DNA of 64,000 bases, taken from Thiohalophilus thiocyanatoxydans. Lineage in GTDB: Bacteria; Pseudomonadota; Gammaproteobacteria; UBA6429; Thiohalophilaceae. The DNA lies in NCBI RefSeq assembly GCF_004366735.1, contig NZ_SOQX01000006.1:62001-126000 (forward strand), read 5' to 3'. Under the pieces are notes generated by a model. It had not been told where the DNA came from. It saw nothing but the letters and a program-made list of their open reading frames with translations, and searched no databases. Shown here piece after piece: positions 1-64,000 of the stretch. The position numbers and the translations under genes were made by a program. Positions within the stretch are counted from its first letter, which is position 1. Every line of letters begins with the position of its first letter.

Positions 1-210
1 AAAGAAAAAGAGATCGCCGAAGTCCCAGCCACTGGCATGCTGCAGGGTCAGGATGTCAGTATCACTCTGCGTGCCGCCGGCAAACGTGGGGGCGGCCAGC
101 GTACCGCGCTGGTAATGCAGTTCGTTGATCTGCCACTGCGCGGCGGTGGCACGGTTCATCCCGACAAGCCCCGCAATGAGTACACTGGCGAGCGCAAAGC
201 CTCTGATCAT
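1..210 (-). CDS. Tsx-like nucleoside-channel outer membrane protein, N-terminal part (cut by window edge)
   Basis: Reading the minus strand from the ATG at 210 gives 70 open codons running off the window edge. The product starts with a signal peptide (MIRGFALASVLIAGLVG, then a small-residue cleavage region near ATAAQ) and continues into mature sequence with the segment HASGWDFGDLFFF. A GW(x)GDxFFF segment near the start of the mature protein is typical of the Tsx channel family, 12-strand outer-membrane beta barrels for nucleoside uptake. The ATG overlaps the stop codon of the upstream diguanylate cyclase gene as ATGA, so the two are probably translationally coupled. The C-terminal barrel lies outside the window, so the family call rests on one motif and the signal peptide. 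Confidence 0.6.
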   Translation of the reverse strand, partial: MIRGFALASVLIAGLVGMNRATAAQWQINELHYQRGTLAAPTFAGGTQSDTDILTLQHASGWDFGDLFFF

Positions 211-1652
211 GCGATCGTGATCCGATTACGGCCCTGCTTTTTGGAGGTGTAGAGGGCAGTGTCGGCACGTTTGATCAGATCAGGCAGGGTTTCGCCGGGT
301 GCGTATTCGGCCAGTCCGACGCTGATGCTCATGTCCAGATTCACCTTGCCGCAACGGAACGGGTATCGACTGATGGCTTCCCGGATAGTTTCTGCCCGGC
401 GGATGGCATTCTCCGCGTTGCAATCATTCAGCAGAATCACAAACTCGTCACCGCCCCAGCGGCAAAGGGTGTCGGAGGCACGAATATGACCACGGACGAG
501 CTCGGTGAAATTGTACAGAATGGTGTCACCACAGTCATGTCCGTGGGTATCGTTCATGGCTTTGAAATTATCGATATCGAGACTGATCAATGTCACCGGC
601 GTGTTGTTCCGTCGTGCCGAGGATATGTCATGATTGAAGATGATTTCGAACACATGACGATTGGCCGCGCCGGTCAGTTTGTCAGTCGTGGCCATCTCTT
701 CGAGACGGCGCTGGTAACGACGGAAGGTGAACCAGATGATGGTCACTACCAGTGCCGTTATCATAAGCGCAATGATGATATTGGCGAACAGGGCGTCGAG
801 AATCCGGGAATCGGCGCTGGATTCGGCCTGCTCGACGATCAGGTGCCAGTCGAACTCGGGGACCAGGCGACTGTTTACAAACACGGTCTTGCCGTCAGGC
901 CGGGTGTAATTTACCGAGGAACTCGGATTGGCCAGAATATGTGTGGCAACGCGGTCCATACCGGCGCGGTCCTGGAGCCGTTCGGCACCCGTGTAGCCGC
1001 TGCCGCGGACGGTTACCTTGCCCTCGCGATCAACAAAGTAGACTTCCCGGCTGTAGCGCTGCTGGTAATTTTCAATCAGATCGGCGACCCGCTTCACTGA
1101 TAAACCGATACCGGTTACACCGATAAATTTGCCGTTATAGTCGGTCACCTGATAGTTGACGAAGATACTTAATCGATCACGATCCGCCGTGTCGAAATCC
1201 AGGTTGATCTCATAGGGATCATTCATCTGGCGCACCCGGAAGTACCATTTGTCGGCAGGATCGTCTCTGGATAGTGTTTTCAGTACGCCAGTGGGGTGAT
1301 AGTACTTGCGATGTTGCTCGGAAACGAAGAATGCCGTGGTGGTGTCATAGCGCTGCTGAATTTGTTTCAGATAGCGAATGATTTTTTCCGGTTCTTTTTC
1401 GCCGTCGAGGGTCCAATCGAGCACGAAAGTATCATGCGCCATGAGCGAGGAGATCAGGATCGAGCGCAGCAGGTCGCGTTCGATCTCCGAATAGATATTG
1501 TCGCTGGTCAGCGGTAGCGCTTCTTCGGCGATTTGATTGCGCACTGAATCATGGGCGATCAGGTAGCTGACAATGCTGGTGGCGAGAAAACCGAGCACCA
1601 GTAGTGCGACGAGTGCAGCCGTGAAATAGGGTTTTTTATACTGCACAGCCAA
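207..1652 (-). CDS. Membrane diguanylate cyclase with periplasmic Cache sensor domain
   Basis: 481 aa. A first membrane segment (about residues 9-31) is followed by a roughly 250-residue periplasmic region with double-Cache features (VYFVDREGKVTVRG, DYNGKFIGVTGIGLSV). A second membrane segment lies near 288-312 and a GGDEF domain spans about 323-478. The active-site motif GGDEF is intact (residues 400-404). An RxxD product-inhibition site (RASD, 391-394) stands five residues before it, so the protein should be an active, feedback-inhibited cyclase making cyclic di-GMP in response to a periplasmic small molecule. No EAL domain is present. The stop codon overlaps the start of the Tsx-like gene by 4 nt, which suggests a shared transcript. 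The ligand is unknown. Confidence 0.93.
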   Translation of the reverse strand: MAVQYKKPYFTAALVALLVLGFLATSIVSYLIAHDSVRNQIAEEALPLTSDNIYSEIERDLLRSILISSLMAHDTFVLDWTLDGEKEPEKIIRYLKQIQQRYDTTTAFFVSEQHRKYYHPTGVLKTLSRDDPADKWYFRVRQMNDPYEINLDFDTADRDRLSIFVNYQVTDYNGKFIGVTGIGLSVKRVADLIENYQQRYSREVYFVDREGKVTVRGSGYTGAERLQDRAGMDRVATHILANPSSSVNYTRPDGKTVFVNSRLVPEFDWHLIVEQAESSADSRILDALFANIIIALMITALVVTIIWFTFRRYQRRLEEMATTDKLTGAANRHVFEIIFNHDISSARRNNTPVTLISLDIDNFKAMNDTHGHDCGDTILYNFTELVRGHIRASDTLCRWGGDEFVILLNDCNAENAIRRAETIREAISRYPFRCGKVNLDMSISVGLAEYAPGETLPDLIKRADTALYTSKKQGRNRITIA

Positions 1653-2093
1653 TTGCCTTATTGAACCGCTGGGGAGTTGTTATTTTCTGGCGTAGAAAAG
1701 ACCTTGGCCCGAGTATAAACAGCCTGCTTGCGGGGTGTCCAACACCTTCTGGGATACTGTTAACGCTGTAGACGTGTTTGAATGGTATTTTTGATCAAGC
1801 CGAGTCAGCTTCGAGGGGTGACCGGGTAACTCACTGTTCATTGATCTTTCGGCCGTTAGTGCTGGATTTCAAGCTTGTCATCTCACAAGAGGCATGAGCG
1901 ACCCTGATGTACCGGTCGGGTAATCTCTCTTTGAGATGGTGCGGTTGCTGGCGCACGAGTCGATCGGGTTGTCAGTCGCAGAAGCCTTTTTCTTGCAGCT
2001 GTGCGCTAAGTACCTGTAAAATCAATGACCTTTGTGTCCGACCGGGTTATTGCCGGGCGGCTATCCACGGGGCTCAAACGGAATCCGACGCGC
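1653..2093. other. Intergenic region between divergent cyclase and trp genes
   Basis: About 440 bases with no convincing gene; the short frames here lack family features. The only signal I see is a weak sigma70-like pair upstream of trpF: TTGCAG (1993-1998), an 18-base spacer, then TAAAAT (2017-2022). No trp leader peptide with tandem Trp codons and no terminator/antiterminator hairpins were recognised. Confidence 0.4.
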
Positions 2094-2720
2094 ATGCAAA
2101 CCAGGGTGAAAATCTGCGGCATTACCCGGCCGCAGGATGCCATAGCGGTGGCCCAGGCCGGTGCCGATGCCATCGGACTGGTGTTTTATCCGCACAGTCC
2201 CCGCGCTGTCGAGATCGACCAGGCCCGGGAGATCATTGCTGCCCTGCCGCCGTTTGTGACCACGGTAGGGCTGTTTGTCGACGCCGAAGAGACAACGGTT
2301 CGGCGGGTGCTGGCGGCGGTACCGCTGGATCTGCTGCAATTTCACGGCGAGGAATCCCCGGCCGAGTGCCGGCGTTATGCCCGGCCCTATCTCAAGGCGC
2401 TGCGCATGCGCGAGCAGGCCGATGTGCTGGCCACCGCGAAGCAGTATCACGATGCCGCCGGGTTGTTGCTGGACACCTACCAGGCCGGCGTGCCGGGCGG
2501 GACCGGCGACCGCTTCGACTGGCGCCGGGTGCCCGCGCATCTGGCCATGCCGGTGATTCTGGCGGGGGGGCTGAACGCGGAGAATGTCGCCGAGGCGCTG
2601 ACCACCGCACGCCCTTACGGGGTGGATGTCAGCGGCGGGGTCGAATCGCAAAAGGGCATCAAGGATGCCTATAAAATCCGATCGTTTATCGCAGAGGTTG
2701 AACGCGTTGGCAGAGACTAA
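2094..2720 (+). CDS. trpF: Phosphoribosylanthranilate isomerase
   Basis: 208 aa from the ATG at 2094. It isomerises phosphoribosylanthranilate to the CdRP intermediate, the third step from chorismate to tryptophan. The N-terminus reads [12 protein letters not shown], with the catalytic cysteine in KICGIT. Further family motifs are [18 protein letters not shown] and the phosphate-binding [13 protein letters not shown] with VDVSGGVE near the C-terminus. An upstream in-frame ATG at 2025 would add 23 residues not seen in the family, so the shorter start is preferred. It overlaps the start region of trpB, which points to one transcript with trpB, trpA and accD. Confidence 0.95.
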
Positions 2721-3918
2721 ACCCAAATATCACTATCCGGACGCCCGCGGCCATTTCGGTCCCTACGGGGGGCAGTTCGTGGCCGAGACCCTGATGGGGC
2801 CGCTGGAAGAGCTGCGTGAGGCCTACGAGCGTTACCTGGCCGATGCCGATTTCCAGGCCGAGCTGGACGAAGAGCTGCGCCAGTATGTCGGCCGGCCCAG
2901 TCCGCTCTATTACGCCCGGCGCTGGAGTGAAAAACTCGGCGGCGCGCGCATCTATCTCAAGCGCGAGGATCTCAATCACACCGGCGCGCACAAGATTAAC
3001 AATACCGTCGGCCAGGCCCTGCTGGCGCGGCACATGGGCAAGACCCGGATCATCGCGGAAACCGGCGCCGGTCAGCACGGCGTGGCCACCGCCACCGTGG
3101 CGGCCCGGCTGGGGCTCGAATGCGTGGTCTACATGGGTGCCGAAGACGTGCAGCGCCAGTCGATGAACGTCTATCGCATGAAACTGCTGGGCGCCCGGGT
3201 GGTGCCGGTGGAGTCGGGCTCGCGCACGCTCAAAGATGCGCTCAACGAGGCGATGCGCGACTGGGTGACCAATGTCGACAATACCTTCTATATCATCGGC
3301 ACCGTGGCCGGCCCGCACCCGTATCCCGCCATGGTGCGCGATTTTCAGGCGATCATCGGCCGCGAATCCCGCGAGCAGATCCTGGCCCAGGAGGGACGCC
3401 TGCCTGACGCACTGGTCGCCTGCGTGGGCGGCGGTTCCAATGCCATCGGCCTGTTCTACCCGTTTATCGATGATGAATCAGTGGCCATGTACGGCGTCGA
3501 GGCCGCCGGTTTCGGCCTGGAGACCGGGCAGCATGCCGCGCCGCTGTGTGCCGGCAAGTCGGGCGTGCTGCACGGCAACCGGACCTACCTGATGGAAGAC
3601 GCCCACGGCCAGATCACTCACACCCACTCGATCTCGGCCGGTCTGGATTATCCCGGGGTCGGCCCCGAACACGCCTGGCTCAAGGATTCGGGGCGGGTCC
3701 ACTATGTCGCGGTCAATGACGACGAGGCGCTGCAGGGCTTTCACGATCTGACCCGCATCGAGGGCATTTTGCCGGCGCTGGAGTCGAGCCACGCGCTGGC
3801 CTATACCACCAAACTGGCGCCGACGCTGGGCAAGGATCAGATCATCGTGGTCAATCTCTCCGGGCGCGGCGACAAGGACATTCACACTGTCGCCACTCAC
3901 CAGGGGATCAGCCTATGA
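2665..3918 (+). CDS. trpB: Tryptophan synthase beta chain
   Basis: PLP enzyme joining indole and serine to make tryptophan, in complex with TrpA. The PLP lysine lies in HTGAHKINN, and the glycine-rich phosphate loop is [25 protein letters not shown] near the N-terminus and LSGRGDKD near the C-terminus are family signatures. The start is uncertain. The ATG at 2665 gives 417 aa and has an AAAGGG site upstream. A TTG at 2707, nine bases after GAGG, would give 403 aa, closer to the usual length. Both lie inside the trpF frame. The stop overlaps the trpA start as ATGA, consistent with coupled synthesis of the two subunits. Confidence 0.95.
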
Positions 3919-4721
3919 GCCGTATTGCCGGGTGTTTCGCGGCCGCTCGCGAGGCCGGCCGCAAGGTGTTGATTCCCTATATCACCGCCGGGGATCCCGT
4001 CCCCGAACAGACCGTCACCCTGATGCACGCCATGGTGGACGCCGGGGCCGATATCCTCGAGCTGGGGGTGCCGTTCTCCGATCCCATGGCCGAGGGGCCG
4101 GTGATCCAGAAGGCCATGGAGCGGGCGCTGACCCACCAGGTCACCCTGGATGACGTGCTCGACATGGTGCGCACTTTCCGCCAGCAGGATGATCGGACGC
4201 CGGTGGTGTTGATGGGCTATCTCAATCCCATCGAGGTCAAAGGCTACGCCCGGTTCGCATCCGAGGCGGCCGAAGCGGGCATCGACGGGGTGCTGACCGT
4301 GGATCTGCCGCCGGAAGAGGGCGAGGATTATATTCGCAGCCTGGAGGCGCAGGATATCGACCGGATCTTTTTGATCTCGCCGACCACCGATGAAAAACGC
4401 ATGGCGACGCTCAGCCGGGCCAGCAGCGGATTTGTCTATTATGTGTCGCTCAAGGGGGTGACCGGGGCGGCCAATATTGACACAAAAGCGGTAGGGGATC
4501 GCGTTTCGACAATTCATGCGTTGACAGATTTGCCGGTAGGAGTAGGCTTTGGCATTAAAGATGCCAACTCCGCCGCCGCCGTGGCCGCCGTGGCCGATGC
4601 CGTGGTGGTCGGCAGTGCGCTGGTGCGGCAAATTGAGGCGAATATGACCTCGGCCGAGAAGATTAATCAGGCTGTGGCGGCGTTGCTGAGCGACATGCGC
4701 CGGGCGATGGATGCCCGCTGA
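3915..4721 (+). CDS. trpA: Tryptophan synthase alpha chain
   Basis: 268 aa TIM-barrel subunit that cleaves indole-3-glycerol phosphate and passes indole through a tunnel to TrpB. Visible signatures are IPYITAGDP, the catalytic glutamate in [19 protein letters not shown], the catalytic aspartate in [22 protein letters not shown], and VGFGIKD. Length matches the family. The ATG overlaps the trpB stop by 4 nt. accD follows after 34 bases, an order also seen in other gammaproteobacteria. Confidence 0.97.
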
Positions 4722-4755
4722 AGGCATCACCAACATGACTTAAGGTTGTTCATCG

Positions 4756-5616
4756 ATGAACTGGTTTACCAAGTTATTACCCTCCCGCATCCGTACCGAA
4801 GGCGGTAACCGTAAAAGCGTTCCCGAAGGGCTGTGGAGCAAGTGCCAGGCCTGTGGCGCCGTGCTCTACCGGGCCGAGATGGATCGCAACCTGGATGTCT
4901 GCCCCAAGTGCGATCACCACATGCGCATCGGCGCCCGCCAGCGTCTGGAACAGTTTCTGGATGCGGAAGGCCGCGAGGAGATTGCCGCCAACCTGAAGCC
5001 GGTCGATGCCCTCAAGTTCCGGGATATCAAAAAATATAAAGATCGCCTGACCCAGGCCCAGCGGGCGACCAGCGAACACGATGCGCTGGTGGTGATGCAG
5101 GGTACGCTCAAGAGCATGCCGCTGGTGGCCGCCGCGTTCGAATTCAAATTCATGGGCGGCTCCATGGGCTCGGTGGTGGGTGAGCGTTTCGTGCGCGCGG
5201 TCAACACCTGTATCGAGCACAACATGCCGCTGGTTTGTTTTTCCGCCAGCGGCGGCGCGCGCATGCAGGAGGCGCTGTTTTCCCTGATGCAGATGGCCAA
5301 GACCAGCGCGGCGCTGGCGCGCCTGAATAAAAAGGGCATTCCGTTTATATCGGTGATGACCGATCCGACCATGGGCGGTGTTTCCGCCAGCCTGGCCATG
5401 CTCGGGGATATCAACGCCGCCGAGCCCAATGCCCTGATCGGCTTTGCCGGCCCCAGGGTGATCGAGCAGACCGTGCGCGAGACCCTGCCCGAAGGTTTCC
5501 AGCGCAGCGAATTCCTGCTCGAACACGGCGCCATCGACATGATCATCGACCGTCGCGAAATGCGCGATCGCCTCGCCAATGTGCTGGCCATGCTCACCCG
5601 ACAACCCTCGTTGTAA
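4756..5616 (+). CDS. accD: Acetyl-CoA carboxylase carboxyltransferase beta subunit
   Basis: 286 aa. With AccA it forms the carboxyltransferase that moves CO2 from carboxybiotin to acetyl-CoA, giving malonyl-CoA for fatty acid synthesis. An N-terminal four-cysteine zinc ribbon (CQAC ... CPKC, residues about 32-54) is followed by the crotonase-like fold with [20 protein letters not shown] and [11 protein letters not shown]. The ATG follows trpA closely, so it probably shares the transcript. folC lies downstream across a CTAG-rich repeat. Confidence 0.97.
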
Positions 5617-5618
5617 GT

Positions 5619-5675
5619 GGCTAGGTTCTAGGGGCTAGTTTCTAGGACCTAGCCCCTAGAACCTAGCCCCTGTTC
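5619..5675 (+). repeat. CTAG heptad repeat, copy 1 (family B)
   Basis: Seven consecutive 7-bp units of the form CTAGNNN (CTAGGTT, CTAGGGG, CTAGTTT, CTAGGAC, CTAGCCC, CTAGAAC, CTAGCCC). The last units are near reverse complements of the first, so the block can fold as a hairpin. It sits between accD and folC. Two more copies occur at 19916-19954 and 21589-21620. Confidence 0.75.
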
Positions 5676-5709
5676 AGGCGGGTGTCATACTCTCGGAATC
5701 CACCCTCTT

Positions 5710-6981
5710 ATGCGCTTTGAAACCCTTTCGGAATGGCTCCAGTGGCAGGAAAGTCTGCATCCCGAGGAGATTGAACTGGGGCTGGCGCGGGTCGGGGAGG
5801 TGTTTGCCCGGCTTTGCCCTGAACCCCTGCCGTTTACCGTGGTCACGGTCGCCGGGACCAACGGCAAGGGCTCGAGTATCGCGGCCCTGGAAGCGATGTT
5901 ACGGGTCGGGGGCTACCGGGTCGGCGCCTATACCTCCCCGCATCTGCTGCGCTACAACGAGCGGATTCGGCTCGATGGCGAGGAGGTGAGCGATACGGCG
6001 CTGGTCGAGGCCTTTGCGCGGGTGGATCAGGCCCGGGATGACATCTCCCTGACTTACTTTGAATTCGGCACGCTGGCGGCGCTGCGCATCTTCGCCGATG
6101 TTCAGCCGGATATTGTGTTACTGGAAGTGGGTCTGGGCGGACGGCTGGATGCGGTCAATATCATCGACCCCGATGTGGCATTGATCACCGCCGTCGGGAT
6201 CGATCATACCGCCTGGCTGGGCGCGGATCGTGAGACGATCGCGGGCGAAAAAGCCGGGATCATGCGCCCCGGCGGACCGGTCGTGTGCAGCGATCCGCTC
6301 CCGCCGGCGGCTATCGTCGATCGGGCCGACAAGCTGGGCGCGCCGCTCTATCAGCTGGGTTGCGAGTTTGACTATCAGCTGAGCGGCGCGTCCTGGCGCT
6401 GGCACTGCCGGGCTCCGACGGTCTCCGAGCTGGCGGGTCTGCCCCGGCCGCTGCTGGGGGGCGAGCATCAGTATCGCAATATCGCCGGCGCGCTGATGGT
6501 GCTGGCGCTGTTGCAGGCGGATTTTCCGCTCGAGCGGGGGCAGATCGACGCCGGACTGGCCCGGATGCAGTTGCCCGGCCGGTTACAGCTGATCCCCGGC
6601 GAGGTGCCGCTGCTGCTGGATGTGGCGCATAACCCCGACGGGGTGGCCCAGCTGGCTGCGGCGCTGCGCGCCGAGCCGGTGGCCGGGCGCAACCGGGCGA
6701 TTGTGGGGATGATGGCCGACAAGGATCTGCGCGGTGCCCTGACGCCCCTGTTGCCGCTCATCGACGGCTGGTTTCCCGTGGATCTGTCCGCCGTGCCACG
6801 GGCCGCGTCCGCCGCCCGACTGGCTGACCTTCTGAAGGAACTGGGTGCCGGGGCCGTGACCCCCTGCAGTAATTTGTCGCAGGCCCTGCAACAGGCCCGC
6901 GCCGTCGCTGTGCCCGGGGACCGTATCGTGGTGTTTGGATCGTTTTATACGGTGGCGCAGGCACTGGCCGAGCCCCTATAA
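5710..6981 (+). CDS. folC: Bifunctional folylpolyglutamate synthase / dihydrofolate synthase
   Basis: 423 aa Mur-ligase-family enzyme that adds glutamate to dihydropteroate and to folates using ATP. The P-loop is TVAGTNGKGSS near residue 50. YTSPHLLRYNERI, TYFEFGTLAAL, VGLGGRLDAVN and ITAVGIDHTAWLG are characteristic, and LLDVAHNPDG marks the C-terminal domain. The ATG at 5710 gives the usual length. It is the first gene of a run (folC, SPOR protein, cvpA, purF) with the same order as in E. coli and Pseudomonas. Confidence 0.95.
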   Translation: MRFETLSEWLQWQESLHPEEIELGLARVGEVFARLCPEPLPFTVVTVAGTNGKGSSIAALEAMLRVGGYRVGAYTSPHLLRYNERIRLDGEEVSDTALVEAFARVDQARDDISLTYFEFGTLAALRIFADVQPDIVLLEVGLGGRLDAVNIIDPDVALITAVGIDHTAWLGADRETIAGEKAGIMRPGGPVVCSDPLPPAAIVDRADKLGAPLYQLGCEFDYQLSGASWRWHCRAPTVSELAGLPRPLLGGEHQYRNIAGALMVLALLQADFPLERGQIDAGLARMQLPGRLQLIPGEVPLLLDVAHNPDGVAQLAAALRAEPVAGRNRAIVGMMADKDLRGALTPLLPLIDGWFPVDLSAVPRAASAARLADLLKELGAGAVTPCSNLSQALQQARAVAVPGDRIVVFGSFYTVAQALAEPL

Positions 6982-7017
6982 TACGCCCCTGTTTCCAGTG
7001 CCCTGTTCGGGAGTGTC

Positions 7018-7617
7018 GTGGACGAGAATCAACTCAAGCAACGTATCGTGGGCGCCATCGTACTGGTTGCCCTGGCGGTGATTTTCATTCCCATGTTGCT
7101 CAGTAGTGACCGGGACGGCGGGATGGCGATCAGCGGGTCCAACATCCCGTCCAAACCGGACAGTGTGGCCCGGGTCAGAACCCTGGATATCAAGCCGGAG
7201 AGTGAGGGCCCGAAGCCGGTCGAGTCCCCGAATTCCCGTACGCCTGTCGATGAACACACACCGGAACCGGATGACACGCCGGCCTCCGACGCTGCAGCCG
7301 AAACGCCGGTCAGCGAGGACCCTGAAACGACTCAAGCCGCTACGCCGGTGGACGATACCGATACCAGTACGGATACGGATGCCAGGGCCTGGGCGGTGCA
7401 GGTGGGCAGCTTCAGCAAACAGAGTAACGCCGTCGGTCTGCGTGACAGGTTGCGTGACAACGGGTACAGCGTTTTTGTTGAAAAAGTTGAAACAGACGCC
7501 GGCGCTACCTATCGGGTGCGGGTCGGCCCGGAGGTTCGCCGCAGCAAGGCCGAGGCGCTGCAAAAAGAACTGCAGGAGAAGCACAAGCTCGAGGGACTGG
7601 TGGTCGCTCACCCATGA
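7018..7617 (+). CDS. dedD: SPOR-domain membrane protein (DedD-like)
   Basis: 199 aa from a GTG start. One N-terminal membrane segment (about residues 9-28, IVGAIVLVALAVIFIPMLL) is followed by a low-complexity Pro/Asp/Glu/Thr linker, then a C-terminal SPOR domain (about 122-198: WAVQVGSFSKQSNAVGLRD, YRVRVGPEVRRSKA). SPOR domains bind denuded septal peptidoglycan, so the protein probably acts at the division site. Position between folC and cvpA matches dedD of enterics. The linker is highly diverged, as usual. Confidence 0.88.
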   Translation: MDENQLKQRIVGAIVLVALAVIFIPMLLSSDRDGGMAISGSNIPSKPDSVARVRTLDIKPESEGPKPVESPNSRTPVDEHTPEPDDTPASDAAAETPVSEDPETTQAATPVDDTDTSTDTDARAWAVQVGSFSKQSNAVGLRDRLRDNGYSVFVEKVETDAGATYRVRVGPEVRRSKAEALQKELQEKHKLEGLVVAHP

Positions 7618-7642
7618 CAGAGTCTGAACGCGTGGCGGGCTG

Positions 7643-8134
7643 ATGCTGGGAGTCGATTACGCGATACTGGGAATCCTGGTGATTTCCACGTTCATCAGCC
7701 TGTTACGCGGCTTTGTTCGCGAGGCCCTGTCGCTGGCCGGCTGGATACTGGCGTTCTGGGTCTCGCTGACCTTCGCCACCGGTCTGGCCGGCTTGCTGAC
7801 CAATACCTTCGAGGATCCGACGTTCAGATTGATTGCGGCCTTTGTCGGGCTGTTTGTTTTGTCCCTGATCGTTTCGGGCGTCGTGAATTTCTTTGCGGTT
7901 AAACTGGTGTATCGTACCGGGTTGACCAAAATGGATCGATTTCTGGGCTTGTTGTTCGGACTCGGGCGTGGTGTGTTGATTGTCTCGGTACTGGTCCTGC
8001 TTGCAGGGCTGACAACCTTGCCCAAAGAACCCTGGTGGGATGAATCGTTTTTTCTGTTCCGTTTTCAGGAGATTGCCGAAGGGATTCAAAGCCTGTTGCC
8101 GGACTCGATTGGCGACAATTTCCGGTTTGAATGA
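7643..8134 (+). CDS. cvpA: CvpA family membrane protein
   Basis: 163 aa, about four membrane segments: residues 5-18, 25-48, 63-85, 101-120. The family glycine-rich opening is GVDYAILGILVISTFISL, followed by RGFVREALSL. In E. coli CvpA is needed for colicin V production and for envelope stress resistance; the biochemical role is not settled. It sits directly upstream of purF as in many proteobacteria and is probably co-transcribed with it. Confidence 0.93.
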   Translation: MLGVDYAILGILVISTFISLLRGFVREALSLAGWILAFWVSLTFATGLAGLLTNTFEDPTFRLIAAFVGLFVLSLIVSGVVNFFAVKLVYRTGLTKMDRFLGLLFGLGRGVLIVSVLVLLAGLTTLPKEPWWDESFFLFRFQEIAEGIQSLLPDSIGDNFRFE

Positions 8135-8206
8135 CCGACGGCGGAACTATACTTTGACTGTGTAACCCGGGTTCGGGTTGGACAAAACATGAAAGGGTAA
8201 TCTGGA

Positions 8207-9718
8207 ATGTGCGGAATTATTGGCATGGTGGCGAAGCAGGCGGTCAACCAGTCACTGTATGACGGGCTGACCGTTTTGCAGCATCGCGGTCAGGATGCCG
8301 CGGGGATTATGACCTGCGAAGGCGACCGGATGTACATGCGCAAGGACAACGGTCTGGTGCGGGATGTTTTTCATACCCGACACATGTTGCGTCTGCCGGG
8401 CAAGATGGGCATCGGCCATGTGCGCTATCCGACCGCCGGCTGCGCCAGTTCGGCTGAGGCGCAGCCTTTTTACGTTAATTCACCTTTTGGTATTGCACTG
8501 GCGCATAACGGCAATCTGACCAATGCCGCGGATCTGAAACGGGAACTGTTCGTGTCGGATCGCCGTCACATCAATACCAATTCGGATTCCGAAATTCTGC
8601 TCAACGTCTTCGCCCATGAGTTGCAGAACCAGGGGACGCTGGATCTGACCCCCGACGACATCTTTGCCGCGGTCAGCGCCGCCCATCGGCGCTGTCAGGG
8701 CGCCTACGCTGTGGTCGGGATGATCACCGGGCGGGGGATTTTTGCTTTCCGGGATCCCTATGGCATTCGGCCAGTGGCTTTTGGTAAACGGCACACCGAC
8801 AAGGGTACCGAATACCTGATTGCTTCGGAGAGCGTGGCCATCGATGTACTCGGTTTCGAACTGGTACGGGATCTTGCTCCGGGCGAGGCGATTTATATCG
8901 ATGACGACGGCGAACTCCACACCCGCCAGTGTGCCGACAAGACGGTGTTGTCCCCCTGTATTTTCGAGCATGTGTATTTCGCCCGACCCGATTCACTTAT
9001 CGACGGAGTCTCGGTCTACAAGGCGCGGTTACGGATGGGTGACTATCTGGCGCGCAAGATTATGCGTGACTGGCCGGAGCATGACATCGATGTGGTGTTG
9101 CCGATTCCCGATACCAGCCGTACCTCGGCGTTGCAGCTCTCCTATACGCTCGGCGTCAAATACAGCGAAGGATTTATCAAGAACCGCTACATTGGCCGCA
9201 CCTTTATCATGCCGGGGCAGAAGCAGCGCAAGAAATCGGTGCACCAGAAACTCAACGCCATTGAACTGGAATTTCGCGGAAAAAATGTACTGCTGGTGGA
9301 CGACTCCATCGTGCGTGGCACCACCTCGCAGCAGATCATTCAGATGGCCCGCGAAGCGGGGGCCAACAAGGTTTATTTCGCCTCGGCGGCGCCGCCGGTG
9401 CGCTATCCCAATGTCTACGGTATCGACATGCCGGCGGCCAGTGAACTGATCGGCCATGGCCGGGACGAGGCACAAATTGCCAGTGAGATCGGCGCGGACA
9501 AACTGATCTATCAGGACCTGTCCGATCTGATCGAAGCGGTCAAGAAAAAGGTCCCCAGCATCAAACAGTTCGATACCTCCGTGTTCGACGGCAAATATGT
9601 GACCGGTGACGTGAGCGAAGCCTATCTGCAACATATCGAATCGTTGCGTAATGACAAGACACGCAAGCAGGACTTCAACAACGATGGCGAAGTCGTGGAA
9701 ATGCGCAATAATGTCTAG
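8207..9718 (+). CDS. purF: Amidophosphoribosyltransferase
   Basis: 503 aa. It catalyses the first committed step of purine synthesis, converting PRPP and glutamine to phosphoribosylamine. The N-terminal glutamine amidotransferase cysteine is residue 2 (MCGIIGMV), exposed after Met removal. GHVRYPTAG and HNGNLTN are class II amidotransferase motifs. The C-terminal phosphoribosyltransferase half has the PRPP-binding [12 protein letters not shown]. Length is normal for the E. coli type without a propeptide. A likely terminator follows about 100 bases after the stop. Confidence 0.97.
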
Positions 9719-9817
9719 GCGCTTGACGCTGTTAAAAACCTGACCTATGATTAATTTCACTGCGCCGATTTAACTCAACTTGCGGGCGCGTAATAAATAC
9801 GGCTAAAGCGAGCGCGG

Positions 9818-9855
9818 ACCCGCTTTGGCTTGAACAGCTTGGCGGGTTTTTTTTA
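9818..9855 (+). terminator. Probable rho-independent terminator after purF
   Basis: An ACCCGC arm (9818-9823) pairs with GCGGGT (9842-9847) and is followed at once by an eight-T tract. The loop is 18 bases and can itself pair partly. The site lies 100 bases after the purF stop. Confidence 0.6.
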
Positions 9856-9870
9856 TCTGCGAGGTAGAAA

Positions 9871-9948
9871 TAATCTCTCGCAGAGACGCAAAGCCCGCAA
9901 AGGATAATATTTTTCTCTGCGCCCTGGCGACCTGGCGAGAGTAAATTT
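9871..9948. repeat. CGCAGAG-type inverted repeat, copy 1 (family C)
   Basis: Arm CTCTCGCAGAGACGCAAAG (about 9872-9890) and a related inverted arm CTCTGCGCCCTGGCGACC continuing to GCGAGAG (about 9926-9947) enclose an AT-rich spacer in the purF-metZ gap. Further copies are at 11181-11394, 15570-15776, 23101-23247, 31886-32030 and 55540-55752. Confidence 0.6.
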
Positions 9949-9973
9949 TACAAATCAATGCTGAGGAAAAATC

Positions 9974-11155
9974 ATGACGGATTTTGATGACGAGTGGGCG
10001 GTCGAGACACTGGCGGTACGTGCCGGGCAGGTGCGAACGGGTGAAAACGAACATTCGGAACCGATTTTTACCACCTCCAGCTATGTCTTCGCCAATGCGG
10101 CCGAGGCGGCGGCGCGCTTCAAGGGGGAGTCACCGGGGAATATCTATTCCCGCTTTACCAACCCGACAGTACGAACTTTCGAGCAACGTCTGGCCGCGAT
10201 GGAAGGCGGGCAGTGCTGTGTGGCGACCGCCTCCGGCATGTCGGCGATTCTCAGTACCTGTATGGGATTGCTGCAACAGGGTGACCATATTGTTTCCTCG
10301 CGCTCGATTTTCGGCACCACGGTAGTATTGTTCGACAAGTATCTGAGCAGGGCCGGCATCGAAACCAGTTATGTCCCGTTGACCGATCTCGAGGCGTGGC
10401 AACAGGCGATCCGGCCCAACACCCGGCTGCTGTTTCTGGAAACCCCGTCCAACCCGTTGACCGAGGTGGCCGATATTCAGGCGCTGGCCGATCTGGCGCA
10501 TGCCAATGATTGCCTGCTGGTGGTGGATAACTGTTTCTGTACGCCGGTGCTTCAGCAACCCTTCAAGCTGGGGGCGGATATCGTGATCCATTCGGCGACC
10601 AAGTACATCGACGGGCAGGGCCGTTGTATTGGCGGCGCGGTGGTCGGTGACAACAAGCTGGTCGGCGAAGAGGTATTCGGTTTTTTGCGCAGCGGCGGGC
10701 CGAGTCTCAGTCCGTTCAATGCCTGGGTCTTTCTCAAGGGTCTGGAGACTCTGAACGTGCGCATGAAAGCGCACAGCGATAACGCCCAGGAGCTGGCCGA
10801 ATACCTGCAACAGCACGCCAAAGTCACACGGGTGTTTTATCCCGGCCTGACGGACCATCCGCAACACGAACTGGCCTCGCGTCAGCAGATCGGCTACGGC
10901 GGTGTGCTGGCCTTTGAGGTGGCAGGCGGTCAGGAAGCCGCCTGGAAGCTGATCGATCGCACCCGGTTGCTGTCCATTACCGCCAACCTCGGCGATGCCA
11001 AAAGCACCATCACCCACCCGGCCACCACCACCCACGGCCGGCTCAGCGACGAACAGCGCGCCGAATCAGGCATTACCCCGGGACTGGTGCGGATCGCCGT
11101 CGGGCTGGAAAACGTGGGTGACATCATCGCCGACCTCGAGCGAGGCCTGGTGTAA
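9974..11155 (+). CDS. metZ: O-succinylhomoserine sulfhydrylase
   Basis: 393 aa PLP enzyme of the Cys/Met metabolism gamma family. It likely makes homocysteine directly from O-succinylhomoserine and sulfide. The PLP lysine lies in VIHSATKYIDGQGRCIGG. NIYSRFTNPTVRTFE, ATASGMSAI and LLSITANLGDAKSTITHPATT are family motifs. The variant KYIDGQGR is typical of MetZ rather than of cystathionine synthase (KYLNGHSD). purF-metZ adjacency is seen in Pseudomonas and relatives. No SAM riboswitch was recognised upstream. Confidence 0.92.
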   Translation: MTDFDDEWAVETLAVRAGQVRTGENEHSEPIFTTSSYVFANAAEAAARFKGESPGNIYSRFTNPTVRTFEQRLAAMEGGQCCVATASGMSAILSTCMGLLQQGDHIVSSRSIFGTTVVLFDKYLSRAGIETSYVPLTDLEAWQQAIRPNTRLLFLETPSNPLTEVADIQALADLAHANDCLLVVDNCFCTPVLQQPFKLGADIVIHSATKYIDGQGRCIGGAVVGDNKLVGEEVFGFLRSGGPSLSPFNAWVFLKGLETLNVRMKAHSDNAQELAEYLQQHAKVTRVFYPGLTDHPQHELASRQQIGYGGVLAFEVAGGQEAAWKLIDRTRLLSITANLGDAKSTITHPATTTHGRLSDEQRAESGITPGLVRIAVGLENVGDIIADLERGLV

Positions 11156-11180
11156 GAGACCGTTCCGGGAAGCGTGTTAT

Positions 11181-11394
11181 TAACGCGGAGGACGCAGAGG
11201 CGCAAAGACGCGGAGGTAAAAAATAATTGGTCGTCTGCATGCAGCCCGATAGCTGATGGTCTTGTTTAGTGAATCCCAGCCAGGGGCTATTTGTGAAAAA
11301 CAAACTGATTGGCAAATTCCATATCTCTAACTGTCTCAAGACATAAAGAATTTTCTCTGCGACTCCGCGCCTCTGCGCCCTCCGCGTTATTTTC
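11181..11394. repeat. CGCAGAG-type inverted repeat pair, copy 2 (family C)
   Basis: The left arm (11181-11217) starts TAACGCGGAGGACGCAGAG. The right arm (11352-11394) ends CCTCCGCGTTATT and is its near reverse complement, with a 134-base spacer. The pair fills the gap after metZ. The spacer has no recognisable gene. Confidence 0.75.
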
Positions 11395-11535
11395 CAGAGC
11401 ATCGAGAAATGACACTTTCATTTTGTATCACTCTTTCTGCATGTAGGCATTGTCCTACACGATTTTCGGAAAAGTCTGACAATGATTCTGGCAGGCTAGT
11501 TGCTAGAATTCGTCTATCCATCAGGATGATGCTGA

Positions 11536-11769
11536 ATGGAATCGAAACCAGAGGGATGTTGCCGTATGAAACCTGACGCTTTCACGGAAAGCCGTCCGGG
11601 GATGATCAATGAAGATCATCCGGACCCGTCACCGGATGCTGATGTCGACCAGGAAGCGGATCCACAAGTCAGTTACCCGCGCGAGTTGAACAAGCAGGGG
11701 TTGCTGGTATTACTGGGTGTGTCGCTCGGGGTCGTGGCACTGCTGGTCATTGTCATCGCTGTCGTCTGA
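11536..11769 (+). CDS. Small single-pass membrane protein, unknown
   Basis: 77 aa, or 67 aa from a second ATG at 11566 that has a better-spaced AGAGGG site. The first 50 residues are acidic and proline-rich. A C-terminal hydrophobic segment (LLVLLGVSLGVVALLVIVIAVV) ends the protein, like a tail anchor. I do not recognise a family. Its 3' end overlaps the convergent Nudix gene by 60 bases, which lowers confidence that both annotated ends are right. Confidence 0.45.
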   Translation: MESKPEGCCRMKPDAFTESRPGMINEDHPDPSPDADVDQEADPQVSYPRELNKQGLLVLLGVSLGVVALLVIVIAVV

Positions 11770-12180
11770 TACAGGCCCGGCGTCCAGCCGGGCCAGAAGC
11801 TGGCGGGTCGTGGCGTTGACGTCCAGGCGCGCCAGAACCTGTGGGGTTACCCAGGCGGCGTCGAGCGCGTCGTCGTCGGCCTGCGGTTCGCCGCTGAGAT
11901 ATTCGGCGAGCAGATCCACGATCACGTAGTGATAGCGCAGATTACCCCGCTCGTCCCGTTCGATTACATCAAAACAGAATACCGGCTCTCCGGCCCGGAT
12001 AACGACGCCGGTTTCTTCTTTAATTTCCCGCTCCGCCGCCTGTTGCAGGGTTTCGCCGGCCTGGACTTTGCCGCCGGGGAGCGCCCATTGCCCGGCATTG
12101 GGGGCATTGGCCCGTTGTACCAGTAACACCGCGGTGCCACGCCGGACGATGGCGCCGACCGCCAGTTGGGGATACGACAT
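11710..12180 (-). CDS. Nudix hydrolase (MutT/ADP-ribose pyrophosphatase type)
   Basis: 156 aa. The Nudix box is complete: GGKVQAGETL, then REIKEETGV, giving the G-x5-E-x7-REUxEExGU pattern near residues 36-58. The opening LAVGAIVRRGTAVLLVQRA and the phrase WALPGGKV resemble small ADP-ribose or nucleotide-sugar pyrophosphatases; the substrate cannot be told from sequence. The last 20 residues are acidic and polar (SDDSDDNDQQ) and lie in the overlap with the convergent small membrane protein gene. Confidence 0.88.
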   Translation of the reverse strand: MSYPQLAVGAIVRRGTAVLLVQRANAPNAGQWALPGGKVQAGETLQQAAEREIKEETGVVIRAGEPVFCFDVIERDERGNLRYHYVIVDLLAEYLSGEPQADDDALDAAWVTPQVLARLDVNATTRQLLARLDAGPVSDDSDDNDQQCHDPERHTQ

Positions 12181-12243
12181 GGAAAAACTCTCCGCAGCGG
12201 TTGCTGCGAAGAGCTTATCAGATTGCCGGCAGGGCGGGGTGGC

Positions 12244-12444
12244 CTAGTCGGCCTGCCAGTCCTGTCCCGGAAACAGTCGCGCTGACTGGCGATGGTGATG
12301 CCGTAGCCACAACACCAGTACGCCGGTCATGCTCATCAGCAGGCCGGAAGCGAAGGGCATGATCCCCTCCAGCCACAACATGGCGGCGACGCCGACACAA
12401 AGGTAGAAATAGGGCAGAAGCTCGTAAACGGGTTTGGGAATCAT
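12244..12444 (-). CDS. Small two-segment membrane protein, unknown
   Basis: 66 aa. Two hydrophobic segments (about residues 8-25 and 28-47: YFYLCVGVAAMLWLEG and GLLMSMTGVLVLWL) are followed by a basic HHHRQSARLFPGQ tail. It resembles short conserved hypothetical membrane proteins of gammaproteobacteria, but I cannot assign a role. It lies between the Nudix gene and the divergent glycerate kinase. Confidence 0.55.
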   Translation of the reverse strand: MIPKPVYELLPYFYLCVGVAAMLWLEGIMPFASGLLMSMTGVLVLWLRHHHRQSARLFPGQDWQAD

Positions 12445-12602
12445 CGGTGATGCCTCTCGCTGGTTTCATTCCTTGAAAGGCCGGGTGTTGACCGGGTGTA
12501 TTGTCGAATCGGCAATTGTTTCAGCCTAGCACCCTTTCCCGACAATGCCAGAGCGGGACGGCTTTATTGACCCCGGCAGGAAAACGGGTATGGTGTCAGA
12601 CC

Positions 12603-13850
12603 ATGCAATCCGCCGATACCCATGCCGAATCCCTGCTGCTGCAGCTTTATCACGCCGGCCTGGAGGCGGTTGCCGGCGAGCCGGTGACCGCCCGTTATCT
12701 GCGCCAGCGGCTCTGGCAGCCCGACAGGCCGGTGGCGCTGCTGGCCTGTGGCAAGGCGGCGCCGGCCATGGCCCGGGGCGCGGTGGCGGCCCTCGGGCCA
12801 CGGATTGAACAGGCGCTGCTGGTGACCAAGCACGGTCATCGCGAGTCCGGCTTTCCCGCGCACTGGCAATGTCTGGAAGCCGGCCATCCGCTGCCGGACG
12901 AGGCCAGTCTGCAGGCCGGTCAGCGGGTACTCGAGTTTGTCGCGGCGTTGCCGCCCCACATGCCGCTGTTGGCACTGATCTCCGGTGGCAGCTCGGCCCT
13001 GCTGGAGGTGCTGCCGCCGGGGGTGAGCCTGGCCGATCTGCGCCGGGTCAATGACTGGTTGCTGGGCAGCGGCGCCGATATTGGGGCCATGAACCGGTTG
13101 CGCAAGGCACTCTCCTGCATCAAGGGGGGCAAGCTGGCCGACTATCTGGGTGAGCGGCCGGTACTGAGTCTGATGATGTCCGATGTTCCCGGGGATGATC
13201 CGGCGGTGATCGGCTCGGGATTGCTGAGCCCCCGTGCGGCGGAGGTGCCGCCGACACAGTTGCCCGACTGGCTGGCGGCGTTGCTGGCCGGACGGGCCGA
13301 TTGTCCGCCGGCGGCGGCCTCGACACCGCGGATAGAACAGCAAATTATCGCCAGCAACCGGGAGGCCTGTGAGGCGGTTGCCGACGCGGCCCGGGCCCGG
13401 TCGCTGGCGGTGGAACTCCACGAACCGCTGTATGCGCCGGTGCCCGAGGTGACGGCGCAGCTGGCCGGGTTTTTGCGCACGGCAGCGCCCGGCGTGCATA
13501 TCTGGGGCGGGGAGCCGACCCTGACCCTGCCCGCACAGCCGGGCCGCGGCGGGCGTAATCAGCATCTGGCTTTGAGCCTGGCCCGGGTGCTGGCCGGCGA
13601 GCCGGGCATCAGCATCCTGTGCGGCGCCACCGACGGCAGCGACGGTCCCGGTCATGATGCCGGCGCCCTGATCGACGGCACCACGGTGCTTCAGGAGCTC
13701 GATTACCCCGGCGGCGCCGCACGGGCCTTGGCAGACGCCGACAGCGGTACCTATCTGGCCGAGGCCGGCGCCTTGATCGACACCGGCCCGACCGGGACCA
13801 ATGTCATGGATCTGGTTATAGCAATAAAAACAGGGCCGAGGGACGAGTGA
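12603..13850 (+). CDS. Glycerate 2-kinase (MOFRL family)
   Basis: 415 aa from the ATG at 12603. The family (GckA/TtuD) phosphorylates D-glycerate to 2-phosphoglycerate with ATP. Signatures are LACGKAAPAMARGA, LISGGSSALLEVLPPGVSL, the loop MNRLRKALSCIKGGKLA, SDVPGDDPAVIGSG, WGGEPTLTLP with GRGGRNQHLALSLA, and DGSDGPGHDAGALID (MOFRL domain). The last residues (GPRDE) and the stop codon lie in a GAGGGAC heptad repeat, so the natural C-terminus has probably been replaced. An in-frame ATG at 12501 would add an unconserved leader. Confidence 0.9.
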   Translation: MQSADTHAESLLLQLYHAGLEAVAGEPVTARYLRQRLWQPDRPVALLACGKAAPAMARGAVAALGPRIEQALLVTKHGHRESGFPAHWQCLEAGHPLPDEASLQAGQRVLEFVAALPPHMPLLALISGGSSALLEVLPPGVSLADLRRVNDWLLGSGADIGAMNRLRKALSCIKGGKLADYLGERPVLSLMMSDVPGDDPAVIGSGLLSPRAAEVPPTQLPDWLAALLAGRADCPPAAASTPRIEQQIIASNREACEAVADAARARSLAVELHEPLYAPVPEVTAQLAGFLRTAAPGVHIWGGEPTLTLPAQPGRGGRNQHLALSLARVLAGEPGISILCGATDGSDGPGHDAGALIDGTTVLQELDYPGGAARALADADSGTYLAEAGALIDTGPTGTNVMDLVIAIKTGPRDE

Positions 13851-13996
13851 CGAGGTACGAGGTGACTTTACGCGGGTCGGTTTTGACTTGTTTTCCTTCC
13901 GCTGTTCTTTCCCGATCGAGGCAGGCTGTTACAATATCGCTATGAACCAGCCGGATACGCCTCGTCCCTCGTCCCTTGTCCCTCGTCCCTCTGTTT
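13835..13996. repeat. GAGGGAC heptad inverted pair, copy 1 (family A)
   Basis: Left arm 13835-13865 (GCCGAGGGACGAGTGACGAG, then related units) and right arm 13957-13996, with units of the complement (CTCGTCC, CTCGTCC, CTTGTCC, CTCGTCC), flank about 90 bases. The left arm contains the stop codon of the glycerate kinase gene. The right arm encodes residues about 7-17 of the next protein. Confidence 0.8.
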
Positions 13997-14781
13997 TTGA
14001 TGAGGCCGAAACCTGTCTGCGCGCCTGTGATCCCGATACCAAACTGCAGTTGACCCGGGCGGTCTCGGCGGCCTGGCAGGCAGGGGCGTTGTCGTGCGAA
14101 ACCGGCGGGGAGGCGGTGCGTTTGTCCGAGCCGGGACGCCCGGCCCGGCCCGAGCTGGTGGCGCCCCGGGATCTGCCGGCTCGCAGTACGGCCAGTGAGG
14201 CGGGCCGGGCGGCGCTGATCCATTCGATCTGTCACATCGAATTCAATGCCATTAATCTGGCCTGGGATGCGGTGTACCGGTTTCGCGGGTTGCCCGGGGC
14301 CTATTACACTGACTGGATCAAGGTGGCGCGCGAGGAGGCGTATCATTTCAGCCTGCTGCGCGATCATCTGCGTCACCTGGGCTATGACTATGGCGATTTT
14401 CCGGCGCACAACGGCTTGTGGGAGATGTGTCTGCAGACCGCCCATGATCCGCTGGTGCGCATGGCGCTGGTACCGCGGGTGCTGGAAGCACGTGGACTGG
14501 ATGTGACGCCGGGGATCATGCGCAAGCTGGAACAAAGCGGCGATGATAATGCCGTGGATCTGTTGCGCATCATTCAGCGCGATGAAGTGGGGCATGTGGC
14601 CATCGGTTCACGCTGGTTTCGTTATCTGTGTGAACAGCGACAGCTCGAACCGGAAGCCACATTCCGTGAATTATTTGAACAATACATGCCGGGGGGCGGC
14701 CGGGGGCCGCTGGACAGGCGCTCACGCCTGCAGGCCGGCTTTTCCGAAGCAGAACTTGATTATATTGAAGGGGTAGGATGA
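13942..14781 (+). CDS. DUF455 ferritin-like protein
   Basis: 279 aa. The central part (HSICHIEFNAINLAWDAVYR, ARVEEYHF-like region VAREEAYHFSLLRDHL, and RDEVGHVAIGSRWF) carries the E/ExxH pattern of a four-helix ferritin-like di-iron protein of the DUF455 family. The biochemical role is not established. Residues 7-17 ([11 protein letters not shown]) are encoded by the right arm of a GAGGGAC heptad repeat, so this N-terminus is repeat-derived and the ancestral start may have been elsewhere. The stop overlaps the start of the next gene, pointing to coupling with the lipoprotein. Confidence 0.85.
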   Translation: MNQPDTPRPSSLVPRPSVFDEAETCLRACDPDTKLQLTRAVSAAWQAGALSCETGGEAVRLSEPGRPARPELVAPRDLPARSTASEAGRAALIHSICHIEFNAINLAWDAVYRFRGLPGAYYTDWIKVAREEAYHFSLLRDHLRHLGYDYGDFPAHNGLWEMCLQTAHDPLVRMALVPRVLEARGLDVTPGIMRKLEQSGDDNAVDLLRIIQRDEVGHVAIGSRWFRYLCEQRQLEPEATFRELFEQYMPGGGRGPLDRRSRLQAGFSEAELDYIEGVG

Positions 14782-15536
14782 TGTTGCACTACAAAGCAGT
14801 AATTACCGCCCTGGCAGCGTTGCTGCTGGGTGCCTGTAATAACGCGGAACAGGCGAAACCGGAAGAAGATACATCGGTCAAGATTGATTTTGTTGAATAC
14901 GAGAAAAATTCCGAACCCTATCCAACCCGATTGATTGTGACCAACAAGTTCATGCGCTTCGATGATGGTGAGGACTCAACCAGTTTCCTCCTGTTTGATC
15001 GTGACGGCAATACAATCTATAGCGTAAATGACGATGATCGCACGGTTATGTCAGTGGAAAGCCAGGATATCGATCTGGAGCCCCCGATGGAGCTCAATCT
15101 GGAAGAACACAACCTGGGCACCCTGGAAGATGCTCCGGCAATAGAAGGTAAAGAGCCACAGCATTACGAGTTCAGTGCTAATGGTGATATCTGTTATAAC
15201 GTGGTGGCCGTCGAGGATTTGATGCCCGATGTGGTGGAGGCGATGAAAGCGTTCACCACCATCCTGGCGGATGACAGCAAGGTAACCTTCAACAATATGC
15301 CGGCCGACTTACACGATGCTTGTGACATGTCGATGAGCACCTTTGCCGCCGGTCGGCATCTGAAACACGGTTTTCCGATCCAGGAGTGGAGTGTCGATGG
15401 TGCTGGCCGCACCCTGGTCGATTATGATAAAGACTATGAACCTGATCCGGCATTGTTTGAAGTGCCGGGAGAGGACTACCAGCATTTTTCCGTTCAGGAG
15501 ATGCGCGAAGGCAAGGTCACCGGCGGTGGGCATTGA
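14778..15536 (+). CDS. Lipoprotein of unknown function
   Basis: 252 aa. The signal peptide ends in a lipobox LLLGAC, with lipidated cysteine near residue 20. The mature protein is acidic and mostly beta-like (PTRLIVTNKFMRFDDGEDSTSFLLFD, GNTIYSVNDDDRTVMSV). No domain is recognised. The start codon overlaps the DUF455 stop by 4 nt, with a second ATG three codons into the overlap, so the pair is likely co-translated. After Cys the next residue is Asn, not Asp, predicting outer-membrane sorting by the Lol rule. Confidence 0.75.
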   Translation: MMLHYKAVITALAALLLGACNNAEQAKPEEDTSVKIDFVEYEKNSEPYPTRLIVTNKFMRFDDGEDSTSFLLFDRDGNTIYSVNDDDRTVMSVESQDIDLEPPMELNLEEHNLGTLEDAPAIEGKEPQHYEFSANGDICYNVVAVEDLMPDVVEAMKAFTTILADDSKVTFNNMPADLHDACDMSMSTFAAGRHLKHGFPIQEWSVDGAGRTLVDYDKDYEPDPALFEVPGEDYQHFSVQEMREGKVTGGGH

Positions 15537-15569
15537 ACTATTAACGTTCTCTGAAAAGAAGAAAAACTT

Positions 15570-15776
15570 TTACCGCAGAGGATTTATGCCCTCCAGGGTA
15601 CACAGAGAGTTGAACTTGAATCTTGAATTGCCCTGAATATCGGTCCATCGACACTTGGATAAAAGTAGGCCGAGTCAAGCGTAGCGGACCCGGCAATCTT
15701 TCAGGGTGCTCGAATCGCTATATCTGTTAAACACCATACAACAGAAGCAATGTTCTCCGTGTCCTCTGCGGTAAAC
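15570..15776. repeat. CGCAGAG-type inverted pair, copy 3, with internal REP-like palindrome (family C)
   Basis: The arm TTACCGCAGAGGATTTATGC (from 15570) is matched in inverse by GTGTCCTCTGCGGTAAA (to 15776). Inside and just after it are two direct copies, 129 bases apart, of a palindrome-like sequence: GTCAAGCGTAGCGGACCCGG (about 15674-15694) and GAATCAAGCGCAGCGGATCC (about 15803-15822). Similar TCAAGCG..AGCG stem-loops are common intergenic elements in gammaproteobacteria. There is no gene in this gap. Confidence 0.6.
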
Positions 15777-15832
15777 AGTTAATCGATTAAACAAGCAGGT
15801 CGAATCAAGCGCAGCGGATCCGGTAATCTTCT

Positions 15833-16552
15833 TTAAAGCGGTAACCCTTCCAGCCGGCAGCCGCTTGCATCGCACACCAGCACGCTGCCCTGTTCATACC
15901 AGTCTCCCAGTACGATGCGCCGGGCCGGCCGGCCATCCAGGTCGAACTCATGGATCGCCGGGCGATGGGTATGACCGTGGATCATCTGTCGCAGGTCGTG
16001 ATCACGCAGGGTCTGCATCACGGCATCCTGATTGACGTCCATGATCGCTTCATCCTTGCTGCCGGTCTCGAGCTTGCTGGTCTCGCGGTATTGCTTCGCC
16101 AGCGCCAGGCGCTCTTCGGGGGACTTGGCCAGCAGGGCTTGCTGCCACTGCGGATCGCGCACCATGCGCCGAAACTCCTGGTAGGGGCGATCGTCGGTGC
16201 AGAGAACGTCGCCGTGCAACAGTAAAGTCGGCGTGCCGTACAGGTCGATGGTGGCCGGTTCAGGCAGCAGCGTCGCGCCGCTTTGCCGACAGAACTCCTC
16301 GCCCATGAGAAAATCCCGGTTGCCGTACATGACGTACAGTGGCACCTGCCGGGAGAGCTGCTGCATGGCTTCCAATGCTTCCCGATACTCGGGCAGGATC
16401 ATATCGTCCCCGAGCCAGACCTCGAACAGATCGCCGAGAATATACAGCGCTTCGGCCCGGGGCGCGCGGGTCTGCAGAAACTCGATGAACAGCCGGGTGA
16501 TCGCCGGGCGTTCATCGCTGAGATGCAGATCCGAGATGAACAGGGTAGTCAT
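15833..16552 (-). CDS. lpxH: UDP-2,3-diacylglucosamine diphosphatase
   Basis: 239 aa calcineurin-like phosphoesterase that hydrolyses UDP-2,3-diacylglucosamine to lipid X and UMP in lipid A synthesis. The metal-binding set is complete: FISDLHL, LGDLFEVWLGDD, MYGNRDFL, LLHGDVLCTDD and IHGHTHRP. Length is normal. It is the last gene of a minus-strand group with two cyclophilin genes, an order known from E. coli (ppiB-lpxH next to cysS). Confidence 0.96.
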   Translation of the reverse strand: MTTLFISDLHLSDERPAITRLFIEFLQTRAPRAEALYILGDLFEVWLGDDMILPEYREALEAMQQLSRQVPLYVMYGNRDFLMGEEFCRQSGATLLPEPATIDLYGTPTLLLHGDVLCTDDRPYQEFRRMVRDPQWQQALLAKSPEERLALAKQYRETSKLETGSKDEAIMDVNQDAVMQTLRDHDLRQMIHGHTHRPAIHEFDLDGRPARRIVLGDWYEQGSVLVCDASGCRLEGLPL

Positions 16553-16559
16553 GCCGATC

Positions 16560-17051
16560 TTATTCGACTTCCACCCGCTCGATCACGATATCTTCTTTGG
16601 GCACATCCTGGTGATGACCGAAAGAGCCTGTCTCGACCTTGCGGATTTCATCCACGACATCCATGCCTTCGGTCACCTTGCCGAAAACACAATAGCCCCA
16701 GCCTTCCCGCGTTTCGGAGCGAAAGTTCAGAAAATCGTTGTTGGCGACATTGATGAAGAACTGAGATGAAGCGGAGTGGGGATCCGGTGTCCGCGCCATG
16801 GCTACGGCACCGCGTTCGTTGGCCAGCCCGTTGTTGGCTTCATTCTGAATGGGGGGGTGGCTTTTTTTCTCGCGCATGCCCGGCTCCATGCCGCCGCCCT
16901 GGACCATGAAATCCGGAATCACACGATGGAAAATCGTTCCGTCGTAAAAGCCTTCCCGGGCATAGTTGAGAAAGTTTTCCACGGTAACGGGGGCCTTTTC
17001 GGCATTGAGTTCCAGCACAATCGTGCCTTTGTTGGTGTGCAACTTGACCAT
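16560..17051 (-). CDS. ppiB: Peptidyl-prolyl cis-trans isomerase B, cytosolic cyclophilin
   Basis: 163 aa, no signal peptide. Cyclophilin motifs: [45 protein letters not shown] and WGYCVFGKV. Catalytic arginine lies in FHRVIP. It lies seven bases from lpxH and 13 from the secreted paralogue upstream, so the three are probably one operon. Confidence 0.95.
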
Positions 17052-17064
17052 AAATCAGGTTCCT

Positions 17065-17673
17065 TTAGTCGGAAGAGTCGGATTGCGCCGGGTTGAGCCG
17101 CGTAACCTGTTCAATGATGACGGGGGTGTCCGGTACGTCCTGGGGAAACGGGCCGGCGGCTCCGGTCGAGACACTCTTGATTTTGTCGACAACATCCATG
17201 CCTTTGACCACCTTGCCGAATACGGCATAACCCCAGCCACGCGGTGTTTTGGCGCTGTGATTGAGAAAATCATTATCGGCCACATTGATAAAGAACTGGG
17301 CGCTGGCGGAATGGGGATCGGCTGTGCGCGCCATGGCGACGGTACCAGTTTTGTTTTTCAGCCCGTTATCGGCTTCGTTGACAATGGGCGGACGGGTTTC
17401 CTTGCGTTCGTAAGTCGGGGTAAATCCGCCGCCCTGGATCATGAAGTCATCGATTACCCGGTGAAAAAGGGTGTTGTCGTAAAAACCCTCATCCACATAC
17501 TGGAGAAAATTATCAACGGTTTTGGGGGCTTTTTCCGGGTTCAGTTCCAGAGCGATGGTGCCCATACTGGTTTGTATTTCGACCCGGGGGGCGGATTCCT
17601 GGGCAAAGGCGCCGAGCGGGATCAGCAGCAGTGACAGTTTGAGCCAGAGCAGGAGGTGTTTCATAGACAGCAT
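17065..17673 (-). CDS. ppiA: Periplasmic cyclophilin-type peptidyl-prolyl isomerase
   Basis: 202 aa; an alternative ATG four codons in (17661) also fits. A signal peptide ([19 protein letters not shown]) directs it to the periplasm. The domain repeats the cyclophilin motifs of the neighbouring gene ([45 protein letters not shown]). The two are clearly tandem paralogues, one secreted and one cytosolic. Divergently transcribed from cysS. Confidence 0.93.
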
Positions 17674-17831
17674 TCCACGGTTGTTGTCGGAAGGCCCATG
17701 ATAATCGGTTTGCCCGGCGGGTAAAAGGCCGGAAACGGAGGGCGAATTTTGTCTGGGCCGGTGAATTCCGGTACCCTACGCGCTGGCCGTGCGCACGAGG
17801 CCGGCGCCAGTGGACGAGTGAGTTGAGTCAA

Positions 17832-19220
17832 ATGCTGCAAATTCATAACAATCTGAGTAAACGCAAGGAACCCTTCAGGCCAATCGATCCGGCCAATGTC
17901 CGGATGTACGTCTGCGGCATGACGGTGTATGACATGTGTCACATCGGTCATGCCCGGGTGCTGGTGGTGTTCGACGTGGTTTATCGTTATCTGTGCGAAG
18001 TGTTCGGGAGCGACCACGTCACCTATGTGCGCAATATTACCGATATCGACGACAAGATTATCCAGCGCGCCAGGGAAAACGATGAAGGTATCGATTCTCT
18101 GACCGGGCGCTATATCGATGAGATGAATCGCGATGCCGAGGCGCTGGGGGTGCTACATCCCAATCAGGAGCCGCGTGCCACCGGGCACATGCAGCAAATT
18201 ATCGACATGATTGGCACCTTGGTGGAGAAGGGTTACGCCTATGCCGCCGATAACGGCGATGTCTATTATGATGTCAGTCACTTCGAGCATTATGGGCGGC
18301 TGTCGGGCAAGCATATCGAGGATCTGCGCGCCGGCGAGCGTATCGCTGTGGATGAAGCCAAGCAGGATCCGCTCGATTTCGTTCTCTGGAAGGCGGCCAA
18401 ACCGGAGGAGCCGGCCTGGGACTCGCCCTGGGGTCGGGGTCGGCCCGGCTGGCATATCGAATGTTCAGCCATGTCGACCCATTGTCTGGGCCACCATTTT
18501 GATATTCACGGTGGTGGACTGGATCTGCAGTTTCCCCATCACGAGAATGAAATTGCCCAGTCGGAAGCGGCGACCGGCGAGACCTTTGTTAATGTCTGGA
18601 TGCACAATGGCTTTGTGCGCGTCGATGAAGAGAAAATGTCCAAGTCGCTGGGTAACTTTTTTACCATTCGCGATGTATTGCAACAGTATGCGCCGGAAGT
18701 GGTGCGCTACTTTATTCTCTCCAGCCATTACCGCAGCCCGTTGAATTATTCGGATCAACATCTGGACAACGCCAAGGCGGCGCTGACCACGTTGTATACG
18801 GCACTGCGTGGCTTTGAGGATGTGGCGCCCGCGATCAGTGCCGATATGACCTGTGTGGAACGCTTTCGTGCGGCAATGGATGATGACTTCAATACCCCCG
18901 AAGCACAGGTCGTCCTGTTCGAACTGGCTCACGAGATCAATAAACAGACCGATCCGGCTGCCGCGCGACAGACGGCCGCCACGCTCAAATATCTCGGTGC
19001 CCTGCTGGGGCTCCTGCAGCAGTCGCCGGAAGCCTTCTTGCAGGGCGAGGGTGCCGGCGAGGGGCCGGACAGCGAGGCCATCGAGGCACTGATCCGGCAA
19101 CGTACCGATGCGCGGGCCAACAAGGACTGGGCGGAAAGTGACCGGATTCGGGACCTGTTACGTGAACAGGGCGTGATCCTGGAAGATGGTCCCGGCGGCA
19201 CCACCTGGCGACGCGTGTAA
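17832..19220 (+). CDS. cysS: Cysteinyl-tRNA synthetase
   Basis: 462 aa class I synthetase, from the ATG at 17832 (a TTG nine bases upstream is possible). The HIGH signature is CHIGHAR, and KMSKS occurs as [10 protein letters not shown]. Zinc ligands are the cysteine in CGMTVYDMC, the cysteine in WHIECSAMS, and the HENE segment ([12 protein letters not shown]). Length is typical. Confidence 0.97.
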
Positions 19221-19273
19221 GTTTGCGGCGTTAACGCCGACAAACAGACCGAACCCGCGGTAAGGAGGTGACT

Positions 19274-19918
19274 GTGCATCAGAAAAAACTGCTACTGTTC
19301 GTGGGGCTGATACTGTTATACAGCAATGCAGTTTTCAGTCAGTCGCTCGAGGAAGACAAGACGCATGTCCGGACATGGAACCGCTTTGCGGATCAGACGC
19401 TGGCACTGCACAACAAACTGATCGATGAGCTGCCGGTAAAACGTGAAACCGACAGCGGCGGGTATGCGCATCTGCCGGATTTCTATCAGGAAGAGTCCTA
19501 TTATCACAATGGCAAGCTGATCAGCCGGCTGCAACGCGAGTCCGAAACCGGTAAGCCGCATGTCATCGAGGTTTTCATTCGTGATGATCAGGGCCGGGTG
19601 GTGCGGGACTACACCGCAGCCTATTTACCCGAATACCACAACGCACCAACCCAGACCCTGGTGAGTTTGCACGCCTATAATGGCGAACTACATGCCTTTC
19701 GCAGTTTCGATGCGTCTGGGGAGCTGGTGGTGGAACGCTGTACCGGCACGCTGGAGGGCAAGGAGGTCAATTTGCTCCAGGACCTGGATCAGATATTCCA
19801 GGCCGCACAGTTGGATGAGGAGCTTCAACAGACCCGGGAATACCGCCGCTGTTTTGAAGGCCTGCCGCGGGAACCGGGCAAGTATCTGCGCCCAACCGGC
19901 CTTTCAGGCAAGGGCTAG
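19274..19918 (+). CDS. Secreted protein of unknown function
   Basis: 214 aa from GTG at 19274, chosen because a strong AGGAGG site ends five bases upstream. The signal peptide is KKLLLFVGLILLYSNAVFSQ. The mature part has no recognised domain; it is rich in charged residues (PDFYQEESYYHNGKLISRLQ, VFIRDDQGRVVRDYTA). The stop codon TAG is the first TAG of a CTAG heptad repeat (GGCTAG), so the C-terminus may have been set by that element. Confidence 0.7.
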   Translation: MHQKKLLLFVGLILLYSNAVFSQSLEEDKTHVRTWNRFADQTLALHNKLIDELPVKRETDSGGYAHLPDFYQEESYYHNGKLISRLQRESETGKPHVIEVFIRDDQGRVVRDYTAAYLPEYHNAPTQTLVSLHAYNGELHAFRSFDASGELVVERCTGTLEGKEVNLLQDLDQIFQAAQLDEELQQTREYRRCFEGLPREPGKYLRPTGLSGKG

Positions 19919-19954
19919 TATCTGGCTCCTGGCGTCTAGATACTAGCCCCTGCC
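19916..19954. repeat. CTAG heptad repeat, copy 2 (family B)
   Basis: Units of seven (CTAGTAT, CTGGCTC, CTGGCGT, CTAGATA, CTAGCCC, CTG). GCTAGTATCT and AGATACTAGC are exact inverse arms. The block separates the convergent secreted-protein and folD genes and includes the former's stop codon. Confidence 0.75.
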
Positions 19955-19972
19955 CGAAGGGCATGAAGGGCA

Positions 19973-20830
19973 TCAGGTATCGTGAAAGTTGTTGCAGGCG
20001 TCCACGGTATTTTGCAGCAGCATGGCCACGGTCATGGGCCCGACCCCGCCGGGAACCGGCGTGATCCAGGCGGCGTTTTTGCTGGCGCTGGCAAAATCCA
20101 CGTCACCGATCAGGCTGCCGGTTTCGGTCCGGTTGATACCCACGTCGATCACCGTGGCGCCGGGCTTGATCCATTCGCCGTCAACGACCCCCGGCTTGCC
20201 GACGGCCACCACCACGATTTCGGCTTCACGCACTTTCTGTTCCAGATCTTTGGTAAAGCGGTGGCAGACTGTCACCGTGGCACCGGCCAGGAGTAACTCC
20301 AGTGCCATCGGGCGGCCGACATGGTTGGAAGCCCCGACCACCAGCGTGTCCTGTCCCATGACCGGCTGGCCGGTACTCTCCAGCAGGGCGATGACGCCGC
20401 GTGGAGTACAGGGGCGCAACACCGGCATACGCACCGCCAGACGGCCGATGTTGTAGGGGTGGAAACCGTCCACATCCTTGTCCGGCTTGATGCGTTCGAT
20501 CACGGTCTCCTGATCGATGTGCGCCGGCAACGGCATCTGTACCAGAATCCCGTCCACCACCGGATTGGCATTCAGTTCGTCGATCAGGGTCAATAACCGG
20601 TCCTGCTCGGTGTCCTCCGGCAGGTCATAGGCGTAAGAGTTGATGCCGGCCTCATCACAGCCCTTGCGCTTGTTGCGCACATAGACCTCCGAGGCGGGGT
20701 GGTTCCCCACCAGAATCACCGCCAGGCCCGGCGCCCGCTTGTCGGCCGCGAGTCGCTCGTCCACCTGCTGTTTCACCAGTTGGCGGCGGGCGGCGGCAAT
20801 TGCCTTGCCATCGATAGTCTGGGCTGTCAT
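19973..20830 (-). CDS. folD: Methylenetetrahydrofolate dehydrogenase / methenyltetrahydrofolate cyclohydrolase
   Basis: 285 aa bifunctional enzyme linking 5,10-methylene-THF and 10-formyl-THF. Signatures: [14 protein letters not shown] (catalytic lysine), [55 protein letters not shown] (NADP site, cut here to its key features GASNHVGRP) and [15 protein letters not shown]. Here the usual VVGRSNIVG arginine position reads VVGASNHVG, a substitution worth noting in the nucleotide site. The gene is divergent from the tRNA cluster. Confidence 0.95.
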
Positions 20831-20932
20831 AGGAGTCGGTCCGATTTCAAGTTAGCGTGGGATTAAAACCCTGTTATGATCGCATGATAGCGGCGTCAGG
20901 CCAAGCATTCGGCGAAAATGACAGCAATTTCA

Positions 20933-20961
20933 TTGACCTGCATCGCCCGGGTGCGTATTAT
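20933..20961 (+). promoter_or_regulatory. Sigma70-type promoter for the tRNA cluster
   Basis: TTGACC at 20933-20938 and TATTAT at 20956-20961 with an ideal 17-base spacer. The predicted start falls about seven bases before tRNA-Pro. It could drive tRNA-Pro and tRNA-Arg together, since no terminator separates them. Confidence 0.7.
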
Positions 20962-20974
20962 CGCCGCCTTTATA

Positions 20975-21051
20975 CGGGGAATAGCGCAGTCTGGTAGCGC
21001 GCCTGCTTTGGGAGCAGGATGTCGGGGGTTCAAATCCCTCTTCCCCGACCA
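20975..21051 (+). tRNA. tRNA-Pro (anticodon UGG)
   Basis: 77 nt with encoded CCA. Acceptor CGGGGAA pairs with TTCCCCG, T-arm GGTTCAAAT. The anticodon stem CCTGC/GCAGG encloses TTTGGGA, anticodon TGG, reading CCA and other proline codons. Confidence 0.96.
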
Positions 21052-21063
21052 GAATCAAGCTTT

Positions 21064-21395
21064 GCGCCCGTAGCTCATCCGGATAGAGCATCGGCCTTTA
21101 AGCCTCGTCTGAAATGACGAACCAGGAGCCTTTGCAGGGAAACCGAACCTGCAGAGTGGATCGCACTGTATCGGGGGAACCTTAACAGTTCGGCTGATGG
21201 CAATCCCGAGGAAACCGGTGGTTCGCCCTCTGGGCAATGTGATAAAATCACCGGGATCCGTAGAGGCCATACGTGCGGCACCTGAGACGGTGAAGAGATG
21301 GTCCAGACCCCAAACGGAAGCGATTTCCGGCAGCGAAAGCTGTAGCGGGTAAGCTAAGCCGAGGGTAGCAGGTTCGAGTCCTGCCGGGCGCACCA
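21064..21395 (+). tRNA. tRNA-Arg (anticodon UCU), interrupted by a group I intron
   Basis: Two exons form one tRNA: 21064-21098 and 21354-21395, with encoded CCA. Acceptor GCGCCCG pairs perfectly with CGGGCGC, D-stem GCTC/GAGC, anticodon stem TCGGC/GCCGA, T-arm GCAGG/CCTGC. After joining, the loop reads CUUCUAA, anticodon UCU, decoding AGA/AGG. GGA in the D-loop (A20) and C35 are arginine identity elements. The five-base variable loop excludes serine. The gene is split between bases 34 and 35, the same place as in cyanobacterial tRNA-Leu(UAA). Confidence 0.9.
21099..21353 (+). ncRNA. Group I self-splicing intron in tRNA-Arg
   Basis: 255 nt with no ORF of note. The last exon base is U and the last intron base is G, as group I splicing requires. 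P1: exon CUU (21096-21098) pairs with GAG (21127-21129), giving the U-G pair at the splice site; a UCGUC/GACGA hairpin extends the P1 loop. P4: CGGG in 21172-21182 with CCCG in GGCAATCCCGAG (Q element, about 21199-21210). P7: GGCCAT (21265-21270) with ATGGTCC (21298-21304), one bulged base, in the setting GTAGAGGCCAT ... AAGAGATGGTCC. A GAAA-capped hairpin CAGC/GCTG (21331-21342) resembles the P9 of the cyanobacterial tRNA-Leu intron. Exact P3, P6 and P8 pairings were not drawn. Confidence 0.88.
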
Positions 21396-21580
21396 AGTAC
21401 CTAAAGCAATGGGGTAGAGGTCGTATATGACTCCATTGCGAGATTGAGGCGAGGACGAGAACCTGCGTTATAAATCAGGCAGGTTCGACAAATCGGCAGG
21501 GATAGCCGATTTGGACGTCGCGAAGCGACGCCCGCAGGGCGAGGGGCAGGAGCCCCGAGTCAGTCCTGCCGGGCGCGCCA
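21396..21580 (+). other. Highly folded segment ending in a second copy of the tRNA-Arg 3' end
   Basis: The last bases, AGTCCTGCCGGGCGCGCCA (21562-21580), repeat the tRNA-Arg 3' end (21377-21395) with one difference. Between the copies lie consecutive exact stem-loops: GCAATGG/CCATTGC (21406-21439), GAACCTGC/GCAGGTTC (21459-21486), AAATCGGC/GCCGATTT (21490-21512), CGTCGC/GCGACG (21516-21530), GCCC/GGGC (21530-21540) and GGGGC/GCCCC (21543-21556). There is no matching tRNA 5' half, so it is not a second tRNA. It may be a residual integrated element bounded by att-like repeats, or a structured RNA co-transcribed with the tRNA. Confidence 0.6.
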
Positions 21581-21588
21581 TACTCAGG

Positions 21589-21620
21589 TTCTAGTAACTA
21601 GTTACTAGTGTCTAGTATAT
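21589..21620. repeat. CTAG heptad repeat, copy 3 (family B)
   Basis: Four exact-period units CTAGTAA, CTAGTTA, CTAGTGT, CTAGTAT between the folded segment and tRNA-His. CTAGTAACTAG and CTAGTTACTAG are inverse of each other, so it can form a hairpin. Confidence 0.7.
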
Positions 21621-21639
21621 CGGTACTGTTTAGTTCTAT

Positions 21640-21716
21640 GGTGGCTGTAGCTCAGTTGGTAGAGTGCAGGATTGTGGCTCCTGTTGTCGTGGGTTCGATT
21701 CCCATCAGCCACCCCA
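21640..21716 (+). tRNA. tRNA-His (anticodon GUG)
   Basis: 77 nt counting the extra 5' G at position -1 (21640), which faces C73; CCA is encoded. Acceptor GTGGCTG/CAGCCAC, anticodon loop ATTGTGG containing GTG, T-arm GGTTCGATT. Confidence 0.95.
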
Positions 21717-21725
21717 TCTGACCCG

Positions 21726-21758
21726 CGGGCTGTCTTGTTCAAGACAGCCCGTTTTTAT
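21726..21758 (+). terminator. Rho-independent terminator after tRNA-His
   Basis: An 11-bp perfect stem, CGGGCTGTCTT (21726-21736) with AAGACAGCCCG (21741-21751), GTTC loop, followed by TTTTTATTT. Confidence 0.92.
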
Positions 21759-21819
21759 TTCATCTTTCTTCGCATTCCTTAAATAAAATATCTAAAGCTT
21801 AATATTTAAAGTAAGTGTG

Positions 21820-21935
21820 CCGAATATCAGTACAGATATGAGGTGTTGCCGGGCCTTCCAGGACCGTCGAGCCAATCATGGTGTGTCCTGGAAGGCCTGG
21901 CAGTACCGCTTAAAACCCAGGCGACAGATATTCGG
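21820..21935. repeat. Nested inverted repeat (family F, copy 1)
   Basis: The inner arms GGCCTTCCAGGAC (21852-21864) and GTCCTGGAAGGCC (21885-21897) are exact inverses around a 20-base loop. The outer arms CCGAATATC (21820-21828) and GATATTCGG (21927-21935) also match exactly. The gap between tRNA-His and the Spy-like gene (21717-22106) holds this and the terminator only. A related element lies at 34497-34545. It could be a non-autonomous transposon or a regulatory RNA structure. Confidence 0.65.
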
Positions 21936-22106
21936 AGCAGTTGTTTGAGCAGACGTCATCGGGCAAATTATATGAATAATTCCCCGTTCCGGAATAAGCG
22001 ATAAGAATGTTTCTCTATTTAGCCTGTACATTGACATGGGACAGAAATCTGCTTCGCTTTAAAGTGACAGAATTTACTGTTAATTGAATCTATCAGGAGA
22101 CGGGAA

Positions 22107-22673
22107 ATGAGCTATCCAAGACTATTAAGCGTATTGGCATTTTGCCTGACCTTGCCGTTTTCTCTGCCTGTCAGTGCGCACGGTGGTCAAGGCATGGGCA
22201 TGATGGGGCAGATGGATGAGGATGATTACCGGGGCCGTATGATGCAGCAACGCGGAATGATGGGTGGCCAGGGAATGATGGGCGACATGGGCATGATGAA
22301 TGGCCAGGGAATGATGGGTGGCATGGGCATGATGAATGGCCACGGCATGATGGGCGGCATGGGACCGGTGATGCAGCTGGATCTGGACGATAAGCAGCGC
22401 GATGCGATTCGTCAGATGCAGCGGGATATGCAAAAGCAGAACTGGGAGCGCATGGGTGAGATGATGGAATTACGCCATCAGCTGCAGGATGTCATGCAGG
22501 CGGAAAATCCGGACCCGGCTGCGGCGGGCAAAATCTACGACAAGATGGCCAAACAACGCAAGCAGATGTTTATGGATCACATGGAGGCCCGCAACAAGGT
22601 GATGGAGAAACTGACCGACGAGCAGCGTGAGCAGCTGCGCCAATACCGGGGGCAGGGAATGATGATGGAGTAG
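22107..22673 (+). CDS. Methionine-rich periplasmic Spy/CpxP-family protein
   Basis: 188 aa. Signal peptide with cleavage after PVSAH, then a Met/Gly-rich region (about residues 31-88) built on 12-residue units (GQGMMGDMGMMN, GQGMMGGMGMMN, GHGMMGGMG). The C-terminal helical part has LTDEQREQLRQYRG, the LTxxQ type motif of Spy/CpxP periplasmic chaperones and CnrX-like metal sensors. Clustered methionines can bind Cu(I), so a role in copper or envelope stress is plausible but inferred. It is a single-gene unit with its own terminator. Confidence 0.75.
   Translation: MSYPRLLSVLAFCLTLPFSLPVSAHGGQGMGMMGQMDEDDYRGRMMQQRGMMGGQGMMGDMGMMNGQGMMGGMGMMNGHGMMGGMGPVMQLDLDDKQRDAIRQMQRDMQKQNWERMGEMMELRHQLQDVMQAENPDPAAAGKIYDKMAKQRKQMFMDHMEARNKVMEKLTDEQREQLRQYRGQGMMME
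22266..22364 (+). repeat. 36-bp tandem repeat encoding Met-Gly units
   Basis: Two full 36-base units (22266-22301, 22302-22337) and a partial third unit, each starting GGCCA and encoding a 12-residue Met/Gly unit. Being in frame, unit gain or loss would change protein length without a frameshift. Confidence 0.8.
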
Positions 22674-22696
22674 CAGCCGGATCCCGGCTATGGAAC

Positions 22697-22718
22697 AGGC
22701 CGCTTCGGCGGCCTTTTT
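22697..22718 (+). terminator. Rho-independent terminator after the Spy-like gene
   Basis: AGGCCGC (22697-22703), TTCG loop, GCGGCCT (22708-22714), then a T run. Confidence 0.9.
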
Positions 22719-22817
22719 CAGGTCTTAATATATATGGTATTTCGTATATGTTATCGTTCCCGATTCAAGTCCTTACCAATTCGAATGGACGCCAAACATG
22801 AAGTGAAGGAAACACCC

Positions 22818-23090
22818 ATGAGCCGTTTGCATGTACATATTGCCGTGGCAGATATCGACAAGAACATCGGCTTTCATTCCAGTCTGTTCGGCAGCGAGCC
22901 AAACGTGATCAAGCCCGACTATGCCAGGTGGGGGCTGCAAAACCCGAGCTGAACTTTGCCATCTCCACCCGGGGTGGCCACAGCCCAGTCTGGATCATAT
23001 CGTCATCCAGGCGGGGAATGCGGCGGAGCTGCAAGCCATTCGCCAGCGCCTGGATAGTGCCGACATCAATCCTGAATACACTTTTTACTG
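22818..23090 (+). pseudogene. Broken ArsI/CadI-type glyoxalase (arsenic/cadmium-induced) gene
   Basis: The first frame gives MSRLHVHIAVADIDKNIGFH and SEPNVIKPDYARWGL, the opening of the ArsI (C-As lyase)/CadI family, then stops at 22952. Homology continues in a second frame (ELNFAISTRGGHSP) and a third (SLDHIVIQAGNAAELQAIRQ, RLDSADI), so at least two frameshifts are present. The family's C-terminal part with the metal-binding cysteine pair is missing, replaced by a CGCAGAG-type repeat at 23101. It is not functional as it stands. Confidence 0.8.
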
Positions 23091-23100
23091 TTTGTTGAAG

Positions 23101-23247
23101 TTAACGCAGAGGGCGCGGAGTCGCAGAGGCGCAGAGAAGATAATTTTTGGGGCGAGTACTCATGTGTTCATCGTTATCTTTCCCGAAGTCATGTCTCCGC
23201 TGATTGGTGCTGCTTAAATACTCCGCGACTCCGCGTCCTCCGCGTTT
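23101..23247. repeat. CGCAGAG-type inverted pair, copy 4 (family C)
   Basis: The left arm (23101-23139) starts TTAACGCAGAGGGCGCGGAG. The right arm (23219-23247) ends GACTCCGCGTCCTCCGCG. The spacer is about 80 bases. It truncates the ArsI-like pseudogene and separates it from hypD. Confidence 0.75.
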
Positions 23248-23273
23248 GTTCCAGAGCCAGTCAAAAAAGGGGA

Positions 23274-24368
23274 TCAGGCGGCAGGTTTGCGGACGTTGCT
23301 CCACCAGATCCGGCAGGCGCCTTCGTCGGAAACCATGCAGGGGCCGATGGGATTGCGGGGGGTGCAGGCCGCGCCGTACAGCTTGCACTCGGTCGGATAG
23401 ATCTTGCCCAGCACCACCCGGGCACAGTCACAGCCCGGCGGCATTTCGCCGGCCCGCTTGCGGGCCTCATCCTGATAGCCGGGATATTTCAGCCGGGCAT
23501 CGTGAGCCGTGTATTTCCGGGTCAGACCAAAACCGGAAGCGGGAATGGTACCGATACCGCGCCAGTTGGCATCGGTGACCTGCATGACCTCGTACAAATG
23601 CTTTTTCGCCTGGGCGTTACCCTCTTCGGTGACCAGTTCGGGATAACAGTTGTCCAGAAACGGCTTATCTTCCAGTAATTGCCGCAGGCTGGAATAGAAG
23701 GCGGCCAGCAGGCTTTCATTATTAAAACCGGCCACGGCGGCGGGGAGCTGATGCTGCTCGACGACAAAGTGCCACTCCTTCGCGCCCATGACGGTGGCCA
23801 CATGTCCCGGCGCCACCAGGCAATCGAAACCGGGTTCGTCCGACGCCAGCAACATGGCTACCGCCGGCCAGGTCAGTCGGCCCGAGAGCAGTAGCAACAG
23901 GTTGTCCGGCACGCCCTCGGCCAGCATGGCGGCCACCGGCGCGGTGGTGGTTTCAAAGCCGGCGGCGAAGAACACGACATCTTTATCAGGATTGTCCCGG
24001 GCGATCCGGACTACATCGGTGGGCGAGGCCACCGGGCGAATGTCGGCGCCTCGGGCTTTGGCCTGTTCCAGCGAGCGCACCTCGCTTTTGCGCACGTTGA
24101 CCGGGACCCGCAACATATCGCCGAAGGCCACCAGAATGACCTCCTCGTTCAGCGCTATCTGAATGGCCTCATAGACGTCCTCTTCGGGGCAGACGCAAAC
24201 GGGACAGCCGGGGCCGGGAATCAATTCGATGTTGTCGGGCAGGGCACTGCGCAGGCCGGCCTGGGTGATCGAGCGTTCGTGCCCGCCGCACACGTTCATG
24301 ATGCGCACTTTCTCCGGCAAGGGCAGTTGCCGGATCTGTTGCAGCCATTGTTGGGCGTTCAGACTCAT
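23274..24368 (-). CDS. hypD: Hydrogenase maturation factor HypD
   Basis: 364 aa. With HypC it builds the Fe(CN)2CO unit of the [NiFe] site. Signature cysteines: NVCGGHERSI, IPGPGCPVCVCP, and the C-terminal [4Fe-4S] cluster region GCDCARVVLGKI, ECKLYGAACTPRNPIGPCMV. Length is normal. It is the last gene of the hydrogenase locus, after hypB. Confidence 0.97.
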   Translation of the reverse strand: MSLNAQQWLQQIRQLPLPEKVRIMNVCGGHERSITQAGLRSALPDNIELIPGPGCPVCVCPEEDVYEAIQIALNEEVILVAFGDMLRVPVNVRKSEVRSLEQAKARGADIRPVASPTDVVRIARDNPDKDVVFFAAGFETTTAPVAAMLAEGVPDNLLLLLSGRLTWPAVAMLLASDEPGFDCLVAPGHVATVMGAKEWHFVVEQHQLPAAVAGFNNESLLAAFYSSLRQLLEDKPFLDNCYPELVTEEGNAQAKKHLYEVMQVTDANWRGIGTIPASGFGLTRKYTAHDARLKYPGYQDEARKRAGEMPPGCDCARVVLGKIYPTECKLYGAACTPRNPIGPCMVSDEGACRIWWSNVRKPAA

Positions 24369-24383
24369 CAGCGATTATCCATC

Positions 24384-25214
24384 TCAGGGATGGGCCGCGT
24401 CGCCGGCATGCAACCGGGCGCCATCCGCCTGGATTTTGGGCAATACCGTTTCGCCCTGTTCAAGCCGCTGTTGATGGGCGGTCAGTGCGTTATCCAGCCA
24501 GTCGAACCATGCTTGCATGCCCTGCTGGCGGGTGGCCGACAGCGACAGCATGGGGGCCGGGTTGGCCAGTTGTCGCAGGCAGTGCTCGGCTTTTTGCGGA
24601 TCGAAATCATCCAGTACCGCCAGCAGGTCGGTCTTGGTCAGCAGCATCAGATCGGCAGCCCGGAACATGACCGGATACTTGGCCGGCTTGTCGTCCCCTT
24701 CGGTCACCGAGAGCAGGGTGATGTTGTGGTGATGGCCGAGATCGAAACTGGCCGGGCAGACCAGGTTGCCGACGTTCTCGATAAAGATCAGATCGTAATC
24801 GGCCAGGTTCAGTTGATGCAGGGCATCGTGCACCATGTGGGCATCCAGGTGACAGGCACTGCCGGTAGCGATCTGGATCGCCGTAACCCCTCTGGCGCGG
24901 ATGCGCTCGGCATCGTTCTCGGTCTCCAGATCCCCTTCGATGACGGCAATGCGATACTGATCGGCCAGGGCATCGATGGTTGCCTCGAGCAGGGCGGTTT
25001 TACCGCTGCCGGGGGAGGACATCAGGTTGATGGCCAGAACCCCGTGTTGATCAAAGTGTTGACGGTTATGCAGGGCCTGGTGATCGTTTTCCGACAATAG
25101 ACTTTGCAGTACCGTCACCGCCGATTTGCCGTCGGCAGTTTTTTCCAGCTTGCCGGCCGGTTGCAGCAGGTGCCGGTTACCGGAAGTAACGTTACAGCCA
25201 CAGGTATCACACAT
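24384..25214 (-). CDS. hypB: Hydrogenase nickel-incorporation GTPase HypB
   Basis: 276 aa from the ATG at 25214, chosen because it gives the conserved N-terminal CxxCGC nickel site (MCDTCGCNV). The G domain has a P-loop MSSPGSGKTALLE and a conserved metal site CPASFDLGHH. Unlike many HypB proteins there is no histidine-rich stretch after the N-terminal motif, so nickel storage is not expected. It delivers nickel with HypA. A 15-base gap separates it from hypD. Confidence 0.96.
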   Translation of the reverse strand: MCDTCGCNVTSGNRHLLQPAGKLEKTADGKSAVTVLQSLLSENDHQALHNRQHFDQHGVLAINLMSSPGSGKTALLEATIDALADQYRIAVIEGDLETENDAERIRARGVTAIQIATGSACHLDAHMVHDALHQLNLADYDLIFIENVGNLVCPASFDLGHHHNITLLSVTEGDDKPAKYPVMFRAADLMLLTKTDLLAVLDDFDPQKAEHCLRQLANPAPMLSLSATRQQGMQAWFDWLDNALTAHQQRLEQGETVLPKIQADGARLHAGDAAHP

Positions 25215-25245
25215 ACCGACTCCTTTTTCAATAAGTTCTAAAGCG

Positions 25246-25349
25246 AACCACCAAGACACCAAGGCACAAAGATTTAAAGAGACATAAAGCTATTTTTATC
25301 TCGGGCTTTTATATCAATTTTTTCTTTGTGTCTTCGTGTCCTGGTGGTA
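25246..25349. repeat. ACCAAGACAC-type inverted pair, copy 1 (family D)
   Basis: ACCACCAAGACACCAAGGCA (from 25246) is matched in inverse by CTTTGTGTCTTCGTGTCCTG continuing to GTGGT (to 25349), with an AT-rich spacer of about 50 bases. It sits inside the hyp operon between hypA and hypB. A second copy is at 47203-47284. Confidence 0.75.
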
Positions 25350-25361
25350 AGCATTGTTTTG

Positions 25362-25736
25362 TTAACGAGTAGCCGTTTCCTTGTCCGTTGCACGATCCAG
25401 TTCGAGGCTGGCCAGCAGCATTTCGTCGCCGCTCAATAAACGGGTTTGCCAGTGCCCGCAATGTCCGCAGATCAGTTTGTTGGCCGAGGTGGCCTCGGAC
25501 TCGGCGCCGCATTGCCGGCATTCGAGACGAATGGGTAGCAGTTCAATCTCCAGCGTCGCGGCTTCGGCAATGCTGCCGGCCATGGCGATCGGAAAGGCCT
25601 GTTGCAGCAATTGCGGCTCGATACCGGACAAGGGGCCGATCTGTACCGTGATCCGGTGCACGGCGTCGGCCCGGTTTTCCTGGGCCACCCGTTCGATCTG
25701 GCTTAACATGCTCTGGCAAATCGACAGCTCATGCAT
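25362..25736 (-). CDS. hypA: Hydrogenase nickel-incorporation protein HypA
   Basis: 124 aa. The MHELS start, with nickel-binding His2, and the zinc site with two CxxC pairs (CRQCGAES, LICGHCGH) are intact. It hands nickel to the large subunit precursor with HypB. Its start overlaps the hypC stop by eight bases. Confidence 0.95.
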   Translation of the reverse strand: MHELSICQSMLSQIERVAQENRADAVHRITVQIGPLSGIEPQLLQQAFPIAMAGSIAEAATLEIELLPIRLECRQCGAESEATSANKLICGHCGHWQTRLLSGDEMLLASLELDRATDKETATR

Positions 25737-25971
25737 TGGATAACGCCGATTCGGCGGCCAGGATTTCGTCGAACAGTTCCCAGCTGGAGCGGGCATCCTG
25801 TTCGCTGATCTTTTGGATCGCGTAGCCCACGTGCACCATCACATAATCGCCAGGCTCGACTGCATCGTCCTGCAACATGAACAGGCTGATATCCCGTTCC
25901 ACGCCTTTGGCTTCGCAACGGGCGGTGTAGCCGTTGATCTCGACAATTTGCATGGGAATGCCAAGGCACAT
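25729..25971 (-). CDS. hypC: Hydrogenase assembly chaperone HypC
   Basis: 80 aa from the ATG at 25971, giving the required MCLGIPMQI start in which Cys2 binds the iron precursor. DYVMVHVGYAIQKI is the other family signature. The upstream open frame is not conserved. It lies between a small membrane protein and hypA with overlapping ends. Confidence 0.95.
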   Translation of the reverse strand: MCLGIPMQIVEINGYTARCEAKGVERDISLFMLQDDAVEPGDYVMVHVGYAIQKISEQDARSSWELFDEILAAESALSNA

Positions 25972-25973
25972 GG

Positions 25974-26207
25974 TTATTCTCGCTTCATCCGTTGGGGTTG
26001 CCGGGCCGGGGCAGATCTGTGCCTGAGATAGACAACAAGCACCACCCCCGCAAACAGCATGAGCAGGTGATCCGGCTGGGTCAGAAGGTGCCACAGACCA
26101 GTGGCCAATCCCTGCGGGTGTTCGCCTGAAGGGTGGGCGTGACTGATAGCGCTGACCAGCAGGCCGGTCGTGGTCAAAAGTGACTGTTTGATGGTTCGCT
26201 GTCGCAT
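25974..26207 (-). CDS. Small membrane protein with HupE/UreJ-like motif
   Basis: 77 aa. An N-terminal hydrophobic segment ending in SAISHAHP looks like a signal peptide. It is followed by GLWHLLTQPDHLLMLFAGVV and a second hydrophobic segment, then a basic tail (RHRSAPARQPQRMKRE). The H-L-T-x-x-D-H-L-L pattern recalls the HupE/UreJ nickel-transport family, but the protein is less than half the usual length. It sits between the large subunit gene and hypC, so a hydrogenase-related role is inferred only. Confidence 0.55.
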   Translation of the reverse strand: MRQRTIKQSLLTTTGLLVSAISHAHPSGEHPQGLATGLWHLLTQPDHLLMLFAGVVLVVYLRHRSAPARQPQRMKRE

Positions 26208-26221
26208 GAATGTTCCCCTTT

Positions 26222-27991
26222 TTATACGACTTTAACGTTCACCCGTTCCTCTCCCTCAGTATCGGTCACATGCACGGCACAGGCAATACACGGATCGAAG
26301 CTGTGAATGGTGCGCAGGATTTCGATCGGTTGTTCGGGATCGTGCAGCTTGTGGCCCTTGAGCGCCGCTTCGTAAGGTCCCTCCTGCCCCTGGGCATCGC
26401 GGGGGCCGGCGTTCCAGGTACTGGGCACCACCGCCTGGTAGTTATCGATCTTGCCGTCCTTGATCACGATCCAGTGGGCCAGGGCGCCACGTGGGGCTTC
26501 GGTATAGCCGACACCGCGCGCTTCTTTCGGCCAGGTCGAGGGATCCCAGAGCTTCTCGTTATGGGTTTTGACATCGCCGTTACGGATGTTATTCACAAGC
26601 TGGTCGTACCAGCCCATCATGCCGTCGGCAAAAATCTTGGTCTCCAGGGTGCGGGCGGCGGTGCGGCCCAGAGTGGAGTACATGGCTTCCAGCGGCAGAT
26701 CCAGCTGGTTCAGAGCCTTGGTGGCCAGTTCTTTGGTCTGCTCGTGCCCCCTGGCATACAGTAACAGTACCCGGGCCAGGGGGCCGACCTCCATGGCGTG
26801 GCCTTTCCAGCGGGGCGACTTCATCCAGGAATAGGATTGATCCACATTCAGATGCTGGTAGGGCGGTTGCGGGCCGTCGTAGTTGAGCTCGGTTTCCCCG
26901 TCATAGGGGTGCAGCCCCTGGTCCTTGCCACCCTGATAGTTATACCAGGAGTGAGAGACGTACTCCTTGATCTGGGCGTCATCATTGAGATCGATATCGT
27001 GGACGGTAGAGAGATCGCGATTGAGAATGGCACCACGGGGAACCAGGAACGAGCTGATGTCGTCCATGCCGTTGGTGGGGAAGTCGCCGTAACTCATAAA
27101 GTTGCCGACCCCTTCCCCCTGTTTGGCCCACTCCTTGTAGTAGCCGGCAATCGCCAGGGTATCTGGCAGATAGACCTGATCCACAAAGCGCTGCATGTTC
27201 TCGATAATGTCTTTAATTTTGGACAGCCCGCTCTGGTTCAACGCCGTGGCGCCGTCACCACCGCGATAGCGCGGCCCCTTGCCTTTGCCCTGATGGCCCG
27301 GATCGATACTGATGGCCGAGGGTGATCCGCCGACCAGAAAGTTGGGATGCGGGTTTTTGCCGCCGAGGATGGTGTGCAGTTGTACCACGTTACGCTGCCA
27401 GGCCAGCGCCTCGAGATAATGGGAGACGACCATCAGGTTAGCTTCGGGCGGCAGCTTGTAGGCGGGATGGCCCCAGTAGCCGTTGGCAAAGATGCCGAGC
27501 TGGCCGCTTTCGACAAACTCCTGCAGGCGCTTTTTCATATCCGCGAAGTAACCCGGCGAACTTTTCGGGTTGGCGGGGCTGACCTGTTGCGCCAGTTGCG
27601 AGGTCGCTTTGGGATCGGCGTTGAGCGCCGAGACCACGTCCACCCAGTCCAGCGCATGCAGATGATAGAAATGCATCACGTGATCGTGCACATACTGGGC
27701 GGCAATCATCAGGTTGCGAATCAGCTGGGCATTGGGCGGGATCTCGTAATTGAGCGCATCTTCCACAGCCCGGACCGAGGCAATGCCGTGTACCAGAGTG
27801 CAGACACCGCAAATGCGTTGGGCAAATGCCCAGGCATCGCGGGGATCCCGGCCGCGCAGAATGATCTCGATCCCCCGTACCATGGTGCCGGAGGACCAGG
27901 CCTCGGTAATGGTGTCGCCATTGGTCTGCGCCTCGATACGCAAATGGCCTTCGATACGGGTAATCGGATCGACAACGATGCGTTCACTCAT
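26222..27991 (-). CDS. [NiFe]-hydrogenase large subunit (group 1, uptake type)
   Basis: 589 aa. It holds the NiFe(CN)2CO active site. The four metal cysteines are present: RICGVC (C61, C64) and DPCIACAVH (C568, C571). Other signatures are VDPITRIEGHLRIE and the LTLVHG-like CTLVHGIASVRAVE. A 15-residue tail after His574 (VTDTEGEERVNVKVV) should be removed by the protease encoded upstream in the operon. The start overlaps the stop of the 96-aa gene. No signal peptide is present, so export depends on the Tat signal of the small subunit. Confidence 0.96.
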   Translation of the reverse strand: MSERIVVDPITRIEGHLRIEAQTNGDTITEAWSSGTMVRGIEIILRGRDPRDAWAFAQRICGVCTLVHGIASVRAVEDALNYEIPPNAQLIRNLMIAAQYVHDHVMHFYHLHALDWVDVVSALNADPKATSQLAQQVSPANPKSSPGYFADMKKRLQEFVESGQLGIFANGYWGHPAYKLPPEANLMVVSHYLEALAWQRNVVQLHTILGGKNPHPNFLVGGSPSAISIDPGHQGKGKGPRYRGGDGATALNQSGLSKIKDIIENMQRFVDQVYLPDTLAIAGYYKEWAKQGEGVGNFMSYGDFPTNGMDDISSFLVPRGAILNRDLSTVHDIDLNDDAQIKEYVSHSWYNYQGGKDQGLHPYDGETELNYDGPQPPYQHLNVDQSYSWMKSPRWKGHAMEVGPLARVLLLYARGHEQTKELATKALNQLDLPLEAMYSTLGRTAARTLETKIFADGMMGWYDQLVNNIRNGDVKTHNEKLWDPSTWPKEARGVGYTEAPRGALAHWIVIKDGKIDNYQAVVPSTWNAGPRDAQGQEGPYEAALKGHKLHDPEQPIEILRTIHSFDPCIACAVHVTDTEGEERVNVKVV

Positions 27992-28274
27992 GATTTATCT
28001 CCTGCCGCATCGGCTGATGTCGTGGCCGGGTAGTGGCCAGCCACTTGCTGAGTCCGATCACTTCAATCTCATTCATCTTTTTATCTTCCAGTCTTTCCTC
28101 AAGCAGGCTCAGGTAGTTGTTGTAATCCAACTGTTGTTTTTGACGTTGAAAATTTTGCCTGTACCCAAGAAGCGAGGCTTTCAGAGCGCGAAGACTTATA
28201 CCGATAATACAAATGACAATGGCCGGCTGGCCGCGCCAAGCCGCGTACCGGGGGAGGAGTTCGAGGACGTTCAT
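27984..28274 (-). CDS. 96-aa protein between hydrogenase subunit genes, unknown
   Basis: It has one hydrophobic stretch near the N-terminus (PAIVICIIGISLRALKASLL), then a basic and charged helical part (RQNFQRQKQQLDYNNYLSLL, EERLEDKKMNEIEVIG). No cysteine motif, haem site or recognised domain. The start overlaps the small-subunit stop by 4 nt and its stop overlaps the large-subunit start by 8 nt, so it is firmly part of the operon. In Isp-type hydrogenases this position holds isp1 and isp2, which encode a cytochrome b and an iron-sulfur protein. This protein resembles neither. It could be a membrane tether or an assembly factor. Confidence 0.65.
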   Translation of the reverse strand: MNVLELLPRYAAWRGQPAIVICIIGISLRALKASLLGYRQNFQRQKQQLDYNNYLSLLEERLEDKKMNEIEVIGLSKWLATTRPRHQPMRQEINHE

Positions 28275-29371
28275 GAGGAGAAGCTCTCTATATCACTGCT
28301 GGTCACTTTGCAGTGCTTATCCCGAGTGTTCGATTGTTTATGTTTGTTAGACAATCCCAAGGCAGCGCTACCAATGACGCCGGCAGCCACTCCACCGGTG
28401 GCGGCACTGTTCAATTCCTCGGGGGAGGAAGACAGGGCTTGATAGAAGCTGCCGGCATCCCAGAAATCGGGTTCAGAGCAGCCGAGACAGGGGTGGCCGG
28501 ACTCAATCGGAAAGCTGGTCCCGTTGTTCCATTTTTCAGTCGCGCAGGCGTTGTGGGTTGTCGGTCCCTTACAACCCAGTTCATACAGACACCAGCCGTT
28601 ACGGGCCCCTTCATCATCGAAACTCTTGGCAAACTTGCCCTGATCATAAAAGGGGCGGCGGTAGCAGCGATCGTGAATGGTTTCACCGTAGAATGACAGA
28701 GGACGCTTGAGGCTATCGAGTTCCGGCAAGGTACCGAAGGTCAGATAATGGGACAGGACACCGGTAATCACGATCGGTATCGGGGGGCAACCCGGGACAT
28801 TGACGATGGGTTTGTCCTTGATGATATCCATCACCGATGCCGCCCCGGTCGGGTTGGGATTGGCGTAGGGAATCCCGCCGAAGGCAGCGCAGGTTCCGAC
28901 GGAGATAATCGCGGCGGCATGTTCGGCGGTCTCCTTGAGAATATCCAGATTGCTCATCCCGGCGATAGTGGAGTAGACCCCGTTATCCTTGAGCGGTATT
29001 GAGCCGTCGACCACGATGAGGTATTCATCGGGGTGTTTCTGGATCACTTCTTCACGAATGTGTTCAGCGAAGTGTCCGGCACAGGCCTGAAGGGTGTGAT
29101 GGTAATCGAGCGAGATGGCATCGAAGATGAGACTTTCCAGACTCGGGCTATGTGAGCGCGTCAGGGATTCGGTGCAGCCGGTACACTCCTGAAACGACAA
29201 CCAGATGACAGACGGGCGCCGGGCCTTGCCCAATGCGTCGGCGATAGCGCCGGCCATGTTGGGTGACAGGGCCAGCATCGAGGCGGTGGCGGCACAGAAC
29301 TTGAGAAAGCCGCGTCGGCTGATGCCCTGGCGTTGCAGATGATCGGCGAGTGTTTCATTCTGCTTCATCAC
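28271..29371 (-). CDS. [NiFe]-hydrogenase small subunit with Tat signal
   Basis: 366 aa. Tat signal SRRGFLKF (residues 18-25). Iron-sulfur ligands: proximal ECTGC (C63, C66), VGTCAAFGG and VPGCPPIP; distal GETIHDRCYR and LYELGCKG; medial HPCLGCSEPDFWD. Oxygen-tolerant enzymes carry two more cysteines near the proximal cluster (CTCC and a WGC turn). Here both positions are glycine, so a standard oxygen-sensitive cluster is predicted. The C-terminus has a weak hydrophobic stretch (AATGGVAAGVIGSAALGL) and a polar tail of about 30 residues rather than a classical anchor helix. Confidence 0.95.
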   Translation of the reverse strand: MMKQNETLADHLQRQGISRRGFLKFCAATASMLALSPNMAGAIADALGKARRPSVIWLSFQECTGCTESLTRSHSPSLESLIFDAISLDYHHTLQACAGHFAEHIREEVIQKHPDEYLIVVDGSIPLKDNGVYSTIAGMSNLDILKETAEHAAAIISVGTCAAFGGIPYANPNPTGAASVMDIIKDKPIVNVPGCPPIPIVITGVLSHYLTFGTLPELDSLKRPLSFYGETIHDRCYRRPFYDQGKFAKSFDDEGARNGWCLYELGCKGPTTHNACATEKWNNGTSFPIESGHPCLGCSEPDFWDAGSFYQALSSSPEELNSAATGGVAAGVIGSAALGLSNKHKQSNTRDKHCKVTSSDIESFSS

Positions 29372-29378
29372 CTTCTCC

Positions 29379-29807
29379 TCATTCGTCGTTGAGGGTGTCC
29401 CGAGTGTGGCTGTCGATCAGTCGTTGAAGTTGTTGTCCGGATTGCTGGATATCGTCATTAGCCGTTTTGAGGATAGCCGGCAGGGCCGTAATTTCGATAA
29501 ATTCGGCGATATTTTCATTCTCGCTGTTCTGGTGGCGGATCCACCAGATACCGGGTAGTGCTGTTTCGTAGATTTCGGTCGGCCCCATGGCATCGATGCG
29601 GACCTGGATTTCGCCGTAACCCAGGGCCGCTTTGAGTTGCTCATAATCACCGGGGAACATCGGCAGACTGCGCAAATCGATCGAATCGCTGACGCCCTGT
29701 TTGCACAGGGCGTCAAGTTTTGTTTGCAGTTCAGTCAATATTGCCGGGACTTGGCTTGCCGGGGAGAACGGCTCGATACGAACATGGATTTCTTCCAGTT
29801 TGCTCAT
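29379..29807 (-). CDS. HupH/HyaF-like hydrogenase expression protein (C-terminal domain only)
   Basis: 142 aa. LGYGEIQVRIDAMGPTEIYE followed by LPGIWWIRHQNSENE and FIEITALPAIL matches the C-terminal domain of HupH/HyaF, a hydrogenase-specific accessory protein of unclear biochemistry linked to the small subunit's iron-sulfur clusters. Full-length HupH is about twice this size, so this is a short form. The start overlaps the maturation protease stop by 4 nt, and the small-subunit gene follows after seven bases. Confidence 0.75.
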   Translation of the reverse strand: MSKLEEIHVRIEPFSPASQVPAILTELQTKLDALCKQGVSDSIDLRSLPMFPGDYEQLKAALGYGEIQVRIDAMGPTEIYETALPGIWWIRHQNSENENIAEFIEITALPAILKTANDDIQQSGQQLQRLIDSHTRDTLNDE

Positions 29808-30271
29808 GCTTGCCAGCTCCGGATCTGTTCGATGGCGTGTTTACAGGCGCGGGGAATAGCGGCCGAGACGGCCTCTGTGGGCGTTTCCCCCCAGTCCAGT
29901 TTTTCGGGCTGAATGCCGATCAATACGCGCTGACGGGGAAAATGACCGGTCAGGCGACTGATGTGCATCAGATCCAGCAGGCCGACCTCATGGACACTGC
30001 GTTTGTTGCCCTTGCCCAGGAAATGGTCCATGTCCTCATTGACAAAGGTTTTAACCGTACCAGGATCGGCGTGCAGCTGGGCGGCATCGATAACGATCAG
30101 GTTGTCGGCCTGCTCGATGTCTGTTGCCAGGGTAAAGCTCAGGGTGCCACCATCGATAAATATGGTGTCAGGGAAATCAGAATGTTTGTGTTGCAAGTAA
30201 TGGATGGCATGCACGCCGACACCTTCGTCGCCAAGCAGGGTGTTACCGATACCAAGAACCAGGGTCTGCAT
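29804..30271 (-). CDS. Hydrogenase maturation protease (HyaD/HupD type)
   Basis: 155 aa from the ATG at 30271. It cleaves the C-terminal tail of the large subunit after nickel insertion. GIGNTLLGDEGVGVHAI at the N-terminus (nickel-sensing glutamate in GDEG), FIDGGTLSF, the aspartate in VIDAAQL and the histidine in SVHEVGLLDLM are the family markers. A longer upstream frame is not conserved and overlaps the cytochrome gene. Confidence 0.92.
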   Translation of the reverse strand: MQTLVLGIGNTLLGDEGVGVHAIHYLQHKHSDFPDTIFIDGGTLSFTLATDIEQADNLIVIDAAQLHADPGTVKTFVNEDMDHFLGKGNKRSVHEVGLLDLMHISRLTGHFPRQRVLIGIQPEKLDWGETPTEAVSAAIPRACKHAIEQIRSWQA

Positions 30272-30278
30272 GGCGTAT

Positions 30279-30545
30279 TCAGGATTTCTGTTGTTTGATG
30301 TATTCAACAATGCTCCGGAGGGCCGCTTCATCCAGAGTAAAACGGTGTTGTTTGATTGTATCGCTCTGAAGCACATCGGTAATTTTCTCGGGCGCGACAG
30401 GGAGTCGGCTGGCAGACTGGTGACAACGGCTGCAGTGTTGCTGAAACAGACGCTCGCCTTCGCCGGCATAAAGCGGGGTATATCCCAGGAAGAGGCTGAG
30501 ACTAAATACAATGGTTAAGATAACCGACGTAACTTTGTTATTCAT
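30279..30545 (-). CDS. Small secreted c-type cytochrome
   Basis: 88 aa. Signal peptide (SVILTIVFSLSLFLGYTPLY, then AGEG) and one haem-binding CSRCH (C38, C41, H42). The C-terminus ends in the helix LDEAALRSIVEYIKQQ typical of small class I cytochromes. I see no methionine after the haem site to act as sixth ligand; a histidine in TIKQHRF is a possible substitute. It lies in the hydrogenase operon eight bases before the protease gene, so it may accept electrons from the periplasmic hydrogenase. That role is inferred. Confidence 0.82.
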   Translation of the reverse strand: MNNKVTSVILTIVFSLSLFLGYTPLYAGEGERLFQQHCSRCHQSASRLPVAPEKITDVLQSDTIKQHRFTLDEAALRSIVEYIKQQKS

Positions 30546-30857
30546 CCGGTAACCCTGAATTGTTATTCAATTTTTAACTGGTTGCGATGACGGTTTTGTT
30601 AATGAAGGCATCGTTTAACAAGGTTAGCAGCGAAGGGAAGTTTGGCAATTAAAATGAATACGAATCAGGAGCTATTCAGGAAGCTATACTCGCGATTAAA
30701 GTAGGTATTTATGTGTCGCTAAAAGAGGGCAGCTGAAAATGACTATTATTGGCCATGGGCGAGACTGCCCTCGCATATGGGGCGCGATAGTCAGGATTTG
30801 AACGATTGCATGATTCAATGACAGGCCGGGCGCTTAACAAAACATGTTGATCGACCA
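30546..30857. other. Gap inside the hydrogenase locus
   Basis: About 310 bases between hypE and the cytochrome gene. I see no gene, no convincing terminator, and no repeat arms of the families found elsewhere. The AT-rich part near 30590-30720 could hold a promoter for the structural genes, but no clear sigma70 or sigma54 pair stood out. Confidence 0.4.
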
Positions 30858-31877
30858 TCAACATATTCGTGGCAAGGGATCATCTTCCAGTTCTTCGAGT
30901 ACCCGCTCGCCGCCCAGCTCGGTTTCAAGCACCACACCTGTGTCATGCCGGTTGAGCTGGCCGATGAGAGCGGCACGACCGCCATTGGGCAGTTGTTGCC
31001 AGCGCTGTAACAGGGAATCAGCCTGATCGGCTGCGATGATCGCGACCACCCGGCCTTCACAGGCAAGATAGTGGGGATCATAGCCCAGCATTTCACAGAC
31101 TGTTTTGACCTGATCGCGGATCGGTAACTGCGGCTCGTACACCCGCACGCCCAAGCCGGTGGCGCGGTGGAGCTCGTGTAACACCGTGGCCAGACCGCCA
31201 CGGGTCGGATCGCGCATATAACGCAAGCCGGAAAACTCGGATGCGGTCCGGGTAAAGGCCAGGACACTGGCCGCATCGGAGCGGACATCGCCGCGCAGGC
31301 CGAACTGCTCCCGGGCTAGCATGACCGCAATGCCGTGATCGCCGATGGGACCACTGACCAGAATGCGATCATCAGGCTGGATATGCGAGAACCCGAGTTG
31401 CAAACTTTTCGGACGCAGTCCGACGCCGGTGGTGGCGAAATAGACCCCGCTGCCTTCGCCACGGGGGACTACCTTGGTGTCGCCACAAGCGATTTTGACC
31501 CCGGCTTCGCCGGCTGCCTTCGCCAGGCTGCATAACAGCCGTTGCAGCAGGGAAACTTCGAGGCCCTCTTCAATGAACAGATTCAGGCTCAGGTAATGTG
31601 GCGTGGCGCCACTGACAGCCAGATCGTTCACCGTTCCGTGTACCGCCAGGGAACCGATATCCCCGCCGGGAAACTCCAGTGGTTTGACGGTAAAACCGTC
31701 GGTGGTGATCAACAATTCAGCATCGCGCTGATCCAGATCGATCCGGGCCGCATCGTTTTCGATATCCAGCAGTCGATCGCCGAGAGAGTCGGCAATCAAT
31801 CCCTCGATCAATTCGCGCATCAACCGACCACCGTTACCGTGGGCGAGGGAAATGTGCGTGTCAGTCAGTTTGGTCAT
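30858..31877 (-). CDS. hypE: Carbamoyl-dehydratase HypE
   Basis: 339 aa. It dehydrates the thiocarbamate on its own C-terminal cysteine to thiocyanate, providing CN ligands. The C-terminus ends PRIC as required. SLAHGNGGRLMRELI, VHGTVNDLAVSGA, VGLRPK and the PurM-like ATP-binding core (CGDTKVVPRG, RDPTRGGLATVLHEL) are intact. The order hypF-hypE is unusual in that a repeat cluster separates them. Confidence 0.96.
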   Translation of the reverse strand: MTKLTDTHISLAHGNGGRLMRELIEGLIADSLGDRLLDIENDAARIDLDQRDAELLITTDGFTVKPLEFPGGDIGSLAVHGTVNDLAVSGATPHYLSLNLFIEEGLEVSLLQRLLCSLAKAAGEAGVKIACGDTKVVPRGEGSGVYFATTGVGLRPKSLQLGFSHIQPDDRILVSGPIGDHGIAVMLAREQFGLRGDVRSDAASVLAFTRTASEFSGLRYMRDPTRGGLATVLHELHRATGLGVRVYEPQLPIRDQVKTVCEMLGYDPHYLACEGRVVAIIAADQADSLLQRWQQLPNGGRAALIGQLNRHDTGVVLETELGGERVLEELEDDPLPRIC

Positions 31878-31885
31878 GTTTGTTT

Positions 31886-32030
31886 TTTACCGCAGAGACG
31901 AAAACATAATGTTGAATGTTGAATGTTGAATGTTGAATGTTGAATGTTGAGTTAAATCTGGGTAGAGAGGTTTAGTTCAAAATTCAGCATTCAAAACTCA
32001 AAATTACTTTACCGCCTCTGCGGTGAAATA
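31886..32030. repeat. TTGAATG heptad array nested in a CGCAGAG-type pair (families E and C)
   Basis: The outer arms are TTTTACCGCAGAGACG (from 31886) and CTCTGCGGTGAAA (about 32017-32029). Inside is a tandem array of five full TGTTGAA units and a partial sixth (31910-31950), followed 30 bases later by inverse units with the same seven-base period (TTCAGCA, TTCAAAA, CTCAAAA; 31982-32004). One hairpin family therefore contains another. It lies between hypE and hypF. Confidence 0.8.
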
Positions 32031-32032
32031 TT

Positions 32033-34282
32033 TTATTGCGATTGAAGCCGGGCCCGGGCTTCGATGATTTGACCGTAGCACAGTCCGGCGTCGTTAACCG
32101 GGACCTGTTGCGGCAGATATATACGCAGCCCGAATTTTTGTGACTGTTGCATGATCAGCTCACAGAGTAAACGGTTTTGAAAGACGCCGCCGGACAGCCC
32201 GATGGCAAAATCGCCGTGTTGCTGTTTCAGTTCGCTGGCCTGGGCGAGTAGGGCCCGGGCGAGGCTGGCGTGAAAGGCGTGGGCGCGATCGGCGGTTGAC
32301 AGGCTCTCATCAAGTAACATCGCCAGCAGTGGCATCCAGTCGCTGCGCCAGACAGGCCCCTCCGCTACCAACGGCAATTCGATGCCGGGGTGTTCACCCT
32401 GCCAGGCCAGTTGCTCCAGCCACATCGGTGCCTGACCTTCGAAACTGGCTCTCTGGCACAGGCCGAGCAGGGCGGCGGCGGCGTCAAACAGACGGCCGAC
32501 CGCGCTGGTGAGCGGGCTATTGAGCCCTTTTTGCCAGGCGCCGTACAACAGGTCGACCCCGGCGGGCGCGCCGGGCCAGCGCGTGTCGCTCTGCCAGCAC
32601 ACCCCCAGCGCGGTGCGCCACGGCTCCCGGGCGGCCCGTTCCGCGCCGGGCAGGCGAAACGGTTGCCAGCTGCCGACCCGTTGCCAGTCGCCGGGGCGCC
32701 CGAGCAACGCTTCCCCGCCCCATAATGTACTGTCCTCGCCGAGTCCCACACCATCCCAGGTAAACACCAGCCAGCGCGACTCCTGCGGGTATTCACCGGC
32801 CAGCACGGCGGCATGGGCGTGATGATGCCATACCGGGCAGGTCGGTAACGGTTGTGCCGCGGCCCACTGTGAGCCGAAATAACCCCGATGGTGATCGCAA
32901 ACCAGGCTGGTTGCCTGTACAGCATAGAGTTGTTGCAGATCGGCGATGGTCCGGGCATAGGTCTCGCGACTGCGCGGTGAGTCCAGATCACCGACATGGG
33001 GCGAGATCACGATACGTTGCTCCCAGGCCAGTGCCACGCTGTTTTTCATGTGTCCGCCGCAGGCCAGCAGGGGCCGGGGAAGCGGTTGCGGCAGTTCGAG
33101 TTCCAGCGGCGCGGTACCGCGTCCCAGGCGCAGCGGGCGTATCCGTTGCTGAATCAGACGCACCAGCGGATCGTCGGCCGGGCGTACGATGGGGCGGTTG
33201 TGATGTAAACGGTTGGGGGTAACGTCGGCCAGCCGGCGATTAACCTCGCCGGCGTCGGTCAGTACCGGTTCGCCGGGAAGGTTGGCCGAGGTGGCCACGA
33301 TGGGGCGCTCCAGACGCGCTAACAACAGGTAATGCAGCGGACTGTAAGGCAGCATGACACCGAGCTCCTGCATGCCGGGGGCAAGCAAGCCTGGCAGTCG
33401 GCTGTCGGGCCGCTTGCGTAACAATACAATGGGCCGCGCGGGCGAGCGTAAAACAGCGGCTTCGGTCGCCTCGACGTGCAATTCCGCCCGGACCGCGTCC
33501 AGCTCATCGTCGCCGACAGACGGGAACATCAGCGCCAGGGGTTTGTGCGGACGCTGTTTGCGTTGCCGTAAATGCTCGACCGCCTCGCTATTGGTGGCGT
33601 CACAGCACAGATGATAGCCACCAATACCCTTGATCAAAACAAGCTCGCCAAGTTGTAGTAATTCCAGCGTTGTTTGCAGCGCTTGTGATCCCTGCTGCGA
33701 TTGGTTCAAATTTTCAAAACTCAGTTGCGGTCCGCACTCGGGACAGGCGACCGGCTCGGCGTGAAAACGGCGTTGCATCGGATCGGTATATTCCGAGTGG
33801 CAGGCGGGGCACAGTGGAAAATCGGCCATGCCGGTATTGGGCCGGTCATAGGGCAGTTGGCGAATCAGGGTATAACGCGGACCACAACTTGCGCAGTTGA
33901 TAAACGGGTAGGCGTAACGTCGATCACCGGGGGCATTCAGCTCTCGCAGACAGTCGGGACAGAGAAAGTAATCGGGCGGGACATGGATGTCCGCTTCAGT
34001 TGTTGTTCGGGAAGAACGAATGCGAAAGCCGGTCTCATGAGTGGGTTCCAACAGCTGCTCGTCGACGAACACAGGATGGGCTGTCAGTGGCGGGGCATTT
34101 TTCAGTAGTTGCACGAAGCGATGAATTGCCTGCTGGTCACCTTCGAGTTGCAGTTGCACACTGCCGTTGAGATTCCTGACCCAGCCGCCAAGCTGTAATC
34201 CGGTGGCGAGCTGGTAGATAAAGGGGCGCATGCCGACGCCCTGTACCCGCCCCTTGATGATGAATTCACGACGTTGTTGCAT
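32033..34282 (-). CDS. hypF: Carbamoyltransferase HypF
   Basis: 749 aa. It makes the carbamoyl group passed to HypE. In order: acylphosphatase domain (GRVQGVGMRPFIYQLA, about 10-90), two zinc fingers with C-x2-C-x18-C-x2-C pairs (CPDCLREL, CASCGPRY, CPACHSEY, CPECGP), a YrdC-like domain (KGIGGYHLCCDA, KRPHKPLALMF region), and a Kae1-like C-terminal domain (HHHAHAAVLAGEY, GLSGGVFQNRLLCE). Length is typical. It is the first gene of the locus in transcription order. Confidence 0.96.
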   Translation of the reverse strand: MQQRREFIIKGRVQGVGMRPFIYQLATGLQLGGWVRNLNGSVQLQLEGDQQAIHRFVQLLKNAPPLTAHPVFVDEQLLEPTHETGFRIRSSRTTTEADIHVPPDYFLCPDCLRELNAPGDRRYAYPFINCASCGPRYTLIRQLPYDRPNTGMADFPLCPACHSEYTDPMQRRFHAEPVACPECGPQLSFENLNQSQQGSQALQTTLELLQLGELVLIKGIGGYHLCCDATNSEAVEHLRQRKQRPHKPLALMFPSVGDDELDAVRAELHVEATEAAVLRSPARPIVLLRKRPDSRLPGLLAPGMQELGVMLPYSPLHYLLLARLERPIVATSANLPGEPVLTDAGEVNRRLADVTPNRLHHNRPIVRPADDPLVRLIQQRIRPLRLGRGTAPLELELPQPLPRPLLACGGHMKNSVALAWEQRIVISPHVGDLDSPRSRETYARTIADLQQLYAVQATSLVCDHHRGYFGSQWAAAQPLPTCPVWHHHAHAAVLAGEYPQESRWLVFTWDGVGLGEDSTLWGGEALLGRPGDWQRVGSWQPFRLPGAERAAREPWRTALGVCWQSDTRWPGAPAGVDLLYGAWQKGLNSPLTSAVGRLFDAAAALLGLCQRASFEGQAPMWLEQLAWQGEHPGIELPLVAEGPVWRSDWMPLLAMLLDESLSTADRAHAFHASLARALLAQASELKQQHGDFAIGLSGGVFQNRLLCELIMQQSQKFGLRIYLPQQVPVNDAGLCYGQIIEARARLQSQ

Positions 34283-34665
34283 GAGCGGCTTAGCTCGAGG
34301 CTGTCTCCTGGTTATCCTATCCTGTAAAATTTACGCTACACTGGCAACAGAGCTGTTGGACGAGCGTTATTTAGACGCCTCGCCAGGGCGCCATGGCCGG
34401 TATTCATCATAGGCGTTTTGGCGATACTGTAAAGAACCCTGTTCGTGACACAGCCAGGCAAACGTTTCGAATATTCGATCATTTTGACTTTAGTCGGTAT
34501 TGCCGGGCCTTGTGGGACAGGATGTAACTACGTCCTGGCAAGGCTGACAGACACTTTATCTGCGTCCGACGGTTCTGGAAGGTGCGGCAGCCCTCATAAC
34601 TGTATCGGTATTCAAAACGCCAGTTGAGTTGCAGGAACCGACGTAAACCGGGGTATTCGCGTTAA
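34283..34665. other. Divergent intergenic region with a stem-loop (family F, copy 2)
   Basis: Between hypF and the antiporter gene. TTGCCGGGCCTTGTGGGACA (from 34499) and GTCCTGGCAAGGCTGACAG (about 34532-34550) form an imperfect stem-loop whose ends resemble the element at 21846-21905 (TTGCCGGGCCTT ... GTCCTGGAAGG). An AATATTCG motif lies upstream as in that copy. Promoters for both genes should be here, but none is clear. Confidence 0.5.
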
Positions 34666-36375
34666 ATGGAACTGTTGAACAATCTTCTGTTGATCGCGGC
34701 GCTGTTGCTGTTCGGCAGCATCGTAGTCAGTTCCATATCGGCCCGGGTCGGCGCACCCTTGCTGCTGATCTTTTTGATTGTCGGTATGCTGGCCGGTGAG
34801 GAAGGACCGGGGAATCTCGTTTTTGATGATGTTGGTACTGCCTATCTGATCGGGTCGGTGGCGCTGGGCATTATTCTGTTAAATGGTGGTCTGCATACCA
34901 AGGTGGAGAGTTTTCGGGTCGGTTTGCGGCCGGCCCTGACCCTGGCTACCGTCGGTGTCCTGATCACCAGCGCGCTGGTGGGACTGTTAGCCGCCTGGGT
35001 ATTTGACCTGCACTGGTTGCAGGGATTGTTGCTCGGGGCCATCATCGGTTCGACCGATGCGGCTGCCGTATTCTCCCTGTTGCATGCCCGGGGGATGAAT
35101 ATCGAACGCCGGGTGGGCGCGACACTGGAGATTGAGTCGGGCAGTAACGATCCGATGGCGGTGTTTCTCACCATCATGTTGATCGAGATCCTGCTTACAC
35201 AGGGCTCACTGTTCGCCTGGAATACCCTGTTGCTGTTCGCCATTCAGATGGGTATCGGTGCCGTGGCCGGTATACTGGGGGCGCGCCTGCTGGTCTATAT
35301 GGTCAATCACCTGAGCCTGGCCAACGGCCTGTATCCTCTGCTGGTGACCAGCGGGGGCTTGCTGATCTTCGCGCTGGCCAACAGTCTGGGCGGCAGTGGT
35401 TTTCTGGCGATCTACCTGCTCGGGGTTGGTCTGGGCAATCGCAAATTGCATGCAGGACAGAATATCCTGCGTGTCCATGACGGTCTGGCCTGGCTGAGTC
35501 AGATTGGCATGTTCCTGATTCTGGGCCTGCTGGTTACCCCCTCCGAACTGTTGCCGCTGGCGGGGGATGCCTTGTTGATCGCACTGGCACTGATTTTTGT
35601 TGCCCGGCCGCTGGCGGTGCTGGTGTGTCTGGCCCCCTATCGGTTTGTCTGGCGCGAACAATTGTATATCGCCTGGGTGGGTCTGCGCGGGGCGGTCCCG
35701 ATCATCCTGGCACTGTTTCCCTTGCTGGCCGGTCTGGAGCAGGCAGAACTCTATTTTAATGTCGCCTTTTTCGTCGTGCTGGTCTCCCTGTTAATGCAGG
35801 GTTGGACGGTGGCTCCCGTCGCGCGGCTCTTACGACTGGAGATACCACCCGGCCCCGAGCCGGTGATGCAAATCGATACGTTAATCCCGGGCCACCCGGA
35901 ATGTGAAATACTGGTCTACAAGCTGGGTTCAACCAGTCCGCTGCGTAATCGTTCACCCGACTATTTTGTTCTGCCCGGTACAGCGCGACTGACCTCGGTG
36001 ATACGCCATGGTATCTCCTACGACGCGAATGACATTGAGCGCTTTGAACCCGGTGACTATCTGCATATTCTCGCCGCCAGTAACGAGGTCGAGCAGATTA
36101 ACCGTCTGTTCACCACACTGGAGTATGCTGCGGATCATCAGTTCTTCGGTGATTTTATTCTGGAGCCATCGGCCAGGTTATGCGATCTTTCCACCGCTTA
36201 TGGGGTGCCCGTGCCGCACGCTTGCGACACGCTGAGTGTTGGTGAGTATCTGACACAGCAGTTTCACAACAAACCCGTGGTGGGCGACAGGGTGAAACTG
36301 GACAAGATTGAGCTGGTTGTGCTGGAAATGGAAGCGGGGCAGATTGTCAAAATCGGTTTAAAGATTACTGGATAA
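34666..36375 (+). CDS. Potassium/proton antiporter, NhaP2/CvrA type
   Basis: 569 aa CPA1-family membrane antiporter. About 12 membrane segments cover residues 1-395. The core motifs GAIIGSTDAAAVFSLL and ESGSNDPMAVFLTIML carry the conserved aspartates for ion exchange. A cytosolic TrkA-C-like regulatory region follows (about 405-480: EILVYKLGSTSPLRNRS, PDYFVLPGTARLTSVIRH). This layout matches E. coli NhaP2 (CvrA), which moves K+ out in exchange for protons. Substrate choice is inferred from the family. Confidence 0.9.
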   Translation: MELLNNLLLIAALLLFGSIVVSSISARVGAPLLLIFLIVGMLAGEEGPGNLVFDDVGTAYLIGSVALGIILLNGGLHTKVESFRVGLRPALTLATVGVLITSALVGLLAAWVFDLHWLQGLLLGAIIGSTDAAAVFSLLHARGMNIERRVGATLEIESGSNDPMAVFLTIMLIEILLTQGSLFAWNTLLLFAIQMGIGAVAGILGARLLVYMVNHLSLANGLYPLLVTSGGLLIFALANSLGGSGFLAIYLLGVGLGNRKLHAGQNILRVHDGLAWLSQIGMFLILGLLVTPSELLPLAGDALLIALALIFVARPLAVLVCLAPYRFVWREQLYIAWVGLRGAVPIILALFPLLAGLEQAELYFNVAFFVVLVSLLMQGWTVAPVARLLRLEIPPGPEPVMQIDTLIPGHPECEILVYKLGSTSPLRNRSPDYFVLPGTARLTSVIRHGISYDANDIERFEPGDYLHILAASNEVEQINRLFTTLEYAADHQFFGDFILEPSARLCDLSTAYGVPVPHACDTLSVGEYLTQQFHNKPVVGDRVKLDKIELVVLEMEAGQIVKIGLKITG

Positions 36376-36570
36376 TTTCATCATGTCGGGATACCCGGGC
36401 TGTGCAAACGCATCAGGAACAGCTTGGATGGTCGGGTGAGTTGGAAAACTTCAGCACTTTTGCTCACCGGTTATAATGCAATCAATCAACAGAGCATCCA
36501 GATCCGGGAAGCTCTGCCGGCGCAAAGCTTGATAAACAGCCCCTGATTGTGGTTCAATTCGGCCCTTGCA

Positions 36571-36646
36571 GGGCCGTTAGCTCAGTTGGTAGAGCAGGAG
36601 ACTCTTAATCTCTTGGTCGTAGGTTCGAATCCTACACGGCCCACCA
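36571..36646 (+). tRNA. tRNA-Lys (anticodon CUU)
   Basis: 76 nt with encoded CCA. Acceptor GGGCCGT/ACGGCCC, anticodon stem GGAGA/TCTCT around CTCTTAA, anticodon CTT, T-arm GGTTCGAAT. Confidence 0.95.
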
Positions 36647-36727
36647 GTTTCCTGGCCGATTTCCCCGCAAAGCGCACGGATTACACCTCCACCCACGGTC
36701 TCTGTATAATCCCCCTGACGAGTATTC

Positions 36728-36812
36728 GCGGAAGTGGTGAAATTGGTATACACGCCAGATTTAGGATCTGGTGCCGCAAGGCGTGTGGGTTCGAGTCCCA
36801 CCTTCCGCACCA
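36728..36812 (+). tRNA. tRNA-Leu (anticodon UAG)
   Basis: 85 nt class II tRNA with a long variable arm (GTGCCGCAAGGCGT) and encoded CCA. Acceptor GCGGAAG/CTTCCGC. Stem CCAGA/TCTGG encloses TTTAGGA, anticodon TAG. A TATAAT (36705-36710) sits 18 bases upstream, so it may have its own promoter. Confidence 0.95.
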
Positions 36813-36871
36813 AACGCCCGGTATTATGATAACTGACTGAATTTAAAGAAATAAACGACGAGGTCAAACAC

Positions 36872-38185
36872 ATGCAAGTCTCTGTAGAAACCACCGAAGG
36901 CCTGGAGCGCCGGATGACGGTGAATGTCGATGAAGAACGAATCGCCTCGGCGGTTGACGATCGACTCAAAAATATGACCCACACCGTCAAGCTCAAGGGC
37001 TTCCGTAAGGGCAAGGTCCCGTTCAAGGTGGTCAAGCAGCAGTATGGCAAACAGGTGCGCGAGGAAGTGGTCGGCGAGGTATTACAATCCACTTTTTACG
37101 AGGCCGTCAGTCAGCAGCAGTTGCAGCCGGCCGGGACGCCGAATTTCGATGATCTCAAGCACGAGGCGGGTGAGGGGCTGAGCTATACCGCCACGTTTGA
37201 AATTTATCCGGCGATTGAGCTGGCGCCGCTGGCCGAGCAGACCGTGGAAAAACCGGTCACCGAGATCGGCGAGGCCGATATCGACCGGATGATCGAGACC
37301 ATTCGCAAGCAGAACATGGACTGGCAAACGGTCGACCGGGAGGCCAAAGAGGGTGACCGGGTCAATCTCGATTTCAAGGGGATGATCGACGGCGAGGTTT
37401 TCGAAGGCGGCAGCGGCCAGGGCATGCAGGTGGAGCTGGGCTCGGGGCGCATGATTCCCGGTTTCGAGGACGGCCTGCTGGGCGCCCGGGCCGGGGAAGA
37501 CCGCACCCTCGAGGTGACCTTTCCCGAGAATTACCACGCCGCCGAGATGGCCGGCAAACCGGCTGTCTTTGAGACACATATAAATAGTATCGAGGAGCCG
37601 GTGCTGCCCGAGGTGGATGCCGAGTTCGCCAAAAAACTGGGCGTGGAAAGCGGCGATCTGAGCGAGATGCGCAACGAGATCCGCGACAACATGCAGCGCG
37701 AGCTGGACACCCGGCTGCGCACTCGCCTCAAGGAGGCGGTGATGGACACCCTGCTGGCGGCCAATCCGATCGAGGCGCCCAAATCCCTGATTGAAAATGA
37801 GGAGCGCACACTGTTACAACAGATGCTGCAGAACCTGGCCAGCCAGGGCATGCAACAGCAGGATTTGAGCGGCATCAATCCGGAGATGTTCCGCGAACAG
37901 GCCCAGAAACGGGTCACTCTGGGGCTGATTATGTCCGAGATCGTCAAGGCCAATGACCTCAAGGTCTCCCCGGAGGCGGTCAAGGCCCGCGTCGAGGAGA
38001 TCGCCGCGCCTTATGAGCATCCGGAAGAAGTGGTCAAATGGTATCAGTCGGATCGCCAGCGTATGAGCGAGGTCGAATCGCTGGTATTTGAGGACCAGGT
38101 GGTAGACTGGGTACTGGATCAGGCCAGGGTAATTGAGAAGCCGGTCTCATTTGATGAAATAATGACGTCCGAAAACGCGCAATAA
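36872..38185 (+). CDS. tig: Trigger factor
   Basis: 437 aa ribosome-associated chaperone and prolyl isomerase. The N-terminal ribosome-binding signature is KGFRKGKVPFKVVKQQYG; a FKBP-type domain lies near 150-245 (GDRVNLDFKGMIDGEVFEGG, MIPGFEDGLLGARAGE) and the C-terminal helical arms follow. Length is normal. It opens the tig-clpP-clpX-lon-hupB block. Confidence 0.97.
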   Translation: MQVSVETTEGLERRMTVNVDEERIASAVDDRLKNMTHTVKLKGFRKGKVPFKVVKQQYGKQVREEVVGEVLQSTFYEAVSQQQLQPAGTPNFDDLKHEAGEGLSYTATFEIYPAIELAPLAEQTVEKPVTEIGEADIDRMIETIRKQNMDWQTVDREAKEGDRVNLDFKGMIDGEVFEGGSGQGMQVELGSGRMIPGFEDGLLGARAGEDRTLEVTFPENYHAAEMAGKPAVFETHINSIEEPVLPEVDAEFAKKLGVESGDLSEMRNEIRDNMQRELDTRLRTRLKEAVMDTLLAANPIEAPKSLIENEERTLLQQMLQNLASQGMQQQDLSGINPEMFREQAQKRVTLGLIMSEIVKANDLKVSPEAVKARVEEIAAPYEHPEEVVKWYQSDRQRMSEVESLVFEDQVVDWVLDQARVIEKPVSFDEIMTSENAQ

Positions 38186-38214
38186 CAAGCTAGCAGCTTA
38201 AAGGATAGGTAGTT

Positions 38215-38850
38215 GTGACCGATAATCATACCAGGTACACCGAGACCGTCGCGCAAATGGTGCCGATGGTGGTTGAGCAGACGTCCCGGGGCGAGCGCGC
38301 CTATGATATTTACTCGCGTTTGCTCAAGGAACGGGTGATCTTTGTGGTGGGACAGGTTGAGGATCATATGGCCAACCTGATCGTGGCCCAGCTGTTGTTC
38401 CTCGAGTCCGAAAATCCGGACAAGGATATCCATCTGTATATCAACTCACCCGGTGGCTCGGTGACGGCGGGGCTGTCGATATACGACACCATACAATTTA
38501 TCAAACCCGACGTAAGCACCATGTGCATCGGCCAGGCCGCGAGTATGGGTGCATTACTGCTGGCCGGCGGGGCGAAAGGCAAGCGTTTCGGTCTGCCGCA
38601 TTCGCGGACCATGATTCACCAGCCGCTGGGAGGCTTCCAGGGGCAGGCGTCGGATTTCGAGATCCACGCCAAGGAAATTCTGGACGTGCGCGAGCGGTTG
38701 AACCGGATTCTGGCCGATCATACCGGCCAGCCACTGGAGCAAATTCAAAAAGATACCGATCGGGACTTTTTCATGAGTGCGTCGCAGTCGGTGGAATACG
38801 GACTGATTGATGAAGTTATGGTCAACCGCAGCGGCAATCCGGACGCGTAA
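38215..38850 (+). CDS. clpP: ATP-dependent Clp protease proteolytic subunit
   Basis: 211 aa from a GTG start. Serine protease with catalytic Ser in [11 protein letters not shown], His in [10 protein letters not shown] and Asp in [27 protein letters not shown] forms the oxyanion region. A short N-terminal propeptide before [20 protein letters not shown] fits the E. coli form. It works with ClpX encoded 138 bases downstream. Confidence 0.97.
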
Positions 38851-38988
38851 CCGGTCTGTGCCGGACGCCCCGATTGGGGCTAAAGGCCCGACGGTGATAG
38901 GGCGTTAAAACAGCAACTGCTACTTGAAAAATGCGTCAAACCGACGCATTGTATGAAGACCAGTCAGCACACATTTTGAGGTAGGGAC

Positions 38989-40269
38989 ATGAGTGACGAC
39001 ACGACCAATTCCGGTGATAACGGCAAGCTGTTGTACTGCTCTTTCTGCGGCAAGAGCCAGCACGAAGTACGCAAGCTTATCGCGGGTCCCTCCGTGTTTG
39101 TTTGTGACGAGTGTGTTGAATTGTGCAATGACATTATTCGCGAGGAAGTCCAGGAACAAAGCGGTTCGGTGACCGGCAGCAAGCTGCCCACCCCCCATGA
39201 AATCCGTGACAAGCTGGATGAATACGTTATCGGCCAGGAACGCGCCAAGCGGGTTCTGGCGGTGGCCGTCTACAACCACTACAAACGGCTGGAGTCCGGT
39301 CAGAAGAAAGACGATGTGGAACTGGCCAAGAGCAACATCCTGCTTATCGGGCCGACCGGCTGCGGCAAGACCCTGCTGGCCGAGACCCTGGCACGGTTGC
39401 TGAACGTCCCGTTCACCATCGCCGACGCCACCACGCTGACCGAAGCCGGTTATGTGGGCGAGGATGTGGAAAACATCATCCAGAAGTTGCTGCAAAAATG
39501 CGACTACGACGTCGAAAAAGCCCAGACCGGGATCGTCTATATCGACGAGATTGACAAGATCTCCCGCAAGGCGGACAACCCCTCTATTACCCGGGATGTC
39601 TCCGGTGAAGGGGTGCAGCAGGCGCTGTTGAAGCTGATCGAAGGCACCGTGGCCTCTGTCCCGCCCCAGGGGGGACGCAAGCATCCGCAACAGGAATTTT
39701 TACAGGTCGATACCGGCAATATTCTGTTTATCTGTGGTGGTGCCTTCTCCGGGCTGGACAAGATCATCCGCGATCGCTCCGAGCGTGGCGGGATCGGCTT
39801 CGGTGCCGAGGTCAAAACCAAGCATGAGAAGAAGAGCGCCAGCGAAGTGGTCAGCGATGTCGAGCCCGAGGATCTGACCCGTTACGGTCTGATTCCCGAG
39901 TTCGTCGGGCGTCTGCCGGTGATCGCCACGCTCAACGAGCTGGACGAGGAAGCCCTGGTGCAGATCCTGACCCAGCCCAAAAACGCGCTGACCAAGCAGT
40001 ACCAGAAGATGTTCGAGATGGAAGGCGCCGAGCTGGAGTTCCGCGAATCGGCGCTCAAGGCGGTCGCGCACAAGGCCATGGAGCGCAAGAGTGGCGCGCG
40101 TGGACTGCGTTCGATTCTGGAGCACATCCTGCTGGATACCATGTACGAGCTGCCCTCGATGGAGGATCTGAACAAGGTGGTCATCGACGATTCGGTGATA
40201 CGCCAGGAGGGCGATCCCCTGTTCCTTTATGAAAGCTCCGACTCCAGGGCGGCCTCGGCGGAAGACTGA
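38989..40269 (+). CDS. clpX: ATP-dependent Clp protease ATP-binding subunit ClpX
   Basis: 426 aa AAA+ unfoldase. N-terminal C4 zinc domain ([15 protein letters not shown]), Walker A GPTGCGKT, Walker [11 protein letters not shown], sensor-2 RSGARGLRS, and pore loop GYVGEDVE. The ClpP-contact IGF-type loop region is around GIGFGAEV. Length is typical. A strong hairpin follows the stop codon. Confidence 0.98.
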
Positions 40270-40271
40270 AG

Positions 40272-40303
40272 AATTAAGGGGTATTTCGATACCCCTTAAT
40301 TTT
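40272..40303 (+). terminator. Hairpin after clpX, probable terminator
   Basis: A 12-bp perfect stem, ATTAAGGGGTAT (40273-40284) with ATACCCCTTAAT (40289-40300), TTCG loop, then only three T. It would at least weaken read-through into lon. Confidence 0.65.
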
Positions 40304-40330
40304 GCGGGCATGCGAAAAATGGCGCGGGAT

Positions 40331-40359
40331 GTTGAATTCCCGAGTGCCCAACCCCAGAT
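40331..40359 (+). promoter_or_regulatory. Candidate sigma32 (heat-shock) promoter for lon
   Basis: GTTGAAT (40331-40337) and CCCCAGAT (40352-40359) with a 14-base spacer closely match the RpoH consensus CTTGAAA-N13-15-CCCCATNT. It lies 48 bases before the lon ATG and after the clpX hairpin. lon is a known heat-shock gene in gammaproteobacteria. Confidence 0.55.
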
Positions 40360-40407
40360 TAGCCTGTAACGGTCCCCGGGACCCCACGCAAACAAGAGTA
40401 CCAGATT

Positions 40408-42831
40408 ATGTCAGATATGATTGAAGAGCCGTTGACCGAAATTCCGGTCCTGCCGCTGCGGGACGTGGTGGTCTATCCCCACATGGTCATTCCGCTGTTC
40501 GTCGGTCGTGAAAAATCGATCAAGGCGCTGGAAACGGCCATGGAAGACAGCAAACAGATTCTGCTGGTCGCGCAAAAGAGTGCAGCCGAGGATGATCCCA
40601 AGGCCGACGATATGTACAGCATCGGTACCGTGGCCAGCATCCTGCAACTGCTTAAACTGCCCGACGGCACTGTCAAAGTGCTGGTCGAAGGCGGCAAACG
40701 CACCCAGGTTCTGAACTTCAATGAAGCCGAAGAGGGCTACTTTACCGCCCAGGCCAAGGTGCATGAAGAAGAGACCGTGGATGATCGCGAAGCCGAAGTT
40801 CTGGTGCGCTCCCTCACTACCCAGTTTGATCAGTACGTCAAGCTGAACAAGAAGGTCCCGCCGGAGATCCTGACCTCGTTGTCCAGTATCGATGATCCGA
40901 ATCGTCTGGTGGATACCATTGCCGCGCACATGTCACTGAAGATCGAGGAGAAACAGAAGATCCTCGAGAACTTCTCGCTGCGCGATCGGGTGGAACAGCT
41001 GATGGGTCTGATGGAGTCGGAAATCGATCTGCTCCAGGTCGAAAAACGGATCCGCGGTCGCGTCAAGCGCCAGATGGAAAAGAGCCAGCGCGAGTACTAT
41101 CTGAACGAACAGATGAAAGCGATCCAGAAGGAACTGGGTGAGATGGATGATGTGCCGAACGAGCTCGAGGATCTGGAAAAGAAAATCGAAGAAGCCGGCA
41201 TGTCCAAGGAAGCCAAGACCAAGGCCAAGGCCGAGTTCAACAAGCTGAAGATGATGTCGCCCATGTCGGCCGAAGCCACCGTGGTGCGCAATTATCTCGA
41301 CTGGCTGGTGGGTGTCCCGTGGAAGAAACGCACCAAGGTGCGTAACGATCTGGCCCGTGCCGAACAGGTGCTGGAAGAGGACCATTATGGTCTGGAAAAG
41401 GTCAAGGAGCGCATCCTCGAATATCTGGCCGTGCAGACCCGGATGAAGAAAATGAAGGGTCCGATCCTCTGTCTTGTGGGGCCGCCGGGTGTGGGCAAGA
41501 CCTCCATCGGTAAATCCCTGGCCCGCGCCACCAACCGCAAGTTCATCCGTATGGCGCTGGGCGGCGTGCGTGACGAAGCGGAAATCCGCGGTCACCGGCG
41601 CACCTACATCGGCTCCATGCCGGGCAAGGTGATCCAGAATCTGTACAAGATCGGCACGCGTAACCCGCTGTTCTTGCTCGATGAGCTCGACAAGATGGCG
41701 ATGGACTTCCGTGGCGATCCCGCTTCTGCCCTGCTCGAGGTGCTGGATCCGGAACAGAACCACACCTTCAACGATCACTATATGGAGGTCGATTACGATC
41801 TCTCCGAAGTGATGTTCGTGGCGACTTCCAACACCATGAATATTCCGGCACCGCTGCTGGATCGGATGGAGGTGATCCGTCTGTCGGGTTATACCGAAGA
41901 CGAGAAGGTCAACATCGCGCTCAAGTACCTGGTTAGCAAACAGGTGAAGGCCAACGGACTCAAGGAAGGCGAGGTCGATATTACCGAAGAAGCGATTCTG
42001 GATATCGTCCGCTATTACACCCGCGAAGCCGGGGTACGTAATCTGGAGCGCGAAATTGCCAAGATCTGCCGCAAGGTGGTCAAGGAGATCCTGAGCGAGC
42101 CCTCCGAGGAGACCGTGGTGGTCAAGGCCGACAGCCTGGAAAAATACCTGGGCGTCAAACGCTTCCGTTTCGGCCTGGCCGAGGAAGAGGATCGCATCGG
42201 TCATGCGACCGGTCTGGCCTGGACCGAAGTGGGTGGCGAGCTGCTGACCATCGAAACCGCGGTCATGTCCGGCAAGGGCAAGCACAACATCACCGGTCAG
42301 CTGGGTGATGTGATGAAGGAGTCCATCCAGGCGGCCCTGTCGGTGGTGCGCAGCCGTGCCAACGTGCTGGGGCTTGAGCCGGACGTCTTCGAGAAAAAAG
42401 ACATCCATGTGCACGTTCCCGAGGGGGCGATCCCCAAGGATGGTCCCAGTGCAGGGATCGGCATGTGCACCGCCTTGGTCTCCGCGCTGACCGGCATCCC
42501 GGTACGCGCCGACGTGGCCATGACCGGTGAAATCACCCTGCGCGGTGAAGTCTTGCCCATCGGTGGCCTCAAGGAGAAACTGCTGGCGGCCCATCGCGGC
42601 GGGATCAAGACGGTGTTGATTCCGCACGAAAACGAACGGGATCTGACCGAAATACCGGACAATATCAAGGAAAAACTGGATATCCACACCGTGCGCTGGA
42701 TCGACGAGGTGCTGCAGGTGGCGCTGACTCGCCAGCCGGAACCCCGGGAAGAGACGGGTGACGAGAAGGCGGCCGAGGTGGTCAAAAACAGCGACAACCC
42801 GGATTCGCCCGGCACGTTGCGGCCCCATTAA
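40408..42831 (+). CDS. lon: ATP-dependent protease Lon
   Basis: 807 aa. N-terminal LON substrate domain ([20 protein letters not shown]), AAA+ module with Walker [10 protein letters not shown] and Walker [11 protein letters not shown], and a C-terminal protease domain with the Ser-Lys dyad ([14 protein letters not shown] and the lysine in [14 protein letters not shown]). Bacterial LonA type. The last 25 residues are polar and variable ([20 protein letters not shown]). Confidence 0.98.
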
Positions 42832-42909
42832 TCCTCCGAAGCGGAGGGGTACTGGCAGGTTGTCAAGGGTTTTATCTGCCCGCAGAGCAATTAAACCGGC
42901 AATGATTCC

Positions 42910-42939
42910 TTGACCGCCTGCCAGTCCCGTTGGTATAAA
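42910..42939 (+). promoter_or_regulatory. Sigma70-type promoter upstream of hupB
   Basis: TTGACC (42910-42915), an 18-base spacer, TATAAA (42934-42939). A terminator-like hairpin follows within the predicted leader (see next entry). Confidence 0.55.
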
Positions 42940-42963
42940 ATTTCCCAAAATAAGTATTACCCA

Positions 42964-42997
42964 GACCGCCAGTTCCGTGCTGGCGGTGTTTTTTTAC
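42964..42997 (+). terminator. Terminator-like hairpin in the hupB leader
   Basis: ACCGCCAG (42965-42972) pairs with CTGGCGGT (42980-42987), followed by GTTTTTTT. It lies after the candidate hupB promoter and 36 bases before the hupB start. It either ends lon transcripts or attenuates hupB. Confidence 0.7.
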
Positions 42998-43032
42998 CTC
43001 AAACAACACCGAAAACAAGGGGGATCCCTACT

Positions 43033-43305
43033 GTGAATAAAGCCGAACTGATCGATGCAGTTGCCGAAGGTGCCGATATTTCCAAAGCCGCCGCGACCCG
43101 TGCTGTTGATACCATGTTTGACAAGATTACCGATACGCTGAAACAGGGTGATCAGGTGACCCTGGTCGGGTTTGGAACTTTCTCCGTAAAAGAGCGCGCC
43201 GCGCGTACGGGCCGCAATCCGCGTACCGGGGAGCCGATCCAGATTGCTGCTTCCAAAGTTCCGGGATTTAAGGCTGGCAAAGCGCTTAAAGATGCCGTAA
43301 ACTAG
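43033..43305 (+). CDS. hupB: DNA-binding protein HU-beta
   Basis: 90 aa from GTG at 43033. Small histone-like dimer that bends [43 protein letters not shown] and [20 protein letters not shown] are the standard HU core and DNA-binding arm. Upstream in-frame sequence is not conserved. Its place after lon is classic. Confidence 0.97.
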
Positions 43306-43318
43306 CGCGCCTTTGCTG

Positions 43319-43394
43319 GGGTGGTTAGCTCAGCTGGGAGAGCATCGCCCTTACAAGGCGAGGGTCGCAGGTTCGATCCCTGCACCACCCACCA
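43319..43394 (+). tRNA. tRNA-Val (anticodon UAC)
   Basis: 76 nt with encoded CCA. Acceptor GGGTGGT/ACCACCC, anticodon stem CGCCC/GGCG with loop CTTACAA, T-arm GGTTCGATC. It begins 13 bases after hupB. Confidence 0.96.
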
Positions 43395-43397
43395 TCC

Positions 43398-43474
43398 GGA
43401 CCGGTAGTTCAGCTGGTTAGAATGCCGGCCTGTCACGCCGGAGGTCGCGGGTTCGAATCCCGTCCGGTCCGCCA
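43398..43474 (+). tRNA. tRNA-Asp (anticodon GUC)
   Basis: 77 nt with encoded CCA, three bases after tRNA-Val. Acceptor GGACCGG/CCGGTCC, anticodon stem CCGGC/GCCGG with loop CTGTCAC, T-arm GGTTCGAAT. Confidence 0.96.
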
Positions 43475-43483
43475 ATGCTGAAA

Positions 43484-43517
43484 AGGGGCGAGCTTTAACG
43501 AGCTCGCCCTTTTTTTA
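43484..43517 (+). terminator. Rho-independent terminator after tRNA-Val/tRNA-Asp
   Basis: GGGCGAGCT (43486-43494), TTAACG loop, AGCTCGCCC (43501-43509), then eight T. The 230 bases from here to ppiD contain no credible gene. Confidence 0.93.
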
Positions 43518-43746
43518 TGTCTGTCGCACGGCCCGATACGCCCCCACCGCTTTGATAGACTCTGCCGCGCCCGGCCAGAGCCCCGCCAGGAACCCCAATG
43601 TCAGCCAATTTGATTTTGAGCGGTCCGCATTCGCTGCGGCGTCTGTTTTCCCGGCGTTTCTGGAACATCGGTATTCGGATCGCATATATTTTCACCCCCG
43701 AATGAGAGTAAAATAGCCGTTCAACCAACAACCGATTCATTGAGTT

Positions 43747-45666
43747 ATGCTGCAACTTATACGCGACCGCGCCCAGGGAGTGTTCGTCTGGGTGATTGTC
43801 GGTCTGATCATCATTACCTTCGCCCTGTTCGGGCTGAGCAGTTATCTGACCGGCGGCGGCGAGGCTTCCAGTGTGGCCGAAGTCAACGGCACAGAAATCA
43901 GTGAGAACCAGCTGTTACGCGCGCAGCGCAATTATCTGCAACGCTTGCAGCAGTTCCAGGGTGAGCAATTTGACACCTCGCTGTTTGACAGCCCCCGGGT
44001 TAAACGGGAAGTCCTGCAGGGGCTGATCTCCCGTGAGTTGATCCAGCAGCACATCGACGAAATGGGTTACCAGCCCGGCCCGGAACAGGTAGTGAATGCT
44101 ATCCGCGAGTTCGAGGTTTTTCAGGAAGAGGGCAGTTTCTCCGGGCAACGCTATAAAATGCTGTTGCGGCAGCAGGGACTGAGTACCGAGCAGTTCGAAC
44201 GCGATGTGGCCAGCGACCTGGCGAGCGAACAACTGCGCAACGGGATTATCCAGAGCGCCTTCGTGACCGACGCCGAACTGGAGCGTTACCTGCGTCTTAA
44301 ACACCAGCAGCGGGATATCGGCTATCTGGAGCTGGCGCTGGATCGGTTTCTCGATCGGGTCGAGCTGGATGAGGGGCAAATTGAGGCGTTTTACGAGGAC
44401 AACCGCAGCCGTTTCAGAAGTCAGGAAAAAGTCACGCTCAATTATCTGGAGCTTGATTTGAAAGAGCAGGCCAGAGAGTACGAAGCGGATGAAGAGGCGG
44501 TCCGGGACTATTATGCCAGTCACCGTGATAATTACACCGAACAGGCCGGGCAGCGCCGCGTGAGCCATATTCTGGTGGCGATGAATGACGAACGTTCGCA
44601 GAACGAGGCGCGCGACAAGGCGGAACAGTTGCATCAGCAGCTTGAGGACGGGGCGGAGTTTGCCGAACTGGCGAGTCGGCATTCGGATGACTCCGGCTCG
44701 GCGGAGCAGGCCGGTGATCTGGGTCGCATCGAGCGAGGCGAGTTCGATCCCGACTTCGAGGAAGTGGCCTTCGAACTGGACGAGGGGGAGATCAGTGCGC
44801 CGGTGAAAACCCGCTTTGGTTATCATCTCATCAAGGTCGAATCGGTGCAGCCCGCCCGGGTCAAACCGCTGGCCGAGGTGGAGGACGAGATTCGTGAAGA
44901 GCTGCGGATGCGCCAGGCGGAGCAGGATTTCTACGAGAAGGTTAGCGATCTGGAACGCTACAGCTATGAGATGCCCGATTCGTTACAGGGCGTAGCCGAG
45001 CAGCTTGGCCTGGAAGTCAAACAGAGCGCGCCGTTGACCCGCGAAGGGGGCGAGGGGGTGCTGGGCAATTCCAGGGTGGTTAATGCGGCCTTCAGTGACG
45101 AGGTACTGGAAGAGGGACGTAACAGTGAGGTGCTGGAACTGAGCGATACGCACTTTCTGGTGTTGCGGGTTGACGAGCACGAACCGGCACAGGTCAAATC
45201 GCTGGAGGCGGTCAAACCGGAGATTATCCGCTATCTGAGGCAACAACAGGCGCAGGAAATGGCGCTGGAGACCGCGCAGAACCTGCGCAAGGAACTCGAG
45301 CAGGGGGCATCGGCCAGCACCCTGGCGAGCCGACATGGGGCGCAGTGGCGCACACCGGGGCTGATCAGCCGTCAACCGGGCGGGGAAGATCGCCTGGACA
45401 ATACCCTGCGTCAGACGGCTTTTCGTATGCCTCCGCCCGAGGAGGGCCGGCCCTCGGTGACCACCACGGCCCTGCCCAATGGCAATGTGGCGGTGATCCG
45501 GTTGCAGGCGATCCAGACCGGGGAGGTTCCCGCCAACAATACGCTGCAGAGCGAACGTCAGCAGCTGAGTGCCGCCTTTGGCGACAGCGAATATAACGCC
45601 CTGCTGGAGAGCCTGCGTCGCCAGGCGGATATCGACGTCAGTGACGAACTAAGCGCCGATAATTAA
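43747..45666 (+). CDS. ppiD: Periplasmic folding chaperone PpiD
   Basis: 639 aa. Inner-membrane anchor near residues 13-33 (VFVWVIVGLIIITFALFGL), SurA-N-like chaperone regions, and one parvulin domain (about 267-360: RRVSHILVAMNDERSQNEAR, GDLGRIERGEFDPDFEEVAF, FGYHLIKVESV). It assists outer-membrane protein folding at the SecYEG exit. Context after hupB matches E. coli. Confidence 0.95.
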   Translation: MLQLIRDRAQGVFVWVIVGLIIITFALFGLSSYLTGGGEASSVAEVNGTEISENQLLRAQRNYLQRLQQFQGEQFDTSLFDSPRVKREVLQGLISRELIQQHIDEMGYQPGPEQVVNAIREFEVFQEEGSFSGQRYKMLLRQQGLSTEQFERDVASDLASEQLRNGIIQSAFVTDAELERYLRLKHQQRDIGYLELALDRFLDRVELDEGQIEAFYEDNRSRFRSQEKVTLNYLELDLKEQAREYEADEEAVRDYYASHRDNYTEQAGQRRVSHILVAMNDERSQNEARDKAEQLHQQLEDGAEFAELASRHSDDSGSAEQAGDLGRIERGEFDPDFEEVAFELDEGEISAPVKTRFGYHLIKVESVQPARVKPLAEVEDEIREELRMRQAEQDFYEKVSDLERYSYEMPDSLQGVAEQLGLEVKQSAPLTREGGEGVLGNSRVVNAAFSDEVLEEGRNSEVLELSDTHFLVLRVDEHEPAQVKSLEAVKPEIIRYLRQQQAQEMALETAQNLRKELEQGASASTLASRHGAQWRTPGLISRQPGGEDRLDNTLRQTAFRMPPPEEGRPSVTTTALPNGNVAVIRLQAIQTGEVPANNTLQSERQQLSAAFGDSEYNALLESLRRQADIDVSDELSADN

Positions 45667-45849
45667 TAACCCGGGTTCCTCCGGGGCAGGGTCCGGGACA
45701 AGCTATACCCTGGCAGGGCAGCTGCGGGAAGCAAGCCGCCGGCCCGTGCTGCGGTTTCTGCCGGGGTGAAAAACGTTTTAAGGGAATCAGCCCGGCGCAG
45801 ACCGGGCGGTTCGTATTCACGCTGGCTCAATAACAACGGATAACAGGCC

Positions 45850-47157
45850 ATGCTGAAACTGAAACTTCACTGGCAGATCCTGATCGCGCTGATCCTGGCC
45901 GTGGTAGTCGGTGCCTGGGCCGGCCAGGAGGGCCGGCTGTTCGGGGTGCAGCTGTATAGCGTCTTCGACTTTGTCGGCAGCCTGTTTCTCAATGCCCTGA
46001 AGATGATCATCGTGCCGTTGATCGTCGCCTCGATCATTGTCGGGATCGCCGGCATCGGCGGCGGCCACGGGCTGGCCCGGCTCGGCGGCAAGACAATCCT
46101 CTACTACATGGTCACCAGCCTGGCGGCGATTCTGATCGGTCTGTTTTTCGTCAATCTTCTCTCTCCGGGGCTGATCGACGGTCAGCCGGCCGGTGAGATC
46201 CTCGGTCTCAGTCAGCAACAGGCGGACATGGCCAAAGAGACAGTCGGTGAGCGCGGCGCCAGTGACATCGCCGGCGTATTTTTGAGCATGATACCGGCCA
46301 ATATCGTTGCGGCGGCCGCCAACGGCCAGATGCTGGGGCTGATCTTCTTCAGCCTGCTCTACGGCTTTTACATGACCCGCATCGAGGAAGATTACGCCGA
46401 GGCCCAGTATAACTTCTGGAACGGCATGTTCGGCATCATGATGGGCATTACCAATCTGGTGATGAAATTCGCCCCCTTGGGCGTCTTTGCCCTGGTCGCG
46501 AAGGTGGTGGCGGAGACCGATCTGGATCAGCTGGGCGAACTGGCGCAGACGCTGGGCCTGTTCACCGCCGCGGTTCTGCTGGCGCTGCTCACCCACGTGC
46601 TGGTGGTGTTGCCGCTGCTGCTGCGGTTTGTCGGCAAGGTCCGGCCCCGGCGGCACTACCGCGCCATGGCCCCGGCCTTGCTCACCGCCTTCTCCACCGC
46701 CTCCTCGGCCGCCACCCTGCCGTTGACCATGGAGTGTGTGGAGAAAAATGCCGGCGTCTCCAACCGCACCAGCAGCGTGGTGCTGCCGCTGGGGGCGACC
46801 ATCAATATGGACGGCACGGCGCTGTATGAGTGCGTGGCGGCCCTGTTCATCGCCCAGGCTTACGGTCTGGAGCTGGGGTTTGTTACCCAGTTCACGGTGG
46901 TGCTGGTGGCGCTGCTCACCTCCATCGGCGTGGCCGGGATCCCCGCCGCCAGTCTGGTCGCCATCGCCATCATCCTGGGGACCATCGGCCTGCCGCTGGA
47001 GGCGCTGGGGCTGATCCTGGCCGTGGACCGCATCCTCGACATGTTCCGCACCTCGGTGAACGTCTTCAGCGACTCCTGCGGCGCGGTGATCATCGCCCGA
47101 ACCGAGGGGGAGACCGACCTGCTGGTTGACGAACAACCGGCTGTAAAAACGGCATAA
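45850..47157 (+). CDS. Dicarboxylate/amino acid:cation symporter (DAACS family)
   Basis: 435 aa, about eight membrane helices and two re-entrant loops. The serine-rich motif is AFSTASSAATLPLTMECV and the substrate/cation motif is LPLGATINMDGTALYECVAA. The closest groups are GltP/GltT glutamate-aspartate and DctA dicarboxylate carriers. The exact substrate is not resolved. Confidence 0.92.
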   Translation: MLKLKLHWQILIALILAVVVGAWAGQEGRLFGVQLYSVFDFVGSLFLNALKMIIVPLIVASIIVGIAGIGGGHGLARLGGKTILYYMVTSLAAILIGLFFVNLLSPGLIDGQPAGEILGLSQQQADMAKETVGERGASDIAGVFLSMIPANIVAAAANGQMLGLIFFSLLYGFYMTRIEEDYAEAQYNFWNGMFGIMMGITNLVMKFAPLGVFALVAKVVAETDLDQLGELAQTLGLFTAAVLLALLTHVLVVLPLLLRFVGKVRPRRHYRAMAPALLTAFSTASSAATLPLTMECVEKNAGVSNRTSSVVLPLGATINMDGTALYECVAALFIAQAYGLELGFVTQFTVVLVALLTSIGVAGIPAASLVAIAIILGTIGLPLEALGLILAVDRILDMFRTSVNVFSDSCGAVIIARTEGETDLLVDEQPAVKTA

Positions 47158-47169
47158 ATCCTCAGAAGG

Positions 47170-47200
47170 GCCGAGGGACGAGTTACGAGGGACGAGAAAC
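47170..47200. repeat. GAGGGAC heptad repeat, single arm (family A, copy 2)
   Basis: GCCGAGGGACGAGTTACGAG followed by GGACGAGAAAC. No inverse arm is found nearby; it directly abuts a family D pair. Confidence 0.7.
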
Positions 47201-47202
47201 AG

Positions 47203-47284
47203 CTCACCACCAAGACACAAAGACACCAAGTAAAATCTATTTTATTTGAATAATTTCTTTGTGCCTTGGTGTCTTGGTGGTGAG
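47203..47284. repeat. ACCAAGACAC-type inverted pair, copy 2 (family D)
   Basis: CTCACCACCAAGACACAAAG (from 47203) and CTTGGTGTCTTGGTGGTGAG (to 47284) are inverse arms around a 25-base AT-rich spacer. It lies between convergent symporter and fabI genes, so it may also serve as a bidirectional terminator-like hairpin. Confidence 0.8.
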
Positions 47285-47301
47285 TCTTTTGCTGGTTGGG
47301 T

Positions 47302-48093
47302 TTACTCGGCGTCCAGCGGGCGCATGCCGATGGTGCTGTAGCCGGAGTCGACGTAGGTGATCTCGCCGGTAATGCCGTTGGCCAGATCGGAGCAGAGGAA
47401 GGCGGCGGTATTGCCGACATCCTCGATGGTGACGTTGCGGCGCAGCGGGGCGGTATTTTCCACTTCGGTGAGCATTTTCTTGAAGTTGCCGATGCCGGCG
47501 GCGGCCAGGGTCCGGATCGGTCCGGCGGAGATGGCGTTGACCCGGATACCGTCGGGCCCCAGGCTCTGGGCCATGTAGCGCACATTGGCTTCCAGACTGG
47601 CCTTGGCCAGGCCCATGACGTTGTAGTTGGGCATGGCGCGTATGGCGCCCAGGTAGCTGAGGGTCAGCAGGGCGCCGTCACGGCCCTCCATCATGTTGCG
47701 CCCGGCCTTGGCCAGGGCCGCGAAGCTGTAGGAGCTGATTTCGTGCGCGGCGCGAAACCCGTCACGGGTGACGGCATCCAGGTAGTCGCCCTCCAGCTCG
47801 GTGCGCGGGGCAAAGGCGACCGAATGGACGATGATATCCAGGCCGTCCCAGTAATTGTCGAGCTGATTGAAGACCTCGTTGATCTGCTCATCGCTGCCGA
47901 CATCACAGGGAATCGTGATTTCCGAATCCAGCTCGGCGGCCATCTTGGCGACCCGGTCCTCCAGTTTGTCGTTTTGATACGTAAAGGCCAGTTCGGCGCC
48001 CTCACGGTGCATGGCTTGTGCGATGCCCCAGGCGATGGAGCGGTTGCTGGCGAGGCCCACAATCAGCGCACGTTTACCTTGCAAAAATCCCAT
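47302..48093 (-). CDS. fabI: Enoyl-[acyl-carrier-protein] reductase (NADH), FabI type
   Basis: 263 aa from the ATG at 48093, which gives the family start [23 protein letters not shown] fold with the FabI-type catalytic pair: [20 protein letters not shown] contains Tyr-x6-Lys. It catalyses the last step of each fatty acid elongation round. [14 protein letters not shown] and [14 protein letters not shown] close the signature. Confidence 0.96.
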
Positions 48094-48317
48094 TGCGTCA
48101 CACCTTCTGTTATTTGGAATCGGAAATGGACCGACAGGTATCGAGCCGGACACGCCGGCTGGCCGGGTTACCCTGTAATTGAGCAGTTAAAATACCGCAA
48201 TTCATCGATGGCGAAAAGAGGAAATTGCGCTCTTGGGGCGCTGTCTTTATCATCAGGGCTGTTGCGGCACACCGGCATTTGCCGGAATCATTTCAAATTA
48301 AGGAGGGGCGCGCCTGA

Positions 48318-50546
48318 ATGGTGTGGTTGCGGGCGATAAGAGTGAGACAAGCAGCAGAAGGAGACAGGCGCCGTCGCTTTGGCCGCGCTCTTGTGCTTTT
48401 GATGTTGCCCGCTGTGTTGGCCGGCTGTGACGGTTTGTGGAACAATCCCTATCCGGACAGTGAGGCGGATGCCAATATTCTCTATGCCTCCTTCAGCGAA
48501 CGGCCCAAGCATCTGGATCCGGTGCAGTCCTACAGCTCCAATGAGTATCAGTTCATTGGTCAGATCTACGAACCGCCCCTGCAATACCATTACCTGAAAC
48601 GCCCTTATGAGCTGGAGCCGCTGACGGCGTCCAAAATGCCAGAGGTGACTTATCGGGATGCAGAGGGCGAGACCCTCCCGGATGATGCGCCGCCGGCGGA
48701 AATTGCACACAGTGTCTATGAAATCAGCATCAAGCCGGGTATTGAATACCACCCCCATCCGGCCTTTGCCACGGACGACGCCGGCGAACCGCGCTATCGG
48801 GATCTAGAGCGCGAGGATCTCGAGGGAATCAATGTGCTGGGCGATTTTGCGCACACCGGTACCCGCGAACTGACCGCCGGGGACTATGTTTATCAGCTCA
48901 AACGTCTGGCTCACCCGCGGGTACACTCACCGATATTCGGGGTGATGAAAGAGTACATCGTCGGTCTTGAGGCATATGCCGAGACGCTACAGGAGGCTTA
49001 TCGCGAGCAGGCAGCGACACAAGAGGAACCGTTTTATTTTGAACTCGAGGATTATCCGCTGGAAGGCGTGCAACAGATCGACCGCTATACTTACCGGATC
49101 AAGGTCAAAGGCAAATATCCGCAACTGCGTTACTGGCTGGCGATGCCGTTTTTTGCTCCCATGCCGCATGAGGCGATAGAGTTTTATTCCCAGCCGGGAA
49201 TGAAGGAGCGCAACCTCTCGCTGGACTGGTATCCGGTCGGCACCGGCGCCTATTATCTGACTATCAACGATCCCAATCGCAAGATGGTACTGGAGCGCAA
49301 TCCCCATTTTCATGAACAATACTATCCCACAGAAGGGGAGCCGGGCGATCGGGAAGAGGGGCTGCTTGAAGATGCCGGCAAACAGCTGCCGTTTATCGAC
49401 AGGGTCGTGTTCAGCCTGGAAAAGGAGAATATTCCCTACTGGAGCAAGTTTCTTCAGGGCTACTATGATTCGTCCGGTGTAATCAGCGAGAGTTTTGATC
49501 AGGCGGTTCAGTTCACCTCCGGCGGCGAGGCACGTCTGACGCCGGAGATGCGGGAAAAGGGAATCGAACTGTTGACCGAAGCCCAGGCATCCACCATCTA
49601 TATAGGCTTCAATATGCTGGACCCGCTGGTAGGGGGCGATTCGCGCCGGGCGCGTCTGCTGCGCCGGGCCATCTCCATCGCGGTTGATATGGAAGAGTAT
49701 ATCTCGATTTTTCTCAACGGCCGGGGTATCGCGGCCCAGGGGCCGCTGCCGCCGGGTATTACCGGCTACAAAGAGGGTCGTGAGGGGATTAATCCCTATG
49801 TTTATGAATGGCGGGATGGTCAGGCACAACGTCGATCAATTGACGAAGCGAAAGCCCTGCTGGCCGAAGCCGGCTATCCGAACGGGATTGAAAAAGAGAC
49901 CGGCAAGCCCTTGCTGATTAACTTCGATATTACCGGGGGTGGTCCGGAAGACAAGGCACGGTTCGATTGGTTACGCAAGCAGCTCAAGAAGATAGATGTC
50001 CAGCTGATTATTCGCAACACAGACTACAACCGTTTTCAGGAGAAGATGCGCAAGGGTAATGCACAGTTATTTATGTGGGGCTGGAATGCCGATTATCCGG
50101 ACCCGGAAAATTTCATGTTTCTGTTACACGGTCCCAATAGCAAGGCGGAGCACAGTGGTGAAAATGCCGCCAATTACGACAATCCCGAGTTCAATCGACT
50201 GTTCGACAGGATGCGTAACATGCAGGATAGTCCGAAGCGGGCGGCGATTATTGAACAAATGCTGGCGATCGCCCGGCACGATGCACCCTGGATATGGGGG
50301 TATCATCCCAAACAGTTCCTGCTGCATCACGCCTGGTATAAGAATGTCAAACCCAGTCTGATGGCGCACAATACCCTGATGTACAGGCGTATTGATCCGG
50401 AACTGCGTCAACAACATCGTCAACAGTGGAATCAGCCGGTTATCTGGCCCGTGGTGTTGCTTGCCGTGATACTGCTGCTCAGCCTGATCCCGGCCATCAT
50501 CGCCTATCGACGTCGTGAGACGGCCAGCGGACGGGAGCTGAACTAG
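48318..50546 (+). CDS. yejA: Peptide ABC transporter substrate-binding lipoprotein (YejA-like)
   Basis: 742 aa. Signal peptide with lipobox VLAGC near residue 38, then a family 5 solute-binding protein (FSERPKHLDPVQSYSSNEYQ, WYPVGTGAYYLT, LFMWGWNADYPDPENFMFLL). Unusually there is a second hydrophobic segment at the C-terminus (about 715-737: VIWPVVLLAVILLLSLIPAI) followed by basic residues, so the protein may be held in the inner membrane at both ends. It heads a four-gene operon for peptide uptake. A perfect AGGAGG precedes the ATG. Confidence 0.88.
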   Translation: MVWLRAIRVRQAAEGDRRRRFGRALVLLMLPAVLAGCDGLWNNPYPDSEADANILYASFSERPKHLDPVQSYSSNEYQFIGQIYEPPLQYHYLKRPYELEPLTASKMPEVTYRDAEGETLPDDAPPAEIAHSVYEISIKPGIEYHPHPAFATDDAGEPRYRDLEREDLEGINVLGDFAHTGTRELTAGDYVYQLKRLAHPRVHSPIFGVMKEYIVGLEAYAETLQEAYREQAATQEEPFYFELEDYPLEGVQQIDRYTYRIKVKGKYPQLRYWLAMPFFAPMPHEAIEFYSQPGMKERNLSLDWYPVGTGAYYLTINDPNRKMVLERNPHFHEQYYPTEGEPGDREEGLLEDAGKQLPFIDRVVFSLEKENIPYWSKFLQGYYDSSGVISESFDQAVQFTSGGEARLTPEMREKGIELLTEAQASTIYIGFNMLDPLVGGDSRRARLLRRAISIAVDMEEYISIFLNGRGIAAQGPLPPGITGYKEGREGINPYVYEWRDGQAQRRSIDEAKALLAEAGYPNGIEKETGKPLLINFDITGGGPEDKARFDWLRKQLKKIDVQLIIRNTDYNRFQEKMRKGNAQLFMWGWNADYPDPENFMFLLHGPNSKAEHSGENAANYDNPEFNRLFDRMRNMQDSPKRAAIIEQMLAIARHDAPWIWGYHPKQFLLHHAWYKNVKPSLMAHNTLMYRRIDPELRQQHRQQWNQPVIWPVVLLAVILLLSLIPAIIAYRRRETASGRELN

Positions 50547-50548
50547 CC

Positions 50549-51529
50549 ATGTTTGCTTATATTATCCGGCGGCTGTTTTATGCTATCCCGATTCTGATCG
50601 GCGTCAACCTGATCACTTTCGCGCTTTTTTTTGTTGTTAACAGTCCGGATGACATGGCGCGTATGCATCTGGGTGACAAGCGGGTTACCCAGGAAGCGAT
50701 TGAAAAATGGAAAACGGACCGGGGTTATGAAAAACCACTGTTGTACAACAGTGATACTGACGGGCTGAACAAGTTTACCGAGACCATTTTTTTCACCAAA
50801 TCGGTGCGTCTGTTTGTTTTTGATTTTGGCAGCGCAGATGACGGGCGGGATATTGGCTACGATATCAAGCAACGCATGTGGCCGAGTCTGGCCATTGCTC
50901 TTCCGGTATTTCTGGTCGGTCTGTTAATTAACATCACGTTTGCATTGTTACTGGCGTTTTTCCGCGCCACCTATATTGATGTCTGGGGCGTCGTGTTGTG
51001 CGTTGTTCTGATGTCCATATCGGCGATGTTTTATATCATCGGCGGGCAGTATCTGATTGGCAAGTTGATGAATCTGGTGCCGATTTCGGGTTTTGATCTG
51101 GTTGGAATAGAGACCGTCAAGTTTCTGGTATTGCCGGTGTTGATCGGGGTGGTGATGGGTATTGGCAGCGGAACGCGCTGGTATCGCACGATATTTCTTG
51201 AGGAGATCGGTCGTGACTATGTGCGCACCGCCCGGGCCAAAGGACTGTCGGAGCTGCGGGTGTTGTTCAAACATGTGCTGCGCAATGCCCTGATTCCGAT
51301 CCTCACTGGCGTTGTTGTCGTTATTCCGCTGCTGTTTCTCGGCAGCCTGTTGACCGAATCGTTCTTCGGTATTCCCGGTCTGGGCAGTTATACCATTGAT
51401 GCAATCCAGGCACAGGACTTTGCCATTGTGCGCGCCATGGTGTTCCTCGGTTCGGTGTTGTATATCATCGGCCTGTTGCTGACCGATATCTCGTATACCG
51501 TCGCCGATCCACGGATCAGGTTGAGCTGA
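50549..51529 (+). CDS. yejB: Peptide ABC transporter permease (YejB/OppB-like)
   Basis: 326 aa, six membrane helices. FAYIIRRLFYAIPILIGVNL is the standard opening. The EAA cytoplasmic loop that contacts the ATPase is EEIGRDYVRTARAKGLSEL. The C-terminus ends LLTDISYTVADPRIRLS, as in OppB/DppB proteins. Its stop codon overlaps the next permease start. Confidence 0.93.
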   Translation: MFAYIIRRLFYAIPILIGVNLITFALFFVVNSPDDMARMHLGDKRVTQEAIEKWKTDRGYEKPLLYNSDTDGLNKFTETIFFTKSVRLFVFDFGSADDGRDIGYDIKQRMWPSLAIALPVFLVGLLINITFALLLAFFRATYIDVWGVVLCVVLMSISAMFYIIGGQYLIGKLMNLVPISGFDLVGIETVKFLVLPVLIGVVMGIGSGTRWYRTIFLEEIGRDYVRTARAKGLSELRVLFKHVLRNALIPILTGVVVVIPLLFLGSLLTESFFGIPGLGSYTIDAIQAQDFAIVRAMVFLGSVLYIIGLLLTDISYTVADPRIRLS

Positions 51530-53037
51530 TGTTATCCCAGACGCCAAAACGTTTCTGGATTTGGCCGGCAGTGATTGTTGCCGGACTGCTGTTGTTATTA
51601 TGGGGGCTGCCTCAACTGTTGCCGGTCTGTGCCAAATATCAACTGACCGATATACTGATTTTCTGTCTGGTCGCCGGGGTCATCTTTTTAACCGCCTATA
51701 TTCGTCACAAGCCCCATCTGCTGGAACCCTGGCGACGCGTATTACAGAGCCATCGCGCCATGGCGGCGGCGGTGGTACTGGTCGTTTATGTTGTTATCGG
51801 CTTGCTGGATTCGATTCACTTTCAGGAACCCCTGGAGGGGCAGCCTGAAAGCGTCGGCCACTATTCGGTCGATGTGCCCAGTCTGTTCGACTTTATGACC
51901 CGCAGCTTGCAGGAACAGACCGAAAAAACCTATTCAGCGCCGCTGGCGACCCATCTTTTTGTCAAAGAGAGTGTGGTGCTGGAGGATGGGACGACGGCTC
52001 AACAGCATCGGCGGCTGGAGCACGGAGGCGCACATCTGGCTGATCCGCAAACGGACAAGTGGCCTGATATCGCCTACACGGCTCTGCAGGGATTGGTATG
52101 GGGATTGCTGCTCTGGAGCCTGCTGGCGCTGCTGGTCAGTGTCTGGCATGCGCGTACCGCCGGACTGTCGCCGGGCGCAAGCTGGCGGGCAATCTGGCGG
52201 GGCCGCAGCCGTTATCCGCTGAATACCCTGCTGGTGACCGCCGGTATTCTGCTGGTGATGCTGGCGATATTGTTTACCCTGAGTCAGAAATATCATGTGT
52301 TCGGGACAGACAAGGTCGGTCAGGATGTCTTTTATCTGTCGCTCAAAAGTATTCGCACCGGGCTGGTGATCGGTACCCTGACCACCCTGGTGATGTTGCC
52401 CTTCGCCATACTACTGGGGATTATGGCCGGGTATTTTCGCGGCTGGATCGATGATCTCATTCAGTATCTCTATACGACCCTGAATTCCATACCCGGAGTG
52501 CTGTTGATCGCCGCGGCGATCCTCTCGATTCAGGTTTATATCGCCAATCATCCGGAATTGTTTGACAGTGCCATGGACCGGGCCGATTTGCGTTTGCTGG
52601 CCCTGTGTGTGGTACTGGGAATAACCAGCTGGACCAATCTGTGCCGACTGCTACGTGGTGAGTCGCTCAAGTTGCGCGAACTGGAATATGTGGAGGCCGC
52701 CCGGGCTTTCGGAGTACACCATTTCACCATTCTGGGCCGGCATATATTACCCAATGTGTTGCATATTGTTTTGATCGTTGTCGTTCTTGAGTTCAGCGGT
52801 CTGGTGCTGGCCGAGGCCGTTTTGTCCTATGTGGGGGTCGGGGTGGATCCCAGCACGATCAGTTGGGGAAACATGATCAATGGCGCCCGCCTGGAGCTGG
52901 CAAGAGAACCGGTCGTCTGGTGGTCGTTGGTCGCCGCATTCATCCTGATGTTTGCCCTGGTGCTGGCGGCTAACCTGTTTGCCGATGCGGTTCGTGACGC
53001 TTTTGATCCACGCCTTGGCCGGATACCGAGAAACTGA
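51529..53037 (+). CDS. yejE: Peptide ABC transporter permease (YejE/OppC-like), extended
   Basis: 502 aa, about 150 more than typical OppC/YejE. The C-terminal 260 residues are the normal permease, with the DKVGQDVFYLSLKSIRTGL motif, and an EAA loop (RELEYVEAARAFGVHHFTIL). The extra N-terminal part has at least three more hydrophobic segments (near 10-30, 37-55, 76-95) and a periplasmic stretch. Related large forms exist in this transporter group, so it is probably a real family feature. Confidence 0.9.
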   Translation: MLSQTPKRFWIWPAVIVAGLLLLLWGLPQLLPVCAKYQLTDILIFCLVAGVIFLTAYIRHKPHLLEPWRRVLQSHRAMAAAVVLVVYVVIGLLDSIHFQEPLEGQPESVGHYSVDVPSLFDFMTRSLQEQTEKTYSAPLATHLFVKESVVLEDGTTAQQHRRLEHGGAHLADPQTDKWPDIAYTALQGLVWGLLLWSLLALLVSVWHARTAGLSPGASWRAIWRGRSRYPLNTLLVTAGILLVMLAILFTLSQKYHVFGTDKVGQDVFYLSLKSIRTGLVIGTLTTLVMLPFAILLGIMAGYFRGWIDDLIQYLYTTLNSIPGVLLIAAAILSIQVYIANHPELFDSAMDRADLRLLALCVVLGITSWTNLCRLLRGESLKLRELEYVEAARAFGVHHFTILGRHILPNVLHIVLIVVVLEFSGLVLAEAVLSYVGVGVDPSTISWGNMINGARLELAREPVVWWSLVAAFILMFALVLAANLFADAVRDAFDPRLGRIPRN

Positions 53038-53039
53038 TA

Positions 53040-55091
53040 ATGACCCTGGATAACGACACGCCACTGCTTGAGGTTGATAACCTGAAAACCTGGTTTCCCG
53101 ACGGGGATCGCACGGTGCGTGCGGTTGACGGGGTCAGCTTTACGATTCGGCGGGGGGAGACCTGTGCGATTCTCGGTGAATCCGGGTGTGGCAAGTCCAT
53201 TACCGCCTTGTCACTGATGCAACTGGTCCCGGCGGGGGGACGTATCGTCTCCGGCGAGATCCTGTTTCATGGTCAGGATCTGTTGCAATATTCGGAACGA
53301 CAGATGCGCACGGTGCGGGGCAATCGCATTGCCATGATTTTTCAGGAACCGATGACCTCCTTGAACCCGGTACTGACGACGGGCGAACAGATTGCCGAAG
53401 TACTGCAGCAACATCTCGGACTCAAGGGCGATGCCTTGCGTCAAAGGGTGGAGGCGTTATTGCATCAGGTGGGGATCCCCGATCCGCACAAGCGTCAGCA
53501 GGATTATCCGCATCAGCTCTCCGGCGGGATGAAACAGCGCATCATGATCGCCATGGCGCTGGCCGCCGAACCAGAATTGCTGATCGCCGATGAGCCGACC
53601 ACCGCACTGGATGTCACCATTCAGGCGCAGGTCCTGGATCTGTTGCGCGAATTACAGCAGCAACACCATATGGCAATGTTATTAATCACCCACGATCTGG
53701 CCGTGGTCGCGGATCGCGCAGACAAGGTGGCGGTCATGTATGCCGGACAGATTGTGGAGCTGGCGCCCCGTGAACAGTTTTTCGCCGAACCCCGGCATCC
53801 CTATACCCGCAAATTGTTTGCCGCCGTCCCGGGGCGGGGCAAACGTCGACAGAAACTGGAAGTGATCAAAGGCAGTGTGCCGACTCTGGATCGGGAATTC
53901 AGCGGTTGCCGCTTCGCCGATCGTTGCGAGGAAGCATGGCCGCTGTGTCGTGAACGTCGCCCGGCATGGACAGTGCTGGATGAAGCCGGGGAGCATGGTG
54001 TGCGCTGTCATCGCTATGATCCCGACGTGGATTTCGTCCCCCAGGTCGTCCCGTCACGTGGGGTTCGGGAGGCCGGTGCCGTTGATCAGCCGCCCCTCTC
54101 AACCGTGTTGCAGACCCGGGATCTGAAAGTCCATTTTCCCATTCGCAAGGGCCTGTTCAAACGGATCGTCGGTCGGGTGTATGCCGTTGACGGAATTGAC
54201 CTGAATCTGTACAGGGGCCGCACTACCGCTCTGGTCGGGGAATCGGGCTGTGGCAAAACCACGGTTGGTAAAGCTCTGCTGCAATTGATTGAACCGACCG
54301 CCGGCCAGGTTGATTACCTGGGGCAGGAGCTGACGACCCTGGGCGGGGCGCGCCTGCGCCGCATGCGCAAACATTTGCAAATTATTTTTCAGGATCCGTT
54401 TGCCTCCATGAATCCGCGGATGATGGTCGGCAACATCATCGAAGAGGGCATGCTGACCCAGGGTGTGATGCCTGATGAAGCCGAGCGGACCCGGCGCATT
54501 GATCAACTGCTTGAACAGGTGGGTCTGTCGGCGGAAGCCAGGCAACGCTATCCGCACGAATTCTCCGGCGGGCAACGTCAACGGATCTGTATTGCCCGGG
54601 CACTGGCACTGGAGCCGGATGTGATTGTGTGCGACGAGCCGACCAGTGCGCTGGATGTCTCGGTTCAGGCCCAGACGTTGAACCTGCTCAAGCAACTGCA
54701 ACAGGACTACGCTCTGAGCTATCTGTTTATTACCCATAGCCTGTCGGTAGTTGAATATCTGGCCGACGATATTGCCGTCATGTATCTGGGACGGATCGTC
54801 GAGCGTGGGCCGGTGGAACAGCTGATGAGCGATCCCAAACATCCTTACACACAAGCCCTGCTCTCGGCTGTACCGACGATTGAAAAACAGTCCGGGCGGG
54901 AAGTGATTAAACTGGAAGGGGAATTACCGTCACCCATCGATCCACCGGGTGGTTGTCATTTCCATCCCCGCTGCCCGCAGGCCATGGCGGTGTGCAAACA
55001 GGCTTATCCGGGCGTTACGCAACTGGACGGGGAGCGGGAAGTGCGCTGTTATCTCTATGAAGAAAAGGGACGAGGGACGAGGGACGAGTAA
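53040..55091 (+). CDS. yejF: Peptide ABC transporter ATPase, two domains fused (YejF-like)
   Basis: 683 aa with two ATPase modules. The first has Walker A GESGCGKS, signature LSGGMKQR and Walker B LLIADEPT; the second has [17 protein letters not shown] and VIVCDEPT. Each ends in the oligopeptide-transporter C-terminal cysteine motif ([28 protein letters not shown]). The last residues GRGTRDE and the stop codon come from a GAGGGAC heptad repeat. Fused ATPases are typical of YejF, linked in E. coli to peptide and microcin C uptake. Confidence 0.93.
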
Positions 55092-55099
55092 CGAGGGAA
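55067..55099. repeat. GAGGGAC heptad repeat, single arm (family A, copy 3)
   Basis: Four 7-bp units (GGGACGA three times, then GTAACGA) cover the last codons and stop of yejF and run 8 bases past it. No inverse arm was found downstream. Confidence 0.75.
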
Positions 55100-55246
55100 A
55101 CGGAATCCTGGTTCAAGAAACGGGATAAAGTTCGAACCCTGCAGGCCGGATCAAGCACCCTGCGGGCATAAACTTCGCAGAACCGGCATCACGCTGGATA
55201 GTCTAAACAACTGTTCCGAATTCATGGACACTTTACACTCTGGCTA

Positions 55247-55332
55247 ATCTTGTAGGTCACGCTGGCGATAGCCTGCGTGACACCCTGTCAATACGGAGAC
55301 TGTCAGGTAGCGCCAAGCGCAACCTGACCTAC
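55247..55332. repeat. Intergenic palindrome GTAGGTCA ... TGACCTAC
   Basis: TGTAGGTCACGCTGGC and GCGCAACCTGACCTACG are inverse arms around about 50 bases; GCGTGACACCCTGTCA lies inside. Such GGTCAGGTTGCGC-type palindromes are common between gammaproteobacterial genes. It immediately precedes the ATPase remnant. Confidence 0.5.
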
Positions 55333-55342
55333 GCCGCTGGTG

Positions 55343-55459
55343 ATGAACGAAGGCCGAATCGTGGAACGCGGCCCCACCGATCGTATCAGTCGCGATCCGC
55401 AACACGAATACACCCGAAAATTACTTTCAGCAGTCCCCCGGATTCAGTTCAGTCGCTGA
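55343..55459 (+). pseudogene. Remnant of an ABC transporter ATPase C-terminus
   Basis: 38 codons: [20 protein letters not shown], then EYTRKLLSAVPRIQFSR. This matches the region after Walker B/H-loop of peptide-transporter ATPases, including that of yejF ([20 protein letters not shown]). It differs at about one third of positions from yejF, so it is a relic of a separate paralogue and not a recent copy. Nothing upstream encodes the rest. Confidence 0.75.
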
Positions 55460-55539
55460 TGTGATTCAGTGGTTATATCCATGTTGGAGGGGCTATTGAC
55501 GCTTCGCCAGCTATCTCTTCTTTGAGCCAGGCGGAAATA

Positions 55540-55752
55540 ACGCAGAGGACGCGGAGTCGCAGAGACGCGGAGAATAATAATTTAATGATCCCGCGGCTTT
55601 GATTCTGTAAGCGGTTCGAGCGTTAGCCGATCCCGCATTACGTTCCGCTGATGAACTGGTCGTACAGGTTAAAGTGGTTCTGCTGAGGCTTGAACCACCC
55701 TTAATTTTAAAACTTTCTCTGCGCCTCCGCGCCTCTGCGAACTCCGCGTTAA
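55540..55752. repeat. CGCAGAG-type inverted pair, copy 6 (family C)
   Basis: The left arm (55540-55575) starts ATAACGCAGAGGACGCGGAG. The right arm (55718-55752) ends CTCTGCGAACTCCGCGTTA. The spacer is about 140 bases with no gene. It lies just after the 3' end of mltD. Confidence 0.75.
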
Positions 55753-55775
55753 AACATCGGATCTTGAGAAAAGGA

Positions 55776-57404
55776 TTAGCTCGATGTCTGCATGACATCG
55801 ACGTAGAGGGTCAGCCGTTGTCCGGGTTGCAGGTATTTGCCCCGGGGCAGGTTGTTCCATTTGCGCAATTGGCCGATGCTGACACGGAATTTTTGCGAAA
55901 TCCGCGCCAGTGAATCCCCTTTGCGTACGCGGTAGCCGATGCGCCTGGTCATGCTGCGCGTTGGCGGGGCGGCGAGCTGACCGCTGTTGAGGGTGGAGAG
56001 CTGTTCGTCGCTGCGTGACCAGATGACCAGACTTTGTCCCGGCTTGAGGGGATCGCCGGGGGCCATGGCGTTCCAGCCGGCCAGGGCGCGGACGCTGACG
56101 CCGTGGCGCCGGGCCAGCCCCCAGAAAGTATCACCGGGCTGAACCACGTGGGTAATCTTGTTGCCTTTTCGTGGCCGGTTCTGCTTACGCTGGGTTCGCT
56201 GGGCCTGGCTGAGACGGTAGTTTTCGGCCTGCTGGCTCGCCACCGGAATGGTCAGGCTCTGTCCGGCTCGCAGCAGATCGCCGCGCAGCTGATTGATCCG
56301 TTTGAGGCTCCGGATACTGGTGTTATATCTGCTGGCGATGCCGCTGAGGGTTTCACCCTGGCGGATACGATGACGTTGCCAGGAGATCATCTGTTCGGCG
56401 GGCAGCTCCGCCAACGCGCTCTTGAAGGGCTCAGCCTGTTCCACGGGCAGCAGCAGATAGTGAGGACCATCCGGGGCGGTTGCCCAGCGATTGAAACCGG
56501 GATTGAGTCGATACAGCTCGTCCAGTTCCATATTCGCCATTTCGGCGGCTTTGGCCAGATCGATCTGGCGTTCCAGTTCGACTCTGGTGAAGTAGGGCCG
56601 GTTCGCAATAGTATCGATTTCGATGCCATAGGCCTGTGGATCGGCGATCAGTTTTTTCAGCGCCAGCAGTTTGGGCACGTAGGCCTGGGTTTCGCGCGGC
56701 AGACTCAGTGCGAAAAAGTCGGTTGAGCGGTTACGGGCCTTGTTACGACGAATGGCACGATTGACGTTGCCGAGGCCGGAGTTGTAGGAGGCCAGCGCGT
56801 GCATCCAGTCGCCGTCATAATAATCGTTCATGCGTTTTAAAAATTTTGCCGCCGCCCGGGTCGAGGCATAGATGTCACGGCGTCCGTCATACCACCAGTC
56901 TTGTTTCAGACCGTAGAGACGCCCGGTGGCCGGAATAAACTGCCAGATGCCCGAAGCCCGGCCGTGGGAATAGGCAAAGGGTTGAAAGGCACTTTCGACG
57001 ATGGGGAGCAGGGCAATCTCCATCGGCAGATCATGCTGTTCGAGGGTCTCGACAATATAGTACAGATAGGGACGCGCTCGCTGCACCACCCGTTGCATGT
57101 ATTCGGGATGGCTGGCGTACCAGTTCAACTGTTGTTTAATCTGGGGGTGCTCAATATCCGGCAGACTGAATCCGGCGCGAACACGTTCCCAGAGATCCTC
57201 TGGCGTACCCGCTTCGTCCGGGTCCTGTTCAGTGACCGGCTCATTGCGAACAAGAATGGGAAAGGGGGTATCGGTGGCGACACTATCCGCCACTTCCGCC
57301 GTTTGTTCCGCCCGGGAGTCGCTACTGTCGGTCGGCGGATTTGATGTGGGCAGCGTACAGCCAGTGATGGCCGCGATCAGTGCAACGAGAAACAATCTGC
57401 GCAT
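55776..57404 (-). CDS. mltD: Membrane-bound lytic murein transglycosylase D
   Basis: 542 aa lipoprotein (lipobox AITGC near residue 16). The SLT catalytic domain (about 105-240) has the catalytic glutamate in ALLPIVESAFQPFAYS and the ASGIWQFIPATGRLYG motif. Three LysM peptidoglycan-binding repeats follow: HRIRQGETLSGIASRY, HVVQPGDTFWGLARRH and YRVRKGDSLARISQKF. It cleaves glycan strands to anhydromuropeptides. It is divergent from the yafS-like gene; in E. coli gloB lies between, but here it is absent. Confidence 0.95.
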   Translation of the reverse strand: MRRLFLVALIAAITGCTLPTSNPPTDSSDSRAEQTAEVADSVATDTPFPILVRNEPVTEQDPDEAGTPEDLWERVRAGFSLPDIEHPQIKQQLNWYASHPEYMQRVVQRARPYLYYIVETLEQHDLPMEIALLPIVESAFQPFAYSHGRASGIWQFIPATGRLYGLKQDWWYDGRRDIYASTRAAAKFLKRMNDYYDGDWMHALASYNSGLGNVNRAIRRNKARNRSTDFFALSLPRETQAYVPKLLALKKLIADPQAYGIEIDTIANRPYFTRVELERQIDLAKAAEMANMELDELYRLNPGFNRWATAPDGPHYLLLPVEQAEPFKSALAELPAEQMISWQRHRIRQGETLSGIASRYNTSIRSLKRINQLRGDLLRAGQSLTIPVASQQAENYRLSQAQRTQRKQNRPRKGNKITHVVQPGDTFWGLARRHGVSVRALAGWNAMAPGDPLKPGQSLVIWSRSDEQLSTLNSGQLAAPPTRSMTRRIGYRVRKGDSLARISQKFRVSIGQLRKWNNLPRGKYLQPGQRLTLYVDVMQTSS

Positions 57405-57569
57405 ATTGTTATTATCAATTAATTAAGGTGTTGGCAACTGACTATACTGGACTGGGATAGTAAAAACTGTGAACCAGCCGGTCAAGTACTGCTTCCGGGC
57501 GGGCCGGTTTCCTCTTGCCGCGGCAAACGGGCATACTGTCAGCCTGTCTAACCGGAACCCGCGAAAATT

Positions 57570-58403
57570 ATGTTGTTTCGTCGTCAAAAGGCTTCTGCCC
57601 GTCAGTTTCATCGCTGTTCTCAGGACAAACCGATCGAGCCTGAGCTGGAGCAGTGGTATGCCGGGCGCCTGGGCGAGCTGATGGCCGAGCAGGAACAACA
57701 GCAGCTGGATACGGAACTGGTGGATCTGTTCGGTTATCATCTCCTGCATCTGGGTTCGCCGTCCGGATCCTCGCTATTGCGCGCCAGCCGGGTGCGCCAT
57801 CGTATGCGCATGCAGCCGGATCCGGATTTGCCGGCGTGCCGGCGGAACGAGAAACAGCTGTGTGCCTCGCCGGTGGCCCTGCCGTTTTTACCCGACTGCC
57901 TGGATGTGGTGGTGCTGGCGCATATTCTGGAGTTTTCCAACGACCCGCACACAGTACTGCGGGAGGCCGAGCGCACCCTGATTCCCGAGGGGCATGTGGT
58001 CATCCTCGGCTTCAATCCGGTCAGTCTGTGGGGGCTGGCGCGGCTGTTTCGTCTCGGGAAGCGGCGGGTGCCCTGGTGCGGCCACTTTCTGACCCCGACC
58101 CGGTTGAAGGATTGGCTGGCACTGCTGGGTTTTGAGATCGTGCGCCAGCGCCGCTATTTTTACCGCCCCCCCTGGCAGCATCCGCGGTTGCTGCACAGAC
58201 TGGCCTTTCTGGAGCGGCTGGGAAGCCGCCTGTGGCCGATCTTCGGCGGCGGATATCTGCTGGTGGCGCGCAAGCGGGTCAGCACCTTGACCCCGATTCG
58301 CCCGCGTTGGCGGGCCCGACGCCGGATGGCCGTGGGCGGTCTGATCAAGCCACTGAATAACGAAAGACAACAAAAAGGAGCCCGTTTTGAGTCAGACCGT
58401 TGA
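57570..58403 (+). CDS. SAM-dependent methyltransferase-like protein (YafS-like)
   Basis: 277 aa. It resembles the class I methyltransferase next to rnhA in gammaproteobacteria (YafS). Post-motif features are seen: [40 protein letters not shown] and WGLARLFR. The usual glycine-rich SAM loop is poorly preserved ([14 protein letters not shown]). The C-terminus is very basic ([13 protein letters not shown]). The substrate is unknown. Its end overlaps the start of rnhA by 17 bases. Confidence 0.8.
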
Positions 58404-58872
58404 AGCCTTTACCGACGGGGCCTGCCGCGGCAACCCTGGTCCCGGCGGCTGGGGCGTGTTGCTGCGTTATAACGGCCACGAGAAACGCCTGCACGGGGGC
58501 GAGCCCGAGACCACCAATAACCGGATGGAACTGATGGCCGCCATCCAGGCGCTGGAGAGTCTCTCCCGACCCTGCGAAGTACACCTGACGACTGACTCGA
58601 CCTATGTCCAGAAAGGCATCAGCGAGTGGCTGGCCAGCTGGAAGGCACGCGGCTGGAAAACCGCCGCCAAAAAACCGGTCAAGAACGTGGATCTCTGGCA
58701 GCGCCTGGACGCGGCGGTGCAAAAGCACCCCAGGATTCACTGGCACTGGGTCAAGGGCCACAGCGGCCACGACGAAAACGAGATCGCCGATGAGCTGGCC
58801 AACCTCGGGATCGATGAGTTGCTGGGCAACTCATCGATGGGACGAGGGACGAGGGACGAGGGACGAGGCTGA
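58387..58872 (+). CDS. rnhA: Ribonuclease HI
   Basis: 161 aa from a TTG start, preceded by AAGGAG at seven bases. It degrades RNA in RNA-DNA hybrids. Catalytic residues: Asp in [16 protein letters not shown], Glu in [10 protein letters not shown], Asp in LTTDSTYV and Asp in NEIADELA, with the histidine of KGHSGHDEN. The natural protein seems to end near GIDELL; after it come a 13-bp inverted repeat and GAGGGAC heptads encoding [14 protein letters not shown] and the stop. Confidence 0.95.
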
Positions 58873-58990
58873 TGAAGTTGTTATACTCGGGATCTGGACA
58901 TGAAAAATTCGGCTTTTTACGATAATCTTGCCAATATGAAACGACTCAACGCTTTTCCTCGTTCCTCGTCCCTCGTACCTCGTACCTGAT
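58810..58990. repeat. GAGGGAC heptad inverted pair, copy 4 (family A), with internal palindrome
   Basis: ATCGATGAGTTGC (58810-58822) and GCAACTCATCGAT (58826-58838) are exact inverse arms with a 3-base loop, inside rnhA. They are followed by heptads GGGACGA (58840-58870). The inverse arm (58957-58988; CTCGTTC, CTCGTCC, CTCGTAC, CTCGTAC) ends four bases before the dnaQ start. Confidence 0.8.
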
Positions 58991-58991
58991 C

Positions 58992-59708
58992 ATGAGACAG
59001 ATCGTACTCGACACGGAAACCACCGGCCTGGAACCGTCCCAGGGGCACCGGATTATCGAGATCGGCTGTGTGGAGCTGGTCAACCGGCGGCTGACCGACA
59101 ATCGCTATCACCAGTACATCAATCCCGAGCGGGAGATCGATGAAGGGGCGGTCGAGGTGCACGGGATTACCACCGCGTTTCTGGCGGATAAGCCCCGGTT
59201 CGACGAGATTGCAGCGGATTTTATCAATTTTATCGACGGTGCCGAGCTGATCATTCATAACGCCCCGTTTGATGTCGGCTTCATCAATCACGAGCTGAAA
59301 CGGCTGGAGGGGGAACGGGCGCCGCTGGAGCGTTTGTGCCGGATCATCGACACTCTGGTGATGGCGCGGCAGATGCATCCCGGGCAGAAGAATAACCTGG
59401 ACGCTTTGTGCAAGCGTTATACCATCGATAACGCCTCGCGTGAGCTGCACGGCGCCCTGCTGGATGCCGAGATCCTGGCGGAAGTCTATCTGGCCATGAC
59501 CGGCGGCCAGGTGCGGTTGTCGCTGGAGGGGCGGGATAGCTCCGGGAGCGAGAGCCGCGTCGAAGCGCGCCGGCCGATGGCGGCGGGCCGTCCGCCGCTG
59601 AAAATCATCCCCGCCAGCGAGGCCGAGCTGCGTGCGCATCAGGCGCGGCTTGAGGCCATCGACGCGGCCAGCGACGGGCAGTGCCTCTGGCGCAAGAGCG
59701 ACAGCTGA
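58992..59708 (+). CDS. dnaQ: DNA polymerase III epsilon subunit (proofreading exonuclease)
   Basis: 238 aa. DEDD exonuclease: ExoI RQIVLDTETTGLEP, ExoII IIHNAPFDVGFINHEL, ExoIII HGALLDAEILAEVYLAMTGG. The C-terminal tail that binds the polymerase alpha subunit is present but short. The usual partner arrangement next to rnhA is kept. Heptad repeats lie directly upstream and cover any close-in promoter or ribosome site. Confidence 0.95.
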   Translation: MRQIVLDTETTGLEPSQGHRIIEIGCVELVNRRLTDNRYHQYINPEREIDEGAVEVHGITTAFLADKPRFDEIAADFINFIDGAELIIHNAPFDVGFINHELKRLEGERAPLERLCRIIDTLVMARQMHPGQKNNLDALCKRYTIDNASRELHGALLDAEILAEVYLAMTGGQVRLSLEGRDSSGSESRVEARRPMAAGRPPLKIIPASEAELRAHQARLEAIDAASDGQCLWRKSDS

Positions 59709-59920
59709 GACTGGGATCGCGCCAGGCGGCGTTCGATTCGGGCTGGCGGTTTCCGGCTGCTTCAAACCCCTTGTTCAAATAAAGATTTGGGCCCGGCCAG
59801 ACTGATTCGATCCTTTCCTTGGGGCGCGCTCCATGCGGGTGAACAAGCTGCTGCGTCTGCTGATGAGGGTCATTGCGTCGGCGCCGTCTGCTCTGTCCGG
59901 CCAGCCGGAACGAGGCTTGT

Positions 59921-60601
59921 TCAGCGTTCGTGATAGACGACGATATCCATCCCGTGGACTTCGATGATCTGTTGCTCGGCCATGTTTTTCAGCACCCGGC
60001 CGGCCATTTCCCGCGAGCAGCCGACGATCCGGCCCAGCTCCTGGCGCGAGACATGGATCTGGGTCCCCGCCGGGTGGGACATGGCTTCGGGGTGCGAGCA
60101 CATGTCGAGCAGGGCGCGGGCAATCCGGCCCGCCACGTCCATGAACGCCAGCTGACTGACCTTGCGATTGGTGGTAATCAGCCGTTGTGACAGCTGCAGT
60201 CCCACGGCTTTGAGGATATCCGGCTGGGCCTCCTTCAGTTCGTTCTCAAACAGGCGATTGAGCTCGTCATAGCTGATCCGGGCCAGCTTGCAGGCGGTGC
60301 GGGTGCGGACCAGCGCCGCACGGCATTTGGTGCGATAAAACAGCCCCATCTCGCCGATGAAATCGCCGCTGTTCAGATAGGCCAGAACAATTTCATGACC
60401 GTCATCATCGTCGTCTTCCAGCAGGACACTGGCCGAACCATCGACAAGATAGTAGAGCGTGTCGCTGGGATCGCCGGCCCGCACGATGACGCTTTTTTTG
60501 GGCAGAGTGTAAATTGTGCAATATTCCAGAAACCGTTCCAACGAGCGGGGGTTTATCTCGCAGGCGAGGGCCTGTTCATCATCATCCAGTATGATCGTCA
60601 T
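59921..60601 (-). CDS. CRP/FNR-family transcription regulator (CRP/Vfr-like)
   Basis: 226 aa from the ATG at 60601. The N-terminal cyclic-nucleotide domain has GEMGLFYRTKCRAALVRTRT, close to the CRP pattern GELGLF..RSA, so cAMP binding is plausible. The coiled-coil dimer helix is followed by a winged helix with VSRQELGRIVGCSREMAGRV, nearly the E. coli CRP recognition helix, so TGTGA-type sites are expected. An acidic DDDDDG stretch in the beta domain is unusual. Convergent with dnaQ across a 210-base gap without features. Confidence 0.9.
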   Translation of the reverse strand: MTIILDDDEQALACEINPRSLERFLEYCTIYTLPKKSVIVRAGDPSDTLYYLVDGSASVLLEDDDDDGHEIVLAYLNSGDFIGEMGLFYRTKCRAALVRTRTACKLARISYDELNRLFENELKEAQPDILKAVGLQLSQRLITTNRKVSQLAFMDVAGRIARALLDMCSHPEAMSHPAGTQIHVSRQELGRIVGCSREMAGRVLKNMAEQQIIEVHGMDIVVYHER

Positions 60602-61015
60602 AGGGGACTCCAGCTTCTGTCTGCGGGATCGTCGAACAGGCCGTACACAGTGCAAAACATCGAACGACTGTTCCGGGTGGCTGAGCGGGACCGCGGTATC
60701 CCGGTTCGGTAATGAAGCGGGCAGATTGTTCCATGGGCAAGTTATGTTGCGCTTTCATCATCCTTCTCCGGCAAATTTTGCTGTCGTTTGCAGGATCGCC
60801 TGGAGAGGGCGGTTATTATTTATTATAAATCGGTTCTGATAACAGGGACTTTAATATAATTCGGTGCCACATGGCCAGAGTGACAGGCCTTTGTTCGTCC
60901 CACCAGGACATCGCTGCGCCCGAACCGGCGACGGGGACTGCAATTTTACCCCGCGGCGAGTACAATACAGCCCCCTGCGGGGCCAAGATGACTTATTTTT
61001 CAAGGATTTGGTTTG
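60602..61015. other. Divergent promoter region between the CRP-like gene and gltX
   Basis: 414 bases with no gene. A long AT-rich stretch (about 60810-60862, TTATTATTTATTATAAAT) could be a promoter for either direction. TACAAT (60961-60966) 50 bases before gltX is a weak -10 candidate; a CCCC/GGGG hairpin follows at 60971-60982 in the predicted leader. Confidence 0.4.
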
Positions 61016-62425
61016 ATGTCCATTCGTACTCGTTTCGCGCCCAGCCCGACCGGCTATCTCCACATCGGTGGGGCCCGCACGGCCCTGTTTTCCTGGCTCC
61101 ACGCCCGCAAGCACGGCGGCCGGTTCGTCCTGCGGGTCGAGGACACCGATCTGGAGCGTTCCACGGCCGAGTCGGTCAACGCCATCCTGGAGGGAATGAC
61201 CTGGCTGGGGCTGGAATACGACGAGGGCCCCTTTTATCAAACCGAGCGTTTCGAGCGCTATAATGAAGTGATCGAGCGTCTGCTTGCCGAAGGCCACGCT
61301 TATCGCTGCAGCTGCAGTCGCGAGCGGCTGGAACAACTGCGCGAGGAGCAGATGGCCCGCAAGGAGAAACCCCGCTACGATGGCCATTGCCGTCATCGGG
61401 ACGTCTCTGCTGATGAGCCGCACGTGATCCGGTTTAAAAACCCGCTGGAAGGCCAGGTGGTGATCGATGATCTGGTTCGCGGCCGGGTGATTGTTCAAAA
61501 TGCCGAGCTGGATGATCTGATCATTCGGCGTACCGATGGCGCACCGACCTACAATCTGACCGTGGTGGTGGATGATCACGACATGCAGGTCAGTCATGTG
61601 ATTCGCGGAGATGATCATCTGAATAACACGCCGCGTCAGGTCAATATACTCAAGGCATTGGGCGCTTCTGTCCCGGTTTATGCCCATCTGCCGATGATCC
61701 TCGCCGAGGATGGCGCCAAATTGTCCAAACGGGTGCACGGTGAGTCGGTCAGTGTCATGCAGTACCGCGAGGAAGGTTATCTGCCGGAAGCGCTGCTCAA
61801 CTATCTGGTGCGGCTGGGCTGGTCGCACGGCGATCAGGAGATCTTCTCGCTGGATGAGATGGTGCAGCTGTTTGATCTTGGTGAGGTCAATAACTCCGCC
61901 TCCAGTATCAATATCAGCAAGCTGTTGTGGCTGAATCAGCAATACATCAAAAACAGCGATCCAGACTATATCGCCCATCATCTGGGCTATCATCTGGGCA
62001 AGCTGAATATCGATCCCAGCGAGGGACCGGATATCGTCGCCGTGGTCGAGGCCCAGCGCGAACGGGCCCAGACGCTGAAGGAGCTGGCGGATATTTGCCA
62101 GTTCTTCTATCGCGATTTCGACAGTTATGATGAGAAGGTGGCCAACAAGCAGCTCAAGGCCGCCGCGCTAGAGCCATTACAACTGCTGCGCCGGAAATTG
62201 TCTGAGCTGGACGAGTGGCAACAAGGCCCCATCCACGACGCGATCCACAGCACGGCCGGGGAGCTGGATCTCAAAATGGGCAAGGTGGGTATGCCGTTGC
62301 GCGTGGCCGTCACCGGCGGTGCGCCGTCGCCGTCACTGGATCTGACGGTGTATCTGCTCGGCCGGGAACGGACCCTGAACCGTATCGATATGGCCCTGGC
62401 GTATATTCGCCAGCGCACCGAATAA
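61016..62425 (+). CDS. gltX: Glutamyl-tRNA synthetase
   Basis: 469 aa class I synthetase from the ATG at 61016. HIGH signature [15 protein letters not shown], and KLSKR in [12 protein letters not shown]. Zinc-type residues in CSCSRERL ... CRHR are kept. Length matches bacterial GluRS. glnS follows 27 bases later on the same strand. Confidence 0.97.
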
Positions 62426-62452
62426 TAACGTTTTTACACGGATTGAATCAGC

Positions 62453-64000
62453 ATGCCCAGTGATACTCCCCGACCGACCAACTTTATTCGTCAGATCATC
62501 GAGGCCGATCTGGCCGCCGGGAAACACGACGGCCGGGTGATGACCCGGTTTCCGCCCGAACCCAACGGCTATCTGCATATCGGCCATGCCAAATCGATCG
62601 TGCTGAATTTCGGGGTGGCCGCGGATTATCACGGCGCCTGCAATCTGCGTTTTGATGATACCAATCCGCATAAAGAGAACGTCGAATTCGTCGAGGCGAT
62701 CAAACGGGATGTGCAGTGGCTCGGCTATGAATGGCAGAATCTTTATTTCGCCTCCAACTATTTCGAGCAGTTGTACGCGTATGCCGTCGAGCTGATCAAA
62801 CGGGGCAAGGCCTATGTCTGCGATCTGACCGGCGAACAGATCCGTGAATATCGCGGCACCCTGACCGAACCGGGCAGGGACAGTCCCTATCGCGAGCGCA
62901 GCGTCGAGGAGAACCTGGATCTGTTTGCCCGCATGCGTGCCGGCGAGTTTCAGGACGGTGAAAAAGTACTGCGCGCGAAAATCGATATGGCCTCGCCCAA
63001 TATCAATCTGCGCGATCCGACCATTTATCGTATCCGTCACGGTGTGATCCATCATCAGACCGGTGAGCAGTGGTGTATCTATCCGATGTACGACTTTACA
63101 CACTGCCTGTCCGATGCCCTGGAAGGGATCACGCATTCACTGTGTACTCTGGAGTTCGAGGATCACCGGCCGTTGTACGACTGGTTCCTGGACACCCTGC
63201 AGACGCCGCATCATCCGCAACAGATCGAGTTTTCACGTCTGACCCTGGAACATACCGTGACCAGCAAGCGCAAGCTGACCGAACTGGTCGAGCAGGGCTA
63301 TGTGGAGGGCTGGGACGATCCACGTATGCCGACCATCGCCGGTCTGCGCCGCCGCGGCTATACGCCCGCCGCGTTGCGCGATTTCTGCGAGCGCATCGGG
63401 GTTACCAAGTCGGACAACTTCGTCGAAATGGGTGTGCTCGAAAACAGTATTCGCGAGGATCTCAACCGCGTGGCGCCGCGGCGCATGGCGGTGCTGCATC
63501 CCCTCAAGGTGGTAATTACCAATTATCCGGAGGAACAAACCGAACAACTCGAGGCGCCCAACCATCCGCAGGATGAGAGCCAGGGGAGCAGACAGATTAG
63601 CTTCAGTCGTGAGGTCTGGATCGATCGGGATGACTTTATGGAAGTGGCGCCCAACAAGAAATTCAAACGCCTGGTCAGTGGCGGCGAGGTACGCCTGCGC
63701 AACGCCTATGTGATCCGTTGCGATGAGGTGATCAAGGACGCGCACGGCGAGATTATCGAGCTGCACTGTAGCTTCGATCCGGCGACCCTGGGCGCCAATC
63801 CCGAGGGGCGCAAGGTCAAGGGCGTTATCCACTGGGTCAACGCCGCTGATGCGCTGCCGGCCGAGCTGCGGCTCTATGATCGGCTGTTCAATCATCCCAA
63901 TCCCGACAGTGCCAAAGACGGCAAGCTCTGGACCGAGCATCTCAACCCCGACTCTCTGCGCACCCTGACGCACAGTCTGGTGGAGGCGAGCCTGGCCTCG
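62453..64000 (+). CDS. glnS: Glutaminyl-tRNA synthetase, cut by window edge
   Basis: 516 codons from the ATG at 62453 to the window end without a stop; the full protein is about 555-570 aa. HIGH motif [16 protein letters not shown], second motif VTSKRKL, and the GlnRS-specific [27 protein letters not shown] and the C-terminal beta-barrel region ([20 protein letters not shown]) are present. GltX plus GlnS together mean glutamine is charged directly. Confidence 0.97.

Follow-up and report, generated by a model that had tools for sequence, protein, structure and literature searches.

Group I introns are known from the bacterial genes for tRNA-Leu(UAA), tRNA-Ile(CAU), tRNA-Arg(CCU) and tRNA-fMet, and are of subgroup IC3. 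Introns of tRNA-Ile2 and tRNA-fMet are treated in the accessible part of one study (PMC8450103), and the accessible text of a 2007 survey lists four tRNA genes and a single PD-(D/E)XK enzyme, I-Ssp6803I, a homing endonuclease encoded by the intron of tRNA-fMet in Synechocystis (PMC1995217). Introns of tRNA-Arg(UCU) go unmentioned in the accessible text of that survey and of a review (PMC3984707). They were noted, however, as tRNA-Arg-TCT group I introns in Thiomargarita and Maribeggiatoa (Flood et al., 2016, PMC4853749; MacGregor, 2013, cited through PMC4853749); the available sections of that report give coordinates and describe structure and type as undetermined. An earlier note on the DNA studied here had regarded the UCU host, with the 34/35 position in a gammaproteobacterium, as uncommon. 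In view of these precedents the host is not new, and the status of a first report was rejected for the same reason. No study of an endonuclease-bearing tRNA-Arg(UCU) intron stood among the matches listed in the open-licence literature. Inserts of 22-49 nt in cyanobacterial tRNAs are also named group I introns in the accessible text of another paper (PMC5733544); in our judgement they are far too short to hold a group I core.

The window analyzed here is a 64-kb stretch (C6:62001-126000) of a gammaproteobacterial genome assembly of 2.9 Mb in 15 contigs. The split gene and the elements of its intron lie on its plus strand. A tRNA-Arg(UCU) gene at 21064-21395, with tRNA-Pro(UGG) on one side and tRNA-His(GUG) on the other (ARAGORN), is interrupted after U34 by an insert of 255 nt (21099-21353) that ends in G. 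Exon 1 (21064-21098, 35 nt) has U34 as its last base, and exon 2 (21354-21395, 42 nt) runs from C35 to CCA. Read from the sequence, the joined exons form a tRNA-Arg with anticodon UCU and full pairing of the tRNA stems. ARAGORN, with introns allowed, returned the same cloverleaf, named it tRNA-Arg (tct) and placed the 255-nt intron behind position 35 (locus L040), confirming the host assignment of the earlier note. Folded in full length, the gene reaches a z-score of -3.14, equaled by none of 100 shuffles. The split gene was invisible to ARAGORN without introns and to RF00005; because standard tRNA and Rfam searches miss the gene, genomes of this kind seem to have no tRNA-Arg(UCU). Another genome of the same genus (G038) carries this intron too, at 99% identity, which makes an assembly artefact unlikely.

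Downstream of the tRNA, at 21401-21585, we observed an RtT-like repeat RNA, which scores 25.8 bits (E 0.012) against a cut-off of 45. It terminates in a repeat of the 3' end of tRNA-Arg, and within it 21433-21580 folds at a z-score of -4.96. Stretches like it accompany tRNA-Arg(CCG) (L013) and, in two places, tRNA-Arg(ACG) (L023) of this genome, as well as the tRNA-Arg(UCU) genes of G038 and of the intronless G029 and G032.

The Rfam group I model RF00028, the covariance match sought after the earlier note, did not match the insert, even at E<=10 on short stretches, nor in a search of the whole source genome. The same model gave the tRNA-Leu(UAA) intron of that genome only 36.3 bits, under its cut-off of 50. 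The accessible text of a previous study likewise reports no significant RF00028 match where two subtype models did match (PMC6125680). A match to RF00028 is a detection aid and not a defining feature of group I introns. We then used a model, R2, whose seeds are 55 introns from Leu, Ile, Arg(CCU) and a few further tRNA genes, with Arg(UCU) not among them. At E<=10, R2 found a single match in the 64-kb window, at 21125-21312, with 100.9 bits and a rough E-value of 1.3e-27. The R2 alignment was fitted to model R1, seeded with the window intron, so that the independence of R2 lies in its sequences and not fully in its structure.

The core was examined in an alignment (A1) of 14 related introns from which the P6 loop was removed and in which the P2-P8 structure was read off the window sequence; two near-identical introns (L041, L044) and one in which the anchor was not found (L073) were left out. 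Over 36 pairs and 504 cells, 99.6% were paired, and 12 of the 36 pairs had changed on both sides; none of 500 shuffles scored as high on any measure. Slid versions of the structure gave 32-43% pairing and at most three pairs with both-sided changes. Both-sided changes affected seven of the nine pairs of P2 (21130-21138 with 21148-21156). P3 (21162-21166 with 21273-21277) has C-G, U-A, G-C or A-U as its first pair among 35 introns; P4 (21171-21175 with 21205-21209) and P5 (21180-21181 with 21199-21200) were counted in both the 14 and the 35 introns, and P8 (21279-21282 with 21289-21292) in the 14. P6 (21210-21211 with 21258-21259) is paired and invariant in the 14; P6a (21215-21220 with 21249-21254) was read from the sequence. 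P7, the guanosine-binding helix (21265-21270 with 21298-21303), is also invariant in the 14, but varies among the 35: the fourth pair is either C-G (20 introns) or U-A (15), the second either G-U (20) or A-U (15). P9 (21307-21310 with 21347-21350) and the hairpins of its region (21315-21329, and 21331-21342 with a GAAA loop) come from sequence reading only. The elements P1, P4, P7 and P9 named in the earlier note were therefore all recovered, P9 by reading. In principle, the insert could be removed in the archaeal manner, by a protein endonuclease and a ligase, with an accidental likeness to group I introns; the covariation of the group I helices, seen in comparisons of 14, 35 and 88 introns, and the R2 match leave this reading with a negligible probability. 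We conclude from these sequence comparisons that the insert belongs to the group I introns of the bacterial tRNA type, as first proposed, and is predicted to self-splice. Its subgroup is presumably IC3, as its likeness to other tRNA introns would fit.

The splice sites implied by the insert, 21098/21354, coincide exactly with the exon boundaries in the uninterrupted genes of relatives (...CTT|CTAA...), in agreement with the junction first proposed. In the window, exon CUU (21096-21098) can form P1 with the guide GAG (21126-21128), which places the U before the 5' splice site in a U.G pair, and exon CU (21354-21355) can form P10 with AG (21124-21125). Both helices were compared in 35 Arg(UCU) and 24 Leu(UAA) introns. 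Because the parse of the relatives demanded that exon 1 end in CTT, that G precede CTAA and, for most loci, that GGAG be present, these three features are no evidence in the relatives; the A of AG was left free. The two bases before GAG are AG in 32 of the 35 Arg(UCU) introns as parsed; of the three exceptions one, L119, had been misparsed and reads AG on inspection. In Leu(UAA) introns they are UU in 23 of 24, facing A35 and A36. The P10 guide thus follows the host anticodon, AG for C35 U36 in Arg and UU for A35 A36 in Leu.

We infer the following pathway from this arrangement. The transcribed RNA would fold into the P3-P9 core, the intron guide GAG would pair with the terminal CUU of exon 1, and a guanosine bound in P7 would attack after U34. 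The freed U34 would then attack after the terminal G of the intron, and the exons, with exon 2 held by P10 (AG/CU), would be ligated at U34-C35 to give the loop CUUCUAA.

Interrupted and uninterrupted genes occur side by side in the family. The intron was found in 9 of 40 genomes (G000, G001, G023, G024, G025, G030, G033, G037 and G038; G033 is partly masked), and an uninterrupted tRNA-Arg(UCU) in 21 (17 by exon reading; G006, G007 and G018 by exact pattern; G019 with one mismatch). Neither state was detected in the remaining 10, whose completeness is 70-92%. Three genera (g10, g16 and g17) contain both states. No intact second copy was found in the nine carriers by a pattern search allowing up to one mismatch, nor in the source assembly with up to two mismatches, which bears out the expectation that no intact tRNA-Arg(UCU) lies elsewhere; the same-genus G038, in three contigs, likewise has the interrupted copy only. 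We found 37 tRNAs in the source genome, with tRNA-Ile(GAU) and tRNA-Ala(UGC) missing, so that a region, perhaps an rRNA operon, may be absent from the assembly and could contain a second copy. Since carriers show no intact copy beside the intron, normal reading of AGA would require splicing, and the cell most likely depends on the ribozyme for it.

The insert could instead be dead, the remains of an intron in a gene that no longer yields a tRNA, so that some other tRNA would read AGA. AGA is indeed rare (24 of 1088 Arg codons in the 37 ORFs of the window), and a broken copy of the same intron, fused to tRNA-Pro, is known in another genome of the class (G396, L127/L163). Decay is, however, hard to reconcile with the fully paired tRNA stems, with a core whose pairing is kept together with that of the relatives, with the near-identical copy in the same genus, and with the failure to find another UCU gene in this assembly or an intact second copy in any of the nine family carriers. 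We therefore regard a dead insert as very improbable and retain a functional, self-splicing intron as our reading.

A second group I intron of this genome, 298 nt long, interrupts tRNA-Leu(UAA) after U34, near tRNA-Gly and tRNA-Cys (C2:~452496-452881; L032 497-882), and no intact Leu(UAA) was present among the 37 tRNAs. From a likeness to the cyanobacterial tRNA-Leu intron, the earlier note had raised the question of transfer between tRNAs, and a recent move of this Leu intron into tRNA-Arg(UCU) by reverse splicing has points in its favor: the donor exists in the same genome, both introns sit at 34/35, both use CUU/GAG in P1, and their 3' ends, with the GAAA hairpin, are nearly identical. We compared 88 cores over 140 columns in a tree without cyanobacteria (L200, in which the anchor was not found, was left out); its sequences came from R1 or from searches that took the window intron as their start, and RF00028 was the first to detect the own Leu intron. 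The 35 Arg(UCU) introns, 34 at position 34/35 and one (L126) at 36/37, formed one clade with a support of 100 against the 53 others. The own Leu intron fell instead into a clade, with a support of 98, that unites 14 Leu introns with two further introns of the class, and P7 differs between the Arg and Leu introns. A recent jump within the genome is thus unsupported and, in our view, very unlikely. The common 34/35 site and P9 GAAA hairpin alone are no proof of descent, and a deep common origin of the Leu and Arg(UCU) introns is compatible with a tree of 140 columns without cyanobacteria. The Arg(UCU) introns make up one lineage in it.

Some other hosts and sites were noted. The L126 intron (G071) interrupts tRNA-Arg(UCU) at 36/37 instead of 34/35, has the guide GGA and yet falls in the Arg(UCU) clade; the insertion site may have moved within this tRNA. 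Loci L136 and L160 read as group I introns in tRNA-Thr(UGU) and L142 as one in tRNA-Ser(UGA), all in genomes of the class, and the host of L144 is a tRNA-Arg(CCU) truncated by the contig end. ARAGORN with introns misnames hosts: its 'Gln(ctg)' is tRNA-Ile(CAU), by exon reading in L099, L141 and L154 and by likeness in the rest, its 'Ser(gct)' in L090, L092, L131 and L132 is in fact Arg(UCU), and several of its 'Phe' or 'Ser' labels are tRNA-Leu(UAA). Host labels outside Arg(UCU) are provisional for this reason.

Scanning genome_contigs for exact copies of a 19-base P7 motif returned 18 loci. Sixteen were introns of tRNA-Arg(UCU): 11 gammaproteobacterial, two from Desulfobacterales, and one each from Desulfatirhabdium, a Hydrogenimonas MAG and a Bacteroidia MAG. 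The other two, L080 and L083, were rejected as chance matches. With R1, 44 of 369 genomes of the class had any match, and 17 of the 369, in 12 families, had an Arg(UCU) intron at 34/35; G071, with the intron at 36/37, and G396, with the broken copy, come in addition. In the phylum, 24 of 398 genomes matched at E 1e-8, the source genome being the only one read as Arg(UCU); the larger R1 searches used stricter filters and lost weak matches. Searches centered on known carriers, which biases the rates they give, found matches in 5 of 194 genomes of the order of the Desulfatirhabdium record (G786), all five Arg(UCU), in 9 of 295 genomes of the class of the Bacteroidia carrier (G787), three of them Arg(UCU), and in 1 of 200 of the class of the Hydrogenimonas MAG (G785), that one being G785 itself. 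Misbinning of G785 is possible, because its intron sits at a contig end. The counts omit L046 and L087 (masked bases), L162 (a second copy in G284), the contig duplicates L071, L075, L076, L078, L081 and L086, and L212-L215 (the same genes as at other loci). Inside the Arg(UCU) clade, the Desulfobacterales and Bacteroidia introns are nested among the gammaproteobacterial ones, which points to horizontal transfer of the intron across phyla, as far as the core sequences can indicate it.

The P6 loop of some relatives contains an endonuclease gene of the PD-(D/E)XK type (PDDEXK_5). Over the 35 introns it is open in six and present as remnants in five, whereas 24, among them the window intron, have no trace of it at E 0.01; a seventh open gene lies in the broken copy of G396. 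All three of the proteins scanned matched Pfam PF11645, with 129.5 to 138.5 bits against a cut-off of 26.1 and E-values of 1e-37 to 1e-40 (best 1.9e-40). The L082 endonuclease also matched PDB 2ost, which we take to be I-Ssp6803I of Synechocystis (E 9.9e-5, 25.5 bits); the alignment spans 108 residues, and the D...VQVK stretch falls within it. The endonuclease frames stop at a UAG within the core motif CCGUAGAG. Endonuclease identity and core identity were correlated (r 0.89 for 15 pairs of six introns, the pairs not being independent), as expected if both travel as a unit. By its sequence, the PDDEXK_5 enzyme of the relatives is most likely a homing endonuclease, albeit a putative one.

As to other open frames, the broken copy in G396 has tRNA-Pro sequence as its 5' exon and a truncated 3' exon beside its open endonuclease frame. 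Three tRNA-Leu(UAA) introns of 684-698 nt (L109, L156 and L159) have a long open HNH-like frame that runs antisense to the tRNA, and the L156 protein, the one scanned, scores above the Pfam HNH and HNH_3 cut-offs.

Together, the distribution of the intron suggests that it spreads as a genetic parasite of one tRNA. The lineage may be an infectious element of tRNA-Arg(UCU) genes, in which the PDDEXK_5 endonuclease of some relatives most likely cleaves uninterrupted genes and thereby brings about copying of the intron into them. The window copy would have lost the enzyme, or never had it, and we propose that it persists because precise loss is rare and the tRNA needs splicing. Taken as a whole, we consider it very probable that the sole UCU gene found is split by a self-splicing group I intron of the kind seen in other bacterial tRNA genes, and that this is an enzyme-free copy of an infectious lineage.

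Homologues of the endonuclease also occur in phages. With the L085 protein, 24 of 50,697 phage records matched at E 1e-5 and 64 at 1e-3. We inspected 10 regions, picked for variety and extending 1.5 to 2.5 kb on each side, and a tRNA gene was present in every one. In Synechococcus phage Sf-FR1 a tRNA-Arg(UCU) is followed after 67 bp by the closest homologue (57.8% identity), and in Acinetobacter phage Herod one is followed after 21 bp by the second closest (40.4%). In Escherichia phage EC106, tRNA-Arg(UCU) is about 350 bp before the match, with tRNA-Ser(UGA) between them (ARAGORN). No tRNA-Arg(UCU) was found in the fetched stretch of the other seven regions. Phages often carry tRNA-Arg(UCU), and the position of the two closest homologues, both beside this gene, is suggestive only. 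Bonocora and Shub reportedly proposed a free-standing endonuclease beside its target as a step in the making of mobile introns, and the phage arrangement resembles that stage. Possibly, then, there is a PDDEXK_5 lineage specialized for tRNA-Arg(UCU) that exists in two states, free-standing beside an intronless phage tRNA and intron-borne in several bacterial phyla, with phages carrying the enzyme, and perhaps its target, between hosts; we put this forward tentatively and think it somewhat doubtful. If it were true, one tRNA gene would have its own parasite lineage, from endonuclease-bearing intron to enzyme-free remnant.

PDDEXK_5 homologues, several of them annotated as hypothetical, lie within or close to tRNA genes in phages that infect E. 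coli, Vibrio, Streptomyces, Klebsiella, Enterococcus and haloarchaea (L226-L233). The intron core pattern had no exact match in viral_contigs, and the endonuclease had no match in plasmids and none that was confirmed in viral_contigs; on these grounds we rejected the idea of a viral or plasmid vehicle for the intron itself. A weak R2 match in phage Herod (16.3 bits, L225 3300-3435/L234), truncated where the stretch ends, was rejected as a tRNA intron; it has an HNH gene on one side and lies upstream of the gene for the large subunit of terminase.

The lineage offers a natural series of a tRNA parasite, from empty sites to introns with an open, a broken or no endonuclease gene, and this series spans one family and several phyla. 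How such an intron chooses and reaches its tRNA becomes directly testable through the fit between P10 and the host anticodon and through the phage homologues that adjoin tRNA-Arg(UCU).

The window intron has the core of the known bacterial tRNA group I introns, as its detection by a model of other tRNA introns indicates, and has the 34/35 site in common with those of tRNA-Leu. It differs from them in its host tRNA, in its P10 guide and in forming a separate clade. Likeness to I-Ssp6803I runs through the L082 match to 2ost, D...VQVK included; the host tRNA is another one, the similarity is low, and the window intron itself has no such gene. The closest systems are the introns of Thiomargarita and Maribeggiatoa, which, by the descriptions in the accessible text (PMC4853749) and not by aligned sequences, agree in host tRNA, in class (Gammaproteobacteria) and, in one genome, in having the same pair of interrupted tRNAs. 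The kind of intron is thus already known; to it we add the splice site, structure, phylogeny and empty sites of the lineage, the endonuclease of its relatives and the link to phages.
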